Source of the DNA: Candidatus Colwellia aromaticivorans
GTDB lineage: Bacteria > Pseudomonadota > Gammaproteobacteria > Enterobacterales > Alteromonadaceae
Length of the DNA stretch: 64,000 bases
Reading direction: 5' to 3'
Assembly (NCBI RefSeq): GCF_003333305.1
Contig: NZ_QOLD01000098.1
Coordinates: forward strand, 1 to 64,000
In this document: piece after piece, positions 1 through 64,000 of the stretch
How the letters are laid out: every line of letters starts with the position of its first letter
Position numbering within the stretch: the stretch's first letter is position 1
The notes under the pieces: model-generated
The model's input: only the letters and a program-made list of their open reading frames with translations
Told to the model about the DNA's origin: nothing
Databases searched by the model: none
Made by a program: the position numbers and the translations under genes

Positions 1-1613
1 GTGATCATAAGCAGGATTTATTGATCACCAAACAATCTGAATAAAGCCAATAAGTTAGCGTGAATTATTGATAAAATAGCTTCATGACTGATGACGAGCA
101 ATTCCTACCCAATGATATTGAACAGTTAAAAGCGATGCTTTTAGCTGAGCGAGAGCAATCGGCCCAACAAGCGGCTAGATTAGTGTTTCTCGAAGAGCAG
201 TTTCGCCTTGCTCAGCAGCAACGCTTTGGTGCACAGAGTGAAAGTCATCCCGCGCAAGGTGATTTATTTAACGAAGCCGAAGTTGAGCTTGATGTTATTG
301 AAGACGTGGTTGAATCAACATCAACCACGGTTAAGAAAAAGCCTGTTCGACAAAAACTCCCGAAAGACCTTGAGCGCGAAGTTATCATTCATGATTTGAG
401 CGATGATGAAAAGTCCTGTGATTGCTGTGGTAATCAATTGCATCAAATGGGTGAGTCACGCAGTGAAAAGCTTGAGTTTATCCCCGCGAAAGTTAAAGTT
501 ATTGAACATGTTCGATTAAAGTACAGTTGCCGAACGTGTGAAAAAGAAGGCATTAACACTAAAATAAAGAGTGCACCTATTCCACCCAGCCCGATCCCTA
601 AAGGGTTTGCTACGCCTTCATTACTAAGCCAAATAATTACCAGTAAATATCAGTATGCGCTGCCACTTTATCGCCAAGAAAGCTTATTTAAGCAATACGG
701 TATAGCCTTAAGTCGAAAGACGATGAGTGAGTGGATGATGAAATGCAGTGAGCTGTTTAAGCCACTTTATGCACAATTACAGAAAACCCTCTTGCAGCAG
801 CGTGTTATTCAAGCAGATGAAACCACGCTTAAAGTCATTAAAGAAGATAAAGCCAAATGCTATATGTGGCTCTACTGCACGGGCAGTGATGCGCCTACAC
901 AAAATGATATCCCCAATATTGTTTTATATGATTACCAATCCGGTCGTGCGGGGCAATGTGCGGTAGATTATCTCGACGGCTACACGGGTTATTTGCAAGT
1001 TGATGGTTACGTGGGCTATGAAAAAACAAAAGCAACGTTAGCGGGTTGTTGGGCACATGCACGTCGAAAATTTAAAGAAGCAGAAATCGCCCAACCTAAA
1101 GGCAAAACGGGTAAAGCGAATATGGCACTCAATCATATTCAAAAATTATATCGGTTAGAGATCCAATTAAAAGATAAAACCTCAGAGGAAAAATACCAAG
1201 GTCGCCAAGAAAAGGCTAAGCCCTTACTCGCACAATTTTATCAATGGCTGGAAAAAACCAATGTCCCCCCCAAAACAGCCTTAGGCAAAGCTATCCAATA
1301 CTGTAAAAATCAGTGGCATAAACTTAACTGTTATATTGAAGATGGTGAACTCAATATAGACAACAATCGAGCAGAGCGAGCGGTTAAACCGTTTGTTATT
1401 GGTCGCAAAAACTGGATGTTCTCAAATACAGCAAATGGCGCAAGAGCCAGTGCTATGCTGTACTCGATAATAGAAACGGCAAAAGCGAATGGATTAATAC
1501 CATTCGACTATCTCATGCATTGCCTAGAGCAATTGACCAACTCTGCACTTGATATCGAAACATTATTGCCCTGGAATGTAAAACTTAGCTAAGTGTTTTA
1601 CCCAGACCTTCAC
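1..1613 (+). mobile_element. IS66-family insertion sequence, right part
   Basis: The window opens inside an IS66-type element. Only the large transposase gene and the right flank are present; the small accessory genes tnpA and tnpB would lie to the left. The right end is placed near 1613 because the sequence just after the transposase stop (tttacccagaccttcac) looks like an IS66 terminal repeat read inward. The left end and the target duplication are outside the window, so the boundary is an estimate. Confidence 0.6.
84..1592 (+). CDS. tnpC: IS66 family transposase (TnpC)
   Basis: This is the DDE transposase that cuts and joins the ends of an IS66 element. The 502-residue length is normal for the family. 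In order it shows an N-terminal coiled-coil/leucine-rich helix (residues 10-55), the IS66 zinc-finger region with paired cysteines (SCDCCG near 110, YSCRTC near 150), and the catalytic core with acidic residues in QADETTLK, LQVDGYVGYE and the C-terminal NNRAERAVKPF motif. The reading frame is intact, so the protein could be active. The ATG start fits the family N-terminus. Its tnpA and tnpB partners are not visible. Confidence 0.93.
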   Translation: MTDDEQFLPNDIEQLKAMLLAEREQSAQQAARLVFLEEQFRLAQQQRFGAQSESHPAQGDLFNEAEVELDVIEDVVESTSTTVKKKPVRQKLPKDLEREVIIHDLSDDEKSCDCCGNQLHQMGESRSEKLEFIPAKVKVIEHVRLKYSCRTCEKEGINTKIKSAPIPPSPIPKGFATPSLLSQIITSKYQYALPLYRQESLFKQYGIALSRKTMSEWMMKCSELFKPLYAQLQKTLLQQRVIQADETTLKVIKEDKAKCYMWLYCTGSDAPTQNDIPNIVLYDYQSGRAGQCAVDYLDGYTGYLQVDGYVGYEKTKATLAGCWAHARRKFKEAEIAQPKGKTGKANMALNHIQKLYRLEIQLKDKTSEEKYQGRQEKAKPLLAQFYQWLEKTNVPPKTALGKAIQYCKNQWHKLNCYIEDGELNIDNNRAERAVKPFVIGRKNWMFSNTANGARASAMLYSIIETAKANGLIPFDYLMHCLEQLTNSALDIETLLPWNVKLS

Positions 1614-1638
1614 CTTGTATGTAACTCAAACTATGTGT

Positions 1639-1721
1639 AATACCAATCAGACTAACTAAGTGATCTTTTTAAATGGTCTAAATATCCAATAACATCGTTG
1701 CTTTCAATCCCAATAGCCAGT
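1639..1721 (+). repeat. Partial MITE copy, inverted relative to the copy at 6333-6538
   Basis: About 80 bp beginning taccaatcagactaactaag closely match, in opposite orientation, the right half of the MITE at 6333-6538, including the shared run ttgctttcaatcccaatagc. The homology ends abruptly after about 1721, so this copy is truncated. It lies just outside the IS66 right end. Confidence 0.7.
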
Positions 1722-1790
1722 AACTGACTAGATAAAAATAAAAGTAGCACACTATCAGCGAAGAAAAGTCTATTTATTATAATGATTGTA

Positions 1791-2126
1791 TTAACGTACC
1801 AATGATAATTTTGGCGTTTCTTCTTTTTCAATGGGTTGAAGATTAACTGTTTCTAATTTAAATTGATTATTTTTAAAACGATCAAATTGCATCTGTTTCA
1901 TCCCCATTTTCTGGCACAAACGCATAAACACTTGATAATCTTCTTTGTTGAAGCTTTCATCTTCACGTGTCATAAGGCCATCAATATAGGCGCTATTGCC
2001 ATTAAAGGAAACATTTGCAATGGCATCATAGGGTTTTCCATAACTATTGACCTTGATAGCACGTACTGATTTTACTTCAAAAATCCAATTGTCTAGTTGT
2101 ATAAAGCGTGATGTTGTATCTGTCAT
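1791..2126 (-). CDS. Conserved hypothetical protein, 111 aa
   Basis: I do not recognise the family. The 111-residue protein is soluble with no signal peptide or membrane segment. It begins with a hydrophobic/aromatic stretch (FIQLDNWIFEVKSVRAIKV) that suggests a beta-rich fold, contains FNGNSAYIDGLM near the middle, and ends in a charged low-complexity tail (IEKEETPKLSLVR). It is monocistronic, between a MITE fragment and the EF-hand gene. The ATG start is the only good one, and codon use resembles the neighbouring chromosome, so it is probably a real gene rather than part of the IS. Confidence 0.6.
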   Translation of the reverse strand: MTDTTSRFIQLDNWIFEVKSVRAIKVNSYGKPYDAIANVSFNGNSAYIDGLMTREDESFNKEDYQVFMRLCQKMGMKQMQFDRFKNNQFKLETVNLQPIEKEETPKLSLVR

Positions 2127-2250
2127 TATTGTACCTCAAAGAAATACCGGCTGACTCAATTAGGCAGTAGCCGGAAAGTTGCGCGAGCAAATTAGAATGA
2201 TAATAATGTTTTTAAGAAAGTGGCTAACATTATTGTTCAATGTAAACTTA

Positions 2251-2535
2251 TTATTTTGTAATGTATTTGGTAAACTCATCTTTGCTGATAGTAGCGTCAC
2301 TATTTGAATCAATTGTAGTAAAAGCATCATTAATTAGTTTAACTTCTTGCGTTTCTGCAAGGCTAAGTAAACCATTTTTATCTAAATCAAGTTGGTCAAA
2401 TTGGGTGCTTGTAGGTGCAGGAGTAGCTATAGCCGGAATGCTTTTTGTCATAACATCTTTTGCGTTAACAAGTGAAGAAGCTAAAGCTGTAGCAATAACA
2501 GCGAATGTTACTTTTATTAAACTCATGTTTTTCAT
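2251..2535 (-). CDS. Periplasmic EF-hand protein
   Basis: A small 94-residue exported protein. Residues 1-25 form a signal peptide ending SLVNA. The mature part carries two EF-hand loops: DLDKNGLLSLAE (about residues 50-61) and DSNSDATISKDE (about 77-88), both with acidic or oxygen ligands at the calcium-coordinating positions. It probably binds Ca2+ in the periplasm; its partner is unknown. The ATG at 2535 has a GGAAGAG ribosome site 5 nt upstream. It is transcribed away from the GlrK sensor-kinase operon. Confidence 0.8.
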   Translation of the reverse strand: MKNMSLIKVTFAVIATALASSLVNAKDVMTKSIPAIATPAPTSTQFDQLDLDKNGLLSLAETQEVKLINDAFTTIDSNSDATISKDEFTKYITK

Positions 2536-2898
2536 TTTCTCTTCCTTTTAAATATATAATGTAAAAATTAGGTATTATTTGTATTTCATGTTGAATAAGC
2601 ACAAGTCATGCCATGTTAATAAGTTGCTGATTATATAGGATAAAAATAAATAACACTGAATAGTATGAGCTAATGTGTTGCCATTGAGAGACAGATATAT
2701 TTTGGAAAATAATTTAATTAGAAATATGGTCTTAAATAAAAGATTAAATTGCTTAATAATCAATTGTTAATGTAGTGTTAGTATTAAAGAACGTATCTGT
2801 CGCTAACCGGCGACAGACTTGCATTTTATAGTCCTATCGCTTAAAAAGGCGTAATTCATCATTTTTTATTTTATAATCCTTTGGGGTAAAAGCTCATA
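2536..2898. other. Intergenic region between EF-hand gene and glrK
   Basis: 363 bp of AT-rich sequence between divergent genes, so it must hold both promoters. The one clear structure is a perfect 8-bp inverted repeat with a 6-nt loop at 2796-2817 (tctgtcgc / gcgacaga), about 80 bp before glrK. It has no following T-run, so it could be an operator or a leader-RNA hairpin rather than a terminator. The ORF at 2575-2763 is composition noise. Confidence 0.5.
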
Positions 2899-4389
2899 GT
2901 GCCTTCAAAAATGCCGAAAAGTCTTCCTTTGCTCAATAGTGATTTTACTATTGGTGCATTATCAATTAAAAAATTAACTTTGTTGGGTTTTACGCTAGTT
3001 GCGCTCCCTTTAGTGCTTGCTTTAATCTACAGCACTATGCAAGTTAACTTAATGTCTAAGCAGTCGGCACAAGCAATATTTTCGGTAGTAGCCTTGACAA
3101 AAGTGAATCGTGAGTTAAATGAAAATCAACTAAAACTGGAACGATATGCTAGCCAATTTATAGTGTTGAAAGACGTAGAGCTTAAAGTCGATTATTTAGC
3201 CCAAGAAGTACAAATTTTAGCATTAGTTAATGATAATCTTGCTGTTTATAAAGATGAGCGGTTAGCGCAATTAAGTCATAACTTTTCTTCTATCATCACA
3301 AAAGTTCATGAGCTTATTACCACTAAATCTATTGATGATAATTCTTTAGAATTTATACAAAATCAGTTTGTTTCGTTAACTGAGGTGAGCCGACAAATAC
3401 ATTTAAGAAGTGATGTTTTGATCAATAATCAAGCGGATAAAATTGATAAAACGGCGAAGCAAATCAGCGGTACAATGCTGATTAGCCTATTGATTATACC
3501 AATGACATTAATCATAGCAGGTGTGTTTTTATATTTAATTACGACACCTTTAAAATTATTAATAGCAAAAATACAATCTTTAGAGCAAGGTGATTTTGAA
3601 AACGAAATAAAGTTAAAAGGTTTTCCTGAAGTTAGAGAAATAGCGGATGCGCTTGAAATTATGCGTTTACGATTACACGCATTAGAGTTACAAAAATCCA
3701 GTTTCATTCGTCACATCTCACATGAATTAAAAACACCGTTAGCTGCTATTAGAGAAGGCACAGAGTTGCTTTACGATAACAGTGTAGGTGAATTGAACGA
3801 TGAGCAACAAGAGGTCTGCTACATAATTAAAGAGAGTGTAAACCGATTACAACGACTTATTGAAGATCTACTCAACTTTAATATTGTTTTAGACTCTACT
3901 AGTTTACAAGACAGGGAAAAAATCGCCTTACAACCATTATTTGAAAATGTGCTTGCGGATCATAAGTTAGATATTAAGCGCAAGAAGCTAGAGATTATTC
4001 AAATGGTTGAAGAGGTTATTATTTACAGTAATGCTAAGCAGTTAAAAGTGGTGTTAGACAATATATTATCAAACGCAATTAAATACTCTTCAGACCAGGG
4101 CACAATCGGTATTTACAGTGAATTTAAAAATAAACAATTACAGCTCTCAATAGTGGATAATGGTCCAGGTATTAACCCAGATATCAAAGAGAAAGTTTTT
4201 GATGCTTTTTATCAAGGTCAGGCACCAGAGAATAGCCAAATTAAGGGCAGTGGCCTTGGCCTTACCATTGTCAAAGAACTCCTGATGCGCCTTAACGGCG
4301 AGATAAGTATCCAAAGTAAACAGTACAATAACAAGGGAACAAGGGTTCAAATAACGTTGCCTAGAGCTCAAAGGATGGGAGAGGAATAG
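2899..4389 (+). CDS. glrK: Sensor histidine kinase, GlrK/QseE type
   Basis: Membrane sensor kinase that would autophosphorylate and pass phosphate to the response regulator at 4968. It has transmembrane helix 1 at about residues 25-48, a helical periplasmic domain to about 190, helix 2 at about 192-216, a HAMP linker, the HisKA motif SHELKTP with phospho-acceptor His275, and a HATPase domain with N (NAIKYS), DNGPG and GSGLGL boxes. The gene order kinase, QseG-like lipoprotein, sigma-54 activator is diagnostic of the QseE-QseG-QseF (GlrK/GlrR) system of enterics. The GTG start has ggggt upstream; an ATG four codons in is an alternative. Confidence 0.88.
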   Translation: MPSKMPKSLPLLNSDFTIGALSIKKLTLLGFTLVALPLVLALIYSTMQVNLMSKQSAQAIFSVVALTKVNRELNENQLKLERYASQFIVLKDVELKVDYLAQEVQILALVNDNLAVYKDERLAQLSHNFSSIITKVHELITTKSIDDNSLEFIQNQFVSLTEVSRQIHLRSDVLINNQADKIDKTAKQISGTMLISLLIIPMTLIIAGVFLYLITTPLKLLIAKIQSLEQGDFENEIKLKGFPEVREIADALEIMRLRLHALELQKSSFIRHISHELKTPLAAIREGTELLYDNSVGELNDEQQEVCYIIKESVNRLQRLIEDLLNFNIVLDSTSLQDREKIALQPLFENVLADHKLDIKRKKLEIIQMVEEVIIYSNAKQLKVVLDNILSNAIKYSSDQGTIGIYSEFKNKQLQLSIVDNGPGINPDIKEKVFDAFYQGQAPENSQIKGSGLGLTIVKELLMRLNGEISIQSKQYNNKGTRVQITLPRAQRMGEE

Positions 4390-4961
4390 TGAAGCGACTA
4401 ATTTGTAAGTTATCATCGTGCTTTTGTCGAATAACAAATGAAATAAAGAAACAGGGCATGCCGCTATCCACTATTCTAATGCTTTTTGCTATAAGTGGCT
4501 GCCAGTTATTGAGCGATTCAAATAGTAATAAGGTTGATTTTAGCGACTACTACTTGTGGATAAAGAGCTTAAGTGATGACGAAATAGTAGAAGAAATATT
4601 CCAACAAAAAAGCAATAAACAATCAGGCTATGCACAAGCTGATGTTCAATTAATCATGTTATATAGCTTGCCTGATTCTCCAATTCATAATCCTTACACT
4701 GCAAAAACACTGCTCAACGATTACCCATTAGTGCCTTATAGCGAAACTACTTTTAGTACTACAGATTTAGCTTTTGTTGTTATGTTAAAGGATCAACTTA
4801 ATCAACAATTGCTACTATTAGAACAACTTACCAACTACAAAGGTGCTTATCAACAATCTAAAAAAGTGAATTTAGAGCAGCAATTAAAAATTGACCAACT
4901 TAATAAACAAATCATTCAGCTTAAAAAAATTGAAAAAACACTTAGTAATCGTGGACAATAA
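4389..4961 (+). CDS. qseG: QseG-like outer-membrane lipoprotein
   Basis: A 190-residue protein with an N-terminal hydrophobic segment and a lipobox-like FAISGC (about residues 33-38), followed by a helical domain ending in a coiled coil (from about residue 130). The enteric QseG lipoprotein sits between the same two genes and is reported to act with the QseE sensor. The GTG start overlaps the kinase stop (TAGTG) behind a strong GGGAGAGGA ribosome site, which favours this start over the ATG at 4458. The resulting n-region before the hydrophobic core is unusually long, about 23 residues. Function is assigned mainly from gene order. Confidence 0.72.
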   Translation: MKRLICKLSSCFCRITNEIKKQGMPLSTILMLFAISGCQLLSDSNSNKVDFSDYYLWIKSLSDDEIVEEIFQQKSNKQSGYAQADVQLIMLYSLPDSPIHNPYTAKTLLNDYPLVPYSETTFSTTDLAFVVMLKDQLNQQLLLLEQLTNYKGAYQQSKKVNLEQQLKIDQLNKQIIQLKKIEKTLSNRGQ

Positions 4962-4967
4962 CTGCAA

Positions 4968-6332
4968 ATGACAAATGTTAATAACCAATTAAAGAAAAAA
5001 ATATTAATCGTTGATGACGATCCTAATCTACTGCGTTTACTTGGCATTAGGCTTTCTGCTGCAGGTTATAACGTAGAGTCTGCTGCGAGCGCAAAAATAG
5101 CGTTGGGTATATTAAAAAGTTTTCAGCCTCATATGGTTATTAGTGATTTGCGTATGGAGGGTATGGATGGCATGGCACTGTTTGAGCAAATTAGAAAGCA
5201 ACACCCACATATGCCGGTGGTTATTATGACTGCCCATGGCACTATTCCAGATGCTATCAATGCGACAAAACAAGGTGTATTTAGTTTTTTGACAAAGCCG
5301 TTTGAAAGCCAAGAGTTACTAGAAACAGTCCAAAAAGCGATACAACTGCAACCTTCAATTACTCAAAACACCCCTAAAGAGTCGTCTTGGCGGGCAAATA
5401 TAATCAGCCGTAGTGCAATAATGGAGTCTCTTTTACAACAAACTAATCAAGTGGCGCAAAGTGATTTTAGCTTATTAATCCACAGCGCGAGTGGTACAGG
5501 AAAAGAGTTGTTAGCAAAAGCTATTCACCAAGCCAGCCATCGCCATGATAAACCCTTTACCGCGATAAATTGTGCTGCAATCCCTGAGCAGTTATTAGAA
5601 TCAGAACTTTTTGGACATGCTAAAGGAGCATTTACCGGTGCAGGTAAAAATCATGTTGGGTTATTTCAAGCGACTAATGGTGGTACATTATTTTTAGATG
5701 AAATCGGCGATATGCCAATGAGTTTTCAAGTGAAGCTATTAAGAGCATTACAAGAAAAGGAAATTCGCCCTGTTGGCAGTACTCAATCAATAAAAGTAGA
5801 TGTTCGTATTATCTCGGCTACTCATAAAAATTTGCAGCAAGCAATAATTGATAAAACCTTTAGAGAAGACTTATATTACCGCCTCAATGTGGTTGAATTA
5901 GAATTGCCACCACTTTCGCAACGACGAGAAGACATACCATTATTGGCGCAACATTTTCTCTCTCATGTTGAGGTGAAGTCACACAATAAAGTTAAAGGCT
6001 TTTCAGCTGAAGCGATGGAGTTATTAATTAGCGCACCTTGGCCTGGTAATATTCGTCAATTGCAAAATGTGGTTGAACAAAGTGTTGCTTTATCAACAGG
6101 ATCATTAATAAATGCATCTTTAGTGATGAGTGCATTACGTGAAAAAACAACTCAATTACCTTCTTTTCAAGAGGCTAGAGATCAATTTGAACGTGACTAT
6201 TTAGCTAACTTATTAAAAATTACAGCCGGAAATGTTTCCCAAGCAGCGAGAATAGCGCAACGAAATAGAACCGAGTTTTATAAACTATTGAATAGACATC
6301 ATCTTAATGCTGAAGCGTTTAGGGAAGAGTAA
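4968..6332 (+). CDS. glrR: Sigma-54-dependent response regulator, GlrR/QseF type
   Basis: Cytoplasmic transcription activator. Domains: receiver (residues 1-125, DDD acidic pocket, phospho-acceptor Asp60 in VISDLRMEG), a sigma-54 AAA+ domain (about 145-375) with Walker A SASGTGKE, the GAFTGA loop that contacts sigma-54, and Walker B LFLDEIGD, then a Fis-type helix-turn-helix (GNVSQAARIAQRNRTEFYKLL). In enterics the orthologue activates glmY and so amino-sugar supply for the envelope; whether this holds here is inference. It is the last gene of the three-gene operon. A MITE starts one base after its stop codon. Confidence 0.88.
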   Translation: MTNVNNQLKKKILIVDDDPNLLRLLGIRLSAAGYNVESAASAKIALGILKSFQPHMVISDLRMEGMDGMALFEQIRKQHPHMPVVIMTAHGTIPDAINATKQGVFSFLTKPFESQELLETVQKAIQLQPSITQNTPKESSWRANIISRSAIMESLLQQTNQVAQSDFSLLIHSASGTGKELLAKAIHQASHRHDKPFTAINCAAIPEQLLESELFGHAKGAFTGAGKNHVGLFQATNGGTLFLDEIGDMPMSFQVKLLRALQEKEIRPVGSTQSIKVDVRIISATHKNLQQAIIDKTFREDLYYRLNVVELELPPLSQRREDIPLLAQHFLSHVEVKSHNKVKGFSAEAMELLISAPWPGNIRQLQNVVEQSVALSTGSLINASLVMSALREKTTQLPSFQEARDQFERDYLANLLKITAGNVSQAARIAQRNRTEFYKLLNRHHLNAEAFREE

Positions 6333-6538
6333 TACCATTTACATTAATTAAGGTTACAAAATTCAATGAGAATAAATGTTCAAGAACACAGGTTTTTAGT
6401 TCCAGACAAAACCTAAGTACCTACATCCATGTAAGCAAGGCGCTTGATTGAGTAATAGCTGGCTATTGGGATTGAAAGCAACGATGTATTGGATATTTAA
6501 GCCATTTGAAAATGATCACTTAGTTAGTGTAATTGGTA
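6333..6538 (+). repeat. 206-bp MITE with imperfect terminal inverted repeats
   Basis: The ends are 19-bp inverted repeats: taccatttacattaattaa at 6333-6351 and, read on the other strand, taccaattacactaactaa at 6520-6538 (16 of 19 matching). The interior has no ORF. A truncated inverted copy lies at 1639-1721. The element abuts the glrR stop codon, so it did not damage the gene but would replace its original 3' flank or terminator. No transposase gene of matching ends is visible. Confidence 0.72.
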
Positions 6539-6906
6539 TAAGTACATTGTTGACATAAAAAATTAAAACAGTAATGAGTTATAACACTTCACTGACATTT
6601 TATTTGTTAGCGTTAGATCTTTATCGAGTGTGATGAAAAAGTAATAAACAAGTTATTAAACGATAATCAATAAAATATTAATCTATTGTTCTAATGAACT
6701 TAATTCACGTTATCCTTGTTTATTAACTTTTTTATAAATTCATATTCGATTAGTGTTAATAAATATTTATAGTATTCTTTGACTTGGATCAAATATGGTG
6801 TTTATATTCTACTTACGTTATGTGCCCGTATTTCAGATTCAGTCAAAATATACGGTCTAACATTTTGCATAATGAATATTATTTTTAAATTATAAGGAAT
6901 TTTACC
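6539..6906. other. Leader region of the CBS-domain gene
   Basis: About 370 bp of very AT-rich sequence between the MITE and the CBS gene. It holds the FNR-like site at 6779-6792. Nothing else in it could be identified. Confidence 0.5.
6779..6792 (+). promoter_or_regulatory. FNR/Anr-like binding site
   Basis: The sequence TTGACTTGGATCAA differs from the FNR consensus TTGAT-N4-ATCAA at one base. If the centre is at -41.5, as in class II FNR promoters, transcription would start near 6827, which leaves a leader of about 80 nt before the ATG. This suggests oxygen-responsive expression of the CBS gene. CRP-like factors can also use similar half-sites. Confidence 0.45.
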
Positions 6907-7305
6907 ATGCTTCATTCTGTTGACCTGCGTGATTATATGATTACTAACCCGATCAAGGTGAAGGATGATGCCAATTTATTCGATACGATGCAAATCATCA
7001 TAGATAATAAGGTGTCAGGGGTTTGCGTCATCGATGAAAATAAAACCCTAGTGGGTGTGCTTTCGGAAATGGATTGTTTAGCAGCCGTACTAAAAAGTAC
7101 TTACAATAATGTTGGTGTTGGTTTGGTCAATGAATATATGACCAAAGGTGTAATTGTTGCTCATCCTAGCGAAGGTATTATTAATGTCGCTCAAGACATG
7201 TTACTCAAAGGTCAACGTCGTCGACCTGTTGTTGAAGATGGTAAATTAGTTGGACAGGTTTCTTGTCGGCAATTACTAACGGCTGTTAAAAAATTCAATA
7301 AATAA
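6907..7305 (+). CDS. CBS-domain pair protein
   Basis: A 132-residue cytoplasmic protein made almost entirely of two CBS motifs, at about residues 8-62 (DYMITNPIKVKDDANLFDTMQIIIDNKVSG region) and 75-128 (EYMTKGVIVAHPSEGIINVAQDML region). Such stand-alone pairs bind adenine nucleotides such as AMP, ATP or SAM and act as energy or redox sensors; the ligand and target here are unknown. It stands alone, with the ribosome site TAAGGA just before the ATG and an FNR-like site upstream. Confidence 0.85.
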   Translation: MLHSVDLRDYMITNPIKVKDDANLFDTMQIIIDNKVSGVCVIDENKTLVGVLSEMDCLAAVLKSTYNNVGVGLVNEYMTKGVIVAHPSEGIINVAQDMLLKGQRRRPVVEDGKLVGQVSCRQLLTAVKKFNK

Positions 7306-7788
7306 ATATTAGCTCACCTATGCTACGCAAAAGAGTATAGGTGAATAAACATCCTTTTTCGTAATATAAAAATATGATTTACCTCATATTTCAGGTATTC
7401 ATCTCTTTTTCATTGCTATGATGAACCGAAAAGAAAACTAAGCATATCTCGCTTATTATTCTGCGGTACAAACCCGCCTTGAATTATATTTGTGGTTCTA
7501 ACGTGATCCATGGCGTTAATGTAGGAAACAAACTGTTATTGCGCCATTTTCTCTAATGAATGATAAAAGCACTAAGTGTTAGCATTGTTGCGTTGTACTT
7601 TATATAACTCCCGTCTCAACAGCTTTTACGGCTATATTCGATTCCTGCCGAGAGCCCTATTGTTATCTATTCTTTTAAATCAAATATTATTTAAACCACT
7701 TCCTTTGCTATAAGCGCACGATAATTATGTACTTTATTAGAAAAACTGCCTAGAGTATTAGCAATATGGAACACTTTATTATTTTATT
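7306..7788. other. Intergenic region between the CBS gene and the RND operon
   Basis: 483 bp. It starts with a hairpin at 7315-7343 (CACCTAT stem, ATAGGTG return, extended by two further pairs) that may end the CBS transcript, followed by a short T-run. The rest has no ORF or clear motif. The RND promoter should lie in the last 100 bp, but no convincing -35/-10 pair stands out. Confidence 0.4.
7315..7343 (+). terminator. Possible terminator after the CBS gene
   Basis: A 7-bp stem (cacctat/ataggtg), with two more pairs including a G-U, closes an 11-nt loop. A cctttttc stretch follows about 10 nt later. The distance to the T-run makes this a weak intrinsic terminator. Confidence 0.35.
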
Positions 7789-7791
7789 TTG

Positions 7792-8820
7792 ATGAAAATA
7801 CGCATGCATTCTCTTTTACCAACTGTATTTACCGGTCTTTTTTTATTTTTTAGCGCCAGTGCTTTTGCGCAAAGCATGTCTAATGAGGGCTATCAAGTCA
7901 CGCAAGTTGATGTTGAGCCTTATATTCAAGCTATTAAACGAACAGGTAAAGTTAATTTTAGGCATACGTTAAATTTATCATTTAAAACGGCAGGTTTTTT
8001 AACGAAATTAAACGTTGATGAAGGAGATACTTTTGAGGCTGAACAACTGTTAGCAGCATTAGACACATCAGAATTAAAAGCGAACAAAAATTCAACTTAT
8101 GCTCGTCTATTGCAAGCAAAGCGTAACGTCAATCGTATTCAAACATTATTAGCAAAAAAACTAAGTTCACAACGAGAGCTTGATGATGCGCTTACTGCTG
8201 TTGAAACAACAAGATCAGTATATCGAATTGCTGTTTATAATTTAGATAAAGCACAGGTGTTTGCGCCTTTTTCTGGTGTTGTTGTTCAACGTAATACTGA
8301 ATTAGGTGAATTACAATCGCCCGGTAAAGCTGCCCTACAAGTAGCTGCGTTAGAGCATAATTTGATTGTGAGTGTTGCGCTAACGAGTGACGAAATAGGT
8401 TTTGTTAGGTTAAATCAAAAAGTACAAGTACATATAGCACGCTTTGGTTTAATTGAAGGCGTGATAAGTAAAATTCCAGCAATATCAAATAGCAGCAACC
8501 ACTTGTTTACTATTGAAGTGTTATTACCCGAAACGAGCTTTACTCGGCCGCTAATTGTGGGTCAGTTAGCGAAAATTCTAATTCATTCGCAAAGTCATGA
8601 TTTTGTTTACCGTTTACCAATAGAAGCGCTAAATGCAGTGAACGATCAAGGACAAGCATTAATTGTGCTTGAAAAAAAGAGTAACCCTATCCAGCAAGCC
8701 TTTCCTATATATAAAATAGATAATGATTATTTATACCTACAAGCTGTTCAAAGTGATTTGTCTTTAAAAGTGATCACCCAAGGCTGGAATAAGTTATCGC
8801 TTATTTCTACCGAGAAATAA
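7792..8820 (+). CDS. RND efflux periplasmic adaptor (membrane fusion protein)
   Basis: Periplasmic adaptor that links an inner-membrane RND pump to an outer-membrane channel. It has a signal peptide (about residues 1-27, ending ASAFA), a barrel-sandwich half (KTAGFLTKLNVDEGDTFEAEQLLAALD), a short helical hairpin, the second lipoyl half (VFAPFSGVVVQRNTELGELQSPG), and beta-barrel and membrane-proximal domains. At 342 residues it is compact for the family. The ATG at 7792 is preferred over the TTG one codon upstream. The pump gene follows after 5 nt; no outer-membrane factor is adjacent, so a shared TolC-like channel is likely. Confidence 0.88.
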   Translation: MKIRMHSLLPTVFTGLFLFFSASAFAQSMSNEGYQVTQVDVEPYIQAIKRTGKVNFRHTLNLSFKTAGFLTKLNVDEGDTFEAEQLLAALDTSELKANKNSTYARLLQAKRNVNRIQTLLAKKLSSQRELDDALTAVETTRSVYRIAVYNLDKAQVFAPFSGVVVQRNTELGELQSPGKAALQVAALEHNLIVSVALTSDEIGFVRLNQKVQVHIARFGLIEGVISKIPAISNSSNHLFTIEVLLPETSFTRPLIVGQLAKILIHSQSHDFVYRLPIEALNAVNDQGQALIVLEKKSNPIQQAFPIYKIDNDYLYLQAVQSDLSLKVITQGWNKLSLISTEK

Positions 8821-8825
8821 GCGGT

Positions 8826-11800
8826 ATGAAATTACCTAGTTTAGCGCTTAAAAATGCACAATTTACTATTACTATCGTCGCCTTATTGGTGCTGGTTGGT
8901 ATAGTGTCGTATTTTAATATGCCGCGCAGTGAAGACCCGCAGTTTGATATTCCAATAACTCTGATAGAAGTGATTTACCCTGGAGCATCACCTACGGATA
9001 TTGAAACCTTGGTGGTTGACCCACTAGAAGAAGAATTTGCAGATATTGATAATATTAAAAAAATTGAATCTCAAATTAAAAATGGTGGCACTCGCATTGA
9101 AATTACCTTTAATTATGGTTCAGATCCTGAATTAGCCTTTAATAAAGTACAACTTGCGGTTTCTTCTGTTAAACCCACACTACCGGATGGCGTACAAGAT
9201 GTCTTAGTTTTAAAAGCAACCCCTACTGCGGTGGCTATCGTTCAACTTGCCTTGTGGACCGAACCAACTAATTACAAACAGATGGAGTTTTATGCAAAGC
9301 TTTTAGAAAAGCGCTTAGAGACGATAGAGAGTGTTAAAAAAGCTGATATATGGGGTTATCCGCAACAAGTTGTAGCTGTCGATCTTAATTTAGATTTACT
9401 TTTACACCACAATATATCGACGACGCAAGTTATGCAGGTTTTACAGGGGCGTGCGACAAATATCACTCCAGGCTTTGTTAACGCCAATACTCGTCGCTTC
9501 AATGTGAAAGCAAGTGGTAATTTTGAAAAACTTGAACAATTAGAAAACACTATTGTTGTCTCTAGCGAGGATTTTTTGATACGGCTTAAAGATGTAGCAG
9601 AAGTTAGTTTTGCTAGCCAAGAGCCAAGTTATTTAGCTTATTTTGATAAAAAACCAGTGATATTTGTTACGGTTGAACAGCAAATAGGTACGAATATTTT
9701 TTCATTAACAGAATCTATTCAACAAGAAATAGCGCTATTTAAACAAACAATACCAAAAGATATAAGAATAGAAGTATTGTTTGAGCAGGCAGACAGTGTT
9801 GAAACTAGAGTGAATGGCTTTTTTGACAACCTTTGGCAAGGGCTTGTTTTAGTTGGCGTATTAGCTTTATTGTTTTTAGGTTTACGAGAGTCAATCGTTG
9901 TAATTCTTGTTATTCCACTTTCTTTTCTTATCGCAATCGGTTGGTTAGATTTTGCTGGCTTTGGATTACAGCAAATGTCGATAGTTGGTTTGATTATCGC
10001 GTTAGGATTGTTAGTTGATGATGCTATTGTGGTGACTGAAAGTATTCATCGAGAAAAAAGCAAATCAAAAAACATGGTTGAAGCGGCTATTAATGGCACT
10101 AAAAAGGTTGCTTGGGCATCAGTTAGTGGCACAGTGACTACTATGTTAGCCTTTCTTCCTATGCTAATGATTGCTAGTGATACAGGTGACTTTCTCCGAT
10201 CAATGCCAGTTACCGTTGTATTAGTCTTGCTAGCATCTTTGCTTTTGTCATTAACAGTTTTACCTTTATTAGCAAGTAAGAGCTTTAGCTTAAAGCCAAC
10301 TAAAGTTAAAACATTACAACATTATATTAATCACTTTGCGGAAACTCTTTATTCATCATGGTTAGTTAAGTTATTTAAATTTCGTTGGCTAGTTATTGCT
10401 ATTGCTATAGCTAGTTTACTTGCTATGTTGTCACTTTTTAGTCAAGTGGGTTTAAGTTTATTCCCCAAAGCTGAAAAATCAATGTTATTAATAAATGTTG
10501 AAGCACCGCCTAATTCATCATTAAGTTTTACCAATAATGTCATGCAGAAAATGACACTATTTATAGAAAAACAGCCGTTAGTTGAAAAAGTTGCCCTTAA
10601 CGTTGGTAATTCAAATCCTCGAATTTACTATAATGAAATACCAAAACGGGGCGTTGAAAAATACGGTCAAGTATTGGTAGTATTAAAAGAATATGATCCC
10701 GAAAAAGTATCGTCTTTAGTCAGTGTATTACGTAGTGAATTTAGCCAGTGGCAACAAGCTAACATAACGGTGAAAGAGTTTACTCAAGGGCCGGTAACAG
10801 ATCAGCCTATAGCCATTAGGCTTATTTCTGAATCACTCGATGATTTAGAGCAAGTTGCTAATGATTTAGCTGATAAAATGGCCAACACTGAGGGTGCTAT
10901 CAATATTGATAACCCCATAGGTGTAGCAAATACTGAGTTGAACCTGGAAATTGATTACGATAAAGCGGGCTTATCAAATATAGATATAAACACGTTAGAT
11001 ACAACGCTACAGTCAGTTTTATCTGGTATTAACATCGGACGTTTCAATGATATTAATGGTGAAAACTATCCAATATTGGTACGGAATAAAAATCCTGATA
11101 TTAATACCTTGTCAAATGTTTATATAACGAGTTTAACAGGGCAGCAAATCCCTTTAATGCAAGTAGTCAATCTTCGGTTACAAAAAGGTCAAACAAACTA
11201 CTTTCATCATAAAAAATTACGGATGGCAAAAGTATCTGCTGATGCAGCATCAGGTTATTCAGTTAAAGCCTTAACAGAAGAATTTATTCAATATATCGAG
11301 CAAAATGGTTTACCCATGGGTATGTATTACACATTAGGGGGACAAGAAGAATCTAGACAAGAATCTTTTGCGGGTTTAACACAAATAATGTTAATAACAG
11401 CTATTGGCATTTTTGCTATTCTAGTGTTGCAATTTAGATCGTTTATACAGCCCCTTATTATTTTTAGTTCAATACCCTTTGCGATGGCAGGCTCTGTTAT
11501 AGGCTTGTATTTAATGGGTTTATCTTTTTCTATGATGGCTTTTATTGGCTTAATTAGTTTATTTGGTATTGTGGTAAACAATGCCATTATTTTAATCGAT
11601 TGTACCAATAGAAACTTGGCGGAAGGTTTATCTAAAAAGCAAGCTGTGTTAGCGGCTAGTGCTACCCGGTTTACACCAATATTATTAACAACGTTAACCA
11701 CTATTGGTGGGCTTATACCCTTAACCTTGTATGGTGGGGCCTTATGGCAGCCTTTAGGTGTGGTACTTATCTCTGGGTTATGTGTTTCGGCTGTATCGAG

Positions 11801-11873
11801 TTTTTTACTCGTACCGATATTAACTGAAATTTTTACTCATAATGAGCAAGTACATACATTTACAAAAGCCTAG
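8826..11873 (+). CDS. RND-family efflux transporter permease
   Basis: A 1015-residue inner-membrane proton-driven pump of the AcrB/HAE1 superfamily. It shows the expected 12-helix layout: TM1 at about residues 11-30, a large periplasmic loop, TM2-6, TM7 after about 520, a second loop, and TM8-12. The proton-relay acidic pair is in TM4 (ALGLLVDDAIVVTES, near residue 400). The substrate cannot be told from sequence; drugs, metals and lipophilic compounds are all possible. It is translationally close to the adaptor and, with no third gene, forms a two-gene operon. Similar pairs are common in marine gammaproteobacteria. Confidence 0.92.
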   Translation: MKLPSLALKNAQFTITIVALLVLVGIVSYFNMPRSEDPQFDIPITLIEVIYPGASPTDIETLVVDPLEEEFADIDNIKKIESQIKNGGTRIEITFNYGSDPELAFNKVQLAVSSVKPTLPDGVQDVLVLKATPTAVAIVQLALWTEPTNYKQMEFYAKLLEKRLETIESVKKADIWGYPQQVVAVDLNLDLLLHHNISTTQVMQVLQGRATNITPGFVNANTRRFNVKASGNFEKLEQLENTIVVSSEDFLIRLKDVAEVSFASQEPSYLAYFDKKPVIFVTVEQQIGTNIFSLTESIQQEIALFKQTIPKDIRIEVLFEQADSVETRVNGFFDNLWQGLVLVGVLALLFLGLRESIVVILVIPLSFLIAIGWLDFAGFGLQQMSIVGLIIALGLLVDDAIVVTESIHREKSKSKNMVEAAINGTKKVAWASVSGTVTTMLAFLPMLMIASDTGDFLRSMPVTVVLVLLASLLLSLTVLPLLASKSFSLKPTKVKTLQHYINHFAETLYSSWLVKLFKFRWLVIAIAIASLLAMLSLFSQVGLSLFPKAEKSMLLINVEAPPNSSLSFTNNVMQKMTLFIEKQPLVEKVALNVGNSNPRIYYNEIPKRGVEKYGQVLVVLKEYDPEKVSSLVSVLRSEFSQWQQANITVKEFTQGPVTDQPIAIRLISESLDDLEQVANDLADKMANTEGAINIDNPIGVANTELNLEIDYDKAGLSNIDINTLDTTLQSVLSGINIGRFNDINGENYPILVRNKNPDINTLSNVYITSLTGQQIPLMQVVNLRLQKGQTNYFHHKKLRMAKVSADAASGYSVKALTEEFIQYIEQNGLPMGMYYTLGGQEESRQESFAGLTQIMLITAIGIFAILVLQFRSFIQPLIIFSSIPFAMAGSVIGLYLMGLSFSMMAFIGLISLFGIVVNNAIILIDCTNRNLAEGLSKKQAVLAASATRFTPILLTTLTTIGGLIPLTLYGGALWQPLGVVLISGLCVSAVSSFLLVPILTEIFTHNEQVHTFTKA

Positions 11874-11928
11874 CTCCTCAACTAAAGACTTCGAAGATGA
11901 TGATTCAGAAAATAGTTATCAGCGTTAG

Positions 11929-13092
11929 CTATTTGTCTTCGTCAAGCTGATGAAACCTTGGATCTAGAGCATTAACCTTATTAATATTTACAGAATCTTT
12001 TTTAATTAGACCACTTAACTGTAGCCAAGACTTTGTTAACAAATGAGGAATGAGCAGCCGCAGAGGCATTCTCAGTAGGTGACCACGCCAATACGCAAGC
12101 TGCGCAGCTAATGAAAAACGCCACGATGCCGTGGTGCTGTGATGGACTGTAAATAGGTTAGTGAAGATGAAATCAATAGTGGTAAGATTAGTGATTTTCG
12201 GTTGATAACTTTCTACAAATGCTTGTGCAGTGTTGGATAACTCTCTGTTTAATATTCTGTTTAGATAACGCCAAGCATAAAATAATGACTGTTGTTGATT
12301 TATCTTTGTTCCTAAATCAATGAGTTGTTGACTAAAGTTTGCTTCACTTTCATCAAAATGGCTTAATAAAAGATCAAGATCTGATAAGCCACGTAATCCT
12401 TGCTCTAATTCACCTTCATGAAATAAATGTATTGCGCTGTGCAAAAACATAGCCGCAGGTGCTAGTACATAACTATGGTTACCATGAGTGGTATTGACAT
12501 TAAGCTTTAACGCGTCGGCACTTAATAAACTAATATCAATTATATTGTTGTTACAAACCGGTAAAATATTGTGATGAATATCTATTACTGTGCCACGTAT
12601 AATGTGTTGCATAGGAGGAATTTCATGCATGTAATCACGATAATAAGCCTGATCGTGATCGTCAGTTTTTTGTGACTTCCAACCTTGGCATTTTAGTGCG
12701 ATTTCTACTTTAGCAATATCACTCTGATTGAGTAAAAGATCAATGTCAGAAAAAAATCGCCCTTGTGCTAAAGGCAAGTCAGCTAATAAATAAGCGGTAC
12801 CTTTTAAGTAAATTGCTTTGATATCAAGTTTATTAAACAACTGATTTAGCTCTTGCACCTCTTGGTTTACTTGCGTGTGCAAATGAGCAACTTTTACTTG
12901 GTCACTATTAAAGTGGTTGAGAATTTTGTCAGGAACAGCATTCATTAAGCCATGGTTATTAAAAGTATAAGCAAGTCGTGCTAGCATATTTGCGCTGCTG
13001 GCTTGGCGTAATAATAAGTTCCAATCTTTTGAGTTAAAGCTTTTAATTATTTTTGGCGATTTTAATACTTTAACGAGTAGGGAAGTGTGCAT
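11929..13092 (-). CDS. Nucleotidyltransferase-fold protein of the HPr-rel-A cassette
   Basis: A 387-residue protein of the uncharacterised bacterial nucleotidyltransferase family (NTP_transf_5 type). The core has IYLKGTAYLL (about residues 94-103) and GRFFSDIDLLL (111-121), with the paired aspartates Asp116 and Asp118 expected to bind Mg2+ in a polymerase-beta-like site. A helical C-terminal half follows. Related proteins recur beside HprK-like kinases in exosortase-bearing genomes and in some lasso-peptide clusters, which suggests nucleotidyl transfer to a peptide or protein. It starts 1 bp after the kinase stop, the last gene of a four-gene operon. The substrate is unknown. Confidence 0.82.
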   Translation of the reverse strand: MHTSLLVKVLKSPKIIKSFNSKDWNLLLRQASSANMLARLAYTFNNHGLMNAVPDKILNHFNSDQVKVAHLHTQVNQEVQELNQLFNKLDIKAIYLKGTAYLLADLPLAQGRFFSDIDLLLNQSDIAKVEIALKCQGWKSQKTDDHDQAYYRDYMHEIPPMQHIIRGTVIDIHHNILPVCNNNIIDISLLSADALKLNVNTTHGNHSYVLAPAAMFLHSAIHLFHEGELEQGLRGLSDLDLLLSHFDESEANFSQQLIDLGTKINQQQSLFYAWRYLNRILNRELSNTAQAFVESYQPKITNLTTIDFIFTNLFTVHHSTTASWRFSLAAQLAYWRGHLLRMPLRLLIPHLLTKSWLQLSGLIKKDSVNINKVNALDPRFHQLDEDK

Positions 13093-13093
13093 A

Positions 13094-14011
13094 TTAACTG
13101 GCTAGCTCCTCAAAAAAAGCGAGTACTTCTTCTGTACTGCTGTAAGCAAGGGTATGGCATTGTGTATTATCAATAAGTTGTGCAACCGCGTTAAACCCTG
13201 CCTCGGCTAAAATGGCATAATTAAAACTATTTTCTATGACAGCCATAAAAGCGGTTGCTTTCTCAGTCGTTTTTGTATTTATTGGTTGGTTGGCTTGATA
13301 TTTAGGGAACACTATTGCAAATGGCGCAACTGTTTTTGCAACTTGCTGCACACTAGCTGTTGAAGGCTTTAAATGGCTTATTGTTCCTTTAGTTGTGTCA
13401 TCAACCACTTCACCTAGAATTGTTGCACAAGGCTGATTTAGGATGACATTAATAGATTCGTTTTTAAGACTAATAGGGCGAGCTAACGCATGTAATTGAT
13501 TGCTTTTTAGATCAATTAAAGCCATTTCATCTGAAAGTAAACGCCAACCGTTTAATGCCAACAAAGCACATAAGGTGCTTTTACCTGAGCCAGATTGCGC
13601 GGGTAATATTACGGACTTTCCATTCTTCTCTAAAACAGCACTGTGCAGTAGTAAATAATGATGAGCATGTTGTGCTATACACCAGTTCATTCCCCATTCT
13701 AAAAGTGGAAAAGCTTGGCTGGCAGGTAAAGGCAAAAAAGGGCTGGAATCATTACAATAAAAATTAATTTGTGGTTTTATAAACGAACGTAAGCCGCGCG
13801 GCTTTTTAATGGCAACATAAAAATCTATCAAATCATCGTGGCTTAGCAGTTGGAAGTCGCCATAAATTTTTTGTACATTGCTAGCGATACTAGATAATGA
13901 TGATTTAATGCAAAAAACAAAAGGCCCTACAGCGAGAACTAAGCCGTCATTTTTTAATTGTTGAATAATTTCATTGGTGCTTAGGCTACGAAGCGTTTTT
14001 TTTATAGGCAC
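13094..14011 (-). CDS. HprK-related kinase A
   Basis: A 305-residue kinase related to HPr kinase/phosphorylase. Residues 137-147 form the P-loop PAQSGSGKSTL (Lys144), followed by a Walker-B-like LLSDEMALID (about 158-167). The N-terminal 110 residues are family-specific and lack the HPrK/P N-terminal domain. Genuine HprK phosphorylates Ser46 of HPr, but no HPr gene is nearby. In paeninodin-type lasso-peptide clusters a similar kinase phosphorylates the precursor peptide, so the Tat-signal protein encoded upstream is a candidate substrate. That last point is inference; the family call is firm. Confidence 0.85.
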   Translation of the reverse strand: MPIKKTLRSLSTNEIIQQLKNDGLVLAVGPFVFCIKSSLSSIASNVQKIYGDFQLLSHDDLIDFYVAIKKPRGLRSFIKPQINFYCNDSSPFLPLPASQAFPLLEWGMNWCIAQHAHHYLLLHSAVLEKNGKSVILPAQSGSGKSTLCALLALNGWRLLSDEMALIDLKSNQLHALARPISLKNESINVILNQPCATILGEVVDDTTKGTISHLKPSTASVQQVAKTVAPFAIVFPKYQANQPINTKTTEKATAFMAVIENSFNYAILAEAGFNAVAQLIDNTQCHTLAYSSTEEVLAFFEELAS

Positions 14012-14055
14012 TGTAGTTTGTTACTATTTTTAACTCGACGCGTAACTACTAGATT

Positions 14056-14331
14056 TTACGATGAATAAACGCGAATTAATTTTAATTGCAAGAGGTTATC
14101 AATCATATCCTGAATATAATCTTTTAGCATCGTTTTTTCGTCATCAAGACAATCTTGTATAAAGAATTGTTTTAATTGCGATAATGGCTTGGGTATGTCG
14201 ACGGTGAGTTGGTTCAGTATTTCGTTAACATTACTGTCAAGGCAATGTGTTTGACCGGTATTCGGGTCAAATACGATGACTTGTTCACTGAAGTCTTTGG
14301 TAACTAAGTTACAGGTTTTTATTATTCGCAT
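14056..14331 (-). CDS. PqqD-family peptide chaperone (HPr-rel-A system)
   Basis: A small protein, 91 residues from this ATG, with the winged-helix PqqD/RRE look: a beta hairpin at the start (VIVFDPNTGQTHCLDSNVNEIL) and helices after it. PqqD proteins bind leader peptides and present them to modifying enzymes, so here it would recognise the precursor encoded 3 bp upstream. A TTG at 14355 would add eight residues and also lacks a clear ribosome site; the ATG was chosen because MRIIKTCNLV aligns better with a compact domain. Its position between the precursor-like protein and the kinase supports the chaperone role. Confidence 0.78.
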   Translation of the reverse strand: MRIIKTCNLVTKDFSEQVIVFDPNTGQTHCLDSNVNEILNQLTVDIPKPLSQLKQFFIQDCLDDEKTMLKDYIQDMIDNLLQLKLIRVYSS

Positions 14332-14358
14332 TGTCGTATTGAAGGTCGCTAGCAAATA

Positions 14359-14967
14359 TTATGAACCGTGAATGTCTGCTAATATACGTGCTACATTTTC
14401 ACGTGTCTTTTGATCACTTTCAGCGTTATCATAGATCTCTTGAATTTCTAAAATATCGTATTCATATGGAATATTTGGTGTAACAACATTTAAAACAGCA
14501 GCAGCAATTTGTCGACTAAATTCGTCAATACCTGTAAGACGGTTATGAATTGTTATCCCCTGGAATACAGAGTTTGTTGTATTCAAAGATCCTGAAAAAT
14601 TAGCGGGATCGTCAATATCAACTACTACAAAATATTGGTCTTCATAACCTCTACACCAGTTTAGCAATTTTTTACTTGGATCATTATTTGTGTAGTGTGA
14701 ATCATCTGCACCGACATACGAGTTTTCCCAATCAGTCGGATTTCTACCGCTACGAATATCACATTGAGCATTATGATCAGAAACATTTCCTGACATCATA
14801 CCAGACATACAAGCCGCGCCCCAAGCTGGTTTAGTTGAGCTAGCAATAACAATAGGTGCACCAATAGCGGCTTTTTTTAAAAAACTACGTCTTGCGTCTT
14901 TAGTACAAGTGTTTGTTTTTTGTGAACCTTTGTTTTGCTCTGAAGAGTTATTATTTTGCTCTAACAT
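14359..14967 (-). CDS. Tat-signal protein, likely substrate of the HPr-rel-A cassette
   Basis: A 202-residue protein of unknown function. After a polar, Asn/Gln-rich leader it has a twin-arginine motif (ARRSFLKKA, Arg26-Arg27), a hydrophobic stretch (AAIGAPIVIAS) and a likely cleavage region near KPAWGAA (residues 47-52). The mature part carries Cys53, Cys69 and one in NWCRG, and a helical C-terminus. Folded export by Tat is expected if the motif is real. It is the first gene of the minus-strand cassette, 3 bp or so from the PqqD gene. It could be the modified product itself or simply an exported effector; nothing in it identifies an enzyme. Confidence 0.72.
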   Translation of the reverse strand: MLEQNNNSSEQNKGSQKTNTCTKDARRSFLKKAAIGAPIVIASSTKPAWGAACMSGMMSGNVSDHNAQCDIRSGRNPTDWENSYVGADDSHYTNNDPSKKLLNWCRGYEDQYFVVVDIDDPANFSGSLNTTNSVFQGITIHNRLTGIDEFSRQIAAAVLNVVTPNIPYEYDILEIQEIYDNAESDQKTRENVARILADIHGS

Positions 14968-15058
14968 TCTATCAATCCTTTTTTACTAACAGTGATTACT
15001 AACAGACTGTCAGCTATTTTTACAAACAGCGTTGATTATATCAATATATAGCGTTGCC

Positions 15059-15074
15059 TGCACTTTTTGTGCCT
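15059..15074 (-). promoter_or_regulatory. Sigma-54-like promoter of the HPr-rel-A cassette
   Basis: On the minus strand the site reads AGGCACAAAAAGTGCA. It keeps the -24 GGCAC and -12 TGCA elements with the required 12-bp register between GG and GC. The predicted start is near 15048, giving a leader of about 80 nt. The first base and one base of the TTGC element deviate from TGGCACG-N4-TTGCA. The same string can form a GCAC/GTGC hairpin, so chance is possible. Confidence 0.42.
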
Positions 15075-15312
15075 AGTTATTTTAGTTGAATAGAAACAAT
15101 TAGTTAGTTGTTGTGTGGCGTTTTGTTTATATTAAGGTGTAAAAAATTCTTACATTTGTCGAAATATATTTTCTGAGTGAGTACAATGGTTTGGTTATTT
15201 CGTCATTATTCCTGTAATGCCCTGGGTAACATTGCATGGATAATGACTTATATAGGCATCATGTGGATGCTCACCTCCTGAATCCAAAAATAAATTATAA
15301 CCTCGATAAAAT

Positions 15313-15329
15313 TCTCGAATATGTCGAGA
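15313..15329. promoter_or_regulatory. Inverted repeat upstream of prsK
   Basis: TCTCGA-N5-TCGAGA, a perfect 6-bp inverted repeat 31 bp before the ATG. It might be an operator, but no known regulator is suggested by it. Confidence 0.25.
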
Positions 15330-15360
15330 TAAGCAACTAATAATAAAAGGAATAATATTA

Positions 15361-17385
15361 ATGGCATTAGCGGGAATCTCAGGATATTTATTAGCGACCT
15401 GCGCTTATTTAGTGTTTATTTTATTGTTATTTGCCGCGCGGAATAACACATTATCAGGAAAACTAGTATTAATAGGCAGTGTGCTAATACTGGCTTCCTC
15501 AGTTACTGCCGCATTACAAATAGATCAGGCTTTTTCATTACAATGGGTTTTGCTAATAGAAACCTTCAAACTGGCTATTTGGTCATTACTAATTTTATCT
15601 ACCCAAGCCAATGTGAGCTCTATTAAAGCAGCTTTAGGGCAACCACAAATTAAAAAGTACCTGCTTACTTGGTTATTTTTGTCTTTAATTTGTTGGGCAG
15701 GTGCTTTGTTTCAGCCGGAAGGCAATAAGTATCTATTTTCTTTATTTCTATTGCTAAATTTGTGGTTGATGGTATTGCTTGAACAGCTTTATCGTAACGC
15801 AGATGTGAAAGTTAAATGGGCTTTATGGTCGTTGATTATTGCCTTAGGTACGAGTACGGTTTTTGATTTTGTGTTATTTGCACAAGCCGTCATGGTAAAT
15901 CAATTAGATTTTAGTTATTGGTATGCTAGAGGGTTTGTTACGGCTATTGGTATGCCGTTAATCCTAGTAAGTACACGACGTATAAAAAATTGGTCTGTTA
16001 ATGTTTTTGTTTCTCGAGATGTGGTTTTTTATAGCTCAATGTTACTTATTTCAGGCCTTTATTTATTGCTGTTAGCTTTTGCGGGCTATGTTATTAATTA
16101 TTTTGGTGGGGCTTGGGGGAGTGTTATTAGTATCGCTTTTCTATTACTCGGTGGTACCGTATTAGCAGCATTGCTAATGACAGAAAGGGTACGAAGTGAA
16201 GTGAAGGTGTTTATTAGCAAGCACTTTTTTGCTAATAAGTATGACTATCGCCTTGAGTGGTTAAAATCAATTGATCAGTTAAGTAGCTCAAGCAATGAAA
16301 ACTATTATAAAACGGCAACTGAAATCATTTGCTCTTCCTTAAATGTGAGTCAAGGTGCCTTGGTTATTAAAGTATCACAGGGCAATTATACTTGTGTGTA
16401 TCAACAAGATTTAGACATAGAAAAACGATTATTACATCATTTATTGGCTGCTGATAAGTTTTGTCAACAGAAAGGGTGGATTATTGATGTTCGAGAATAT
16501 GCCAATGTAGAAAAGAGTTATCCTGAATTAGCACTTGATGTTGATTATTGTCGTACTCAACAAATTGATATTATTATTCCTATCTTTAAAAAGAAAGAAG
16601 TTAGCGGCTTCTTTTTGTTGTCATTACCTAATGGTCGCAGTTTTCTTAATTGGGAAGACAGGGACTTGTTATTTGCCGTGTCCAAGCAGCTTAGCAACTA
16701 TATGTCGTTGAATGAAGTAAATGATAGCTTAGCAGAATCTAAGCAGTTTGAAGCTTTCCATCGTATGTCAGCATTTTTAGTTCATGACTTGAAGAACATT
16801 CAAGCACAGTTGGGACTAATTAACGCTAATGCTAAACGACACAGAGATAATCCTGAATTTATTAGTGATGTCTTTGAAACAATAGATTCAGCCACGGACA
16901 AACTTGATAAGGTGTTAACGCAGTTACGTAATAAGCAAGTTGCTGAATCAACCAAAAAGTGCATTAATGTTGGAAAATTGTTAAAGCAAATAGCGCTCCA
17001 GCGTAATGTGATGATGCCTCAGGTTATACTTGAGGTATCAGCAGAAATTGAAATTGTTATTGAACAAGAAACCTTTTATTCTGTACTTAATCATATAGTG
17101 CAGAACGCGCAAGAAGCGACTAAAGATGATGGCTGGGTTAAAATTAGAGCAGACATCATAGCTGAAAGTTTGCATATAGCCGTGCTTGATAATGGCTGCG
17201 GTATGTCCAACGATTTCATTAAAAACCGCTTATTTAAGCCTTTTGATACTACTAAGGGTAATGCAGGCATGGGGATTGGTGTTTATGAAGCTAAGCAATT
17301 TATTGAAAATTCTAGTGGTACAATGCAAGTAACTAGCTTTGAAGGTGAAGGTAGTATTTTTCATTTAACAATTCCATGCGGATAA
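15361..17385 (+). CDS. prsK: XrtA/PEP-CTERM system histidine kinase PrsK
   Basis: A 674-residue membrane sensor kinase. About eight hydrophobic helices fill residues 5-275, followed by a GAF-like domain (about 310-450), an unusual phospho-acceptor box FLVHDLKN (His475) and a HATPase domain (NHIVQNAQEA, LDNGCGM, GMGIGV). This architecture is specific for PrsK, which is found with exosortase A. It pairs with the PrsR regulator 29-50 bp downstream to control PEP-CTERM genes and exopolysaccharide through sigma-54, as studied in floc-forming bacteria such as Zoogloea. The ATG follows AGGAATAAT. The input signal is unknown. Confidence 0.93.
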   Translation: MALAGISGYLLATCAYLVFILLLFAARNNTLSGKLVLIGSVLILASSVTAALQIDQAFSLQWVLLIETFKLAIWSLLILSTQANVSSIKAALGQPQIKKYLLTWLFLSLICWAGALFQPEGNKYLFSLFLLLNLWLMVLLEQLYRNADVKVKWALWSLIIALGTSTVFDFVLFAQAVMVNQLDFSYWYARGFVTAIGMPLILVSTRRIKNWSVNVFVSRDVVFYSSMLLISGLYLLLLAFAGYVINYFGGAWGSVISIAFLLLGGTVLAALLMTERVRSEVKVFISKHFFANKYDYRLEWLKSIDQLSSSSNENYYKTATEIICSSLNVSQGALVIKVSQGNYTCVYQQDLDIEKRLLHHLLAADKFCQQKGWIIDVREYANVEKSYPELALDVDYCRTQQIDIIIPIFKKKEVSGFFLLSLPNGRSFLNWEDRDLLFAVSKQLSNYMSLNEVNDSLAESKQFEAFHRMSAFLVHDLKNIQAQLGLINANAKRHRDNPEFISDVFETIDSATDKLDKVLTQLRNKQVAESTKKCINVGKLLKQIALQRNVMMPQVILEVSAEIEIVIEQETFYSVLNHIVQNAQEATKDDGWVKIRADIIAESLHIAVLDNGCGMSNDFIKNRLFKPFDTTKGNAGMGIGVYEAKQFIENSSGTMQVTSFEGEGSIFHLTIPCG

Positions 17386-17435
17386 AGCGTGTGAATAAAT
17401 AAAACATTGAGATTATGAAAGGGTATAGCTTAGCT

Positions 17436-18785
17436 ATGGAAAAAGTATTAATTGTTGATGACGATTTAGGTATACAAAAACAGCTGAAATGGAGCTTGTC
17501 TGATTACAGCCCGATCCTTGCTGGAGATAGGGAGGCAGCTATCGCAGCAGTTAGACGTTATGAGCCAAAGGTTGTCACCTTAGATTTAGGATTACCGCCA
17601 GATGCAGCTAATGCGAGTGAAGGATTAAAAGCACTAGAAGAAATTCTTGCTATAGCACCACACACAAAAATCATAGTCATCACCGGTAATGAGGATAGAA
17701 CTAATGCATTAAAGGCCATTTCTGCTGGCGCTTATGATTTCTATCAAAAGCCTATTGATGCAGACGTTATTAATGTAATTATTTCACGTGCGTTGACTTT
17801 AGCGAACATTGAAAGTGAAAACCGCACAATGCGCGCTGTTACAGATAGTAATATTGGCATTATTGGCAATAGCGCAGCAGTTGAACGTTTATGTACCATG
17901 ATAAAACGCATTGCGCCAACAAATATTACGGCATTATTGTTAGGTGAAAGTGGCACTGGCAAAGAAGTAACCGCCAAGGCTGTTCATCTGGCGAGCGATC
18001 GAAAAAACAAGCCTTTTGTCGCAATTAACTGTGCTTCTATTCCTGAAACATTATTAGAAAGTGAATTGTTTGGTTTTGAAAAGGGCGCATTTACTGGCGC
18101 TCATAAAACGACTAAAGGAAAAATAGAATGTGCAGAGGGAGGCACTTTATTTCTTGATGAAATAGGTGATATGCCCTTTAATTTACAAGCTAAATTGCTA
18201 CGTTTTTTACAAGAAAAAATAATTGAACGACTAGGCGGCAGAGGAGAAATTCCAGTAAATGTTAGAGTCGTTTGTGCAACGAATCAAAATTTAGAACAAA
18301 TGGTTGCAAACAAAGAATTTAGAGAAGATCTGTTTTACCGAGTAAGCGAGATAACCCTAAATATTCCGCCATTACGTGATCGCGATGAAGATGTTTTAAT
18401 TCTTGCTCAATATTTTCTGCAACTTTATGCTACAGAATATAAAAGTAATGCTAAATCATTTTCGGATGATGCTATTAGTGCTATTAAAGCTCATAGATGG
18501 CCAGGAAATATTCGTGAATTACAAAACAAAGTTAAATCTTCTGTAGTGATGTGTACAGGAGTGCAGGTGACTGCTTTTGACTTAGGATTCTTTGACCATA
18601 ATTATAGCAACTATGAACTATCATTAAATTTACGTACGGTAAGAGAACAGGCAGAATCGATTGCTATTCAAAAGGCCTATGCGCTTTCTGAAGGGAATAT
18701 ATCTAAAGCAGCAGAACTATTAGGCGTAACTAGGCCAACATTGTACTCATTAATTGAAAAATATGAATTGAATATTAATAGTTAG
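17436..18785 (+). CDS. prsR: XrtA/PEP-CTERM system response regulator PrsR
   Basis: Sigma-54-dependent activator. The receiver domain begins MEKVLIVDDD and has its phospho-acceptor at Asp50 (VVTLDLGLP). The AAA+ domain carries Walker A LGESGTGKE, the GAFTGA loop (FEKGAFTGAHK) and Walker B LFLDEIGD. A Fis-type helix-turn-helix closes the protein (GNISKAAELLGVTRPTLYSLI). An ATG at 17415 would add seven residues; the internal ATG is preferred because AAGGG lies upstream and the receiver starts there in homologues. Its probable targets here are the sigma-54 promoters at 19745-19760 and perhaps 15059-15074. Confidence 0.92.
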   Translation: MEKVLIVDDDLGIQKQLKWSLSDYSPILAGDREAAIAAVRRYEPKVVTLDLGLPPDAANASEGLKALEEILAIAPHTKIIVITGNEDRTNALKAISAGAYDFYQKPIDADVINVIISRALTLANIESENRTMRAVTDSNIGIIGNSAAVERLCTMIKRIAPTNITALLLGESGTGKEVTAKAVHLASDRKNKPFVAINCASIPETLLESELFGFEKGAFTGAHKTTKGKIECAEGGTLFLDEIGDMPFNLQAKLLRFLQEKIIERLGGRGEIPVNVRVVCATNQNLEQMVANKEFREDLFYRVSEITLNIPPLRDRDEDVLILAQYFLQLYATEYKSNAKSFSDDAISAIKAHRWPGNIRELQNKVKSSVVMCTGVQVTAFDLGFFDHNYSNYELSLNLRTVREQAESIAIQKAYALSEGNISKAAELLGVTRPTLYSLIEKYELNINS

Positions 18786-18920
18786 CAACTGAAGTTACAA
18801 GCTGCGAGTTAATAGTGAAGAAGGCAGGTGGTGTAGATGTTTTTGAAACTAGTGACTTTCTTACTCGTAACGTTGCTCCAGTCTGACAAAAAAGCGGGTA
18901 ATAAATTACCCCTACAAAAA

Positions 18921-18945
18921 ACGCCTCAAGAGAGGCGTTTTGTTT
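18921..18945. terminator. Bidirectional intrinsic terminator between prsR and the PEP-CTERM gene
   Basis: A perfect 7-bp GC-rich stem (ACGCCTC/GAGGCGT) with an AAGA loop. It is followed by TTTTGTTT on the plus strand and preceded by an A-run that gives a U-tract on the minus strand. It can stop both convergent genes. Confidence 0.85.
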
Positions 18946-18968
18946 AGATAAATAATTTTCAAATAAAT

Positions 18969-19676
18969 TTATTTTGAAATTGAACTTTGACGCCTACCTG
19001 CAATACCTAATAAGGCTAAAGCAAATAATGCGATAGATGTTGGCTCGGGAACTTGCTGTGGCGTTGTTCCGCAGTTATTATCACATTTGTTTCCATAAAA
19101 GGTGATGTGCGATATGTTATGAGGCTCAGGAGCAGCCCAATAGCCGCTTGTCACAGCAACAGAAACATTTAAACAACTTATTGTAAATTCATTTCCTGCT
19201 TGGCAATCGTTATTATCAATACTGTCTTGGCTAACCATCCAATTTAATATAAACCCTTCGCTACCGCCTTTTGATACCCAGAAAGAAATCCCCGGATATG
19301 ACGAGCCTGAATAAGTCCAATTTCCTTCAGTAGCTCCGTTGATAGAATTAGAAAAACTCCAGTCAGTCGAGGAGGTAGAACCAAGAATAAATTCATTATT
19401 AGCGGAATTTTCAGCATCATACTTTGCCATTACTGTTGCAAAAATGTCAGATCCAGATGTGGGGACATGAGTTATTTCACAGTTAGTAAAACCCGAACCA
19501 AAATACCCTGCACAATCATTGATATTTTTAATGTCACCATTGTTTTTATATTCTGTAATATTAACTGAAACCTGAACTAGATCGCCGACAGGAGTTAATG
19601 AAGCATTAACAAAAAAGCTCGTAAAAAGAAAAGCCCCTATTAACATTGCCTTTGAAAAATTTTTTCTTGAAAACAT
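18969..19676 (-). CDS. PEP-CTERM sorting-domain protein
   Basis: A 235-residue secreted protein that should be cleaved and anchored by exosortase A. Residues 1-25 are a signal peptide (ending FFVNA). The C-terminus is a textbook PEP-CTERM tail: VPEPTS, a hydrophobic helix (IALFALALLGIA) and a basic end (GRRQSS). The body is Ser/Asn/Gly-rich with several cysteines and no recognisable enzyme domain; structural or adhesive roles are typical. An upstream TTG at 19736 would put 20 residues before the signal peptide, so the ATG at 19676 is used. It agrees with the sigma-54 start predicted near 19734, giving a 58-nt leader. Confidence 0.9.
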   Translation of the reverse strand: MFSRKNFSKAMLIGAFLFTSFFVNASLTPVGDLVQVSVNITEYKNNGDIKNINDCAGYFGSGFTNCEITHVPTSGSDIFATVMAKYDAENSANNEFILGSTSSTDWSFSNSINGATEGNWTYSGSSYPGISFWVSKGGSEGFILNWMVSQDSIDNNDCQAGNEFTISCLNVSVAVTSGYWAAPEPHNISHITFYGNKCDNNCGTTPQQVPEPTSIALFALALLGIAGRRQSSISK

Positions 19677-19744
19677 AATATTCACCCGAAGAAGGAATAA
19701 TTCAATTATACACGTAGCATAATTATCCAATAACACAGTCTATT

Positions 19745-19760
19745 AGCAAAAAACATACCA
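19745..19760 (-). promoter_or_regulatory. Sigma-54 promoter of the PEP-CTERM gene
   Basis: The minus strand reads TGGTATGTTTTTTGCT, matching TGGCACG-N4-TTGCW at every core position (-24 GG, -12 GC, 12-bp register) with C-to-T at two weaker positions. It lies 69 bp before the chosen ATG and next to the gene for the sigma-54 activator PrsR. Confidence 0.75.
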
Positions 19761-19913
19761 GTTATGTATCCGGCTGTTTTTTATGGTTTTATTATTATTT
19801 TTGTAAGTTGCCACTCTTAAAATAATGAAAAGTGTAAAATTTATAGACAGTGTAAAAAGGTTATTAATACTATTATGTCTTTATTCCAATAATTTTGACA
19901 TAATCACTCTCTA

Positions 19914-22715
19914 ATGTCACTTGCAATTTTGGATAGATGTTTGAAAGCTTATCCGTATATATTTTCACTACTTATTTCTTTTTCGTTGGCTGCTTCACAA
20001 GAAGATAAGCTTTATGAAACAGCGCGTAGCGCATTAAACGATAATAAATATAATGAGGCACTGATACATGTAAAGAATATATTAAAAACCTCCCCAGAGC
20101 ACCTGGCTTCACATATTTTATTGGCGGAAATATTACTTGCTAATGGTAGCGCTAGTGCAGCAGACGTAGCATTAACCAAAGCCACTGCCTTAGGTGCAAA
20201 TAAGAAGCAGTTGCAACTATTGTTTGCAGAATCCTACATTATGCAAGGGCAATATAATAAAACCTTGGACTACCTACCAGAGCACACTAATGACGATAAA
20301 TTAGCGGCGAAAATTTATGTCCTTCGAGGTGATGCTCATTTGGGGCTACGACAATTAAAACTTTCACAAAACGATTACAATACTGCGTTAGTTTTTAATG
20401 CCAAAAACAGGGATGCTAAGTTAGGGTTAGCGCAAATCTTTGTTAACTTTTTTCAATATCGTCAGGCAGATAAGCTAGTTGATGAAGTGTTGGCTGGGTA
20501 TATTCCGCCAATCAAAGCTTGGAATTTAAAGGCGAGTATTCAGCAAAGTTTAGGTAATAACGAACTTGCACTTACTGCAATTAACCAAGCATTATTGATT
20601 GATAAAAATAATATTCAATCACTAATTTTTGCAAGTACTATAAACCTCGAATTACAGCAGTTTACGTTAGCAGAACAATACGCAGATACCGTATTGAAGC
20701 AAGTGCCTAATGAGCCTAAAGCTGAATTTCTCAAAGCAATGGTACAAGTTAGAAAAAATCAAAATACGGGCCTTGAAAATTCAATAGAAAAAGTTGCACA
20801 AGTATTAGAACACCTGAGTGAAGATGTGCTGCGGTCAAACCCTTCTTATTATTATTTAGCCAGTATTATTTTATTTCACCAACAAAAATATGAAGCAGCA
20901 AGACAATATATAGATGCATATTTATTTGTAGATAAAAATAATATTAACGCTTTAACACTTGCAGCTACCATTGAATTAGTAAGAAAAAAACCAGCACAAG
21001 CTAAAACGTTGTTAAACAGGGCTAATTTTTTAGAGCCTAATAACCCAAAAATATTATCTATGCTAGGCATTACCTACTTAGAGCTAAAGCAGTATGAAAA
21101 AGCTCACTTCCACTTTGCGAAAGTTAAAAAGCTGAAGCCTGGTTTAGGAATCGTCGACACTCAACTTGCACAAAGCTATTTAGCGACAGGTAAGCCAGAA
21201 AAAGCGATTGAACATTTATTAACGGCCTCTGCAGCGGAGTATGACCCAACAATGGTGGGTTTATTGTTGGTTGAGTCCTATATTAAGTCTGGAGAAATCG
21301 AGAAGGGCATTAGTGTTGCGAAAAACTTAGCTGAAAACATGCCTGGTAACGCCAATATTCAGCATCATCTTGGCTATATTTACCAAATTTCAGGTGAAAT
21401 TGAGAAGGCAAAAAAGCAATTTGAACAAGCATTGGCAATTGCCCCAAACCATGCTAAATCTTTAGTTAGCTTAGCTAACCTCGATTATAAAAATGGTAAA
21501 GTAGACAGTGCTATTAATCGTTTAAAAACAGCATTAACAATATCAGCAAATGATATTTATTTAGTTACAGCCTTAGCTAAATTATATAACCGTACTAATC
21601 AGTCAGCGGCTAGCGTCATCTTACTAGAAGAACATTTTAAGCTTGATAATAAAAATGAAGAGTTATTAAAAAACTTAATTGTTAGTTATGTTGGCAATAA
21701 GCAGCTGATACTTGCCATTGAAACATTGAATACTTATTTGTTGAATCAAAGAAAAACAGTTGAGCTTTATCTTATACTGGCCAGTTTACAGACGATAAAT
21801 TTAGATGTGATCTCTGCAGCTAATGCTTATAAATCGGCGATAAAACAAGGCGGAGATAAAGGCGAAATATTTCTGTTGATGGCTAATATTTATCAGCAAT
21901 TTTCTAAAGTACCTGAGGCAATCACTGCCTATAAAAAAGCGATGGCTTGGGATGAAAATAACGGTAAAGTAATCATGGGATTAGCGCAACTTTATAATGC
22001 AGAAAATGATACTGCTAGCGCAATAAAATTAATTAAAGCGTTTGAAGCTAATCATCAGTTATCTGGCCAACTAGTTGAACTGTTAGCTAATTCATATTTA
22101 CGTATAAATCAATATAGTCTAGCTGAAATATATTATAAAAAGCGTATTAAATTAGCGAGTAATGACAGTAGTGTAGTAGGTTTAAATTTAGTATACAGAG
22201 CGACGAATCGAGCCCATGAAGCTGTTGACGTGTTAACAAAATCGCTAAATGAGAGCCCAAACAGTTTATTATTAAATACGGCATTAGCCGAGCTTTACAT
22301 CGATCAATCCCAATGGTTCAATGCAGATGGGATATATCAAACATTAGTTAAGCTGTACCCCAATCACCCAGCAATATTAAATAATGCCAGTTATGTAGCT
22401 TTGAGTATATCTGATTACCAACGAGCTGAAGTGTTGGTTAAAAAGTCATTGGCTATTGTGGATAACCAACCTGACTCGTTAGACACACTAGGATGGATTT
22501 ATTATCACACGAAAGAATTCAATGAAGCCTTGCCTCTGTTTAGAAAAGCGTTAGCCATCAATAATTCAAATCCGGCTGTGAAGTATCATTTAGCGTTAAC
22601 GCTCAAGGCTCTTAATAGAGATAAAGAGGCAATAAAAATGATGGTTGATGTAGTGAATTCAGATTACTCCCAAAAAGCTGAGGCTGATGCATTATTGAAG
22701 CAGTGGTTAAAATAA
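19914..22715 (+). CDS. prsT: XrtA/PEP-CTERM system TPR protein PrsT
   Basis: A 933-residue protein composed of about 20 tetratricopeptide repeats after an N-terminal hydrophobic signal (about residues 12-28). Typical repeat signatures such as NHAKSLVSLANLDYKNGKVDSAI and NPAVKYHLALTLKALNRDKEAI are visible throughout. PrsT is found only with exosortase A systems, where it may scaffold the export or sorting machinery in the envelope. Most family members are lipoproteins; here no cysteine follows the hydrophobic core (SLAASQEDK), so the protein would be soluble or anchored by its signal segment. It is probably transcribed alone; a hairpin follows at 22751. Confidence 0.9.
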   Translation: MSLAILDRCLKAYPYIFSLLISFSLAASQEDKLYETARSALNDNKYNEALIHVKNILKTSPEHLASHILLAEILLANGSASAADVALTKATALGANKKQLQLLFAESYIMQGQYNKTLDYLPEHTNDDKLAAKIYVLRGDAHLGLRQLKLSQNDYNTALVFNAKNRDAKLGLAQIFVNFFQYRQADKLVDEVLAGYIPPIKAWNLKASIQQSLGNNELALTAINQALLIDKNNIQSLIFASTINLELQQFTLAEQYADTVLKQVPNEPKAEFLKAMVQVRKNQNTGLENSIEKVAQVLEHLSEDVLRSNPSYYYLASIILFHQQKYEAARQYIDAYLFVDKNNINALTLAATIELVRKKPAQAKTLLNRANFLEPNNPKILSMLGITYLELKQYEKAHFHFAKVKKLKPGLGIVDTQLAQSYLATGKPEKAIEHLLTASAAEYDPTMVGLLLVESYIKSGEIEKGISVAKNLAENMPGNANIQHHLGYIYQISGEIEKAKKQFEQALAIAPNHAKSLVSLANLDYKNGKVDSAINRLKTALTISANDIYLVTALAKLYNRTNQSAASVILLEEHFKLDNKNEELLKNLIVSYVGNKQLILAIETLNTYLLNQRKTVELYLILASLQTINLDVISAANAYKSAIKQGGDKGEIFLLMANIYQQFSKVPEAITAYKKAMAWDENNGKVIMGLAQLYNAENDTASAIKLIKAFEANHQLSGQLVELLANSYLRINQYSLAEIYYKKRIKLASNDSSVVGLNLVYRATNRAHEAVDVLTKSLNESPNSLLLNTALAELYIDQSQWFNADGIYQTLVKLYPNHPAILNNASYVALSISDYQRAEVLVKKSLAIVDNQPDSLDTLGWIYYHTKEFNEALPLFRKALAINNSNPAVKYHLALTLKALNRDKEAIKMMVDVVNSDYSQKAEADALLKQWLK

Positions 22716-22750
22716 GGGGCACTACAGATAAGTTATAATTTAGCTTTACT

Positions 22751-22772
22751 AAGGGGTAATGAATTACCCCTT
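22751..22772. terminator. Hairpin between prsT and the convergent ATPase gene
   Basis: A perfect 9-bp stem (aaggggtaa/ttacccctt) with a TGAA loop lies between two convergent genes. There is no long T-run on either side, so it may be a factor-assisted terminator or an RNA-stabilising element. Confidence 0.5.
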
Positions 22773-22891
22773 ACAGGTGTTATAAGTTTTGTAGGTTAGA
22801 TTTCAGTCTGGCAATTTTAAGTTAGGGGTTGAGAGGTTATAGTTACGAAGAAAAACTCTTGGGCGTGTAGGTTTTTCGATACTCGTTACTT

Positions 22892-23944
22892 TTATTTCTC
22901 GCTACTGTGGCTCACTTGCTCTTTTGCATACTGTCGGCTTTTCTGTTTCAGCAGTTTATCTACATAACGTGCCATCTTTATTTTCTGTTTAATATCACTT
23001 TCTAGTATTTCTTCAACTTCTCTTAATACATTTTTAATGTTTTCAACATTTTCATTCGAATTTATTACCACTTGTTGCGTTTGTGATGTACTTACTTGAT
23101 TATTCGGCAATACTTGCGAGCTTAATGACCCAGTAAGCTCACCAGACATTTCTAACGCTACTTCATTAATAGCATCAATGCCAAAAGAAGTTAATTCTTC
23201 TAAAAACCCAAAAAGTAACAAGCGATCAACAAATATATTAATTTTCCGTGGAACACCTAAGGTTTTTTGATGAATCAAATCAAAAGCATCATCAGAAAAT
23301 AAGGACTCTTTTTCGAAGCCTGCTTGCTGTAAACGGTGATTGATGTAATTTTTCACTTCTTCCGCAGATAACGGCTTTAAGTGAGCAGAAGCAATAATGC
23401 GTTGTCTAAATTGCTCCATATTAGAGGCTTGAATGATATCTTTTAATTCTTCCTGCCCTAATAAAAAACTCTGAATTAGCGGCTTGTCGTCTAACTGGAA
23501 GTTGGAAAGCATCCGCAACTCTTCAATAGTTTCTGCGGGTAAATTTTGTGCTTCATCGACAAGTAATAAAGCCCTTTTACCCTGTTTGTTTAGCGCTATT
23601 AAAAAGGATTCAATGCTGCGAAGCACTTCAGCTTTGTTATTACCTTTAACTGGTATTTTAAACTCAGAGGCAACTAATTCAAGAAGCTCCTCAGGGGATA
23701 ACTTAGTCGTTACTAATTGTGCGGCAACTATGTTTTCGTCACCAATAGTTGCTAATAAATTTCGTGCTATGGTGGTCTTCCCTGTGCCAATTGGGCCAGT
23801 AATTACAATAAACCCTTCACCTTGGTCTAAACCATATTGTAAATAAGATAAGGCGCGTTGATGATGGCTAGTGGCAAAGAAAAACCGTGGATCTGGGCTT
23901 AATTGAAAAGGGCGTTCGGTGAAGCCGTAGTAACTTTCATACAT
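22892..23944 (-). CDS. XrtA-associated ExeA-like ATPase
   Basis: A 350-residue AAA+ ATPase of the GspA/ExeA type. It opens with MYESYYGFTERPFQLSPDPRF, typical of these proteins. Walker A is GPIGTGKTT (near residue 50) and Walker B is RALLLVDEAQNLP (near 130). The C-terminal 80 residues are charged and probably coiled. In exosortase A loci it sits with the outer-membrane protein and chain-length genes and is thought to assist polysaccharide export or assembly. It is the last gene of the five-gene minus-strand operon and starts 1 bp after the upstream stop. Confidence 0.9.
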   Translation of the reverse strand: MYESYYGFTERPFQLSPDPRFFFATSHHQRALSYLQYGLDQGEGFIVITGPIGTGKTTIARNLLATIGDENIVAAQLVTTKLSPEELLELVASEFKIPVKGNNKAEVLRSIESFLIALNKQGKRALLLVDEAQNLPAETIEELRMLSNFQLDDKPLIQSFLLGQEELKDIIQASNMEQFRQRIIASAHLKPLSAEEVKNYINHRLQQAGFEKESLFSDDAFDLIHQKTLGVPRKINIFVDRLLLFGFLEELTSFGIDAINEVALEMSGELTGSLSSQVLPNNQVSTSQTQQVVINSNENVENIKNVLREVEEILESDIKQKIKMARYVDKLLKQKSRQYAKEQVSHSSEK

Positions 23945-23945
23945 G

Positions 23946-25445
23946 TTAAAATTCTTTTGTTATATTAATTATTGCGCGAACTTCATCGTAACTAAAGCTG
24001 TCAATAGTCGAGTCACGATTGATATGTTCTACAGTAAAGTAGCAAGATAAAGAAGAGGCTAAATTTCTTGTGAAATTTGCTGAAATAGAACGGTAATAGT
24101 CTTCTTGGCGACTACCCTCTGGGTTGTCGTTATCATAAATTGAATAGTTAAACTCTGCTGATAACGACAAGCTACTTTTAGCGCTAATTGTACGTGTCAC
24201 GCTTATGTTTGTGCCAAAAGTGTCATCTACAATATCAGTTTCTAAACTCGTTCTTTCATTTGCTGAAATAGTCACGTTAAATGATGTTCTTGATAATTGT
24301 AATTGTGATGACCAAGCCAAACGTTTATTTAGTGAGAATTCATCACTTTCGACTAATTCAGGAACTCCAGGTGTTATATCTTGATATGTGTTTCTATCAA
24401 AAACCTGTAAAGTCTCATCGTAGCTAATGGAGTTAGTGAGCCTTCTGGTTTGATGGCTGAAATTTAGATTATAAGCATGACCAAAAAAACGTTGGCTAAA
24501 ACCGAGTGTTAAAGACGTTCTAGCAGAAGGCTCCCATTGTATTGACGTATCAACATAGTCATCACTTGCTGTTTCATCAGCGACAAAATTATAGGAAAGG
24601 TCAATAATAATATGTGGGGTAGCTAGCCACCTTATCCCTGGACCCCAAGATGAAGTTATATTTAGGTTTTGGTTAACTCCGCTTCCCTGAACATTTTCAT
24701 CATAGTAGCGAATAAATGGATTTAAATTCCATGGAGTAATAGCACCTAAAAGTGCTTCTACGGTATAATTCTCACCGTTATTGTCAGTGCTTTGCTGCAT
24801 TCGCTTAGTATAACCTGTACTCAGTTGCCAGTATAGGTGCCGAGCATTATTGCCATTTTCGCTACCAAGCTGAGCCGTGAATCCATTGCTTTCACCAATG
24901 CTATCTTCGACTCTAGTAATGTCATAATTAGCCGACGATGTTACAGAATAACTGCTATTGCCAAAATTATACTGTAAACCGGTTGAGTAGCTATTTTGCT
25001 GAACAGTGCCTCCTGAAACTATATCAGCCTGTCCATTACGGGCATTATTTTGGCTAATGTTAGCTATGCTAGCGCTGGCGGTGAGTGCAGGCCCACCATT
25101 CCAAAAAGAGTGTTGCCCATTAGCACTCAAGGTTCTGAAATGATCGTTAAGTTCACTGTCATGACTGTACAGAGCGTAAATTTGAGTACCTGACCAGTGT
25201 AAAGTTGTTAAACTAGATTTATATTCTGCATCTAACCCTGCAATGGTTTGTGTTACGAAGCTTGATGTGGTTTCTACAGGGGTTAACTCTACATTATCAG
25301 TAAATGTTTCATCTAAGGAAATGTTAGGTATTAACGTCCAGTCACCAGCAAAAACTAAAGAAGGTGCTACTACCATTAAATATAATAAGCCTATTATATT
25401 TAAATGGTAAATTTTTCTATTGTTATTGGTGTTTTTTACCATAAC
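23946..25445 (-). CDS. XrtA/PEP-CTERM-associated outer-membrane beta-barrel protein
   Basis: A large outer-membrane protein with a signal peptide (about residues 16-33, ending PSLVFA) followed by alternating amphipathic strands with many aromatic residues and no cysteines, as in porin-like barrels. It belongs to a family of about 500 residues specific to XrtA loci and is a candidate export pore or assembly platform for the polysaccharide. The start is uncertain: three in-frame ATGs (25469, 25451, 25445) all lie inside the end of the tyrosine kinase gene. The last is used because it gives the most normal signal peptide. The overlap implies translational coupling. Confidence 0.85.
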   Translation of the reverse strand, partial: VMVKNTNNNRKIYHLNIIGLLYLMVVAPSLVFAGDWTLIPNISLDETFTDNVELTPVETTSSFVTQTIAGLDAEYKSSLTTLHWSGTQIYALYSHDSELNDHFRTLSANGQHSFWNGGPALTASASIANISQNNARNGQADIVSGGTVQQNSYSTGLQYNFGNSSYSVTSSANYDITRVEDSIGESNGFTAQLGSENGNNARHLYWQLSTGYTKRMQQSTDNNGENYTVEALLGAITPWNLNPFIRYYDENVQGSGVNQNLNITSSWGPGIRWLATPHIIIDLSYNFVADETASDDYVDTSIQWEPSARTSLTLGFSQRFFGHAYNLNFSHQTRRLTNSISYDETLQVFDRNTYQDITPGVPELVESDEFSLNKRLAWSSQLQLSRTSFNVTISANERTSLETDIVDDTFGTNISVTRTISAKSSLSLSAEFNYSIYDNDNPEGSRQEDYYRSISANFTRNLASSLSCYFTVEHINRDSTIDSFSYDEVRAIINITKEF

Positions 25446-26328
25446 CATAGCCGTAATAGCCATACACATCCTTATTAGATCTAATCGTTTTATTCATTAC
25501 ACAGCCAATTGCTATATCTTCATTTAATTGAGATACAGCACGCTTTACGTCGTCAATTTTTGTTTTAGACTCTTCAACCACAACGATCGCTTGACCAACT
25601 AAACTAGAAAGTACAGGTGTTTCAGTTACCCCTAATATTGGCGGACAATCAAATATAACTATGCGGTCTGGATAGCGCTTAGCAAGTTCTTCAGCTAATT
25701 GTGACATGCGTGCACTGGCTAATAATTCATTGGTTAGATGGTGAGGCTTTCCAGCAGGAATTATTTTTAAATTAGGTATGTTAGTGTTATAAATAACCTC
25801 AGAAAGCGAATCTACCTCAGCAAGTAAATACTCTAACAAACCTTTTTTACTTTCAAACTCTAATTCTTTATGTAAACTTGGTCTAAGTACATCAGCATCA
25901 ACTAAGAGCACGGTTTTATCTTGCTCAAGCGCGATACTAAGCGCTAAATTAATAGAAATAAACGTTTTACCTTCATTAGCGTTAGAGCTGCTAACCATGA
26001 TCAAATTGCTATGTTTTAACGTTTTAGCGGCAGGACCAAAAGCATTGTTTAGTAATTTACGCTTTATATGACGAAATTCTTCCTGGATGTGGTGAGCACT
26101 AGTAGAACTATAAATAAAACCACGCTCAGTTAATCGCTCACTATTAAGTATAATTTGAGCAGAGTTAGGAAGCTCTGCATTATTGTTGTTCTCCTTAGAT
26201 ACCGGAGATAAGTTTTCTGTTCTAATTTTAGGCGGTTGCTTTTCAGCCCCCGTTGCTACTATGGATTCAGTTTGTTTTTTCTGAGCAGATTCTTTTTGTT
26301 TTGCTAATGCCTTTTCGATAGTGCTCAC
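25423..26328 (-). CDS. XrtA-associated bacterial tyrosine autokinase
   Basis: A 301-residue BY-kinase of the CpsD/Wzc-C type. It has Walker A SSSNANEGKT (near residue 115), Walker A' VLLVDADVLRP (near 142), Walker B RIVIFDCPPIL, and a C-terminal tyrosine cluster YGYYGYGYGKK, the autophosphorylation tail. It acts in the cytoplasm on the chain-length protein encoded just upstream, and its phosphorylation cycle tunes polymerisation and export. A GTG start 3 bp after the upstream stop is used. The low-molecular-weight phosphatase at 51834 could reverse the phosphorylation. Confidence 0.92.
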   Translation of the reverse strand: MSTIEKALAKQKESAQKKQTESIVATGAEKQPPKIRTENLSPVSKENNNNAELPNSAQIILNSERLTERGFIYSSTSAHHIQEEFRHIKRKLLNNAFGPAAKTLKHSNLIMVSSSNANEGKTFISINLALSIALEQDKTVLLVDADVLRPSLHKELEFESKKGLLEYLLAEVDSLSEVIYNTNIPNLKIIPAGKPHHLTNELLASARMSQLAEELAKRYPDRIVIFDCPPILGVTETPVLSSLVGQAIVVVEESKTKIDDVKRAVSQLNEDIAIGCVMNKTIRSNKDVYGYYGYGYGKKHQ

Positions 26329-26331
26329 AGT

Positions 26332-27921
26332 TTAAAATATCCTTTTAAGTGGTGCTTGAATAGCGTCAGGAAATAAAAAATAACTCATAATCATCATCAA
26401 TAGACAAAGCAACAATAAGTTGGAGCCAATAAAAATCAACGTTTTTCTTCTATGCCATTTTTGTAAGCCTAAGTTTTTATTGGCAGATACTACACCAAAT
26501 ATAGGAACACCCGTTGCTTTGTTTAATTGAAAGGTTGAGGTAGCAACCGGAGTTATCTGGCTCATTAGCAAGGACAAAGCAAGACCAACACCAACACCTA
26601 ATACTGCCACCATACCAAAGAATACAAATCTATCTGGACCTGAAGGTGCAGATGCAGCTCTTGGCGGATCGAGTACTTTAAATTGAATTTTCTCAGTTGT
26701 TTCATCTGCTTGTTGAGCTAATAGAGCGGTCTCTTTGCGTGAAAGTAAGCCTTCGTATTTTCCTTTGGTAATTCCATAACCTCGATTAAGCGCAACTAAC
26801 TCTGCTTCAATTTCGGGCAAGGAGTGAATTCTACTTTCAAGATTCTGTACACGTTCACGGTAGTTATTCACCCTAACCGTTAAGGATGCTGCTTCATTTT
26901 CAAGGCTATTTACTTGGATTTTCATCTCTTGATAAACAGGGTTTTTATCAATTGATGATTGTGGTTTTTCGCCAGCTGCACTGATGGATTTATAGTATTG
27001 TTCTATTTCAGAAGCTCTCTGTTTCTTTAAACTATCAATTCTGCTTGTGACTTGTTTCACATCTGGGTGGTTATTTGTATATCTAAGTTGTAGCTCATCG
27101 AGCTGTGCTTCTAACTGGGTTATTCTTCCGTCAAAAGAAGTTGTTACAGAACTATTGCTTTGTACTGAATTTGAAAATAATCCAAAAACAGGTTCTTCAC
27201 CAACCAATTGTGCTTTTGCAGAAGCCAAGCGAGTTTCAACTTCTTTAAGCTGAAGCTCTGCTTCTTGTAATCTGTTTTTTTCGCTTTTTAAATTGCTATA
27301 AAAGCCACCAGATTGACCTGGTAAAATTCCACTGTACTTTTGTTTAAAATCAGTTAAACGGGCTTCTGCAGCGCTTAATCTATTTTCATATTCATTTAAT
27401 TGTGCGTTTAAAAATTTTTGGGCACTATCAGAGTCGCTTCGAGTTTCGCCTAAAGTATTTTCAATAAATACGGTTAGTGCAGACTGAACAATGCTTTTTG
27501 CCATTTCAGCGTTTTTATTTTTAATACTCAGCGTGTAAATGTTTTCTCGTCCTGCAGCAGATATTTTTATATTATTTTTTAGGCTTTTTATTATGGACTC
27601 ATACTGCTCAGGGGTAGTTGCTTGCACATCTAAATCAGTCATGCGAGAAATTCGTTCTAAATTAGGCCGACTTAATAAGGTTTTTACCATTAAACGAATT
27701 TGAGTGTTGGGGTTGGTTTCAACGGTTAGGCCACGTAATAAAGGACGTAATAAAGATTGAGTATCTACATAAACTCTTGCTTGAGACTGATACACATCAG
27801 GCATTTCAGCAACAAAGTACCAACCAAGTGGGCAGATAAGCCACGTGGATATAATAATATATCTACGTTTTATCCAAATTCCTTTTAGATAATCAATTAT
27901 CTCTTTGAGTATTTCTTGCAT
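26332..27921 (-). CDS. XrtA-system polysaccharide chain-length determinant (Wzz/GNVR)
   Basis: A 529-residue inner-membrane co-polymerase. It has transmembrane helix 1 at about residues 20-38, a Wzz domain (SQARVYVDTQSLLRPLLRG), long periplasmic coiled coils (about 170-400) with the GNVR-like segment ALNRGYGITKGKYEGLL, helix 2 near 430-450, and an extra helix near the end (SNLLLLCLLMMIMSYFLF). It sets chain length with the tyrosine kinase encoded next and couples to the export lipoprotein upstream. In XrtA loci kinase and co-polymerase are separate proteins, as here. Confidence 0.9.
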   Translation of the reverse strand: MQEILKEIIDYLKGIWIKRRYIIISTWLICPLGWYFVAEMPDVYQSQARVYVDTQSLLRPLLRGLTVETNPNTQIRLMVKTLLSRPNLERISRMTDLDVQATTPEQYESIIKSLKNNIKISAAGRENIYTLSIKNKNAEMAKSIVQSALTVFIENTLGETRSDSDSAQKFLNAQLNEYENRLSAAEARLTDFKQKYSGILPGQSGGFYSNLKSEKNRLQEAELQLKEVETRLASAKAQLVGEEPVFGLFSNSVQSNSSVTTSFDGRITQLEAQLDELQLRYTNNHPDVKQVTSRIDSLKKQRASEIEQYYKSISAAGEKPQSSIDKNPVYQEMKIQVNSLENEAASLTVRVNNYRERVQNLESRIHSLPEIEAELVALNRGYGITKGKYEGLLSRKETALLAQQADETTEKIQFKVLDPPRAASAPSGPDRFVFFGMVAVLGVGVGLALSLLMSQITPVATSTFQLNKATGVPIFGVVSANKNLGLQKWHRRKTLIFIGSNLLLLCLLMMIMSYFLFPDAIQAPLKRIF

Positions 27922-28050
27922 TCTTCGGTTTAACTCCAGACTTCAAAAATTTTTAATGTTGAGCATTTTATTAAAATGCATTGGCATCATCGAGGTTTTT
28001 GTCGAGGATCTAGTTGTGGTGTTCAGTTTTTAAATTCTAGCCTACTACGC

Positions 28051-28689
28051 TTAAAACCAAGCTTCAGGAACGATGATAATATCTCCTGGAAGCATATCAA
28101 TGTTGGCACTAATTTCACCATCTTTTATTAATTCATCAATCATAATGTTGTATTGTTTTTGTTGGCCATTTTCTATTCTAACTAAAACAGCACCATTTCC
28201 GTCAGCAAATTCTGTTAAACCACCCACTTGAATCATGACATCCAACAACGTCATGTGCTGAGTATAACTAATTGCTTTTGGATTGGCGGCTTCACCAATA
28301 ATACGTATTTGTTCGCTAAAAGGGCCAACGAAGCCACCTACCGTTACGGTAACGATAGGGTCGCGTAAATAAGTAGCCAAAATTTCTTCAATTGAACGTG
28401 CCAATTCTGTTGGTGTTTTACCAGTGACAGGAATATCTTCTACTAATGAGGTGGTAATCATGCCATCAGGACGAACAGTGAAGGAACCCGACACTTCAGG
28501 ATTACGCCAGACAAAAATATTAAGAGAATCACCAGCACCAATCAGGTACCTGTATGAATTGATGTCAGTAGTATTAGATGGGTGCAATGTTGCTGTTGGT
28601 AAATTATTAGAAGTCGAGCAGGCAGAAATGATTTGCACTAAAAGCAAAGCAACGACTACTTTCAGTGACTTGGTAATTTTTATATCCAT
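28051..28689 (-). CDS. XrtA/PEP-CTERM polysaccharide export lipoprotein (Wza-like)
   Basis: A 212-residue outer-membrane lipoprotein. The signal peptide ends in a lipobox ISAC with Cys24. It continues with the Poly_export domain (YRYLIGAGDSLNIFVWRNPEVSGSFTVRPDG, about residues 45-130) and an SLBB domain (QIRIIGEAANPKAISY onward). It is shorter than E. coli Wza and lacks its C-terminal helix, as is usual for the XrtA type; the barrel protein at 23946 may supply the pore. First gene of the minus-strand operon, 129 bp from the chain-length gene and divergent from the priming glycosyltransferase. Confidence 0.9.
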   Translation of the reverse strand: MDIKITKSLKVVVALLLVQIISACSTSNNLPTATLHPSNTTDINSYRYLIGAGDSLNIFVWRNPEVSGSFTVRPDGMITTSLVEDIPVTGKTPTELARSIEEILATYLRDPIVTVTVGGFVGPFSEQIRIIGEAANPKAISYTQHMTLLDVMIQVGGLTEFADGNGAVLVRIENGQQKQYNIMIDELIKDGEISANIDMLPGDIIIVPEAWF

Positions 28690-28853
28690 GGTTCCTACCT
28701 TTTAATATCAAAATTTATTTTTAATTCAGCTGCTGATTGTATTGTATTTTTTTCTGAGATGCACACATTTTAACAACCGTAAATAAAACGTTAACTTTAC
28801 AAGTATTTTTGTTAGAATCATTCCTTTGTTTTATGTGTTTACAATCTATCTAT

Positions 28854-28881
28854 TTTACTATTAATTATGCTTTAATATAAT
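28854..28881 (+). promoter_or_regulatory. Sigma-70-type promoter of the priming glycosyltransferase
   Basis: TTTACT (28854-28859) and a perfect TATAAT (28876-28881) are separated by 16 bp. Transcription from about 28888 would leave a very short leader before the ATG at 28905. The intervening and flanking sequence is AT-rich, so chance matches are possible. Confidence 0.4.
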
Positions 28882-28904
28882 TTATCAAGGAAACTAGTCT
28901 CATT

Positions 28905-30308
28905 ATGTCTAGCCCGAATTTTAAAGACTTACCGCTAGCCAATAAGACTCTGATTATCATTGAGTTTATTTTGCTGGTTGTCGCATTGCCATCGGCTCTT
29001 TATTTAAATGATTTCATTTCATTTATCAGTGTTACTCCAATTACTGATAATTATTTATTTGTTTATTCCCTCGTTTTTGCCCTAGTGAATCAATTGAGTT
29101 CTTTAGCATTGGGCTTGTATAACTCCAAGCTGAGAGTGAATTTTCGTGGTGTCATTCGCCGATTGCTAATGTGTGTTGCGGTAGCCTTTTTTATTTTAAC
29201 CATGATAAACCCTTTTTATGGTGAGCAAGTTTTGCCGATTGAGATATTAGCACTTGCTTCTTTAGTGAGCTTTATTGTTATCAGTTCTTTCCGCTATTTC
29301 ACTTTCCAAGTTGACTTTTTTGGGTTTAATAAACGAGTGGTTTTAGTACTTGGTTCAGGTGAGCGAGCTTCTATCATTGAAAGAAGAATGCGCCGTGATG
29401 TTGATAGGCAAAATTTTTCTGTGCATGGCTACGTTATTATGGACGGTGATTTAGAAGAAGGTATTAAAGAAGAAACGCGTATAACGCTTGAAGGCTCACT
29501 GGTTAATTATGCGCTAGAACATTGTATTGATGAAATTGTAGTTGCCAGTGATGAGCGACGTAATAATTTACCGGTAGATGAATTGTTTGCATGTAAGATT
29601 CGTGGTGTCGAAATCACCGAAATTTTAGACTTTATCGAACGTGAAACGGGGCAAATAGCGGTAAACCTTATTTATCCTAGTTGGGTGATTTATTCTAATG
29701 GCTTTGCCTCGATCAATCATTTGCGAAACTCTTTAGATTGGATTTTTAATGCCGCTATGACGATAGTACTTTTTATTATCACTTGGCCTGTGATGCTGAT
29801 TACTATTATTATTATGAAACTTGATGAAGGCTTGCGTGCTCCTATTTTTTATTATCAAGAACGGGTAGGTCTTGATGGAGAACCGTTTAATATTATTAAG
29901 TTTAGAAGTATGCGCCTTGATGCCGAAGAATTTGGTGCGCAAATGGCGAGCGAAGGTGATCCCAGAATTACTAGAATAGGTAATGTTCTGCGTAAATATC
30001 GTATTGATGAGTTACCACAAATGTACAATGTGATTCGTGGTAATATGGGCTTTGTTGGCCCTAGGCCTGAACGTCCTGAGTTTGTTCAAAGCTTAATTAA
30101 AAATATTCCTTATTATAATGAACGCCATAATGTTAAACCAGGTTTAACCGGTTGGGCACAATTAAAGTACCCTTATGGTGCTACAGAGGCAGACTCATTA
30201 GAAAAATTGAAATATGATCTTTATTATATTAAGCATCGTAGTTTTTTATTAGATCTACTGATATTGATCAGAACGGTTGAAATTGTTTTGTTTGGTAAGG
30301 GGCGTTAA
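28905..30308 (+). CDS. XrtA-system priming sugar transferase
   Basis: A 467-residue polyprenyl-phosphate sugar-1-phosphate transferase that starts each repeat unit on undecaprenyl phosphate. N-terminal hydrophobic helices (residues 15-140) are followed by a CoA-binding-like Rossmann domain (RVVLVLGSGERA), a further helix (near 280) and the catalytic bacterial sugar transferase domain with YQERVGLDGEPFNIIKFRSM, RKYRIDELPQ and GFVGPRPERPEF. The family is specific to exosortase A loci. First gene of the long plus-strand series, likely driven by the promoter at 28854-28881. Confidence 0.93.
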   Translation: MSSPNFKDLPLANKTLIIIEFILLVVALPSALYLNDFISFISVTPITDNYLFVYSLVFALVNQLSSLALGLYNSKLRVNFRGVIRRLLMCVAVAFFILTMINPFYGEQVLPIEILALASLVSFIVISSFRYFTFQVDFFGFNKRVVLVLGSGERASIIERRMRRDVDRQNFSVHGYVIMDGDLEEGIKEETRITLEGSLVNYALEHCIDEIVVASDERRNNLPVDELFACKIRGVEITEILDFIERETGQIAVNLIYPSWVIYSNGFASINHLRNSLDWIFNAAMTIVLFIITWPVMLITIIIMKLDEGLRAPIFYYQERVGLDGEPFNIIKFRSMRLDAEEFGAQMASEGDPRITRIGNVLRKYRIDELPQMYNVIRGNMGFVGPRPERPEFVQSLIKNIPYYNERHNVKPGLTGWAQLKYPYGATEADSLEKLKYDLYYIKHRSFLLDLLILIRTVEIVLFGKGR

Positions 30309-30345
30309 TGATTTCTTACGATTATTCAACCTTTCTGCATAATCT

Positions 30346-30440
30346 GGGCAAGCGAGATGCTTCCGTTTATCCTGAGCTTGTCAAAGGATGGGCAAGCGAG
30401 ATGCTTCCGTTCATCCTGGGCTTGTCGAAGGAAGGGCAAG
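30346..30440 (+). repeat. Two 44-bp tandem repeats
   Basis: Units at 30346-30389 and 30390-30433 differ at only a few bases and are followed by the first 7 bp of a third unit. Each contains the widespread extragenic motif cctgagcttgtcaaagg or its variant. The last unit supplies the ribosome-binding site of the deacetylase gene at 30445. Confidence 0.85.
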
Positions 30441-30444
30441 TTGT

Positions 30445-31299
30445 ATGAATAGTATGTTAACAAAACAAGTGATGACTGTTGATGTTGAAGATTATTTCCA
30501 TGTTTCAGCATTCGAAAAAAATATCACACTCTCTGACTGGGCTAATTTAGAGTTAAGAGTTGAGCGAAATACCTATCGTTTACTTGAGTTGTTTGAGCAA
30601 CATAAAGTAAAAAGTACTTTTTTTACTTTGGGCTGGGTTGCTGAACGCTGTCCAAATTTAATTAAAGCTATTGTTGAACAAGGGCATGAGTTAGCTAGTC
30701 ATAGCTATGCACATCAACGAGCCTTCACTCAAACGCAACAAGAATTCCGTGATGACTTAGTTAAAAGTAAGCAAATTTTAGAAGATGCATCAGGACAAGC
30801 CATTATTGGTTACCGTGCGCCAAGTTTCTCTATAAATGATAGTAATACTTGGGTCTATGATATTTTAATGGAACTTGATTTTGAATATAGCTCAAGTACT
30901 TACCCTATCGAACATGATTTATACGGTGTGCCAAATTGGCCCCGTTTTAAGTATACCCGTCCAGAAAGTATTGACGGTAAAACTATCATTGAAATCCCTG
31001 TACCTACATCTCGAAAAGGTGATAAAAATATCGGTATAGGCGGCGGTGGTTATTTTCGTTTATATCCTTACTGGTTATCAAAAAAGCGTATTGACGGCTA
31101 TTTAAAAACTGAACAACAACCTTATAGTTTTTACTTTCATCCGTGGGAAATTGATCCACAACAACCGAAAGTGAAAGGTGCACCAATAAAATCAAAATTA
31201 CGCCATTACTTGAATTTATCTCGTATGGAAGGCAAGGTAGTACGCCTTCTAGAAGATTATCAATGGGACACGATGAAAAGTGTTTATTTGAATAAGTAA
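30445..31299 (+). CDS. XrtA-system polysaccharide deacetylase
   Basis: A NodB-type deacetylase that would remove acetyl groups from amino sugars of the polysaccharide or its lipid-linked unit. It shows the XrtA-specific start MTVDVEDYFHVSAFE (catalytic Asp and metal Asp), the metal-binding HSYAH motif (ELASHSYAHQ), GYRAPSFS, and a C-terminal FYFHPWEID box. No signal peptide, so it is cytoplasmic or peripheral. The upstream in-frame ATG at 30388 lies inside the tandem repeats and would add 19 repeat-encoded residues. The ATG at 30445 is used because AAGGAAGGG precedes it. Confidence 0.9.
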   Translation: MNSMLTKQVMTVDVEDYFHVSAFEKNITLSDWANLELRVERNTYRLLELFEQHKVKSTFFTLGWVAERCPNLIKAIVEQGHELASHSYAHQRAFTQTQQEFRDDLVKSKQILEDASGQAIIGYRAPSFSINDSNTWVYDILMELDFEYSSSTYPIEHDLYGVPNWPRFKYTRPESIDGKTIIEIPVPTSRKGDKNIGIGGGGYFRLYPYWLSKKRIDGYLKTEQQPYSFYFHPWEIDPQQPKVKGAPIKSKLRHYLNLSRMEGKVVRLLEDYQWDTMKSVYLNK

Positions 31300-31300
31300 T

Positions 31301-31430
31301 GGATCCTCGATCAGAGACCTCGAGGATGACGCGGTGGCAGTAAGCACTTCCGTCATTCCAGTGATGTTTTAGGCTGGAATCTATTGTTGTTTTGCGTCAT
31401 TCCAGTGGTGTTTAGGACTGGAATCCATTA
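31301..31430. repeat. Extragenic palindromic repeats, block A
   Basis: Three adjacent hairpin units. The first (31303-31327) has an 8-bp stem atcctcga/tcgaggat. The second (31355-31380) has attccag/ctggaat, and the third (31398-31424) is a near copy of the second. They belong to two recurring repeat types, a cctcga type and an attccag type, found through the window. Confidence 0.85.
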
Positions 31431-31478
31431 ACTAAAGAGATATACTTAGTACTATTAAACGAATCAAGGATGATAATA

Positions 31479-31766
31479 ATGAAAGCCCCTGCGGTTTACA
31501 TTCTAGCAAGTAAGCGCAATGGTACATTATATATTGGAGTCACAAGCGACTTAATAAGAAGAGTTTGGCAACATAAAAATAACGTAGTGGAAGGATTTAC
31601 CAGTAAGTATTATGTTCACCGATTAGTATATTTTGAACAATACGACAGTATCGTTGATGCTATTACACGTTAAAAGCAGTTAAAAGTTTGGCAGAGAAGC
31701 TGGAAAATAAGATTGATTGAGCAGAATAACCCGCAGTGGCGGGATTTATATTCTGAGATAGTATAG
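31479..31766 (+). pseudogene. GIY-YIG nuclease family protein, broken by one stop codon
   Basis: A small stand-alone GIY-YIG protein of about 95 residues. It begins VYILASKRNGTLYIGVTSDLIRRVWQHK, the nuclease core, and continues to LVYFEQYD. An in-frame TAA at 31671-31673 stands where homologues have Glu in ITREKQLK. The same frame then reads KQLKVWQRSWKIRLIEQNNPQWRDLY to a natural TAG at 31764, so a single base change (GAA to TAA) explains it. The ATG at 31479 has AAGG 9 nt upstream. Palindromic repeats flank it on both sides. The truncated product would keep the catalytic core, so residual function cannot be excluded. Confidence 0.8.
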
Positions 31767-31772
31767 AAAACT

Positions 31773-32010
31773 GGATCCTCGACAAGAAACTTCGAGGATG
31801 ACGTTGGATGAAATTTCGAGGTGACGTGGTAATAGACTTTATTGTCATTCGGGCGGTGTAGTTCTATCGTCATTCCAGTAGTGCTTTAAGCTGACGTCAC
31901 ACGGATGTGACTTATTAGAAAATGCAGGAGCATATTTTCCTGAATCCATTGTGATTTGTGATGTGTTGTTCTATCGTCATTCCAGAGGTGTATTAGGCTA
32001 GAATCCATAG
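31773..32010. repeat. Extragenic palindromic repeats, block B
   Basis: A cctcga-type hairpin at 31773-31803, attccag-type units near 31870 and 31977-32006, and between them a third type carrying ctgacgtcac and tgcaggagcatatttt. The third type recurs in blocks C, D and F. No ORF here is credible. Confidence 0.8.
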
Positions 32011-32094
32011 TCTAGCCAAATAGCCTTTCAATAAAATACTTTGGGGCAACATGGAAAAGTTGAAAATAATTGATAATTATAAGAGAACGGAAAC

Positions 32095-33147
32095 TTGACG
32101 AATAATTGTGAAATAAAAGCCTTATCGCCAACACAATTTACTTTGTGGGACGATTATGTAAAAGCTCACCAGCAAGGGAGTTTTTTTCATCTTAGCGGTT
32201 GGCAAAGGGTTATCGAACAGAGCTTCAATCATGCCTGTTATTTTTTATATGCTCAGAAAAATGGTAAGTTTTGCGGCGTTTTGCCTTTAGTTGAAGTGAA
32301 AAGCAAACTATTTGGTCATGCTTTAGTTTCTACGCCATTTTGTGTTTATGGTGGCGCGATTGCTGATTCTTCGGAAGTAGTTCGCCAGTTAGAAGGTGAA
32401 GCCTGTCGGCTAGCTGAAAAGCTTGGCGTTGATTACCTTGAGCTGAGATATAAAGAAAAACAAGAATCTGATCTACTATTAAAACAAGCACACAGTACTT
32501 TTGGTTGTGAAATTGCTGAAGATAGCGACAAAATTCTAGCCTCAATTAAGAAAAAACAGCGTGCTGTTATTCGTCATTCCTTAAAAAATGAACTTTCTTA
32601 TTCTATTAGTTCAACGGCTAAAGGTCAGGATTGTACTGATTTTTACCAACTACTTTCTACTAGCTACCGCAACTTAGGCACACCAATATTCACTAAACGT
32701 TATTTTGAAAATCTAATCGAAATCTTTGGTGATTGTAGTGATATTGCTGTTATTCGTGATAAATATAATCAGCCTTCCTCTGCAGTGATGAATTTTTACT
32801 TTAATGAACAGGTATCGCCTTATTATGGCGGCGGGAACGACAGTGCTCGTGGGTTGAAAAGTGCAGACTTTATGTATTATCAAGTAATGTGTCATGCACA
32901 AGAAAAAGGTAAAACCTGGTTTGACTTTGGTCGCAGTAAAAATGAAAGTGGCCCTTATAAATACAAAAAAAATTGGGGTATGGAGCCACAGCCACTGCAT
33001 TATTATTATCATTTGGTTAATGCAGATGAGTTACCAAACCTAAGTCCAAACAATCCTAAGTACAAAGTTTTTATCAAACTGTGGCAAAAGTTGCCGTTGA
33101 AAGTTAGCCAACTTATTGGTCCTTTTTTATCTAAGTATTTAGGATGA
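32095..33147 (+). CDS. FemAB-like XrtA/PEP-CTERM-associated protein
   Basis: A 350-residue protein with a double GNAT fold of the FemAB/aminoacyl-transferase type. Typical segments are SFFHLSGWQRVIEQSF (residues 27-42), LPLVEVKSKLFG, and the C-terminal GGNDSARGLKSADFMYYQVM and FDFGRSK. FemAB enzymes attach amino acids from aminoacyl-tRNA to cell-wall precursors; in XrtA loci the role is unproven but may be aminoacylation of the glycan. TTG is used as start: an in-frame TAA lies 15 nt upstream, and no ATG occurs early in the frame. The gene follows the broken GIY-YIG gene and repeat block B, and precedes exosortase by 7 bp. Confidence 0.88.
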   Translation: MTNNCEIKALSPTQFTLWDDYVKAHQQGSFFHLSGWQRVIEQSFNHACYFLYAQKNGKFCGVLPLVEVKSKLFGHALVSTPFCVYGGAIADSSEVVRQLEGEACRLAEKLGVDYLELRYKEKQESDLLLKQAHSTFGCEIAEDSDKILASIKKKQRAVIRHSLKNELSYSISSTAKGQDCTDFYQLLSTSYRNLGTPIFTKRYFENLIEIFGDCSDIAVIRDKYNQPSSAVMNFYFNEQVSPYYGGGNDSARGLKSADFMYYQVMCHAQEKGKTWFDFGRSKNESGPYKYKKNWGMEPQPLHYYYHLVNADELPNLSPNNPKYKVFIKLWQKLPLKVSQLIGPFLSKYLG

Positions 33148-33154
33148 ACTTTCC

Positions 33155-34651
33155 ATGAATGATGTAACAAACACAAAAATGACTAATATCAATAGAAATA
33201 TAGCTATTTGTTTTACTATTTTTATAGTTTGGGGGCTTTCATTTTACAACACTATATTTTCAGCAGTGGAAATTTGGCAAAAATCAGATACATTTGCTCA
33301 CGGTTTTTTTATTCTCCCAATAGTTATATGGCTTTTTTCTAAAGAACGTGTTTTTTTGTGTTCTAGTATGGTGAAACCAAGTTCATTAGCATTATTTCCT
33401 TTCTTAGCAGCAGTTGTACTGTGGCTAATTGGCCAAGCTGCAGATATTAGCGTAGTAAGCCAATTTGCTAGCTTTGCATTACTGCCAATTTCTTTTTGGT
33501 TGATCTTTGGTAATACATTCGCTTGGAAATTAAAATTTCCTTTGTTTTTTGTTATGTTTTCGGTACCCATGGGGAATGAGTTGATCCCCATTTTACAAGA
33601 GGTAACTGCTGAGATAACGGTGTTTTTTATTAAGCTATCGGGTATTCCTGTTTATTATGAAGGGCTGTATATCACAATTCCTACTGGAGTTTTTGAAGTT
33701 GCGGTTGCTTGTTCTGGTATTCGCTATTTGATAGCAAGTGTGACGATAGGATGTTTATATGCACACCTTACCTATTCAACACTCAAAAAGCAGATCATTT
33801 TTATTATATTCGCCGCACTTGTTCCTATTTTAGCAAATGGAATTCGTGCATATTTGATTGTACTTATTGCCCATTTATCAGAATTGAAATATGCCACAGG
33901 TTTTGATCACTTGATATATGGTTGGTTGTTTTTTGGACTTGTTATTGGTTTGATGTTTTATATCGGTGGTTTTTGGGCAGAAAATAATGAAAAACAAAAT
34001 AATGCGGTGCAAGAGAACGACGGAAGCTTTACCTTTAAATTTTGGTTGATTCTCCCTATTTCCTCGTTGATTACTGCATTAATTTTAAATTTTAATATTG
34101 TTGAAACTGCCCCACCATCTTCACCCAAAACGGTTAATGTTTTTTTAGATTTTGAGGCTGTAGAGAATAATCCTTCTTGGGGCGTGAACTTTGATAACCC
34201 AATAGCAGAGTTTTTTGGAAAAAATGCTGATAATATCGAAATTTACACTGCAGCTTTTGCTCATCGACAAACTCAAGGTGAATTAATTTCATCTTCTAAT
34301 AAAACATATAATAATTCTCGTTGGTCAATTGTTAATCGTGACTCAGTAGATATTAACTACCAAGGTAATAATATTGTAGTCACTCATGAACAGATCGTGA
34401 CAGCAAGAGGGAGCATGAGGGATACTTATTATTGGTATCAAATTGATGGTAAAGTTATTAATAACCGATTAGAAGTTAAAGCAAAGCAAGCAATACTTAG
34501 TTTGTTAGGATCTAGTAGTATTGATTATGTCAATATTGTTTCATATGAACATGACGGAAAAGCATCAGAAAATGCGATGATAGAACAATGGTTAAAAGAT
34601 AACTTCGCTGCAATTGTATTAGCTAGCAATAACGATGAATTATTAAAATGA
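33155..34651 (+). CDS. xrtA: Exosortase A fused to an EpsI domain
   Basis: Inner-membrane transpeptidase-like enzyme that recognises PEP-CTERM tails, cleaves them and passes the protein to the surface. Eight or so helices occupy residues 15-275, with the catalytic triad visible as Cys186 (VACSGIRYL), Arg231 (NGIRAYLIV) and His252 (FDHLIYGW). A further helix near 295-310 leads to a periplasmic EpsI domain (about 315-498), which in many loci is a separate protein. AGGATG precedes the ATG. The likely substrate in this window is the protein at 18969-19676. The stop overlaps the next start (ATGA). Confidence 0.95.
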   Translation: MNDVTNTKMTNINRNIAICFTIFIVWGLSFYNTIFSAVEIWQKSDTFAHGFFILPIVIWLFSKERVFLCSSMVKPSSLALFPFLAAVVLWLIGQAADISVVSQFASFALLPISFWLIFGNTFAWKLKFPLFFVMFSVPMGNELIPILQEVTAEITVFFIKLSGIPVYYEGLYITIPTGVFEVAVACSGIRYLIASVTIGCLYAHLTYSTLKKQIIFIIFAALVPILANGIRAYLIVLIAHLSELKYATGFDHLIYGWLFFGLVIGLMFYIGGFWAENNEKQNNAVQENDGSFTFKFWLILPISSLITALILNFNIVETAPPSSPKTVNVFLDFEAVENNPSWGVNFDNPIAEFFGKNADNIEIYTAAFAHRQTQGELISSSNKTYNNSRWSIVNRDSVDINYQGNNIVVTHEQIVTARGSMRDTYYWYQIDGKVINNRLEVKAKQAILSLLGSSSIDYVNIVSYEHDGKASENAMIEQWLKDNFAAIVLASNNDELLK

Positions 34652-35742
34652 CGCAGATACATATCGTTCATATTGTTTTTAACTTCTCAACAGGTGGCCT
34701 TGAGAATGGCTTAGTAAACATTATAAACCATTTACCAAATGAAGAGTTTAAGCATTCAATAATATGTTTAAAAAGCTTTGATCAACAGTTTTTTGAAAGA
34801 ATAACTAATACTGACACCTCTATTTATGCATTGAACAAACCTGAAGGGAAAAGTATCCGATACTTTTTTGAATTATATAAACAGTTAAAAAAAATAAAAG
34901 CGGATATAGTTCATACACGTAACCTTACATCACTAGAATGCCAATTAGTTACTTTATTAGCCGGTGTTAAGTATCGAATTCATGGTGAACATGGTTGGGA
35001 TTCCCCGCAAGCAAAAAATCATAATAAAAGTAAAAATATTCGAAAGTTATTTAGCGTATTTGTTAATCAATATGTTGCACTATCAATTGAGGGGTGCGAA
35101 TACCTTCGACATCATATCAATATTAAAAAAGAAAAAATAAGTCATATTTGTAATGGTGTAGACATTGAACGATTTCAACCCAATAAGAGTAAATCTCAAG
35201 GAAAAGCTCTTGAAGTGCTTACGGTTGGAAGGTTAGCGGGAGTAAAAAATCAACTATTACTTTTAAAGGCTTTATCAATTGCTTTAAAACAAAATAAGCA
35301 TATAAAAGTCACTATTATTGGCGAAGGTATTTGTCGGTATGAGTTGGAAAAATACATTCAAACAAATGAACTACAAGGGAATTGCCAGTTATTAGGTGAT
35401 AGAACAGATATTCCTGAGTTAATGCAGCAAGCCGATCTTTTTGTTTTACCGTCGCTTGCAGAAGGTATTTCGAATACTATTTTAGAGGCGATGGCATCTG
35501 GATTAGCGATTGCTGCGACCAACGTTGGTGGTAATGCTGAATTAGTTGCTCAAGATGAAAATGGTAAGCTCTTTGAAACAAATTCTCCAGAAGAGTTAGC
35601 AAACATATTGCTTGAGTATATCAACAATAAAAATTTATTAGACTTACATGGTTCATGTAGTAGAGAAAAAGCTGTTAATCAATTTAGTATTGACACTATG
35701 GCGGAAAAATATAAGGAACTTTATCTCAATATAATGAGATAA
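34648..35742 (+). CDS. XrtA-system glycosyltransferase, GT4 type (Stp2 family)
   Basis: A 364-residue cytoplasmic retaining glycosyltransferase with two Rossmann domains. The N-terminal domain starts IHIVHIVFNFSTGGLENGLVN. The C-terminal donor-binding domain carries VGRLAGVKNQ, the LFVLPSLAEGISNTILEAMASG motif with the E-x7-E pair, and NGKLF. The family is found with exosortase A. Donor and linkage cannot be read from sequence. Its ATG overlaps the xrtA stop, so the two are translationally coupled. Confidence 0.88.
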   Translation: MTQIHIVHIVFNFSTGGLENGLVNIINHLPNEEFKHSIICLKSFDQQFFERITNTDTSIYALNKPEGKSIRYFFELYKQLKKIKADIVHTRNLTSLECQLVTLLAGVKYRIHGEHGWDSPQAKNHNKSKNIRKLFSVFVNQYVALSIEGCEYLRHHINIKKEKISHICNGVDIERFQPNKSKSQGKALEVLTVGRLAGVKNQLLLLKALSIALKQNKHIKVTIIGEGICRYELEKYIQTNELQGNCQLLGDRTDIPELMQQADLFVLPSLAEGISNTILEAMASGLAIAATNVGGNAELVAQDENGKLFETNSPEELANILLEYINNKNLLDLHGSCSREKAVNQFSIDTMAEKYKELYLNIMR

Positions 35743-35775
35743 ATATTGAACGAATTATAGGGTTGGGACAATTTT

Positions 35776-37665
35776 ATGTGCGGTATAGCAGGTATATTTA
35801 GATTGGCAGATAACAATGATGTAAGCCAAGATCTTCTGCGAAATATGAATGATATTCAAAATCATCGAGGTCCTGATGATGATGGTTTTTATTTTACACC
35901 TGGCTTAGGTTTAGCTCACAGACGCTTATCTATTATAGATTTAAGTGGCGGACATCAACCTATGTTCAATGGCGATAATAGTGTTGCTGTTGTTTTTAAT
36001 GGTGAAATTTATAATTATTCAGAACTAGCAGATGAGCTTATAGCCAAAGGTTATCTATTCAAAACTCGTAGTGATACTGAAACTATTCTTCATGCTTGGT
36101 CTGAGTGGGGTGAAGACTGTGTTAATAAATTTCGTGGCATGTTTGCATTTGCAATTTGGGATGCAAATAAAGAAAGTTTATTTGTCGTTCGTGACCGATT
36201 AGGTATTAAACCATTATTTTATTCACTTCTTCCTGACGGCTCTTTTATCTTTGGATCTGAATTAAAAGTATTAAAATCGCATCCTGAATGTCCTCGGGAG
36301 TTAAGTCATCAAGCGATCGAAGATTATTTTTCTTTAGGGTATATCCCTGAGCCAAAAACGATATTCAATGATGTTTATAAATTAGAGCCAGGGCATACTT
36401 TACTGATTAATAAGGGTAATAAAACTATTACACCGAAGCAATATTGGGACGTGCGCTTTGATCAAGAAACATTAACAGGAAATAATCAAGACACGCTTAT
36501 TGAAAAAGTGAAAGAAGCTGTTGATGTTCGATTAGTTTCTGAAGTGCCTTTAGGTGCTTTTTTATCTGGGGGTGTCGATTCTAGTGGTGTTGTTGCCATG
36601 ATGGCACAATTACAAGACGATCCAGTAAACACTTGTTCAATCGGTTTTGATGTTAAAAGTTTTAATGAAACTGAATACGCACAAGAAATAGCTGATAAAT
36701 ATCAAACCAATCATGTTTGCCAAGAAGTAAGCTCCGATGACTTTGATTTAATAGATAAATTAGCAGATTTGTATGATGAACCCTATGCAGATAGTTCAGC
36801 AATGCCAACCTATCGAGTCTGTGAGTTAGCACGAAAAAATGTAACAGTGGCATTATCGGGTGATGGTGGTGATGAATTGATGGCAGGTTACCGTCGTTAT
36901 AAACGGCATGTTCAAGAAGAGAAAATGCGTTCCATGATTCCTCTCGCCATTCGAAAGCCTATTTTTGGTTTGTTAGGTAAAATATATCCAAAATTAGATT
37001 GGGCTCCTCGTTTTCTTCGTGCAAAAACTACATTTCAGTCAATGTCTTATGATTGGGTTGAAGCTTATTTAAATAGTATGTCAATTCTGCGAAAAGATGA
37101 ACGTGCAAAGTTATTCAGTGACTCATTTAAAGATAAGCTATCGGGTTATAACTCCGTGGAAGTCTTCAGAAAACATGCGAAAAATGCACCTAAAAACAAC
37201 CCATTATCACAAGTGCAATATATTGATATGAAAACGTATTTAGTAGGGGATATTCTCACTAAAGTTGATAGAGCAAGTATGGCTCATAGCCTCGAAGTTC
37301 GTGTCCCTTTACTTGACCACCATTTTGTTGAATGGGCAGCAAATATCAGTAATGAAGAACGAATCGATGGAAATGGTCAAGGCAAAGCAATTTTCAAAAA
37401 AGCATTAGAACCTTACTTACCCCATGATGTACTTTATAGGAAAAAAATGGGGTTTGGTGTACCGTTAGCTAAATGGTTTAGAGGCCCACTAAAAGAGAAA
37501 ATTGAACAATCTATTATGTCTCCATTAATGAACGATTGTGGCATATTTAATCCAAAAACATTGAAATGGCTAGTAACTAGTCATATGTCAGGTCAGCGAG
37601 ATAATAGTGCATCATTATGGACATTGTTGATGTTTGAGCGCTTTCTTGAGAAGGAGACACAATAA
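35776..37665 (+). CDS. XrtA-system amidotransferase (asparagine synthetase-like)
   Basis: A 629-residue AsnB-like enzyme. Cys2 (MCGIAGIF) is the glutaminase nucleophile of the N-terminal Ntn domain, with NHRGPDDDG and NGEIYNY. The C-terminal synthetase domain has the PP-loop AFLSGGVDSSG (near residue 262) and ALSGDGGDELMAGYRRY. In XrtA loci such enzymes are thought to amidate carboxylates, for instance uronic acids of the polysaccharide, rather than make asparagine. Members of this pair lie in tandem with another AsnB-like gene 1 bp downstream. Confidence 0.9.
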   Translation: MCGIAGIFRLADNNDVSQDLLRNMNDIQNHRGPDDDGFYFTPGLGLAHRRLSIIDLSGGHQPMFNGDNSVAVVFNGEIYNYSELADELIAKGYLFKTRSDTETILHAWSEWGEDCVNKFRGMFAFAIWDANKESLFVVRDRLGIKPLFYSLLPDGSFIFGSELKVLKSHPECPRELSHQAIEDYFSLGYIPEPKTIFNDVYKLEPGHTLLINKGNKTITPKQYWDVRFDQETLTGNNQDTLIEKVKEAVDVRLVSEVPLGAFLSGGVDSSGVVAMMAQLQDDPVNTCSIGFDVKSFNETEYAQEIADKYQTNHVCQEVSSDDFDLIDKLADLYDEPYADSSAMPTYRVCELARKNVTVALSGDGGDELMAGYRRYKRHVQEEKMRSMIPLAIRKPIFGLLGKIYPKLDWAPRFLRAKTTFQSMSYDWVEAYLNSMSILRKDERAKLFSDSFKDKLSGYNSVEVFRKHAKNAPKNNPLSQVQYIDMKTYLVGDILTKVDRASMAHSLEVRVPLLDHHFVEWAANISNEERIDGNGQGKAIFKKALEPYLPHDVLYRKKMGFGVPLAKWFRGPLKEKIEQSIMSPLMNDCGIFNPKTLKWLVTSHMSGQRDNSASLWTLLMFERFLEKETQ

Positions 37666-37666
37666 A

Positions 37667-39589
37667 ATGTGTGGTATTCATGGTTTAGTTGCTCTTGATG
37701 ATGATACACAATTTACTCAAGAACAATTGATTCAAATGGGAGATGCTACTATTCATCGTGGACCTGACGATAGTGGTGAATATGTCTCAGAGGGTATCGC
37801 AATCGGTATGAGGCGCTTGTCTATTATTGACTTAGCGGGTGGGCATCAACCTATTAGTAACGCGGATGACTCTATTTGGTTGGTATGTAATGGTGAAATA
37901 TATAATTTTAAATCATTGCGTAAAGATCTTATCGATAAAGGGTCTGTTTTTAAAACGGGCTCTGATGTTGAAGTTATTATCCATCTATATCAAGAGTATG
38001 GAGATGAATGCCTTCAGCACCTTAATGGAATGTTTGCCTTTGCGTTATGGGATAAAAAGAAAAAAAGACTGTTAATTGCGAGAGACCGTTTAGGAATTAA
38101 GCCACTCTATTATTCTAAATTTAATAATACTCTTGCATTTTCTACTGAAGCAAAAGCAATATTAGCCCTTGATGATGTTAATCCAAGTATAAATAAAGCC
38201 GCTCTTTCTCAATATCTTGAGTTAGGGTATGTACCCGCACCTTTATCTTTATTTGACGGGATAAAGAAATTAGAAGTGGCAAATTATATCATTGTAGAAA
38301 ATGGCGAATTATCACAACATAGCTATTGGCAACCTAAATTTACGCCTGTTCAACAAAGTGATGATAAATGGGCTACTGATATTTTTGAACAATTAGAAAA
38401 ATCAGTTAAAGATCAAATGGTGAGTGATGTTCCAATTGGTGCATTCCTATCAGGTGGTATTGATTCTAGTGCTATTGTTGCCTTAATGGCAAAACATAGT
38501 GATAAACCCGTTAAAACATATGCAATCGGATTTGATACCGGTAAAGCGGGTGAATTTTATAATGAATTACCCTATGCGAAACAAGTATCAGAGTTGTTTG
38601 GTACCGACCATAAAGAAATAGTGGTTCGTCCAGATGTGGTCAGTTTACTACCTAAATTATTATGGCATATGGATGAACCAATAGCAGACAGCGCATTTAT
38701 CACAACTTATTTAGTGTCAAAATTTGCTAGAGAAGACTCTACTGTTATTATTTCAGGTGTAGGAGGTGACGAGATATTTGCGGGTTATCGCCGTTATCAA
38801 GGTGAAAAATATGCAGCAATGTATCACAAAGTTCCTAAATTTATTCGAAAAAGTATTATTGCGCCATTAGCTAAGTTTCTTCCTGCCGATAGAGGAAATA
38901 AATGGTTAAACTATTCTCGATTAGCTAAATCATTTATTGAAAGTGCGGAGCTACCGTTTGCTAAACGTTACCACAGTTATATGGAAGTTTTTTCGTCAGA
39001 CTTTAGAGAGCAGTTATTAATAGACAATAAAACTAATAATCATGATGTTAGATCCTTATTTTCAAAGACGACTACGAAACAAGCAGTATGGCAAATGTTT
39101 GATATTGATAGACAAAGTCAGTTACCAGATGATTTGTTGATGTTGACTGATAAAATGACTATGGCCACATCGTTAGAGTGCCGAGTACCATTTTTGGACC
39201 ACGAACTTGTTGAACTAGCGGCTAAAATTCCCCAAGAAAGACTCATGGCCAACGGTGAGTTAAAGCATTTATTAAAACTGAGTTTAAAAGACACCTTACC
39301 GGATAGTATTTTATTCCGTAAAAAGAGAGGTTTCGGTGCACCAATGGGAGCTTGGTTAAAAGAAGAATTGTCAGGTTTAATGAACTATTTACTGAATAAA
39401 GTGACCGTTGAAAGTAGAGGGCTATTTAATTGGCCAGTGATTGAAAAAGCAATTAATGACCATAACACGAGTAAAGAAGATCATACGGATCACCTTTCGG
39501 CATTAATGAATTTAGAGATTTGGTGCCAATTATACCTTGATGGTCGATCAAGTGATGATATCACCCAGTCAATTAAGGACGCCATTTAA
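37667..39589 (+). CDS. Second asparagine synthetase-like amidotransferase
   Basis: A 640-residue paralogue of the gene before it. Cys2 (MCGIHGLV), IHRGPDDSG and NGEIYNF form the glutaminase site; the PP-loop is AFLSGGIDSSA (near 261) and ISGVGGDEIFAGYRRY follows. The start must be the ATG at 37667, behind AGGAG, because Cys must be residue 2; an upstream in-frame start at 37634 would bury it. Two active-looking paralogues side by side suggest two amidation steps or two acceptors. The stop overlaps the next start (TAATG). Confidence 0.9.
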   Translation: MCGIHGLVALDDDTQFTQEQLIQMGDATIHRGPDDSGEYVSEGIAIGMRRLSIIDLAGGHQPISNADDSIWLVCNGEIYNFKSLRKDLIDKGSVFKTGSDVEVIIHLYQEYGDECLQHLNGMFAFALWDKKKKRLLIARDRLGIKPLYYSKFNNTLAFSTEAKAILALDDVNPSINKAALSQYLELGYVPAPLSLFDGIKKLEVANYIIVENGELSQHSYWQPKFTPVQQSDDKWATDIFEQLEKSVKDQMVSDVPIGAFLSGGIDSSAIVALMAKHSDKPVKTYAIGFDTGKAGEFYNELPYAKQVSELFGTDHKEIVVRPDVVSLLPKLLWHMDEPIADSAFITTYLVSKFAREDSTVIISGVGGDEIFAGYRRYQGEKYAAMYHKVPKFIRKSIIAPLAKFLPADRGNKWLNYSRLAKSFIESAELPFAKRYHSYMEVFSSDFREQLLIDNKTNNHDVRSLFSKTTTKQAVWQMFDIDRQSQLPDDLLMLTDKMTMATSLECRVPFLDHELVELAAKIPQERLMANGELKHLLKLSLKDTLPDSILFRKKRGFGAPMGAWLKEELSGLMNYLLNKVTVESRGLFNWPVIEKAINDHNTSKEDHTDHLSALMNLEIWCQLYLDGRSSDDITQSIKDAI

Positions 39590-40785
39590 TGAATATTCTT
39601 TATATTTGTCATCGTTTTCCTTTTCCTCCTAAAAGAGGAGGGAAGATTCGCCCGTTCAATATGATCCAACATTTTCATAATCAAGGTCATAAAGTATGGG
39701 TTAACTCATTAGTGAGAACAGTAGAAGAACAAAATGAGACAGTAGGTATTGAAGCGTTTTGTCATAAACATTTTATGGCAAAAGTAGATGATAAAATACA
39801 AACAGCCAAGATGATTTTTCGTCTTCCAACTCTTATTCCATCGAGTATGGGGTTTTTTCATTCCGCAGCATTAAAGCAGCATATTAATAAACTGCTAGCC
39901 ACTGTTAAATTTGATTTGATTTTTGTGCATTGTTCTTCTGTTGCTCAATACGTAGAGGACGTTACTGATATTCCTAAAATATTGGATTATGGTGATATGG
40001 ACTCTCAAAAATGGCTTAGTTATACCAGTTTTAAACCTTTCCCATTAAACTTAGGTTATTGGCTTGAAGGAACGAAAATGGAGCGTGAAGAAAAGCGCTT
40101 AGCAAAGAAGTTCACTATGGGAACAGCCACGACTAAAATGGAATGGCAAACCTTAGATGATTATCAAACGGGTGTTACAACAGATTGGTTTCCAAATGGG
40201 GTAAATGCAGAGTTTTTCAAACCTGATGGAGAGGGGTATAATTCTAAAGCGATTTCATTTATTGGACGAATGGATTATTACCCAAATCAAGAATGTATGT
40301 TCGATTTTTGTAAAAATGTTTTACCATTGATAAAAGCTGCCATACCCGATGTTGAATTGTTTATTGTTGGTGCCGAACCGACTGAAAAAGTAAAAACCCT
40401 CGCCGACATTGATGGCGTCACGGTGACGGGGTCAGTTGATGATGTTCGTCCTTATATATTAAGAACAGCCGCAATGGTTGCGCCACTTAATATCGCACGT
40501 GGTACGCAAAACAAAATATTGGAAGCGATGGCAATGGGAGTGCCCGTTGTAAGCAGTGAAATGGCTGCAGGTGGTATTGATGCTATTAGTGGTGAGCATT
40601 TTTTAACGGCTAAAAGCCCAAAAGAATATGCAGAATCATTGGTAAAGTTAATGCAAGATGTTAATGAAAGAGAGCGTTTAAGTAATTCAGGTCGTGAGCG
40701 AGTATTAACTAATCACAACTGGCAGAATTCTATGAAAAGACTCGAGTCGATAGTGGATAAATGTGTCGCTCGGTTTAGTAGATAA
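39589..40785 (+). CDS. XrtA-system glycosyltransferase (Stp1 family)
   Basis: A 398-residue GT4-like glycosyltransferase. It begins MNILYICHRFPFPPKRGGKIRPFNMIQHF, characteristic of the family associated with exosortase A, and carries FPNGVNAEFF, SFIGRMDYYPNQE and the donor-site IARGTQNKILEAMAMGVPVV. It is the last gene of the first plus-strand series; repeat block C follows at once, which may lower or end downstream transcription. Confidence 0.9.
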   Translation: MNILYICHRFPFPPKRGGKIRPFNMIQHFHNQGHKVWVNSLVRTVEEQNETVGIEAFCHKHFMAKVDDKIQTAKMIFRLPTLIPSSMGFFHSAALKQHINKLLATVKFDLIFVHCSSVAQYVEDVTDIPKILDYGDMDSQKWLSYTSFKPFPLNLGYWLEGTKMEREEKRLAKKFTMGTATTKMEWQTLDDYQTGVTTDWFPNGVNAEFFKPDGEGYNSKAISFIGRMDYYPNQECMFDFCKNVLPLIKAAIPDVELFIVGAEPTEKVKTLADIDGVTVTGSVDDVRPYILRTAAMVAPLNIARGTQNKILEAMAMGVPVVSSEMAAGGIDAISGEHFLTAKSPKEYAESLVKLMQDVNERERLSNSGRERVLTNHNWQNSMKRLESIVDKCVARFSR

Positions 40786-40810
40786 GTAGATAAGTGATAA
40801 GTAGATAAGA

Positions 40811-41333
40811 ACATGCTTATGTAGATTAATCAGGAACAGTTTACTATTAACAAAGAATGTCATTCCAATGTGTTGAGTAGTTACCTTCATTCCAGTAGTG
40901 TATAAGGCTTTCGTCATTCCAGTAGTGTATTAGGCTGACGTCACAGGGATGTGATTTATCTGGAGAATGCAGGAGCATATTCTCCTGAATCCAAGAAAAA
41001 AGGCAATGGATCTTCGACACCGTCATTTCCGAAGTGTCTAGTCGGAAATTCATAGTGTTTAAAAACTGGATCCTCGATTAAAACACCACGAGGATGACGA
41101 CGTAAATTTTTGGCGTATGCTTGCAATGTTACTAGTAGATGGTTGAAGCGAAGCCGTTGAGATGCTTCTAAGATGACGTTATTAATGCACACCTGAGTAA
41201 AGTACATAGGCAAGATAAATTGTAACTATTCACCATACCTAGTATTCACGTCATTCCAGTTATGTTTTAAGCTGGAATCTCAGTGCTTAAAAACCTAGAC
41301 TCCCGATTTAAAGACCTCGGGAGTGACGATAGG
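40811..41333. repeat. Extragenic palindromic repeats, block C
   Basis: This fills the 590-bp gap between two genes. It opens with an end sequence acatgcttatgtagatta (40811-40828) whose inverted partner closes block F at 54771-54795. Inside are attccag-type units, the ctgacgtcac/tgcaggagcatat unit (40933-40992), cctcga-type hairpins, and copy 1 of a 125-bp direct repeat (41021-41145). A tcccga variant hairpin ends it near 41333. ORFs that appear here are repeat sequence. Confidence 0.82.
41021..41145 (+). repeat. Direct repeat copy 1 (pairs with 54371-54498)
   Basis: 125 bp matching 54371-54498 with six substitutions and one 3-nt insertion in the second copy, by hand alignment. It starts cgtcatttccgaagt and ends agtagatggttg. 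The two copies are in the same orientation and 13,350 bp apart. Confidence 0.88.
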
Positions 41334-41375
41334 TGAATAGATACGATAAATTAAACATAATATGGAAGTAAGTTG

Positions 41376-42692
41376 ATGAATATAAGTATTTTCGGATTAG
41401 GGTATGTTGGTGCGGTGTCGATGGCGTGTTTAGCCAGAGATGGGCATAAAATTTATGGGGTTGATATTGACCCAATTAAATTAGCGTTAATTCGAAAAGG
41501 TAATTCACCTATTATAGAAGAGGGCATGCCTGAATTAATGAAAGCGGTGGTAACTGATGGATCATTGGAAGTTACTGATGATATCAATCTAGCGATAGAC
41601 AACACGGACATATCGTTTATTTGTGTTGGTACCCCATCACAGCTTAATGGCAGCCAAGATCAAAGCGCGGTATTACGTTTAGCAGAACAGTTAGGTGCGG
41701 CTCTATCAACGAAAAATTCATTACATACCATTGTATTTCGTTCTACTTTGGTGCCAGGTACAGTCGAAGAAACCCTTATTCCATTACTAGAGAAACACTC
41801 TGGTAAAAAAGCGAATATTGATTTTGATGTATGTTTTCAGCCTGAATTCTTACGTGAAAGTACCTCAATTAAAGATTATGACAATCCTCCCTTTACTATT
41901 GTTGGTGCGGCAACAGAGCGCGCTCATCAAACGATGAATACCTTGTTTGGTCACTTGCCTGCTGAATATCACCGAGCAGATATTCGTACTGGAGAAACAG
42001 TAAAGTATTTTTGTAATATTTTTCATGCGCTAAAAATTACCTTTGCAAATGAAGTGGGCCGATTATGTAACGCAATGGAAATTGATGCTCATCAAGTTAT
42101 GGCTCTTTTGTGTGAAGATAGGCAGCTAAATATATCAGCCGCTTATTTAAAGCCAGGCTTTGCATTTGGGGGATCTTGTTTACCAAAAGATCTCAGAGCG
42201 ATGCAATATGTTGCTAAAATGAATGACATTGAAATTCCAATGTTAGCGAATGTTTTAAAGTCAAACGAAGAACATTTGCATCTTGCTGTTAAGAGAGTTT
42301 TAGCTACAGGAAAGCGTAAAGTAGGCATGATTGGATTAAGTTTTAAATCAGGTACTGATGATCTACGTGAAAGCCCCTTAGTTAACCTTGCTGAACTTTT
42401 AATTGGTAAGGGAATGGATTTATCTATTTATGATCCTGAAGTCAATTTGTCATTTTTGATTGGTGCCAATAAACGATATATAGAAGAATCAATCCCCCAT
42501 GTTGGTGAGTTGATGAATGATGATGTAAATGCCGTTATTGAAAATAACGATGTCATTGTTGTGGGTATAGGAGATAAAAATTTGCTTGAAGCGGTAGTAA
42601 CTCATGCCAAGCCAGGACAAATAGTGATTGATTTGGTAAACATGAGTAACAAAGACCAATTGAATTGTATTTATCAAGGTTTATGTTGGTAA
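41376..42692 (+). CDS. algD: GDP-mannose 6-dehydrogenase-like nucleotide-sugar dehydrogenase
   Basis: A 438-residue NAD-dependent four-electron dehydrogenase that would turn GDP-mannose into GDP-mannuronate. It has the Rossmann motif GLGYVGAV (residues 7-14), CVGTPS, PEFLRE, the helix with K220 and the catalytic FGGSCLPKD with Cys268, the same number as in Pseudomonas AlgD. UDP-glucose dehydrogenases share the fold, so the substrate is a strong guess rather than proven. The ATG at 41376 follows GGAAG; a TTG one codon earlier is ignored. The stop overlaps the next start (TAATG). Confidence 0.82.
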   Translation: MNISIFGLGYVGAVSMACLARDGHKIYGVDIDPIKLALIRKGNSPIIEEGMPELMKAVVTDGSLEVTDDINLAIDNTDISFICVGTPSQLNGSQDQSAVLRLAEQLGAALSTKNSLHTIVFRSTLVPGTVEETLIPLLEKHSGKKANIDFDVCFQPEFLRESTSIKDYDNPPFTIVGAATERAHQTMNTLFGHLPAEYHRADIRTGETVKYFCNIFHALKITFANEVGRLCNAMEIDAHQVMALLCEDRQLNISAAYLKPGFAFGGSCLPKDLRAMQYVAKMNDIEIPMLANVLKSNEEHLHLAVKRVLATGKRKVGMIGLSFKSGTDDLRESPLVNLAELLIGKGMDLSIYDPEVNLSFLIGANKRYIEESIPHVGELMNDDVNAVIENNDVIVVGIGDKNLLEAVVTHAKPGQIVIDLVNMSNKDQLNCIYQGLCW

Positions 42693-43687
42693 TGAAAAAG
42701 TCAATATTGGCATTGACGATAAACGTCATTGCCATAATTGTCATATTGCTGTGGATAGCTTTGCAGGCAAACTCTGCAAGTGAAATGACACGTTTACGTA
42801 ATGCTTTATTATTTAGCGTTGGAACAATGGACGACTTTACGTGGACGCCAAGTCAGGTTCCAAATGATTATCGACAGGAGCATACGACAGTTCCAAATGG
42901 CATTGTGCAGTTCCAACTATCGACTGAGCAGGCCTCTTCGCAATGGAAAACAACCTTAAATACGGTTGATAAATTACGAAAAAACACCCTGTTTGGTCGA
43001 GCTATTCAATCGAGCACGGAGCAAGCCTTAGCACTTATTGTTAATGAAGGGCGAGGTTATTGCGCTGATTATACACAAGTGATTAACGCACTATCATACC
43101 AAAACAAAGTCTTTGCCAGAGAGTGGGGAATGTCATTCGACGGTTATGGTGGCTGGGGACACGCTTTTAGTGAATTTTACATTGAAGAATGGAATAAATG
43201 GGTTTTCGTTGATGTATACAATGGATTTTATGTACGAAAACAAGGGCAAACAGAACCTCTCTCTGTGCTAGAGTTTCGTCAACTACTTGAAAACTCGCCA
43301 AATGAGATAGTAGTCATTCGTACAAAAGGAAAGTTCGGCTTTAAGCATGACCAAGCACTTTTGGATTACTACTCTCGAGGTGTTGATCAGTTCTACTTAT
43401 GGTGGGCAAATGATAGCTTAAGTTATGACGAGCATCTTGTTATTCAATGGGTAGCACAATTTGGTCGTCCAGTAGAACAACTTACCGCGATCATTATTGG
43501 GGCTCACCCAAAAATCAAAGCGTTACCTTTAGTCACGAATGAGTTAATGCGAACGAAGATTTATAGGTTGAAAATAAAGCTAATAAGTATAGTCGTTATA
43601 TTAAGTTTACTTGGTTTATTTAGCGGTTATTTGCTTATTTTACTAATTAAACGTCGAAAAACATTAAAAAAGAGAGGGCAGGTTTAA
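42692..43687 (+). CDS. Membrane-anchored transglutaminase-like protein
   Basis: A 331-residue protein with an N-terminal helix (residues 5-26), a periplasmic transglutaminase-like domain and a C-terminal helix (about 295-318) followed by a basic tail. The Cys-His-Asp triad is visible: Cys124 (GRGYCADYTQ), His157 (GWGHAFSEF) and Asp174 (VFVDVYNG). Bacterial members act as proteases or amidases or cross-link amide groups. In this glycan operon it might process a glycan-linked amide or a surface protein, which is inference. It starts inside the end of the dehydrogenase gene. Confidence 0.78.
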   Translation: MKKSILALTINVIAIIVILLWIALQANSASEMTRLRNALLFSVGTMDDFTWTPSQVPNDYRQEHTTVPNGIVQFQLSTEQASSQWKTTLNTVDKLRKNTLFGRAIQSSTEQALALIVNEGRGYCADYTQVINALSYQNKVFAREWGMSFDGYGGWGHAFSEFYIEEWNKWVFVDVYNGFYVRKQGQTEPLSVLEFRQLLENSPNEIVVIRTKGKFGFKHDQALLDYYSRGVDQFYLWWANDSLSYDEHLVIQWVAQFGRPVEQLTAIIIGAHPKIKALPLVTNELMRTKIYRLKIKLISIVVILSLLGLFSGYLLILLIKRRKTLKKRGQV

Positions 43688-44896
43688 GTGCGGATTCTAC
43701 ATGTTTTTGATCATTCAATTCCGCTGCATAGTGGCTATGTGTTTAGAAGTTTAGCTATTCTTAAAGAGCAACGTAAATTGGGCTACCACACTGAACATAT
43801 CACTAGTATTAAGCACTATGCTGGAGAAAGTGCAGTGGAGTCTTTTGATGGTTTTAATTTTTATCGTACTCAGCCAACATGGCGGAGCAAATTTCCGGTA
43901 TTAAATCAATTTGATGTGATTTATACCTTAGAAAAAGCAATAATTGAAAAAGCACGCAATTTAAATATTGATATCATTCACGCGCATTCACCTTCTCTAA
44001 ATGCACTAGCTGCAAAACGTGCAGCCAACAAACTGAAGATACCTTTTGTTTATGAAATGAGAGCCTCATGGGAGGATGCAGCCGTAAGTCACGGCACCTG
44101 TAAAGAAGGTAGTTTACGCTATAAGCTAGGACAATGGTTAGAAAAAAAAGCACTACGAAGTGCAGATCAAGTCATAACCATTTGCCAAGGACTCGCAAAT
44201 CAAATTGAGCAATGGGGAGTCGATGAGAATAATATTACAGTGATCCCCAATGCTGTTGATATAGAAAAATTTCCGTTAATCGATCACAAGAATTTTGACT
44301 TGATTGCTCAATATCAGTTGGCAGGCAAACTCGTACTTGGCTTTTTAGGCTCATTTTATCGTTATGAAGGTTTGCACTTACTTGTGGAAGCCCTTGTCGA
44401 GATAAGCAAGCAACATGATAATTGCGTATTGTTATTGGTAGGTGGTGGCGATGAAGATCAAAATTTGAAAGCTCAAGTTAAAGAATTGGGTCTTGAACAA
44501 CGAGTGATTTTTACCGGGCGTGTGCCTCATCAAGATATTGCCGATTATTATAGACTCGTCGATATTTTTGTTTATCCACGCGAATCAATTCGTTTGACTG
44601 AATTAGTCACCCCCTTAAAACCATTGGAAGCAATGGCCCAACAAGGTTTAGTTGTAGCCTCGGATATCGGCGGACACCGCGAAATGTTGCAGCACAATAA
44701 AACAGGTATTCTTTTTACGCCTGATTCATCATCTGAGCTTGCTAATTCGATATGCTCTCTCATAGCAGACAAAACTCACTGGCCTGCAATAAAAGCGGCT
44801 GGAAGGGCCTACGTTGAGGAAGAGCGTTGTTGGGAAAACAGTGTTAAAGCAATTCAACCTGTGTATGAAAAATTGATAGCAGGAAAAGTACGATGA
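43688..44896 (+). CDS. XrtA-associated glycosyltransferase, GT4 type
   Basis: A 402-residue glycosyltransferase of the PEP-CTERM/exosortase A-associated type, with the start MRILHVFDHSIPLHSGYVFRS, acceptor-domain YEMRASWEDAAVSHGT, and donor-domain LGFLGSFYRYEG and LEAMAQQGLVVASDIGGHREM. The GTG start is immediately after the TAA of the transglutaminase-like gene. It overlaps the next gene by ATGA. Confidence 0.9.
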   Translation: MRILHVFDHSIPLHSGYVFRSLAILKEQRKLGYHTEHITSIKHYAGESAVESFDGFNFYRTQPTWRSKFPVLNQFDVIYTLEKAIIEKARNLNIDIIHAHSPSLNALAAKRAANKLKIPFVYEMRASWEDAAVSHGTCKEGSLRYKLGQWLEKKALRSADQVITICQGLANQIEQWGVDENNITVIPNAVDIEKFPLIDHKNFDLIAQYQLAGKLVLGFLGSFYRYEGLHLLVEALVEISKQHDNCVLLLVGGGDEDQNLKAQVKELGLEQRVIFTGRVPHQDIADYYRLVDIFVYPRESIRLTELVTPLKPLEAMAQQGLVVASDIGGHREMLQHNKTGILFTPDSSSELANSICSLIADKTHWPAIKAAGRAYVEEERCWENSVKAIQPVYEKLIAGKVR

Positions 44897-45954
44897 ATAT
44901 CGCGCTGATAGGGCCTATACCTCCACCTAATGGAGGTATGGCAATGCAAACTCTCCAGTTATATAAGTTGTTGTTATCACATGGACATCAGGTTGACATG
45001 ATCGCGGTGAATGCACCCTATAAACCAACTTGGATAGGTAGGATTCCTTTATTAAGAGCATTTTTTCGGATAATCCCCTATTTTTACGCCTTGTATGTCG
45101 GCATAAAAGGTAAAGATGTTGTACATCTTATGGCAAATTCTGGATGGGCTTTTCATTTATTTGTGCGCCCAGCTATTTGGATGGCAAACTGGTGTAAAGT
45201 TCCAGTTTTTATCAATTATAGAGGCGGAAAAGCGAGAGATTTTTTTTCTTCTGCGTGGCCTTATATTAAAAAGGATATTAATAGTGCCGAAAAGATACTT
45301 GTGCCAAGTGGGTTTTTGAAAGACGTTTTTGCAGAATTTGGGGTACAAGCAACCATAGTTCCAAATATAATCAACATGGACCTTTTTACTTTTAAGGCTC
45401 CAGCTTTATCATCAGAAAATTTACATATTATTGTGACTCGAAATTTAGAGGAAATATACGATAATGCAACCGCAATTCGAGCATTTGCACTGGTCCAAAA
45501 ACAGTTTCCTAAAGCTAAACTTACCATTGCTGGCTCTGGTCCATTAGCAAGCCAATTGGTCAAACTTGTCGATGAACTTGAACTAATAGACAGCGTAACC
45601 TTTTCAGGCAGACTGGATCGTGAGCAGATGGCACATTTATATCAATCTGCCGATATCATGATTAATCCAAGCACCATAGATAACATGCCCAATTCGATAC
45701 TAGAGGCGCTGGCGTGTGGAGTGTTAGTTGTGACGACAAATGTAGGAGGAATACCCTACATGGTTGACCATCAAAAGGAGGCGATATTAGTGGAACCCGG
45801 TAAAGCAGAGCCAATGTACCGAGCCATCAATTCACTTTTAAAGTCGAACGAATTAGCAGAAAATATTGCACAAGCCGGATATGAAAAAGTACAGGCGTAC
45901 CAGCCTCATCAAGTAGTTCCTTTATTAGAAAAACTTTATCGTAAGGTAAGATAA
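44893..45954 (+). CDS. Glycosyltransferase, GT4 type
   Basis: A 353-residue two-domain glycosyltransferase: GPIPPPNGGMAMQTLQL at the start, a middle VVHLMANSGWAFHLF, and the donor-site block SADIMINPSTIDNMPNSILEALACGVLVV. The E-x7-E-like signature and downstream NVGGIPYMV are typical of GT4. Donor, acceptor and linkage are not readable. It is coupled by overlap to the preceding transferase and followed after 3 bp by the ligase-like gene. Confidence 0.87.
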   Translation: MNIALIGPIPPPNGGMAMQTLQLYKLLLSHGHQVDMIAVNAPYKPTWIGRIPLLRAFFRIIPYFYALYVGIKGKDVVHLMANSGWAFHLFVRPAIWMANWCKVPVFINYRGGKARDFFSSAWPYIKKDINSAEKILVPSGFLKDVFAEFGVQATIVPNIINMDLFTFKAPALSSENLHIIVTRNLEEIYDNATAIRAFALVQKQFPKAKLTIAGSGPLASQLVKLVDELELIDSVTFSGRLDREQMAHLYQSADIMINPSTIDNMPNSILEALACGVLVVTTNVGGIPYMVDHQKEAILVEPGKAEPMYRAINSLLKSNELAENIAQAGYEKVQAYQPHQVVPLLEKLYRKVR

Positions 45955-45957
45955 AAC

Positions 45958-47244
45958 ATGCGTGACCTAATACTCTTTATTGTGATATTCGGTAGTATAC
46001 CTTTCATACTAAAGCGACCGTTTATTGGTGTACTGATGTGGTGTTGGATCAGCTATATGGTTCCTCATCGCTTAGCTTGGGGCTTTATTACGCACTTCCC
46101 CGTTGCTCAATTGATAGGGCTTTCTCTTTTGGTTGGATATTTATTCAGTAAAGAGCCTAAATCGTTTAAGGCAAGTCCTCCATTAACGTGGTTAATTATT
46201 TTCATTGCATGGATGCTCATCACATTCTTAGCAAATAGCATGCATAGTGGCAATGTGTCTTCTTTAATTAAAGTGATGAAAATTCTAGTATTAACTTTTG
46301 TTATCCTGATGATGTTAACGTCAAAAAAACGTATTGAACTTACGTTGTGGGTAGTAGCCTTAAGTATTGGGTTCTATGGTCTTAAGGGTGGGGTTTTTAC
46401 TATTTTAACTGGTGGTTCTAGTCATGTATGGGGACCACCAGGAGGATTCTTTGGTGGTAATAATGAACTTGGTCTGGCTTTGTTGATGGATATACCATTA
46501 CTTGTCTATTTAATGCGGAGTACTGACAATAAATGGTTGAAGTATTTATGCCTTGCCGTCATCGGTGGTAGTGCAGTTGCCGTTTTGGGTACACAATCAA
46601 GAGGCGCAGCGGTCGCTGGTATTGCCTGTTGTGCTTTTTTATGGCTTAAAAGCGATAAAAAAATGTTACTGGCTGGTTTGTTAATTTTAGCTATTCCATT
46701 GGCATTAAGCGTAATGCCGGATAAATGGTTTGACCGCATGAGTACCATTGTAGTGTCAAATGAAGAAGAATATGATGGCTCGGTTCAAGGGCGGTTTAAT
46801 GCCTGGCGTATGGCAAGTAACTTGGCGGCGCATAATGTTTTTGGTGGTGGTTTTAATGTAACGACAGGTGCAAACTTTTATTTGTATGCACCGAATCCAA
46901 GAGATGTGCATGCGGCCCATAGTATTTATTTTCAGATCTTAGGTCAACATGGTTATATAGGACTGATTATTTTCTTAAGTATGTGGTTCTCTGCATGGCG
47001 GTTAGCAAGTAAAACGATAAAATTAGTTCGACATAAATCTGATTTAGCTTGGGCAGGAATGCTATCGAAAATGTTACAGGTTAGCCTTATTGCGTATGCT
47101 ACAGGAGCTACTTTTTTAAGTTTGGCCTATTTTGATTTACCATACCATATCCTCATTACTGTTGTGGCGGTCAATAATATTGTTAAGAAAAAGTTAGCGG
47201 AAGAAACAGCTCCAATGACGAAAATTAACGTGGTGTCAGTATAA
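45958..47244 (+). CDS. O-antigen-ligase-like protein, exosortase A-associated
   Basis: A 428-residue polytopic inner-membrane protein with about ten helices and the Wzy_C/O-antigen ligase segment (QGRFNAWRMASNLAAHNVFGGGF), with an Arg and the periplasmic loop HAAHSIYFQILGQHGYIG. In XrtA loci this family is predicted to be an O-glycosylation ligase or polymerase that transfers the finished oligosaccharide; there is no direct proof. No separate Wzx flippase is recognised in this window, so a flippase must be elsewhere or very divergent. Confidence 0.87.
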   Translation: MRDLILFIVIFGSIPFILKRPFIGVLMWCWISYMVPHRLAWGFITHFPVAQLIGLSLLVGYLFSKEPKSFKASPPLTWLIIFIAWMLITFLANSMHSGNVSSLIKVMKILVLTFVILMMLTSKKRIELTLWVVALSIGFYGLKGGVFTILTGGSSHVWGPPGGFFGGNNELGLALLMDIPLLVYLMRSTDNKWLKYLCLAVIGGSAVAVLGTQSRGAAVAGIACCAFLWLKSDKKMLLAGLLILAIPLALSVMPDKWFDRMSTIVVSNEEEYDGSVQGRFNAWRMASNLAAHNVFGGGFNVTTGANFYLYAPNPRDVHAAHSIYFQILGQHGYIGLIIFLSMWFSAWRLASKTIKLVRHKSDLAWAGMLSKMLQVSLIAYATGATFLSLAYFDLPYHILITVVAVNNIVKKKLAEETAPMTKINVVSV

Positions 47245-48587
47245 TGTATTTATACACTAAATTTGTCAGTCAGATCCTTTTCCCATTGCAAGAAAAACTC
47301 AAGGGTCATGTGACGATGGATATTAAACGCCGTCTTGGAGAGTCTCAATGGCTTTCTCATGACAGAATTAAAGAAATTCAACAGGAGAAATTGACGCGTT
47401 TTTTATTTGATATCTACGAAAGCAACCAGTTCTATCGCCATATTTTTGAAAATTTTGACATTGAACCTGTAGATTTCAAAAATGCTGATGTGCTATCGAA
47501 AATACCACTACTTGATAAAAAAGTCATACGTGAACATTCCAAAGATTTTCTATCAGATAATAGCAACAATGCTAAGTTTTTGAGTACGTCTGGCTCAAGC
47601 GGTCAGCCACTTAAATTTGCCGTTGGTAATGAACGTGTTAGCCATGATGTTGCAGCTAAATGGCGCGCAACGAATTGGTGGGGGGTGGAATTAGGTGAAA
47701 AAGAAGCGGTTATTTGGGGATCAAACATTGAACTTTCTGGTCAAGGTTTGGTTAAAAATATTAGAGATTTGCTATTTCGAACAAAGTTGTTCCCGGCACA
47801 AAAATTAGATAAAGCAGGCATAGCATCACTCTTTAATGGCTTACAGCAATATCAACCGAGTATGATGTATGGATACCCGTCGATACTCACCTTAATTGCA
47901 GAACACGCCAAAACACATCAATTGGTATTTAAACCAGGTGCGCTGAAAGTTATTTTTTGCACTGCAGAAAAGCTCTATGAACACCAGCGCGCAATAATCG
48001 AAGAAGTATTTCAAGCACCTGTAGCGAATGGCTATGGTAGCCGAGATGCGGGTTTTATTGCACACGAATGCCCCTTTGGTAACTTGCATATTAGTGAGGA
48101 AGATATCATTGTTGAAGTGCTTGATGATCATGGCCAACCATGTTCTGATGGTATGATAGGGAATCTGGTTGTGACAAATTTAACCACACGAGATTTCCCT
48201 ATGTTACGTTACCAAACAGGAGACTTAGCGGCGACCAAGTCTGGAAAATGTCAATGTGGTCGAAACTTAAAAATGTTGGCCGAAGTAGTCGGGCGCTCTA
48301 ATGATGTGTTAACTGCAAGCAATGGAGCTTCAGTTCACGGTGCCTATATCGGTAATATTATTCGAGAAGACGAAGCCATTTGCCATTTTCAGCTAATTCA
48401 AGAACAACCTTTAGCGTTTACGCTCAACATAGTCTGCTATCCCAATACAACGATATTGGAGCCAGTCTTGATTGACAAACTGACAACCGTTTTAGGTCAA
48501 GATATATCGATACATATAGAGGTAATGTCAGAAATCCCCAGCGAACAAACGGGAAAGTACAAATATATAATCAACAAGTGTCAATAA
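47244..48587 (+). CDS. CapK/PaaK-like adenylate-forming enzyme
   Basis: A 447-residue member of the phenylacetate-CoA ligase-like family seen in capsule loci (CapK). It has the AMP-binding P-loop STSGSSGQPLKF (about residues 114-125), YGYPSILTLI, NGYGSRDAGFIAHEC, and TRDFPMLRYQTGDLA with the adenylate-binding Asp. It probably activates a carboxylate for attachment to the glycan or an acyl carrier. Its true substrate is unknown, and its position between ligase and deacetylase genes supports a decoration role. The start overlaps the previous stop by 1 base. Confidence 0.85.
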   Translation: MYLYTKFVSQILFPLQEKLKGHVTMDIKRRLGESQWLSHDRIKEIQQEKLTRFLFDIYESNQFYRHIFENFDIEPVDFKNADVLSKIPLLDKKVIREHSKDFLSDNSNNAKFLSTSGSSGQPLKFAVGNERVSHDVAAKWRATNWWGVELGEKEAVIWGSNIELSGQGLVKNIRDLLFRTKLFPAQKLDKAGIASLFNGLQQYQPSMMYGYPSILTLIAEHAKTHQLVFKPGALKVIFCTAEKLYEHQRAIIEEVFQAPVANGYGSRDAGFIAHECPFGNLHISEEDIIVEVLDDHGQPCSDGMIGNLVVTNLTTRDFPMLRYQTGDLAATKSGKCQCGRNLKMLAEVVGRSNDVLTASNGASVHGAYIGNIIREDEAICHFQLIQEQPLAFTLNIVCYPNTTILEPVLIDKLTTVLGQDISIHIEVMSEIPSEQTGKYKYIINKCQ

Positions 48588-48590
48588 TAA

Positions 48591-48780
48591 AACGTGCCTA
48601 TGTACATGGCTCAGGATGTCATCCCCGTGGTGTGTTAATCGGGGATCCAGTTTCTAAAAAGTGATGGATCTTCGATCAAAGACTTCGAAGATACGCTACA
48701 TGGATGGTGTTATTAGACAATGCAGGAGCATATTGTCCTGACGTTTACAGAAAGCTCCTGAGTTAACTACATAGGCATGT
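48591..48780. repeat. Palindromic repeat element, block D, with inverted ends
   Basis: About 190 bp. The left end (gcctatgtacatggctcagg) and the right end (tcctgagttaactacatagg) are inverted relatives of each other and of the block C and F ends. Between them are a ccccg/cgggg hairpin, a ttcga-type hairpin and the tgcaggagcatattgtcctg unit. It looks like one complete mobile repeat element and occupies most of the 214-bp intergenic gap. Confidence 0.72.
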
Positions 48781-48801
48781 AATAAAATTAAAGGACTAAA
48801 T

Positions 48802-49806
48802 TTGTCTCAAAAACCTACAAAAATTACGATTACCATTGATACAGAATTCAGTATTGCGGGTCATTTTGACAATCCTGAAAAATATAAACCCCTTTCTACG
48901 CCGGTAGTGACTTGTCCTGTTGACGGACAAGAGCAAGGATTAGGGTTTATGCTAGCGCTATTTGCTAAATTTGACATCAAAGCGAGCTTTTTTGTTGAAT
49001 GTGCAAATTACTTTTATTTTGGCGACCAACCTATGCAATCTTTAGTACAGCGTATTGTAGATGCTGGGCAAGATATACAATTGCATGTGCATCCTGTTTG
49101 GTTGTCATTTATACAAGATAGCAAGTTAGGCAGCTTTCCTCGTAACGATGATTGTGCACAACGTAGTTTTGATGATTTATTCAAAGCTTTTAAATTGTGC
49201 GTGGAAGTATTTGAACGTTGGGTAGGCCACAAACCCCTAGCACTAAGAACGGGAAGTCTGTGGGCAGACAAAAATGTATATCAAGTTATGAATGCGCTTG
49301 GTATTCCTATGGCGAGTAATATTGGACTAGGTGTCTTTAAGCCGAAGGAAGATGAACTTCAGCTTGTCTCAGGGCGCCGCAAAGTGGCAAATGTGATGGA
49401 AGTGCCCATTCTTACCTATCAAGATGTAAATATCTTAGGTAAAAAACATCAAAAATCGATACAAATAACCAGTTGTTCTTGGCCAGAAATGAAACATATT
49501 CTATGGAAATGCAGAAAGCTAGGCATTGATAACGTGGTTATTCTCACCCATCCTTTTGAATACATCAAAAAAGCGGATTTTCAATATCACAAAGTAACAA
49601 AAAATCGTGTAAATCAACAGCGATTGACTAAGTTATGTGCTTTTATTACTGAGCATGACCAAGATTTTACCAGTGCAACATTTACTAGTGAACAAAAAGA
49701 ATGGCAGTCTGTAGAGCATGAACAAATCAAATTTGCTATTCCAAATAGATTTGCAATTGGCAGAAAACTGCATAATAAACTAAATGATACTATTTGGCGC
49801 TACTAG
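48802..49806 (+). CDS. NodB-like polysaccharide deacetylase family protein
   Basis: A 334-residue protein of the polysaccharide deacetylase superfamily. TITIDTEFSIAG (residues 8-19) holds the catalytic/metal Asp positions, ASFFVECANYFYFG follows, and DIQLHVHPVWL holds the two metal His. LRTGSLWADKNVY and TSCSWPEMKHILW resemble wall-polymer deacetylases. No signal peptide. TTG is used as start behind AAAGGA; no ATG exists early in this frame. The C-terminus overlaps by a few bases with the convergent TPR gene. Confidence 0.83.
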   Translation: MSQKPTKITITIDTEFSIAGHFDNPEKYKPLSTPVVTCPVDGQEQGLGFMLALFAKFDIKASFFVECANYFYFGDQPMQSLVQRIVDAGQDIQLHVHPVWLSFIQDSKLGSFPRNDDCAQRSFDDLFKAFKLCVEVFERWVGHKPLALRTGSLWADKNVYQVMNALGIPMASNIGLGVFKPKEDELQLVSGRRKVANVMEVPILTYQDVNILGKKHQKSIQITSCSWPEMKHILWKCRKLGIDNVVILTHPFEYIKKADFQYHKVTKNRVNQQRLTKLCAFITEHDQDFTSATFTSEQKEWQSVEHEQIKFAIPNRFAIGRKLHNKLNDTIWRY

Positions 49807-50434
49807 CGAGCTTTTCTAATTTGTTTTTTAAACCGGGTAGAGGGAATCCTTGCTCGTAAGCGATATCAGCATAATGTTTAGCTTGTGTGTATTCTTTCAT
49901 ATCAATATAAAGCAAACCTAAATTATAATTTATTTCAGGATTATGTGGTGCTAACTGCAGCGCATTTAAGTATTGTTTTTCTGCTCCAGTATATTTAAGG
50001 GATTTGTGTAAGTGGATACCATATAGGGCAAGTACAGTTGCATCCTTAGAACTGAATGTTTTGGCGCGTTCAAAGTAACACCTTGCAGTATAATGCTTGT
50101 TATTATTGCGTAAAGTACTATTAGCGTCTCTTTTTCTGAGCAGTTTACTCATGCTATATAAAGCGGGGTGGTGGTTTGGAAACTTGGACAACACATAGAT
50201 TAAGTCGGGCAGAGGGTCTGCACCACTTTTACCATGAACAAGGTTCTTTACATTGCGGTTAAAGTGAGCCTTTTCTACAACACCTAGCTTTTGCTTACCT
50301 TTAGTTGTTGTATAATCAAAAGGACCATACCCAACGTTATCAAAAACGTTTTGAAGATCACAAGTTTGATTATTTCTAGCTATGCTTGAAAACGAAATCA
50401 AGCTCAATAATGCAATGTAAATTCCTAATTTCAT
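49790..50434 (-). CDS. Secreted TPR protein
   Basis: A 214-residue protein with a signal peptide (MKLGIYIALLSLISFSSIA) and two to three TPR motifs near the C-terminus (ATVLALYGIHLHKSLKYTGAEKQYLNAL, NPEINYNLGLLYIDMKEYTQAKHYADIAYEQG). An upstream in-frame start at 50536 would put 34 residues before the signal peptide, so the ATG at 50434 with AAAGGTAG upstream is chosen. It is the only minus-strand gene within this stretch and overlaps the deacetylase tail by 17 bp. Function is unknown; a periplasmic scaffold is plausible. Confidence 0.78.
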   Translation of the reverse strand: MKLGIYIALLSLISFSSIARNNQTCDLQNVFDNVGYGPFDYTTTKGKQKLGVVEKAHFNRNVKNLVHGKSGADPLPDLIYVLSKFPNHHPALYSMSKLLRKRDANSTLRNNNKHYTARCYFERAKTFSSKDATVLALYGIHLHKSLKYTGAEKQYLNALQLAPHNPEINYNLGLLYIDMKEYTQAKHYADIAYEQGFPLPGLKNKLEKLASSAK

Positions 50435-50524
50435 GAAAACTACCTTTAAAAATACTATATACAAAACTCTAGTCAGTTTATTATACTTTCTTATCAACGT
50501 ATACCGCTTTAACAGAAGGTCACT

Positions 50525-51808
50525 GTGGACAAACAAAAGAACAGATCAATATTATATATTGCCTTTCATTATCCTCCAATCGTCGGTAGTACCGGTGTTC
50601 ATAGATCGCTAGCATTCACTCGTTATTTGTCAACTCAGCATTGGCAAGTAAATGTCCTTACGGCTTCTGTTAAAGCATATAACAAATGGTCTGCGGATCA
50701 ATATGCGTTTATTCCAAAAGAGATAGGTGTCATTCGAGCCTATGCGAGGGACGTGGCGAAAAGTTATGCTATTGGTGGGAAATATTTTTCTTTCATGGCC
50801 CAGCCCGACAGTTGGCAAAGTTGGATCCCAGCAGGTATTGTTCGGGGTTATTTTTCTATAAAAAAACATAATACCTCAACGATTATTTCTACTTACCCTA
50901 TAGCGTCTGCCCATATCATCGCTTACGTATTGAAAAAACTGACTAACGCCGATTGGATTGCAGACTTTCGTGATCCAATGGCGCAAGAAAATTACCCAAG
51001 CTCACCAACGAAGAAAAAAATATTTCTTTGGCTAGAAAGTAAAATTATCAAGCACTGTCGTTATGCTTTAGTCACTACTGCAGGGGCAAAAGCCTATTAT
51101 TTGAGTAAATATCCACAAACTCATCAAGATTTCTGGCAAGTGATCCCTAATGGTTATGATGAGCAAATTTTTGCAGAAGTTGAAGGCAATAAATCTGAAA
51201 ACAATAAATCATCTATTTCAGATAAAAAAAACAAGAATGAAAATCATTTGACGCTATTACACAGTGGTGTTGTTTACCCGAGTGAAAGAGATCCTAGTCA
51301 ATTATTTCTCGCTCTTGCTGATTTAAAACAGTCTGGAGACATTTCTAGTGACTCTTTTTCTCTGAGATTAAGAGCTACAGGCCATGACCACCTATATCAG
51401 CCTCGATTAGCTGAATTGGGGATTGATGATATTGTTGACTTAGCACCACCAATTCCTTACAAACAAGCATTGGAAGAAATGTTAAATGCAGATGCATTAT
51501 TGTTGCTGCAAGCGAGTAATTGCAACTATCAAATTCCAGCGAAAGCCTACGAGTACATAAGAAGTGCTAGACCGGTTTTAGCGCTAACGGATCCAAAAGG
51601 TGATACGGCTAAGTTATTGTTAGAAGCAAAAACAGGTTTAATTGCGCCACTTGATGATAAAATGTTAATTAAAAAGAGCATTATGCAGCTTGTTGACCAA
51701 GTTCAAAGTGGTACCATTGAGCCCGCTTCTCCAGAAATCATTCGTCAATACTCACGAGACTATCAAGCAATTAAGCTAGAGAGTTTATTGGAAATGCATC
51801 ATAGCTAA
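50525..51808 (+). CDS. Glycosyltransferase, GT4 type
   Basis: A 427-residue glycosyltransferase: ILYIAFHYPPIVGSTGVHRSLAFTRYL at the N-terminus, ADWIADFRDPMAQENYP in the linker, and the donor-domain VIPNGYDEQIF and QIPAKAYEYIRSARPVLALTDPKGDT. It has a lysine-rich insertion (residues 220-240, SENNKSSISDKKNKNEN) that is unusual for the family. GTG start; the phosphatase gene follows after 25 bp. Confidence 0.85.
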   Translation: MDKQKNRSILYIAFHYPPIVGSTGVHRSLAFTRYLSTQHWQVNVLTASVKAYNKWSADQYAFIPKEIGVIRAYARDVAKSYAIGGKYFSFMAQPDSWQSWIPAGIVRGYFSIKKHNTSTIISTYPIASAHIIAYVLKKLTNADWIADFRDPMAQENYPSSPTKKKIFLWLESKIIKHCRYALVTTAGAKAYYLSKYPQTHQDFWQVIPNGYDEQIFAEVEGNKSENNKSSISDKKNKNENHLTLLHSGVVYPSERDPSQLFLALADLKQSGDISSDSFSLRLRATGHDHLYQPRLAELGIDDIVDLAPPIPYKQALEEMLNADALLLLQASNCNYQIPAKAYEYIRSARPVLALTDPKGDTAKLLLEAKTGLIAPLDDKMLIKKSIMQLVDQVQSGTIEPASPEIIRQYSRDYQAIKLESLLEMHHS

Positions 51809-51833
51809 GACAACCAAAAATTAAGGAACATAG

Positions 51834-52388
51834 ATGAAAAATTGGCTTGATAGTAACTACGGAACGCATAGAGGGATTATTCGGTTGTGGATATCTCTAA
51901 TAAAGTTTCATCTCGGTCATTATCGACAATATGAAAATGTACAATGGGATCGCGTTGAACGACTTGTTTTTGTTTGTTTAGGCAATATTTGTCGAAGTCC
52001 ATTTGGACATCATTATGCAGCAAAATCTATCGAAAGCGTCGCGTCTATTGGCGTATCAACAACTACTGGCGCGCCAGCTGATCCACAAGCGATAAAAGTG
52101 GCTCAGCTAAATGGTGTTGATATGACGACGCATATAGCGACCAATATTGATGATTACCAAGCTCGAAAGGGGGATTTGTTGTTAATGGTTGAAGATCGTC
52201 ACTTAGCAAAACTAGGTAACTTAGTTAAATCTGACGACGTACAAATAACTATGTTAGGTTTATGGGGAAATAAACGTTTCCCCCTACTTTATGATCCGCA
52301 TCATTTAAGTGACGAGTATTTCGATACTTGCTTTAAACGTATCATAAATGCAGTAGATAACATTTTAGCCAAAGCTAAACTCAATTAA
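51834..52388 (+). CDS. Low-molecular-weight protein-tyrosine phosphatase
   Basis: A 184-residue Wzb-like phosphatase. The active-site loop FVCLGNICRSP contains Cys48 and Arg54 (C-x5-R), and the general-acid Asp is in YDPHHLSDEY near the C-terminus. Its likely job is to dephosphorylate the tyrosine tail of the BY-kinase encoded at 25423-26328, 25 kb away, and so cycle polysaccharide export. The N-terminal 40 residues extend beyond the usual LMW-PTP domain. It ends this gene series; repeat block E follows. Confidence 0.9.
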   Translation: MKNWLDSNYGTHRGIIRLWISLIKFHLGHYRQYENVQWDRVERLVFVCLGNICRSPFGHHYAAKSIESVASIGVSTTTGAPADPQAIKVAQLNGVDMTTHIATNIDDYQARKGDLLLMVEDRHLAKLGNLVKSDDVQITMLGLWGNKRFPLLYDPHHLSDEYFDTCFKRIINAVDNILAKAKLN

Positions 52389-52402
52389 TTTGTTTTAGTG
52401 AA

Positions 52403-53039
52403 ACCGAGCTCAGGCACGGCAAGAGCGTTTTAAATTTAACGTGCTAATTTAGGGTAATAACAGTGAACCCGACATCGAAGTCTCCAACCCCGTCATCCTC
52501 GAAGTCTCTGATCGAGGATCCATTCACTTCTCTGTGGATTCCAGCCTAAGCCACCACTGGAATGACGCGAGTAATAACCACTGGAATGACGTAAGTGATA
52601 TAACACTACGCTTTCCTCGTGCGCTCAAACACGGAACCTAGAGTATCCAAGCCGTCGCCCTCGATTCCAGCCCAAGCCATGACGGGAATGACGGCGATTA
52701 TCCCGTCATCTTCGAGGTCTCCAACCCCGTCATCTTCGAAGTCTCCAACCCCGTCATCCTCGAAGTCTCTGATCGAGGATCCATTCTCTTCTCTGTGGAT
52801 TCCAGCCTAAGTCACCACTGGAATGACGCGAGTAATAACTACGAGAATGACGTAAGTGATATAACATCCCTCCTTACCCATGCGCTCAATCCCGTCATCT
52901 TCGAGGTCTCCAACCCCGTCATCCTCGAAGTCTCTGATCGAGGCTCCATTCTCTTCTCTGTGGAAAATGACGCCTTGGCTTATTGTGCCTTAAAATATTC
53001 ATAATATTACCTATAATGATCTTGCCGTGCGAACTCAGG
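52403..53039. repeat. Palindromic repeat array, block E, with inverted ends
   Basis: 637 bp without a credible gene. The ends carry gcacggcaag (52413-52422) and its exact inverse cttgccgtgc (53021-53030). Inside, a unit of about 120 bp starting tctccaaccccgtcatcc occurs at 52481-52604 and 52743-52866, and partially at 52907-52963. It is made of the cctcga and attccag hairpins. Two small ORFs here are made only of repeat sequence. Confidence 0.85.
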
Positions 53040-54257
53040 TTAGCTAGCACCAAAAAGTTTTTTTATAGCAAAATAGGTATCCATAATGAACGGCTTTGGG
53101 TCAGACAATGAGAATAGGTAATACCGACAATTAGGCTGAAAGAACAAAGTAAAAAAACGTACAATTTCTTTAATTTTTGATACCTTGAAGTTAGGATCTA
53201 CAATTTTATTAGGTTGGAAAAGGATGCGAACTAAGCGATGAACTTCAGGGATCATATAGCGACATTGTTTTAGTTCATAAGGTGTTGCTTCTAGACATTT
53301 TTTCTCGCCTAAGGTCCGAACAAGTCCTGCGGCAAAAGATACGCCGCTATAATAGGCAAGCGGTAAGCTTCCCCAAAATCGTCCATTTATCTCCATAAAA
53401 CTATACTGGTCAGTAAGTTCATCGTAGCGGTACTCCACCATAGCAACGCCTTGCCAATTTAACTTCTGTAAAAGTACTTTAGAACGTTCCATACAAGCCT
53501 GATGTTTATCTAGTGGTAACGCCTGACAAAGTGTCGAAGAGCCACCTTCCGGCGGCCATTCATGTACCCGTTGATGTTGGCTAACCAATTCAATTTCTCC
53601 CTGATTCACTAGAAAAAATTGACCAAATCCTTTACCTGCACAATATTCTTGAATTAAAGGAAAATGGCTGATTACTTTGTATTTTTCTAAAATTTTTGTT
53701 AGCTCTTGCCAATTATTAGCATACTCAAATTTTTCTAATACAATGCGCTGTTCATTAAGTTGCTTAATAACCTGGTGTGGATTCGACCATTTCAATACTA
53801 GCGGAAATTGCAATTTATCTTGGTAAGAAGCCAATTCAGAAAAGTCTACTAGCTGCAATGTTTTTGGTACGCGAATACCGACAGATTCAGCATATTCTTG
53901 AGTTTTTTCTTTATTTATAACGAGAGATAGTAGAGCTTCAGTAGGCATTAATGGCGTAATAAAGTCAGAAATTTTTGACCGATAGTTATTACACCATTGG
54001 ATATCTGATTCTGAAACCGTTAATAGGAAACTAGCATCATATTGACGACTAAGTGCTTCCATTTGAGTAAGCAGATCAGCGTCTGACTTTTCACGAATAA
54101 AACCATGATGACAATATTTAGAATATAGACCTATTGCGCGTTTATTCCGGCCTAAAGCAACAACAGTATAGCCATTGCGTCCTAAATCTCTGACTATGGT
54201 TAATCCTATAGGTGAGTCAGCACCTAGTATTAAGACTGTTGTTTTTGAAGTACTCAT
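53040..54257 (-). CDS. ATP-grasp family protein
   Basis: A 405-residue carboxylate-amine/thiol ligase. The N-terminal Rossmann-like preATP-grasp domain reads TVLILGADSPIGLTIVRDLG, followed by the ATP-binding lobes with FPLVLKWSNP and PLIQEYCAGKGFGQF, and the Mg2+ site MVEYRYDELTDQYSFMEINGRFWGS. Such enzymes form amide or peptide bonds. The substrate is unknown, but the company of an asparagine synthetase-like gene and a second ATP-grasp gene suggests amino-acid decoration of a glycan. Start uncertain: a TTG at 54332 and an ATG at 54287 are also in frame; the ATG just before the nucleotide fold is used. It lies between two repeat blocks. Confidence 0.82.
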   Translation of the reverse strand: MSTSKTTVLILGADSPIGLTIVRDLGRNGYTVVALGRNKRAIGLYSKYCHHGFIREKSDADLLTQMEALSRQYDASFLLTVSESDIQWCNNYRSKISDFITPLMPTEALLSLVINKEKTQEYAESVGIRVPKTLQLVDFSELASYQDKLQFPLVLKWSNPHQVIKQLNEQRIVLEKFEYANNWQELTKILEKYKVISHFPLIQEYCAGKGFGQFFLVNQGEIELVSQHQRVHEWPPEGGSSTLCQALPLDKHQACMERSKVLLQKLNWQGVAMVEYRYDELTDQYSFMEINGRFWGSLPLAYYSGVSFAAGLVRTLGEKKCLEATPYELKQCRYMIPEVHRLVRILFQPNKIVDPNFKVSKIKEIVRFFTLFFQPNCRYYLFSLSDPKPFIMDTYFAIKKLFGAS

Positions 54258-54370
54258 CTGGTTTTTAGCTCTAATGTCTGTATCCATATTTATGCTGGTA
54301 ATATTAAAGCATGTTCGTGCTCTCAAAGACAAAATAAATAATTAAATATTCCAATTAAGTTAGATGTAAC

Positions 54371-54498
54371 CGTCATTTCCGAAGTCTCTGATCGGAAATC
54401 CATAGTGCTTAAAAACTGGATCCTCGATTAAAACACCACGAGGATGACGACGTAAATTTTTGGTGTATGCTTATAGCAATGTTACTAGTAGATGGTTG
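54371..54498 (+). repeat. Direct repeat copy 2 (pairs with 41021-41145)
   Basis: 128 bp, the same as copy 1 except for six substitutions and an extra ata in gcttatagcaatg. The two copies flank a module running from the algD-like gene to the ATP-grasp gene. Confidence 0.88.
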
Positions 54499-54795
54499 GG
54501 GCGTAGCCACTGTTTTGCTAATAAGCTGCAACCATGCAGCGTTAATTATTAAATAAATAACGAAGTAGTAGGTTGTTTTAACCAGTATAAATGGTCACAT
54601 ATTTAGTGAGGTTGGTATAACGTCATCTTCGAAGTCTTTTGTCGAAGATCCATTGTCCTTTAGTTTGGGTTCAGGAGAATGTGCATCCTGCATTCTCGAA
54701 TAAGTCACATCCATGTGACGTCAGCCTAAAATATCACTGGAATGACGTTTTCGAGCAATTTTGAATTATTCCTGATTAATCTACATAGGCATGTT
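54371..54795. repeat. Extragenic palindromic repeats, block F
   Basis: This occupies most of the 664-bp divergent gap. It starts with copy 2 of the 125-bp direct repeat (54371-54498), then cctcga-type hairpins, the tgcattctcg/gacgtcag unit in reverse orientation, an attccag-type unit, and ends with cctgattaatctacatagg (54771-54789), the inverse of the start of block C. About 120 bp of unremarkable AT-rich sequence follow before the next gene. Confidence 0.82.
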
Positions 54796-54921
54796 AAGTT
54801 AAGAAGTTTAGCTAATTAATTAGCTATTTACCCACATGTCCATATTTATCATTTAGCGTAATAACCAACACGAATATTGTGCTGGTTATATAAAATAAAA
54901 GCAGTAAACGGATTTTAACAA

Positions 54922-56682
54922 ATGGCATTAAATAATAACGTAAAGATCAGCCAAGTCGAGCTAACAAATACTCAAAAGCATTCATGTATTTTACTAGCAG
55001 ATAATACGGTAGATTGTTTTGAAAATGACAAGTATAAAGTGACGGTCTTAGGCCATTTAAGAGCATACAATCAAGCGCAGAAAATTGACGCTAAATATGT
55101 AGCTTCATTATATCAAGGCGACATTGACGCTTTGTATGAGAAAATAGCAGGTCAATTTATCGTCTTTATTTACGATAAACAAACTAACCAGTTGTTTGTA
55201 TTTAATGATCATATGGCGACCATGCCTTGTTATTATTATAAAGAAAACGATAGCATTTGGTTTAGTTTATCTCTTCAATATATTAAGAATATCGCCAAAG
55301 ATAATTTAGTTATTTCTAATCAAGCGATATTTAATTATTGCTACTTCCATTGTATTCCTGCGCCAACAACTATTTATCATTCAGTTTATAAACTTGATAG
55401 CAGTGAGTTACTCGCGATTGAGCAAAATTCAATCACGAGAAAAGGCACGCTATATCGTCCTCACTTTGCTCAAAAATCCACTATAGATTCGGCGCATGAA
55501 CGTTGTTTAGATACCGTAAGGGATATGGTCGCTTTCCATGGTGACGATGCCAATATAGGCGCATTTTTAAGTGGTGGATTAGATAGCTCTACAGTGGCTG
55601 GAGTACTTTCAGATATTAAGAGTAAAACTGGCGAAAAAGCCCGTACCTTTTCTGTAGGGTTTGATGAGCAAGGTTATGATGAAACTTACTTTGCCGAACT
55701 GTCAGCCAAACACTTTGCTACTGAGCATCAAACGTCGTATTTACAAGCGGAGTACATCAGCGAGAACTTTGTTAAAGTGGCTAGTGCCTTTGATGAACCT
55801 TTTGGTAATTCTTCAGCACTTGCTGCGTTTTATTGTGCTTCATTTGCCAAAGAACATGGGATTACAACGCTGCTTGCTGGTGATGGTGGCGATGAGATAT
55901 TTGCGGGTAATAGTCGCTATGCAAAACAGAAGCTATTTCGTCCTTATGAGCTTCTTCCGAACATAGGTCAATCTTTGTGCAAACAAGTTTTTTTGAATAC
56001 GCCATTAAAGAAAGTGCCCGTGGCCAAAAAACTAGCAAGTTATATTGAACAAGCTGACACACCGTTGCCTGATAGGTTGCAAAGTTATAACTTTTTACAT
56101 CGTTTTTCGCCAAGTGAAATTTTTACTGCTGATTTTTTAAAAGACGTTGATCAAGGCTTGCCACTTGAGCAATTACGTGAGCGTTATCAGCAAAGCGGTT
56201 CAAGTAATGCTATTGATAGTATGCTATATATGGATTGGAAATTTACGTTAGCTGACAATGATTTGATTAAAGTGAGCAAGATGTGTGAAATGGCTGGTGT
56301 TACGGTTAAATATCCATTGCTTGAAAAAGAACTCGTTGATTTTAGTTGTAAAATACCTGCCTCAGAAAAATTACCCGGAAATAAACTCAGAGATTTTTTT
56401 AAAAAATCAATGAAAAACTTTCTTGCAGATGAAACGCTGTCTAAACCTAAACACGGTTTTGGCTTGCCGTTTGGTCGTTGGATGCGTACTACGCCAAGTT
56501 TAATCGCACTAACAGAGCAAAGTTTGCAACAGCTAAAACATCGAAATATTATCCAAGCACAGTTCATCGATAAAGTACTTGAAATGCAGAAAAATGAGCA
56601 CTCAGCTTATTATGGTGAACTTATATGGATACTGACGGTATTGGAGTTATGGCTAGGCCAAAGAGACGATGAACTATGCTAA
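54922..56682 (+). CDS. Asparagine synthetase-like protein with degenerate glutaminase domain
   Basis: A 586-residue AsnB relative. The synthetase half is intact, with the PP-loop GAFLSGGLDSSTVAG (near residue 215) and LLAGDGGDEIFAGNSRY. The N-terminal Ntn-like domain begins MALNNNVKISQ instead of MCG, so the glutaminase nucleophile Cys2 is absent and the RGPDD motif is not seen. It should therefore adenylate a carboxylate but take free ammonia or another amine, as beta-lactam synthetase-type relatives do. Its stop overlaps the deacetylase start. Third AsnB-like gene in the locus. Confidence 0.85.
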   Translation: MALNNNVKISQVELTNTQKHSCILLADNTVDCFENDKYKVTVLGHLRAYNQAQKIDAKYVASLYQGDIDALYEKIAGQFIVFIYDKQTNQLFVFNDHMATMPCYYYKENDSIWFSLSLQYIKNIAKDNLVISNQAIFNYCYFHCIPAPTTIYHSVYKLDSSELLAIEQNSITRKGTLYRPHFAQKSTIDSAHERCLDTVRDMVAFHGDDANIGAFLSGGLDSSTVAGVLSDIKSKTGEKARTFSVGFDEQGYDETYFAELSAKHFATEHQTSYLQAEYISENFVKVASAFDEPFGNSSALAAFYCASFAKEHGITTLLAGDGGDEIFAGNSRYAKQKLFRPYELLPNIGQSLCKQVFLNTPLKKVPVAKKLASYIEQADTPLPDRLQSYNFLHRFSPSEIFTADFLKDVDQGLPLEQLRERYQQSGSSNAIDSMLYMDWKFTLADNDLIKVSKMCEMAGVTVKYPLLEKELVDFSCKIPASEKLPGNKLRDFFKKSMKNFLADETLSKPKHGFGLPFGRWMRTTPSLIALTEQSLQQLKHRNIIQAQFIDKVLEMQKNEHSAYYGELIWILTVLELWLGQRDDELC

Positions 56683-57623
56683 GCAATATCATTAGCTTCT
56701 TTTCGCGTCCTATTAGTAGAAACAAACTGACTATTCTTAATTTTCATCAAGTCTTAGCGCATAAAGACGCATTAAGACCTTGGGAGCCTGACAGCGAAAA
56801 ATTCAATTGGCAAATGGCACTGTTACGTAAGTATTTTAGGCCGATATCATTAAGCCAAGGTATGAAGTTACTTGAATCTGGTCAGCTTCCTTCACGATCT
56901 GTAGCGGTAACATTTGATGATGGTTATTTGAATAATTTAACCGTTGCTTTGCCAATTTTGAAAAAACATAAGATCCCCGCAACGGTGTTTATTGCTAGCG
57001 CTTTTTCCGAAGGGAAGAACATGTGGAATGATCGGATTCTTGACCTGTTTGCGCAGCACAATGACATGATGGACCTATCAGTTGCAGGAATGGGGCATGT
57101 TGATGTTTCAGCGCCAGAAAAAAAATTGGCAACAGCACAAAAAACAGTGCTAGAGCTAAAGTACTTTGAACCATCAGTTCGTGATGAAAAAGTAGAGCGA
57201 CTTATTACGAGCAACGGCGGATATGTTGAAGCGCGCAAAATGATGAACGCCTCTGAAATAAAAGAAATAAGTGATGCGGGAATTGAAATAGGGGCGCATA
57301 CACATAATCACCCAATTTTGAATACGCTGACCGTTGCAGAGCAATATCAAGAAATTAAACAGAATCAAGAGTTACTCTCGCATTGGACCAATAAAGCAGT
57401 TACAGGCTTTGCTTATCCAAATGGCAAAGTGGGTATAGATCTGAGTGCAGAAACAGTTAACGTGGTAAAAGAATTAGGATTTGACTATGCCGTATCTACA
57501 GAATGGGGATACGTTAATCAGCAATCGAATCGTTACACGCTAAACCGATTTACCCCGTGGGACAATACGCCATGGAAATTTCAGGCACGAATAGCTATGA
57601 ATTACATCAATGGCAAGCCATAG
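56676..57623 (+). CDS. Polysaccharide deacetylase
   Basis: A 315-residue NodB-domain protein. It has an initial LTILNFHQVL box, the SVAVTFDDGYLNN motif with the Asp-Asp pair (near residues 80-90), IGAHTHNHPIL with metal His residues, and GFAYPNGK. It resembles the exosortase-associated deacetylases in glycan loci. A weak N-terminal hydrophobic stretch does not look like a signal peptide. The ATG lies within the last codons of the upstream gene, so translation is coupled. Confidence 0.87.
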   Translation: MLSNIISFFSRPISRNKLTILNFHQVLAHKDALRPWEPDSEKFNWQMALLRKYFRPISLSQGMKLLESGQLPSRSVAVTFDDGYLNNLTVALPILKKHKIPATVFIASAFSEGKNMWNDRILDLFAQHNDMMDLSVAGMGHVDVSAPEKKLATAQKTVLELKYFEPSVRDEKVERLITSNGGYVEARKMMNASEIKEISDAGIEIGAHTHNHPILNTLTVAEQYQEIKQNQELLSHWTNKAVTGFAYPNGKVGIDLSAETVNVVKELGFDYAVSTEWGYVNQQSNRYTLNRFTPWDNTPWKFQARIAMNYINGKP

Positions 57624-57649
57624 CAATTAAAGGACGTAGACAGTAATTG

Positions 57650-59908
57650 ATGAATGATCATAATAATCATATTGCCCTAGTTATTGGCTTATGCAGCCAT
57701 GGTTTGGCAATGACACGTGCTCTGGCTAAGTGTGGAGTCAATGTTCATGCTTTAGAAGCCAATCTTGACTTGCCAGGAGCGCTGACAAGCTCTGCAAAAG
57801 TGCATAAAGTTGAAAGTATTAAGCAAGATAGTATCATTGATGACTTAATATCATTTAGAGAAAAATTTTCAGTTGACACAAAAATCGTATTGTTACCCAC
57901 AAATGACAACAACGTCAAAATAATTGCAGCCAATATCGCTTTATTGTCGCCTCATTATATTATTAGCTGGGACCATTGCGCTGACACTGTCGCAAGACTG
58001 CTATTGAAAAGTAATATTGAACAACGATGTGAACAAGCAGACCTACTTTATCCAAAATCGTTGGTAATTAATGATACCAATGAGGTAAACAAGGCAATTT
58101 CGCTATTTGAATTTCCAGTGATCATCAAACCGGTCAATCCACAATCAAGTTTTAAAGCATTGCGTTGTGATACGGCAGAACAATTACGCCAGTTAGTCGA
58201 ACAATATAAGCAAGATTTACCCATACTTGTGCAACACTGGATCAGTGGCGGAGATACAGACCTCTTTTTTTGCGCGCTTTATCTAGACAAAGGAAAGGTT
58301 GTTACCCGTTACTTAGGTAACAAGTTAGCGTCTTTTCCGCCGGCCATGGGGCAAACTACCGTGGCGGTTTCTTGTAATGAAACTGAATTGATCGAATTGA
58401 CAGAAAGATTTTTTGATGGGCTAGAAATGTCAGGGCCTGTATCGGTTGAATTCAAGAAAGATCAACAAGGCCGCTACTGGGTTATAGAGCCTACAATAGG
58501 ACGTACCGACTTTTGGGTAGGCTTGTGTATTCGCTCTGGATGTAACTTACCTTACATTGAATATCAAACATGTTTGAATTTACCTACTATTACTGAGCCC
58601 ATACAATCAGCCATTTGGTTTGATAGCGAACGTGATGTTACTGCCTTTTTTAAGCACGTTACGCGATGTAAAATACTTGTTGGAGGTAAAAATATAACTA
58701 CTTTTAGTTATTTAGATAATACAGATTTAAAGCCATTTTATCGTGCTATGGGGCAAGCAAGAAAAAGGTTATGGGTTAAGTTTAGGCCAAAAATACAGCG
58801 ATATATTGGAAAAAGCCAATCTTTAGTCTCGGGTAATGTTATTGAATATTGCTCGCTTGCTGAGCTGCCGGAGGATTGCATAACCTTGCTAAGAAAAAGT
58901 GGTGAAGATAATTTTTTCTTAGGTGAAGATTGGTACCGCAATTTTTGTCAGCATGTAGCTAATCAAGAAGAATTAGTGCGGTTTTATTGTTTGTTTGATA
59001 ATGATGGCAATGCCCAAGCTGTTTTACCCGCTTGGATCCAAATAAGGAAAATTTTTGGCTTTCATCATCGAGCAATCACAAGCCTAACGAATTACTATTC
59101 GCCGATATTTGATTTATGTATTAATGAAACGCTTATCGACAAAAGTAGTGCATACCTAGCATTTTTGAACTATTTTTCTCAGCAAAAAAAACAATGGGAT
59201 ATTATAGATTTTTCACCAATAGCCCCTGAAGTAAAACAAATCATTGCCAATGAAGCTGAACGGACATCTTTGCCATGTTTTAGCTATTTTAAAACGCTAA
59301 ATTTATTTGAACCGAGTATTGCCAGTTTTGATACGTACATTGACGCTCGAGATCCCAAAATAAAGAATACGCTGAAACGCAAAGAAAATAAGCTCACCCG
59401 AAAGTTTGACTGGTCAATTGACATTCTCTCTACACCTAACGATATCAGCGCATCAATGGTAGAGTATCATAGTGTATATAATGCAAGTTGGAAAGAACAA
59501 GAGCCTTACCCTGATTTTATCAACGGTATGGCAGAGGTAGCGGCGAAAAAAGGCAGACTGCGGTTGGGTTTGTTAAAAGTGGATGGTAAAGCCATAGCGA
59601 CTCAGCTTTGGATAGTGGCCAACAACACCGCATATATTTATAAATTAGCTTATGACAGTGATTATCGAGATTACTCACCAGGAACGGTATTAACTAAACG
59701 TATGTTTGAGTACGTGCTTAATAACGATAAAATCACCAAGGTTGATTTTCTTACCGGTGACGATGCCTATAAATCTGATTGGATGTCGAGTAGTCGAACG
59801 TTATTTGGGGTGCAGATGGTCAGCTTGAGACATTTTCGCGGGGTGTTAATTTATGTGGTGGATTATTTGTCAAAACTGCGTCAGAAGCTAAAAAAAGTGC
59901 CTAACTAA
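57650..59908 (+). CDS. ATP-grasp / FemAB-GNAT fusion protein
   Basis: A 752-residue two-part protein. Residues 1-400 are a preATP-grasp plus ATP-grasp ligase: VIGLCSHGLAMTRALAKCGVNVHALE, FPVIIKPVNPQSS, LVQHWISGGDTDLF and VSVEFKKDQQGRYWVIEPTIGRTDFW. Residues 430-750 are a FemAB/GNAT-like transferase: FLGEDWYRNF, WKEQEPYPDFINGMAEVAAKKGRLRLGLLKVDGKAIATQLWIV, and the end KVDFLTGDDAYKSDWMSSSR. The two halves could activate and then transfer an aminoacyl group onto a sugar. The ATG at 57650 is preferred to the TTG before it. The fusion is read from sequence; the reaction is inference. Confidence 0.83.
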   Translation: MNDHNNHIALVIGLCSHGLAMTRALAKCGVNVHALEANLDLPGALTSSAKVHKVESIKQDSIIDDLISFREKFSVDTKIVLLPTNDNNVKIIAANIALLSPHYIISWDHCADTVARLLLKSNIEQRCEQADLLYPKSLVINDTNEVNKAISLFEFPVIIKPVNPQSSFKALRCDTAEQLRQLVEQYKQDLPILVQHWISGGDTDLFFCALYLDKGKVVTRYLGNKLASFPPAMGQTTVAVSCNETELIELTERFFDGLEMSGPVSVEFKKDQQGRYWVIEPTIGRTDFWVGLCIRSGCNLPYIEYQTCLNLPTITEPIQSAIWFDSERDVTAFFKHVTRCKILVGGKNITTFSYLDNTDLKPFYRAMGQARKRLWVKFRPKIQRYIGKSQSLVSGNVIEYCSLAELPEDCITLLRKSGEDNFFLGEDWYRNFCQHVANQEELVRFYCLFDNDGNAQAVLPAWIQIRKIFGFHHRAITSLTNYYSPIFDLCINETLIDKSSAYLAFLNYFSQQKKQWDIIDFSPIAPEVKQIIANEAERTSLPCFSYFKTLNLFEPSIASFDTYIDARDPKIKNTLKRKENKLTRKFDWSIDILSTPNDISASMVEYHSVYNASWKEQEPYPDFINGMAEVAAKKGRLRLGLLKVDGKAIATQLWIVANNTAYIYKLAYDSDYRDYSPGTVLTKRMFEYVLNNDKITKVDFLTGDDAYKSDWMSSSRTLFGVQMVSLRHFRGVLIYVVDYLSKLRQKLKKVPN

Positions 59909-59989
59909 GCGTTATTGAGTATGTGATACATGCTAATAATAAATTAGATATTTGACTCGGTGAATAGTTTTATAGGAAAAGGATAGTTA

Positions 59990-61957
59990 ATGAAATATCG
60001 TGTTGAAATTGATGGATTAAGAGCGTTTGCTGTTCTCCCTGTCATTTTATACCATGCAGGATTTAGCGGTTTTAGCGGTGGTTTTGTTGGTGTGGATATC
60101 TTTTTTGTAATCAGTGGTTATTTAATTACTTCTATTATAGTAAGCGATTTAGAGCAGAATAAGTTTTCAATAATCAATTTCTATGAACGTCGTGCACGTA
60201 GAATACTCCCCGCTTTAAGTTTTATGTTGATAATGACAACATTGGCTTCTTATATATTAATGCCTGCAGAACTACTCAAAGAATTTTCACAGAGCTTGGT
60301 CTCAGTAGTTGTTTTTGCATCAAATATTTTTTTCTTTTTAGAAATTGATTACTTTTCACTCGCTTCAGATGAAATGCCGTTACTACATACGTGGAGTTTG
60401 GCCGTTGAAGAGCAATATTATATTTTCTTCCCCCTGATGCTGGCTTGGTTATGGTTTCTTGGCAAACGCAAAGTGCTTGGTGTCATTATCGGTTTATCTG
60501 TTTTATCACTTATGTTGTCACAATATTGGGTAATGAATGGCCAAGCTGATATGGCGTTCTTTTGGATATTCTCTCGGGCTTGGGAGCTATTTGTTGGTGC
60601 AATACTTGTGTTTATCCCCAAAAATACGCTAACTACTGCTAAACTAAATAACGTGCTCGCCGTGTGCGGGCTAATCTTGATTGTTTTAGCTGTAACATTT
60701 TTTGAAACAAATACGCCCCATCCAAGTGTTTATACGTTAGTGCCTGTGATCGGCACCTTACTTATTATTCGATTTGCTAATTCAAATAACTTGGTTGGTC
60801 GCCTATTGGCACATAAATTTTTTGTGTCAATAGGACTGATTTCTTACTCATTATATTTGTGGCACCAACCAATATTTGCTTTTCTTAGAATGAAATCTGT
60901 CGGCGAACCTTCATTAGCAATATTTTGCCTAGCTATCGCCTTGTCAATTGTAATGGCGATAGTGAGTTATAAATACATAGAAACGCCTTATAGAAATAAA
61001 ACCTTGTATAATCGTAAACGGATTTTCCAACTATCCTTCTTATCATTATCGGTATTTATGTGCATAGGCCTGGTTGGGCATTTTGGTAAAGGTTTTGAGC
61101 AAAGATACAGTCTGCCATCATATAGTGACACGATAGTTTATAGCCCTAAACGCGAAAAGTGTCACACCAAAGGCACGGATTATTTAAAACCAACCCAAGC
61201 TTGTACGTATTTTGGTGATGAAATAACATGGGCCAGTTTGGGAGATAGCCATACTGTTGAACCTGCTTACGCGCTTGCTGAAAAATTGCAAGAACATGAT
61301 CAAGGGCTGCTTCAGTTAAGCTTTAGTGGTTGTTTACCCGCACTTTCTTATAGTGCACCAGAAGCTGGTTGTACCAAATGGCTCAACGATTCGGTTAGTT
61401 ATTTAGAAAATAATAAACAAATTAAGAATGTATTAGTTGGCTTTCGTTACAGTGGAGGGTTATATGGTGAGGGTGTTGACCATTTTCCAGAAATACCAAC
61501 TCGTGTAATACTACAACTAAAGGGCTATGAAGAGGCTTCTGCCGAGCAGCTACTTGAACTTTATTGGCAAAATTTAACGCAGCTACTGACTCGCTTGCAA
61601 AATGCAGGAAAAAAAGTCTATTTACTGTACCCCATTCCAGAATTACCAGTGCATATTAATAAAGCAACAACAGCATTTTCAATATTTAGCCGTGAGCCCA
61701 TTATAGATCTCGAAAGAGCAACAACTAGAGAGTATTATTTACAGCGTAATAGGTTTATATTGAATAAATTAGACAGTTTGACTTATGATACTGATTTAGT
61801 TGCTATTCGACCGTTAGATATTTTATGTGATAGCGAATATTGTCCTGCCGTATATGAAGGAAAAGCACTTTATTTTGATGATGACCATTTAAGTCTTGAA
61901 GGTTCACGAATAGTTATCGAGAAAATAATTAGCTCAGCTTATGCTAAAGCGCGTTAG
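59990..61957 (+). CDS. OafA/YrhL-type acyltransferase with C-terminal SGNH domain
   Basis: A 655-residue membrane enzyme that O-acetylates a surface glycan. Residues 1-360 are the ten-helix acyltransferase-3 domain: YRVEIDGLRAFAVLPVILYHAGF with the catalytic His, GGFVGVDIFFVISGYLIT, ERRARRILPAL, and LLHTWSLAVEEQYY. After another helix (about 350-365) comes a periplasmic SGNH hydrolase-like domain with ASLGDSHTVEP (Ser nucleophile) and the C-terminal DDDHLSLEGSR Asp-x-x-His. This is the OatA-like layout. It stands 81 bp downstream of the fusion gene and converges with the aminotransferase. Confidence 0.9.
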   Translation: MKYRVEIDGLRAFAVLPVILYHAGFSGFSGGFVGVDIFFVISGYLITSIIVSDLEQNKFSIINFYERRARRILPALSFMLIMTTLASYILMPAELLKEFSQSLVSVVVFASNIFFFLEIDYFSLASDEMPLLHTWSLAVEEQYYIFFPLMLAWLWFLGKRKVLGVIIGLSVLSLMLSQYWVMNGQADMAFFWIFSRAWELFVGAILVFIPKNTLTTAKLNNVLAVCGLILIVLAVTFFETNTPHPSVYTLVPVIGTLLIIRFANSNNLVGRLLAHKFFVSIGLISYSLYLWHQPIFAFLRMKSVGEPSLAIFCLAIALSIVMAIVSYKYIETPYRNKTLYNRKRIFQLSFLSLSVFMCIGLVGHFGKGFEQRYSLPSYSDTIVYSPKREKCHTKGTDYLKPTQACTYFGDEITWASLGDSHTVEPAYALAEKLQEHDQGLLQLSFSGCLPALSYSAPEAGCTKWLNDSVSYLENNKQIKNVLVGFRYSGGLYGEGVDHFPEIPTRVILQLKGYEEASAEQLLELYWQNLTQLLTRLQNAGKKVYLLYPIPELPVHINKATTAFSIFSREPIIDLERATTREYYLQRNRFILNKLDSLTYDTDLVAIRPLDILCDSEYCPAVYEGKALYFDDDHLSLEGSRIVIEKIISSAYAKAR

Positions 61958-61985
61958 TTCTAGTTCTTGTCGAAGACATCTATTT

Positions 61986-63095
61986 TTAACTACTAATTAA
62001 AATTTCAGCAATATTTTCTATATCTTGGTCTTTTAAATAAGCGTGCATTGGCAAACTCATCACTTGTTGTGCTAATAATTCAGCTACAGGGAATGCATTA
62101 TTAATAACTACTTTATTATCAAATGCTTGCTGTTGATGCATGCAAGTTTGATAATAAATCATAGCGGGTATTCCGGCTAGATTGAGTTTTTTTATAAACT
62201 TATCGCGTTGTGTTGTTTTTACCGTAAATTGTGCCCAGGCACTTTGATACCCTTTGGGAATATATGGGGTGACCATCGCGTCGCCAAATAATGTCGAATA
62301 TTGATTGGCGATAGCTTCTTTTCGCGCTAATTCAGCAGGGAAAACTTTGAGTTTTTCGAGTAAAACAGCAGCCTGAATAGTATCTAACCGACTATTTAAT
62401 CCGATGCGGATGTTGTCATATTTGTCCTGCCCTTTCCCGTGAACTCTCAGGGATTTGAGGATGTTTGCATAGTCTTCATTATTGGTAAATACGGCACCAC
62501 CATCGCCATAACACCCCAAAGGTTTAGCGGGAAAAAAGCTAGTGGTTGCAATATCACCAAAACTACCGGCAAGTTGCCCGTCAATTTTACCACCAAATCC
62601 TTGAGCAGAGTCTTCAATAATTTTTAAGTCGTACTGTTTAGCTATTTTTTTTAGTTTGGGATAGTCAGCAGGTAAGCCGAATAAATCGACAGAGATAATA
62701 GCTTTTGGTTTCAATTTACTGCTAGTTAATACGTTAACGATAGATTTTTCTAACGCTTCTGGGCAAAGATTAAAGGTTTGAGAATCTACATCAACAAACA
62801 CGGGCGTTGCCCCAACCAAGCTGATGACTTCAGCACTAGCGAAAAAAGTAAATGTTGGGCAAAAAACTATATCCCCTGGGCCTATATCCATAGTCATAAG
62901 CGCTAATTGAAGTGCATCAGTACCATTAGCACAGGTTATGGTGTGTTCAACATTGACATACTGATTAAGTGCTTCTTCTAATTCTTGTACTTCTGGACCA
63001 AGAATATATTTACCATGGTTAAGAACGGTCTGAATTCTCCTGTCAATATTTGACTTTAATTCTTGGTACTGTGCTTGAAGATCAATAAATTGCAT
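61986..63095 (-). CDS. wbpE: UDP-sugar 3-aminotransferase, WbpE/WlbC type
   Basis: A 369-residue PLP enzyme of the DegT/DnrJ/EryC1 family. MQFIDLQAQYQ is the WbpE-type start; ANGTDALQLAL and EDSAQGFGGK are PLP-binding regions, and Lys191 in FFPAKPLGCYGDGGA forms the Schiff base. It would transaminate the 3-keto UDP-GlcNAcA made by the dehydrogenase encoded upstream, giving UDP-GlcNAc(3NH2)A. An in-frame start at 63161 overlaps the acetyltransferase gene; the ATG at 63095 with AGGTTA upstream leaves an 8-bp gap. It is the last gene of the minus-strand wbpB-D-E operon. Confidence 0.88.
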   Translation of the reverse strand: MQFIDLQAQYQELKSNIDRRIQTVLNHGKYILGPEVQELEEALNQYVNVEHTITCANGTDALQLALMTMDIGPGDIVFCPTFTFFASAEVISLVGATPVFVDVDSQTFNLCPEALEKSIVNVLTSSKLKPKAIISVDLFGLPADYPKLKKIAKQYDLKIIEDSAQGFGGKIDGQLAGSFGDIATTSFFPAKPLGCYGDGGAVFTNNEDYANILKSLRVHGKGQDKYDNIRIGLNSRLDTIQAAVLLEKLKVFPAELARKEAIANQYSTLFGDAMVTPYIPKGYQSAWAQFTVKTTQRDKFIKKLNLAGIPAMIYYQTCMHQQQAFDNKVVINNAFPVAELLAQQVMSLPMHAYLKDQDIENIAEILISS

Positions 63096-63103
63096 TGAAT
63101 AAC

Positions 63104-63679
63104 CTAAATAACTGTAATTACATTCTTGGAAAGTTGGTATAACACACCTGTTTGCGGGCAAGTAACAGAGGCGTTACCTTTAATTGGTAAGTTTAGTTGT
63201 TCACCAAATTCACTCATCCAACCTATCTGTTTTGCAGGAACACCGACCATAAGCGCATAATCAGGAACATCTTTATTAACTACTGCGCCAGCGCCAATGA
63301 ACGCAAATTTCCCAACAGTGACGCCACAAACAATTGTACAGTTTGCACCTAACGTGGCACCTTTTTTAACTAGAGTGTCGCGATATTCTTCTTTTCGTTC
63401 TATATGAGAGCGAGGGTTGTAAACATTAGTGAAAACCATGCTTGGACCACAAAAAACATCATCTTCTAGATAAACATTGTCATAAACAGAAACATTGTTT
63501 TGTATTTTACAGTTATCACCAATTTTTACTTTATTACCGATAAAAGCATTCTGCCCAAGTGACACGCCGACACCAATTTTTGCACCTGCACATACATGTA
63601 CGAAGTGCCAAATACGAGAGTTTTCGCCAATAATGGCACCGTCATCAATAATGGCACTTTCGTGAGCATGGTAATTCAT
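63104..63679 (-). CDS. wbpD: UDP-sugar 3-N-acetyltransferase, WbpD/WlbB type
   Basis: A 191-residue left-handed beta-helix acetyltransferase. The hexapeptide repeats are plain ([53 protein letters not shown]), and [23 protein letters not shown] is typical of WbpD. It acetylates the 3-amine to give UDP-2,3-diacetamido-2,3-dideoxyglucuronate. A GTG at 63688 overlaps the upstream stop; the ATG at 63679 is used. It sits between the dehydrogenase and the aminotransferase, as in Pseudomonas and Bordetella O-antigen loci. Confidence 0.88.
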
Positions 63680-63684
63680 AAATT

Positions 63685-64000
63685 TCACTCGTTAATTTGG
63701 TTGAGAAATGGATGGTAATCACCAATTAGACCTTTAGGTGTAAGTTGTCTAATCTGAGACACAGTATCGATTGCCACTCTGTTTTCTTCGAGACCAAATC
63801 CACGACCAGCCAGGATTTCTTGATAACTTATAGTATGTAAGTCGGTGAATCCACCGGAAAACTCCACATGCTCACCATCGGCTGTAATAGCGCGGTAGGT
63901 GCGCTGCCCTGATGCTAGCGTTTCATCTGGAATGTCATTGGCGTCAATAGATAAGAACCACCGTACGCGGGCTTTTTCATACTCAAGATAACCTGCTGCT
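63685..64000 (-). CDS. wbpB: UDP-N-acetylglucosaminuronate 3-dehydrogenase, WbpB/WlbA type, partial
   Basis: The C-terminal 104 residues of a Gfo/Idh/MocA-family oxidoreductase; the rest is beyond the window edge. The reading frame continues without a stop to base 64000, so the ATG/GTG seen near 63867 is internal. Visible segments are [42 protein letters not shown] and EEN-containing [17 protein letters not shown], all typical of WlbA/WbpB. It oxidises the 3-hydroxyl of UDP-GlcNAcA. First visible gene of the minus-strand set. Confidence 0.87.

Follow-up and report, generated by a model that had tools for sequence, protein, structure and literature searches.

A four-gene HPr-rel-A cassette with a Tat-signal protein as candidate substrate of RiPP-like tailoring in Candidatus Colwellia aromaticivorans

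Gene content of the cassette

The window, that is, the whole 64,000-nt stretch of DNA that was analysed, contained about 60 ORFs, of which 16 were covered by profile scans against NCBIfam and 6 by scans against Pfam. The ORF list and the family profiles showed an HPr-rel-A cassette of four minus-strand genes, encoding a Tat-signal substrate protein (14359..14967; 202 aa), a PqqD-like discrete RRE protein (14056..14331; 91 aa), an HprK-related kinase A (13094..14011; 305 aa, GTG start) and an NTP_transf_5 nucleotidyltransferase-type protein (11929..13092; 387 aa). For the PqqD-like gene, the ORF list gave a TTG start at 14355 (99 aa), and the in-frame ATG at 14331 was preferred. From the Tat gene onwards, the genes were separated by 3 bp (or 27 bp if the ATG is the start), then by 44 bp and lastly by 1 bp; they are thus tightly packed, as an earlier note on this DNA had stated, but its figure of 1-3 bp between most of them was generous. 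The note had also read the cassette as lacking HPr, which holds for the four genes as read, and as lying directly beside prsK and prsR, which the profile matches confirmed. On one side the cassette adjoined an RND pump gene (8826-11873), and on the other the divergent plus-strand gene prsK (15361..17385; TIGR02916, 788.1 bits), with prsR, encoding a sigma-54 activator, beyond it (17415..18785, plus strand; TIGR02915, 747 bits).

His, the P-loop Lys and Asp are catalytic residues in HprK. The HprK-related kinase A scored 367.8 bits against TIGR04352 (cut-off 200), and its H123, K144 (P-loop) and D161 aligned with those of HprK (profile of 21, aligned with 1jb1) and were kept in 125/125 sequences. 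The residue following D161 was Glu, whereas HprK has a second Asp there; a His-Lys-Asp-Asp motif is described for lasso kinases in the available part of PMC9266682.

The NTP_transf_5 protein scored 153.7 bits against PF14907 (cut-off 31.2), and comparison with PDB sequences returned nothing meaningful. K97, G98, R112, D116, D118 and D171 were invariant in 116/116 sequences; for both enzymes, invariants were counted only on sequences with E < 1e-60. The nucleotidyltransferase-type motif KG...DxD...D was therefore intact throughout, as would be expected if the enzyme put AMP or another NMP directly on the Tat protein or its phosphoserine, with the kinase only priming or regulating and with no sugar involved. 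The lasso review leaves open, in its available part, that PsmN is a true nucleotidyltransferase; the in vivo precedent it gives, however, is a hexose on phosphoserine (PMC9266682), and direct nucleotidylation is considered unlikely.

The PqqD-like protein narrowly missed the cut-off of TIGR04353 (33.4 bits, E 6.7e-8; cut-off 35), so it is described here by its fold and is not filed as a formal member of that family. It had no match to PF05402 (PqqD of PQQ synthesis). An ordinary PqqD of PQQ synthesis was rejected, as the single PF05402 match of the genome was on another contig (C31), where it adjoined ORFs that by eye resembled PqqC, PqqE and PqqB. The structural model was confident (pLDDT 93.7), and its best PDB match was the TbiB1-leader complex 5v1v (E 1.4e-4, probability 1.00). 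This was the sole PDB match at E <=0.001, followed by other TbiB1 chains and further RRE structures. The model thus predicts an RRE fold, as in the lasso-peptide leader-binding protein TbiB1, which supports the earlier note's reading of a PqqD-type protein. The PqqD-like protein was the least conserved part of the cassette, with no profile match in 8/80 named loci and 13/23 loci of the order; the gap of many such loci held a small ORF, which scored weakly or not at all. Natural PqqD-kinase fusions were found at L009, L011 and L012. Alignment A2 consisted of the window protein and 55 of the 56 listed PqqD ORFs (L080 excluded; ORFs >345 nt were unlisted).

The Tat-signal protein and its conservation with the cassette

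In the Tat-signal protein, a twin-arginine motif (RRSFLKK, with RR at 26-27) was found ahead of a hydrophobic stretch, and the signal was directly followed by a Cys/Ser stretch, C53-x-S55-G-x-x-S59-G-N-x-S63...C69. The C-terminal part (about 140-200) was helical. The AlphaFold model had a mean pLDDT of 63.9 and was good only in this helical part and in a short piece around 70-80; a PDB fold search with it gave nothing at E 0.001, and the Tat family profile had no useful match among PDB sequences. No Pfam or NCBIfam model covered the family, and the window protein reached no cut-off of any model; for TIGR01409 (Tat signal) it had an E of 0.8, and 3/76 family members matched at E 0.01. Its assignment as a PEP-CTERM protein was rejected, since it was absent from the 11 TIGR02595 matches of the genome (E up to 10).

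Alignment A1 (75 locus sequences and the window protein) showed a divergent family with a mean column identity of 13%. R27 and S55 were invariant among the 76 members, and R26, C53, S59, S63, C69 and N160 were conserved in at least 90%. Among the 81 aligned Tat proteins, the second Arg of the twin-arginine motif was present in all, and the first in 79, with Lys in the other 2. The CxSGxxSGNxS...C stretch was near-invariant and, judged from this pattern, is the likely target of the enzymes. In the sampled PrsK-lacking lineages (12 loci with a Tat match among L153-L167), the SGxxSGNxS stretch was missing and the only recurring feature was a Ser between the signal end and the first Cys. The Tat reference list held 79 proteins, excluding L080 and L051 (no plain RR match); L039, L044, L053 and L073 were on this list and were kept out of A1, and L042 13995-15314 (E 8e-4) was excluded from the Tat and box counts and retained among the 81.

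C53 and C69 were conserved about as well as the serines, and a Cys soon after the signal was common to distant lineages too. These residues could instead hold a small cofactor containing a nucleotide or phosphate, which the two enzymes would build, with the PqqD-like protein guarding the Tat signal until attachment and the serines being structural; REMP-type chaperones do bind Tat signals (available part of PMC3316669). Such a role is improbable, however, because the PqqD-like model matches leader-binding RiPP proteins, and the HprK-like kinases of lasso and LPP systems target a peptide serine (PMC9266682 and PMC13381572, as far as available). In addition, a sister cassette at L108 encoded a protein with SYSRP repeats, which from its sequence looks like a many-serine substrate. 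In other sister cassettes, similar enzymes were paired with Tat-signal peptides of 61-81 residues.

The cassette is carried by many Proteobacteria. Among the 80 named kinase loci, profile matches to the Tat gene were present at 75, to PqqD at 72, to the NTP enzyme at 76 and to all four families at 67; the grouping is therefore not due to chance, and the four-gene cassette first read from the window held up. Flanking genes were searched by tblastn from the window proteins, as ORF clustering was unreliable at G+C-rich loci with long false frames. The Tat gene was missing at five named loci, of which three (L009, L011, L028) are on contigs that stop at the place expected for a Tat gene in trailing position; at L054 and L065 there was no contig end as explanation. 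It was present at 23/23 further loci of the order with a kinase over the cut-off, so the Tat protein was conserved with the cassette in other genomes. Of 247 genomes of the order, 25 had matches to the Tat family, 22 of them being kinase-positive and 3 matching via the C-terminal part only; the full-length family was never found without the kinase.

The PrsR/sigma-54 control site and its distribution

Upstream of the Tat gene, on the minus strand, a PrsR-type box corresponding to motif 1 of PMC1569441 (TGTAAGAATTTTTTACA, dyad TGTA-N9-TACA; 15138..15154) was followed after 63 nt by a sigma-54 type -24/-12 promoter (AGGCACAAAAAGTGCA, GG-N10-GC; 15059..15074), and the Tat gene started 91 nt further on. 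The PEP-CTERM control site is defined as motif 1, a spacer of 32-92 nt and GG-N10-GC (available part of PMC1569441), and the site before the Tat gene conforms to this definition. For comparison, a minus-strand PEP-CTERM gene at 18969..19736 had the same composite site (19849-19745). In this genome, the composite site stood before each of the five PEP-CTERM genes with the best matches; the sixth match (L117), just at its cut-off, was without it. PrsK is the likely sensor of the regulon, and PrsR is predicted to bind motif 1.

The strict composite box was found in 36/79 upstream regions of Tat genes versus 3/745 of other ORFs and 0/230 of the other three cassette genes (0/72, 0/80, 0/78). The loose box was found at 41/79 Tat genes versus 7/745 other ORFs and 3/230 other cassette genes. 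Shuffled upstream regions gave 2/1580 for the strict and 23/1580 for the loose box; as controls, these and the three partner genes are cleaner than the 745 ORFs, which were chosen greedily and are in part false frames. Regions below the stated minimum length were skipped. The strict box was lacking at 43/79 Tat genes and the loose box at 38/79.

These counts bear on whether the Tat protein is only a co-regulated passenger while the kinase and the NTP enzyme serve another cellular target, such as an HPr-like regulatory circuit. The HprK ancestry of the kinase would suit such a circuit, as would the mobility of the Tat gene, which was behind the kinase at 17/75 loci and on the opposite strand at 2. 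However, the moved Tat genes remained inside the cassette, the strict box marked the Tat gene and none of its three partners, and in the order the full-length family was confined to kinase-positive genomes. The passenger explanation is therefore very improbable.

PrsK was present in 23/23 kinase-positive genomes of the order and in 81/247 genomes overall. In the phylum sample, a count by eye gave 37/61 kinase-positive genomes without PrsK, many of them incomplete assemblies, and 7 of these 37 had an exosortase match, also counted by eye. An obligate exosortase link as a general rule was therefore rejected, and the PrsK/PrsR wiring of the cassette is lineage-specific. The link to the exosortase surface programme suggested in the earlier note thus stands for this lineage, by the control site and the co-occurrence with PrsK in the order, but not in general.

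Proposed tailoring and comparison with known systems

The cassette is best explained as a RiPP-like protein phospho-tailoring system that uses the Tat signal as its leader, with a probability of roughly 0.6. This reading is based on the close company of Tat gene and kinase, the near-invariant Cys/Ser stretch in a divergent family, the RRE fold, the PqqD-kinase fusions and the invariant residues of both enzymes. It is further based on the sister cassettes with their Tat-signal peptides and the L108 repeats, on the control site shared by Tat genes and the 5 best PEP-CTERM genes, and on the same enzyme trio published for LPP (PMC13381572) and lasso tailoring (PMC9266682), each as far as available.

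In the proposed mechanism, PrsK/PrsR and sigma-54 would turn on the operon alongside the PEP-CTERM genes through the control site. The precursor would be bound at its Tat signal by the PqqD-like RRE and so be presented to the enzymes. By analogy with the paeninodin and LPP kinases, the HprK-like kinase may phosphorylate at least one serine of the CxSGxxSGNxS stretch; this step is proposed because the catalytic residues and the target stretch are conserved. The NTP_transf_5 enzyme would then elaborate the phosphate; on the example of PsmN, a sugar or a nucleotidyl group is the most likely addition. The folded, decorated protein would be exported by the Tat system, and once a signal peptidase had cut off the leader, the decorated site would be close to the new N-terminus. 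The likely role would be in the cell-surface or exopolysaccharide layer where PrsR controls the cassette.

Several observations were counted against this explanation, namely the absence of SGxxSGNxS where PrsK is lacking, the poor conservation of PqqD, the weak TIGR01409 scores, the many Tat genes without a box and the Tat-less loci L054 and L065. The LPP NTP transferase was counted likewise, since in the host chosen for expression it produced no change that could be detected (available part of PMC13381572).

If the tailoring reading is true, RiPP chemistry, Tat export and exosortase/biofilm surface proteins would be joined, and a route to unusual phospho-sugar protein decoration would be opened. 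The HPr-rel-A system gains a concrete substrate candidate with a named target stretch and a tie to a known regulator, which suggests that RiPP-style tailoring may extend to Tat-exported proteins. More tentatively, and with greater doubt than belief, the cassettes may form a new class of ribosomal products in which the Tat export signal itself is the leader. The RRE/HprK-kinase/NTP core would tailor one or more serines beside the future N-terminus. Its substrates would range from 61-81-residue precursors with a core of about 15 residues to entire 20-kDa proteins, and Tat and signal peptidase would take the place of an exporter and a protease of its own. Such a system would belong to the PEP-CTERM surface programme in XrtA bacteria, where its product may be a protein with a phosphodiester-sugar decoration, serving as anchor or primer for exopolysaccharide.

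Comparison was made with the LPP systems of Bacillota as described in the available part of PMC13381572. These also have a discrete RRE, an HprK-like kinase and an NTP transferase, and the precursor encoded next to them is conserved in its N-terminal leader and variable elsewhere. LPP clusters were discovered embedded in capsular polysaccharide loci; a signal-peptidase-type enzyme frees the peptide from its leader, and the modified serine S3 is just behind that leader. In contrast, the leader in the window is a twin-arginine signal without YxxPxVLxHQ, with no Tyr in precursor residues 1-55, no SpI-type peptidase or MsbA-like exporter was found between the flanking genes, and the substrate has about 200 residues and its gene is preceded by a PrsR/sigma-54 control site.

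Paeninodin/pseudomycoidin lasso tailoring (PadeK/PsmK, PsmN; available part of PMC9266682) shares the His, Lys, Asp pattern of the HprK-like kinase, an NTP-transferase homologue and a B1 RRE. It differs in that no macrolactam cyclase or B2 protease was found between the RND pump gene and prsK, and the conserved serines of the window protein adjoin the signal and not the C-terminus.

Literature searches found no paper using the HPr-rel-A system model names. As to the NCBIfam "HPr-rel-A system" (TIGR04352, TIGR04353), the kinase is over its cut-off, and the PqqD-like protein, at 33.4 bits against a cut-off of 35, is of the kind that the second model describes; the models name two of the enzymes, whereas the Tat substrate has no NCBIfam or Pfam model. 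Unlike the members of the PEP-CTERM/PrsK-PrsR regulon (PMC1569441, as far as available), the window substrate bears a Tat-type signal and is outside the PEP-CTERM matches of its genome, but it shares their two-part control site, spacing included.

Gene content of the cassette and membership of the Tat gene

ORF and coordinate reading placed four genes on the minus strand at 11929..14967, as the earlier note had claimed. The kinase was a clear HprK-related kinase A in the family model scan (367.8 bits), the last gene encoded a clear NTP_transf_5 protein in the Pfam scan (153.7 bits), and the small PqqD-like protein scored 33.4 bits, narrowly below the curated cut-off of 35. The first gene encodes a twin-arginine (Tat) signal, and the Pfam and NCBIfam scan of its product gave no family match above any cut-off. 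The genome is Colwellia-like, the best named kinase match (86% identical) being from a Colwellia MAG. To the right of the cassette lie the XrtA/PEP-CTERM genes prsK, prsR and prsT, those for an XrtA-system ATPase, a chain-length protein, a femAB-type protein and glycosyltransferases, and an exosortase match at 33266-33979.

Neighbourhoods of named kinase loci (n = 80, the best 80 of 112) were surveyed with iterative profiles. The Tat family was matched in 75, PqqD in 72 and the NTP enzyme in 76, with all four genes in 67. Another 23 loci from the order, each with a kinase above cut-off (L083-L104 and L109), gave 23 matches for Tat, 23 for NTP and only 10 for PqqD; a small ORF with a weak or nil score occupied the gap in 11 of the 13 PqqD-negative loci. 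The Tat protein is thus kept with the cassette across genomes and belongs to it, as the earlier note had supposed.

Five named loci had no Tat gene. At L009, L011 and L028 the contig ends shortly after the last gene of the cassette, the position that the Tat gene occupies in 17 other loci; at L054 and L065 it was absent without explanation. The Tat gene led the cassette in 56 named loci, lay behind the kinase in 17, and was on the opposite strand in 2. Five loci had two Tat genes for a single kinase, and L026 had two cassettes. This Paraglaciecola contig (L026:3878-10004) carries divergent cassettes of different subtypes; one Tat protein, at 6096-6653 (minus strand), is missing the stretch's usual Cys, and neither cassette was matched by the PqqD profile.

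Profile search of the 247 genomes of the order found the Tat family in 25, comprising 22 kinase-positive genomes and 3 others matched over profile positions 78-177 only. The sole kinase-positive genome missed, G172, has the gene visible at its locus (L103).

Distribution and upstream control site

Lists compared by reading showed that, among these 247 genomes, 23 had the kinase above cut-off and 81 had PrsK, which was present in all 23 kinase-positive genomes (hypergeometric 7e-13 assuming independent genomes, which they are not). By-eye counts in the phylum sample of 398 genomes gave 61 with the kinase, 44 with PrsK and 24 with both, and all 24 of the last had an exosortase. Among the 37 kinase-positive genomes lacking PrsK, many of them incomplete, an exosortase was matched at E 1e-15 in 7, one of which, G322, scored below the curated cut-off. 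PrsK accompanied the kinase in 13/13 kinase-positive genomes of the window's class in that sample and 11/11 of family f63; within the fetched stretches of the 80 named loci, PrsK was found in 16 and PrsR in 19. These counts make the cassette an optional element of the PrsK/exosortase world within the two groups; outside them it occurs largely on its own.

Of 81 Tat genes, 62% had a sigma-54-like site (score at least 24) in the upstream region vs 5% of shuffles; for pqqD the figures were 15% vs 6% of shuffles. The composite site was defined as TGT-N11-ACA, a spacer of 30-95 nt, and GG-N10-GC, the strict form requiring the dyad. The strict form preceded 36/79 Tat genes, 3/745 other ORFs of the same loci and 2/1580 shuffles, with 0/72 for pqqD, 0/80 for the kinase and 0/78 for ntp. 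The loose form preceded 41/79 Tat genes, 7/745 other ORFs and 23/1580 shuffles (pqqD 1/72, kinase 1/80, ntp 1/78), as well as 6/7 additional Tat genes, at least three of the six apparently repeating species already counted.

Upstream of the window's Tat gene the site reads TGTAAGAATTTTTTACA - 63 nt - AGGCACAAAAAGTGCA. It agrees with the motif 1/motif 2 pair of PEP-CTERM genes, in which a 17-nt motif with the 3'-end TTTACA is followed by a mean spacer of 62.8 nt and GG/GC (PMC1569441). All five PEP-CTERM genes of the window genome scoring at least 24 bits were preceded by it (spacers 61-73 nt), including the one adjoining prsR (18969-19736; PrsR/sigma-54 site 19849-19745). Neither of two weaker PEP-CTERM candidates, L117 and L118, had the site; L117, with its neighbours, was only just above the PEP-CTERM cut-off. 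Remaining matches within the window were confined to a palindromic pair at 50.6 kb. RpoN dependence of a PEP-CTERM gene has been demonstrated by another group, who used primer extension and RT-PCR (PMC9850573). The link to the exosortase programme suspected in the earlier note therefore holds for the control site in this lineage and for co-occurrence within the order, but is not general: 37 of the 61 phylum-sample kinase genomes lack PrsK.

Enzymes, Tat protein and proposed tailoring

The structure model of the window PqqD protein (pLDDT 93.7) best matched the leader-bound structure of TbiB1, a lasso leader-binding protein (5v1v, E 1.4e-4), the only PDB match at E 0.001 or better, which points to an RRE fold; below it ranked other chains of TbiB1, the RRE of PbtF and further RiPP enzymes that bear an RRE. 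PqqD and kinase share one reading frame in L009, L011 and L012. Twelve kinase residues (H123, G141, G143, K144, S145, T146, D161, E162, K183, T206, K208, G209) were invariant in 125/125 sequences, and its His, P-loop and Asp aligned with HprK (1jb1) in a profile of 21 sequences. The NTP enzyme had K97, G98, R112, D116, D118, D171, H173 and H218 invariant in 116/116 sequences.

Alignment of 76 Tat members showed a mean column identity of 13%, with R27 and S55 invariant and R26, C53, S59, S63, C69 and N160 at 90% or more. A larger alignment (82 sequences) gave S55 79/82, S59 79/82, S63 74/82, C69 75/82 and C53 77/79. A regular expression matched the Cys/Ser stretch in 63/116 sequences; in these 63, counted from the Cys, Ser occupied position +3 in 83%, +7 in 83% and +11 in 79%. 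The RR-to-Cys distance was 26-30 residues in 82/116, so the stretch sits directly behind the Tat-type signal. Scanning the 76 members against Pfam and NCBIfam gave no model that covers the family; the matches at E 0.01 were stray ones, each model hitting 2-3 members. Loci of PrsK-less lineages (L153-L167) kept the kinase, PqqD in 14/15 and a Tat-signal protein in 12/15, some weak (E up to 3e-4); the signal was retained with a different mature part, and by eye a Ser lay between signal end and first Cys in 12/12.

Lasso tailoring and the pathway to linear polyphosphorylated peptides (LPP) use the same trio of enzymes. Published accounts of the two describe (poly)phosphorylation of a precursor serine by an HprK-like kinase (PMC9266682; PMC13381572) and a hexose on phosphoserine that requires PsmN (PMC9266682). 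For LPP, the phosphorylated serine is reported to be the third residue after the leader, which a signal-peptidase-like enzyme removes, and the NTP transferase to have had no effect in the host that was used (PMC13381572). Beyond the observed gene content, conservation, modelled RRE fold, catalytic residues and control site, the Tat signal would by analogy be the leader bound by the RRE, serines behind it would be phosphorylated and then elaborated, and Tat would export the product, possibly to a role at the surface. We consider such a RiPP-like phospho-tailoring cassette the best explanation, with a probability of roughly 0.6; the negative PqqD profile in 13/23 order loci counts slightly against both this and a wider, less probable Tat-leader class.

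Searches of the open-licence literature found no paper under the system's names or families, nor any joining two of exosortase, PqqD and HprK. Combining HPr kinase, PqqD, nucleotidyltransferase and twin-arginine led to lasso papers; RRE, twin-arginine, HprK and related terms led to the LPP paper and otherwise unrelated work. In the main text of the LPP paper (PMC13381572) the terms twin-arginine, Proteobacteria/Pseudomonadota, PqqD and exosortase do not occur, and no title on such a system was among the matches listed for Tat signal and RiPP.

Sister cassettes

Weaker kinase matches led to a smaller cassette type in four genomes (L105:907-3442, L110:728-3341, L111:706-3241, L175:1228-3710), with a precursor of 61-81 residues, a kinase of 375-394 residues and an NTP enzyme in that order. 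In the precursor, a Tat-type signal (RRxFxxKxGKLAAxTPxA...MSPxxSA) precedes a core that is roughly 14 residues long, e.g., APRSCRGNGTKKCT. The kinase carries an extra N-terminal part that, from its sequence, may be PqqD-like (of three scanned, one matched TIGR04353 weakly, E 0.028). PF14907 scored 99.7 bits for the NTP enzyme of L105; those of L110 and L111 were matched by profile and that of L175 by eye only. These short peptides are candidate Tat-leader RiPPs. Two related loci, L176 and L177, had no such peptide within 420 nt upstream, and the PrsR site was found in 0/5 upstreams tested (the four genomes and L108). At L108:851-2463, the gene for a Tat-signal protein of SYSRP repeats comes before that for an HprK-like kinase whose C-terminal domain is PqqD (PF05402 at 35.3 bits, against a cut-off of 23.4).
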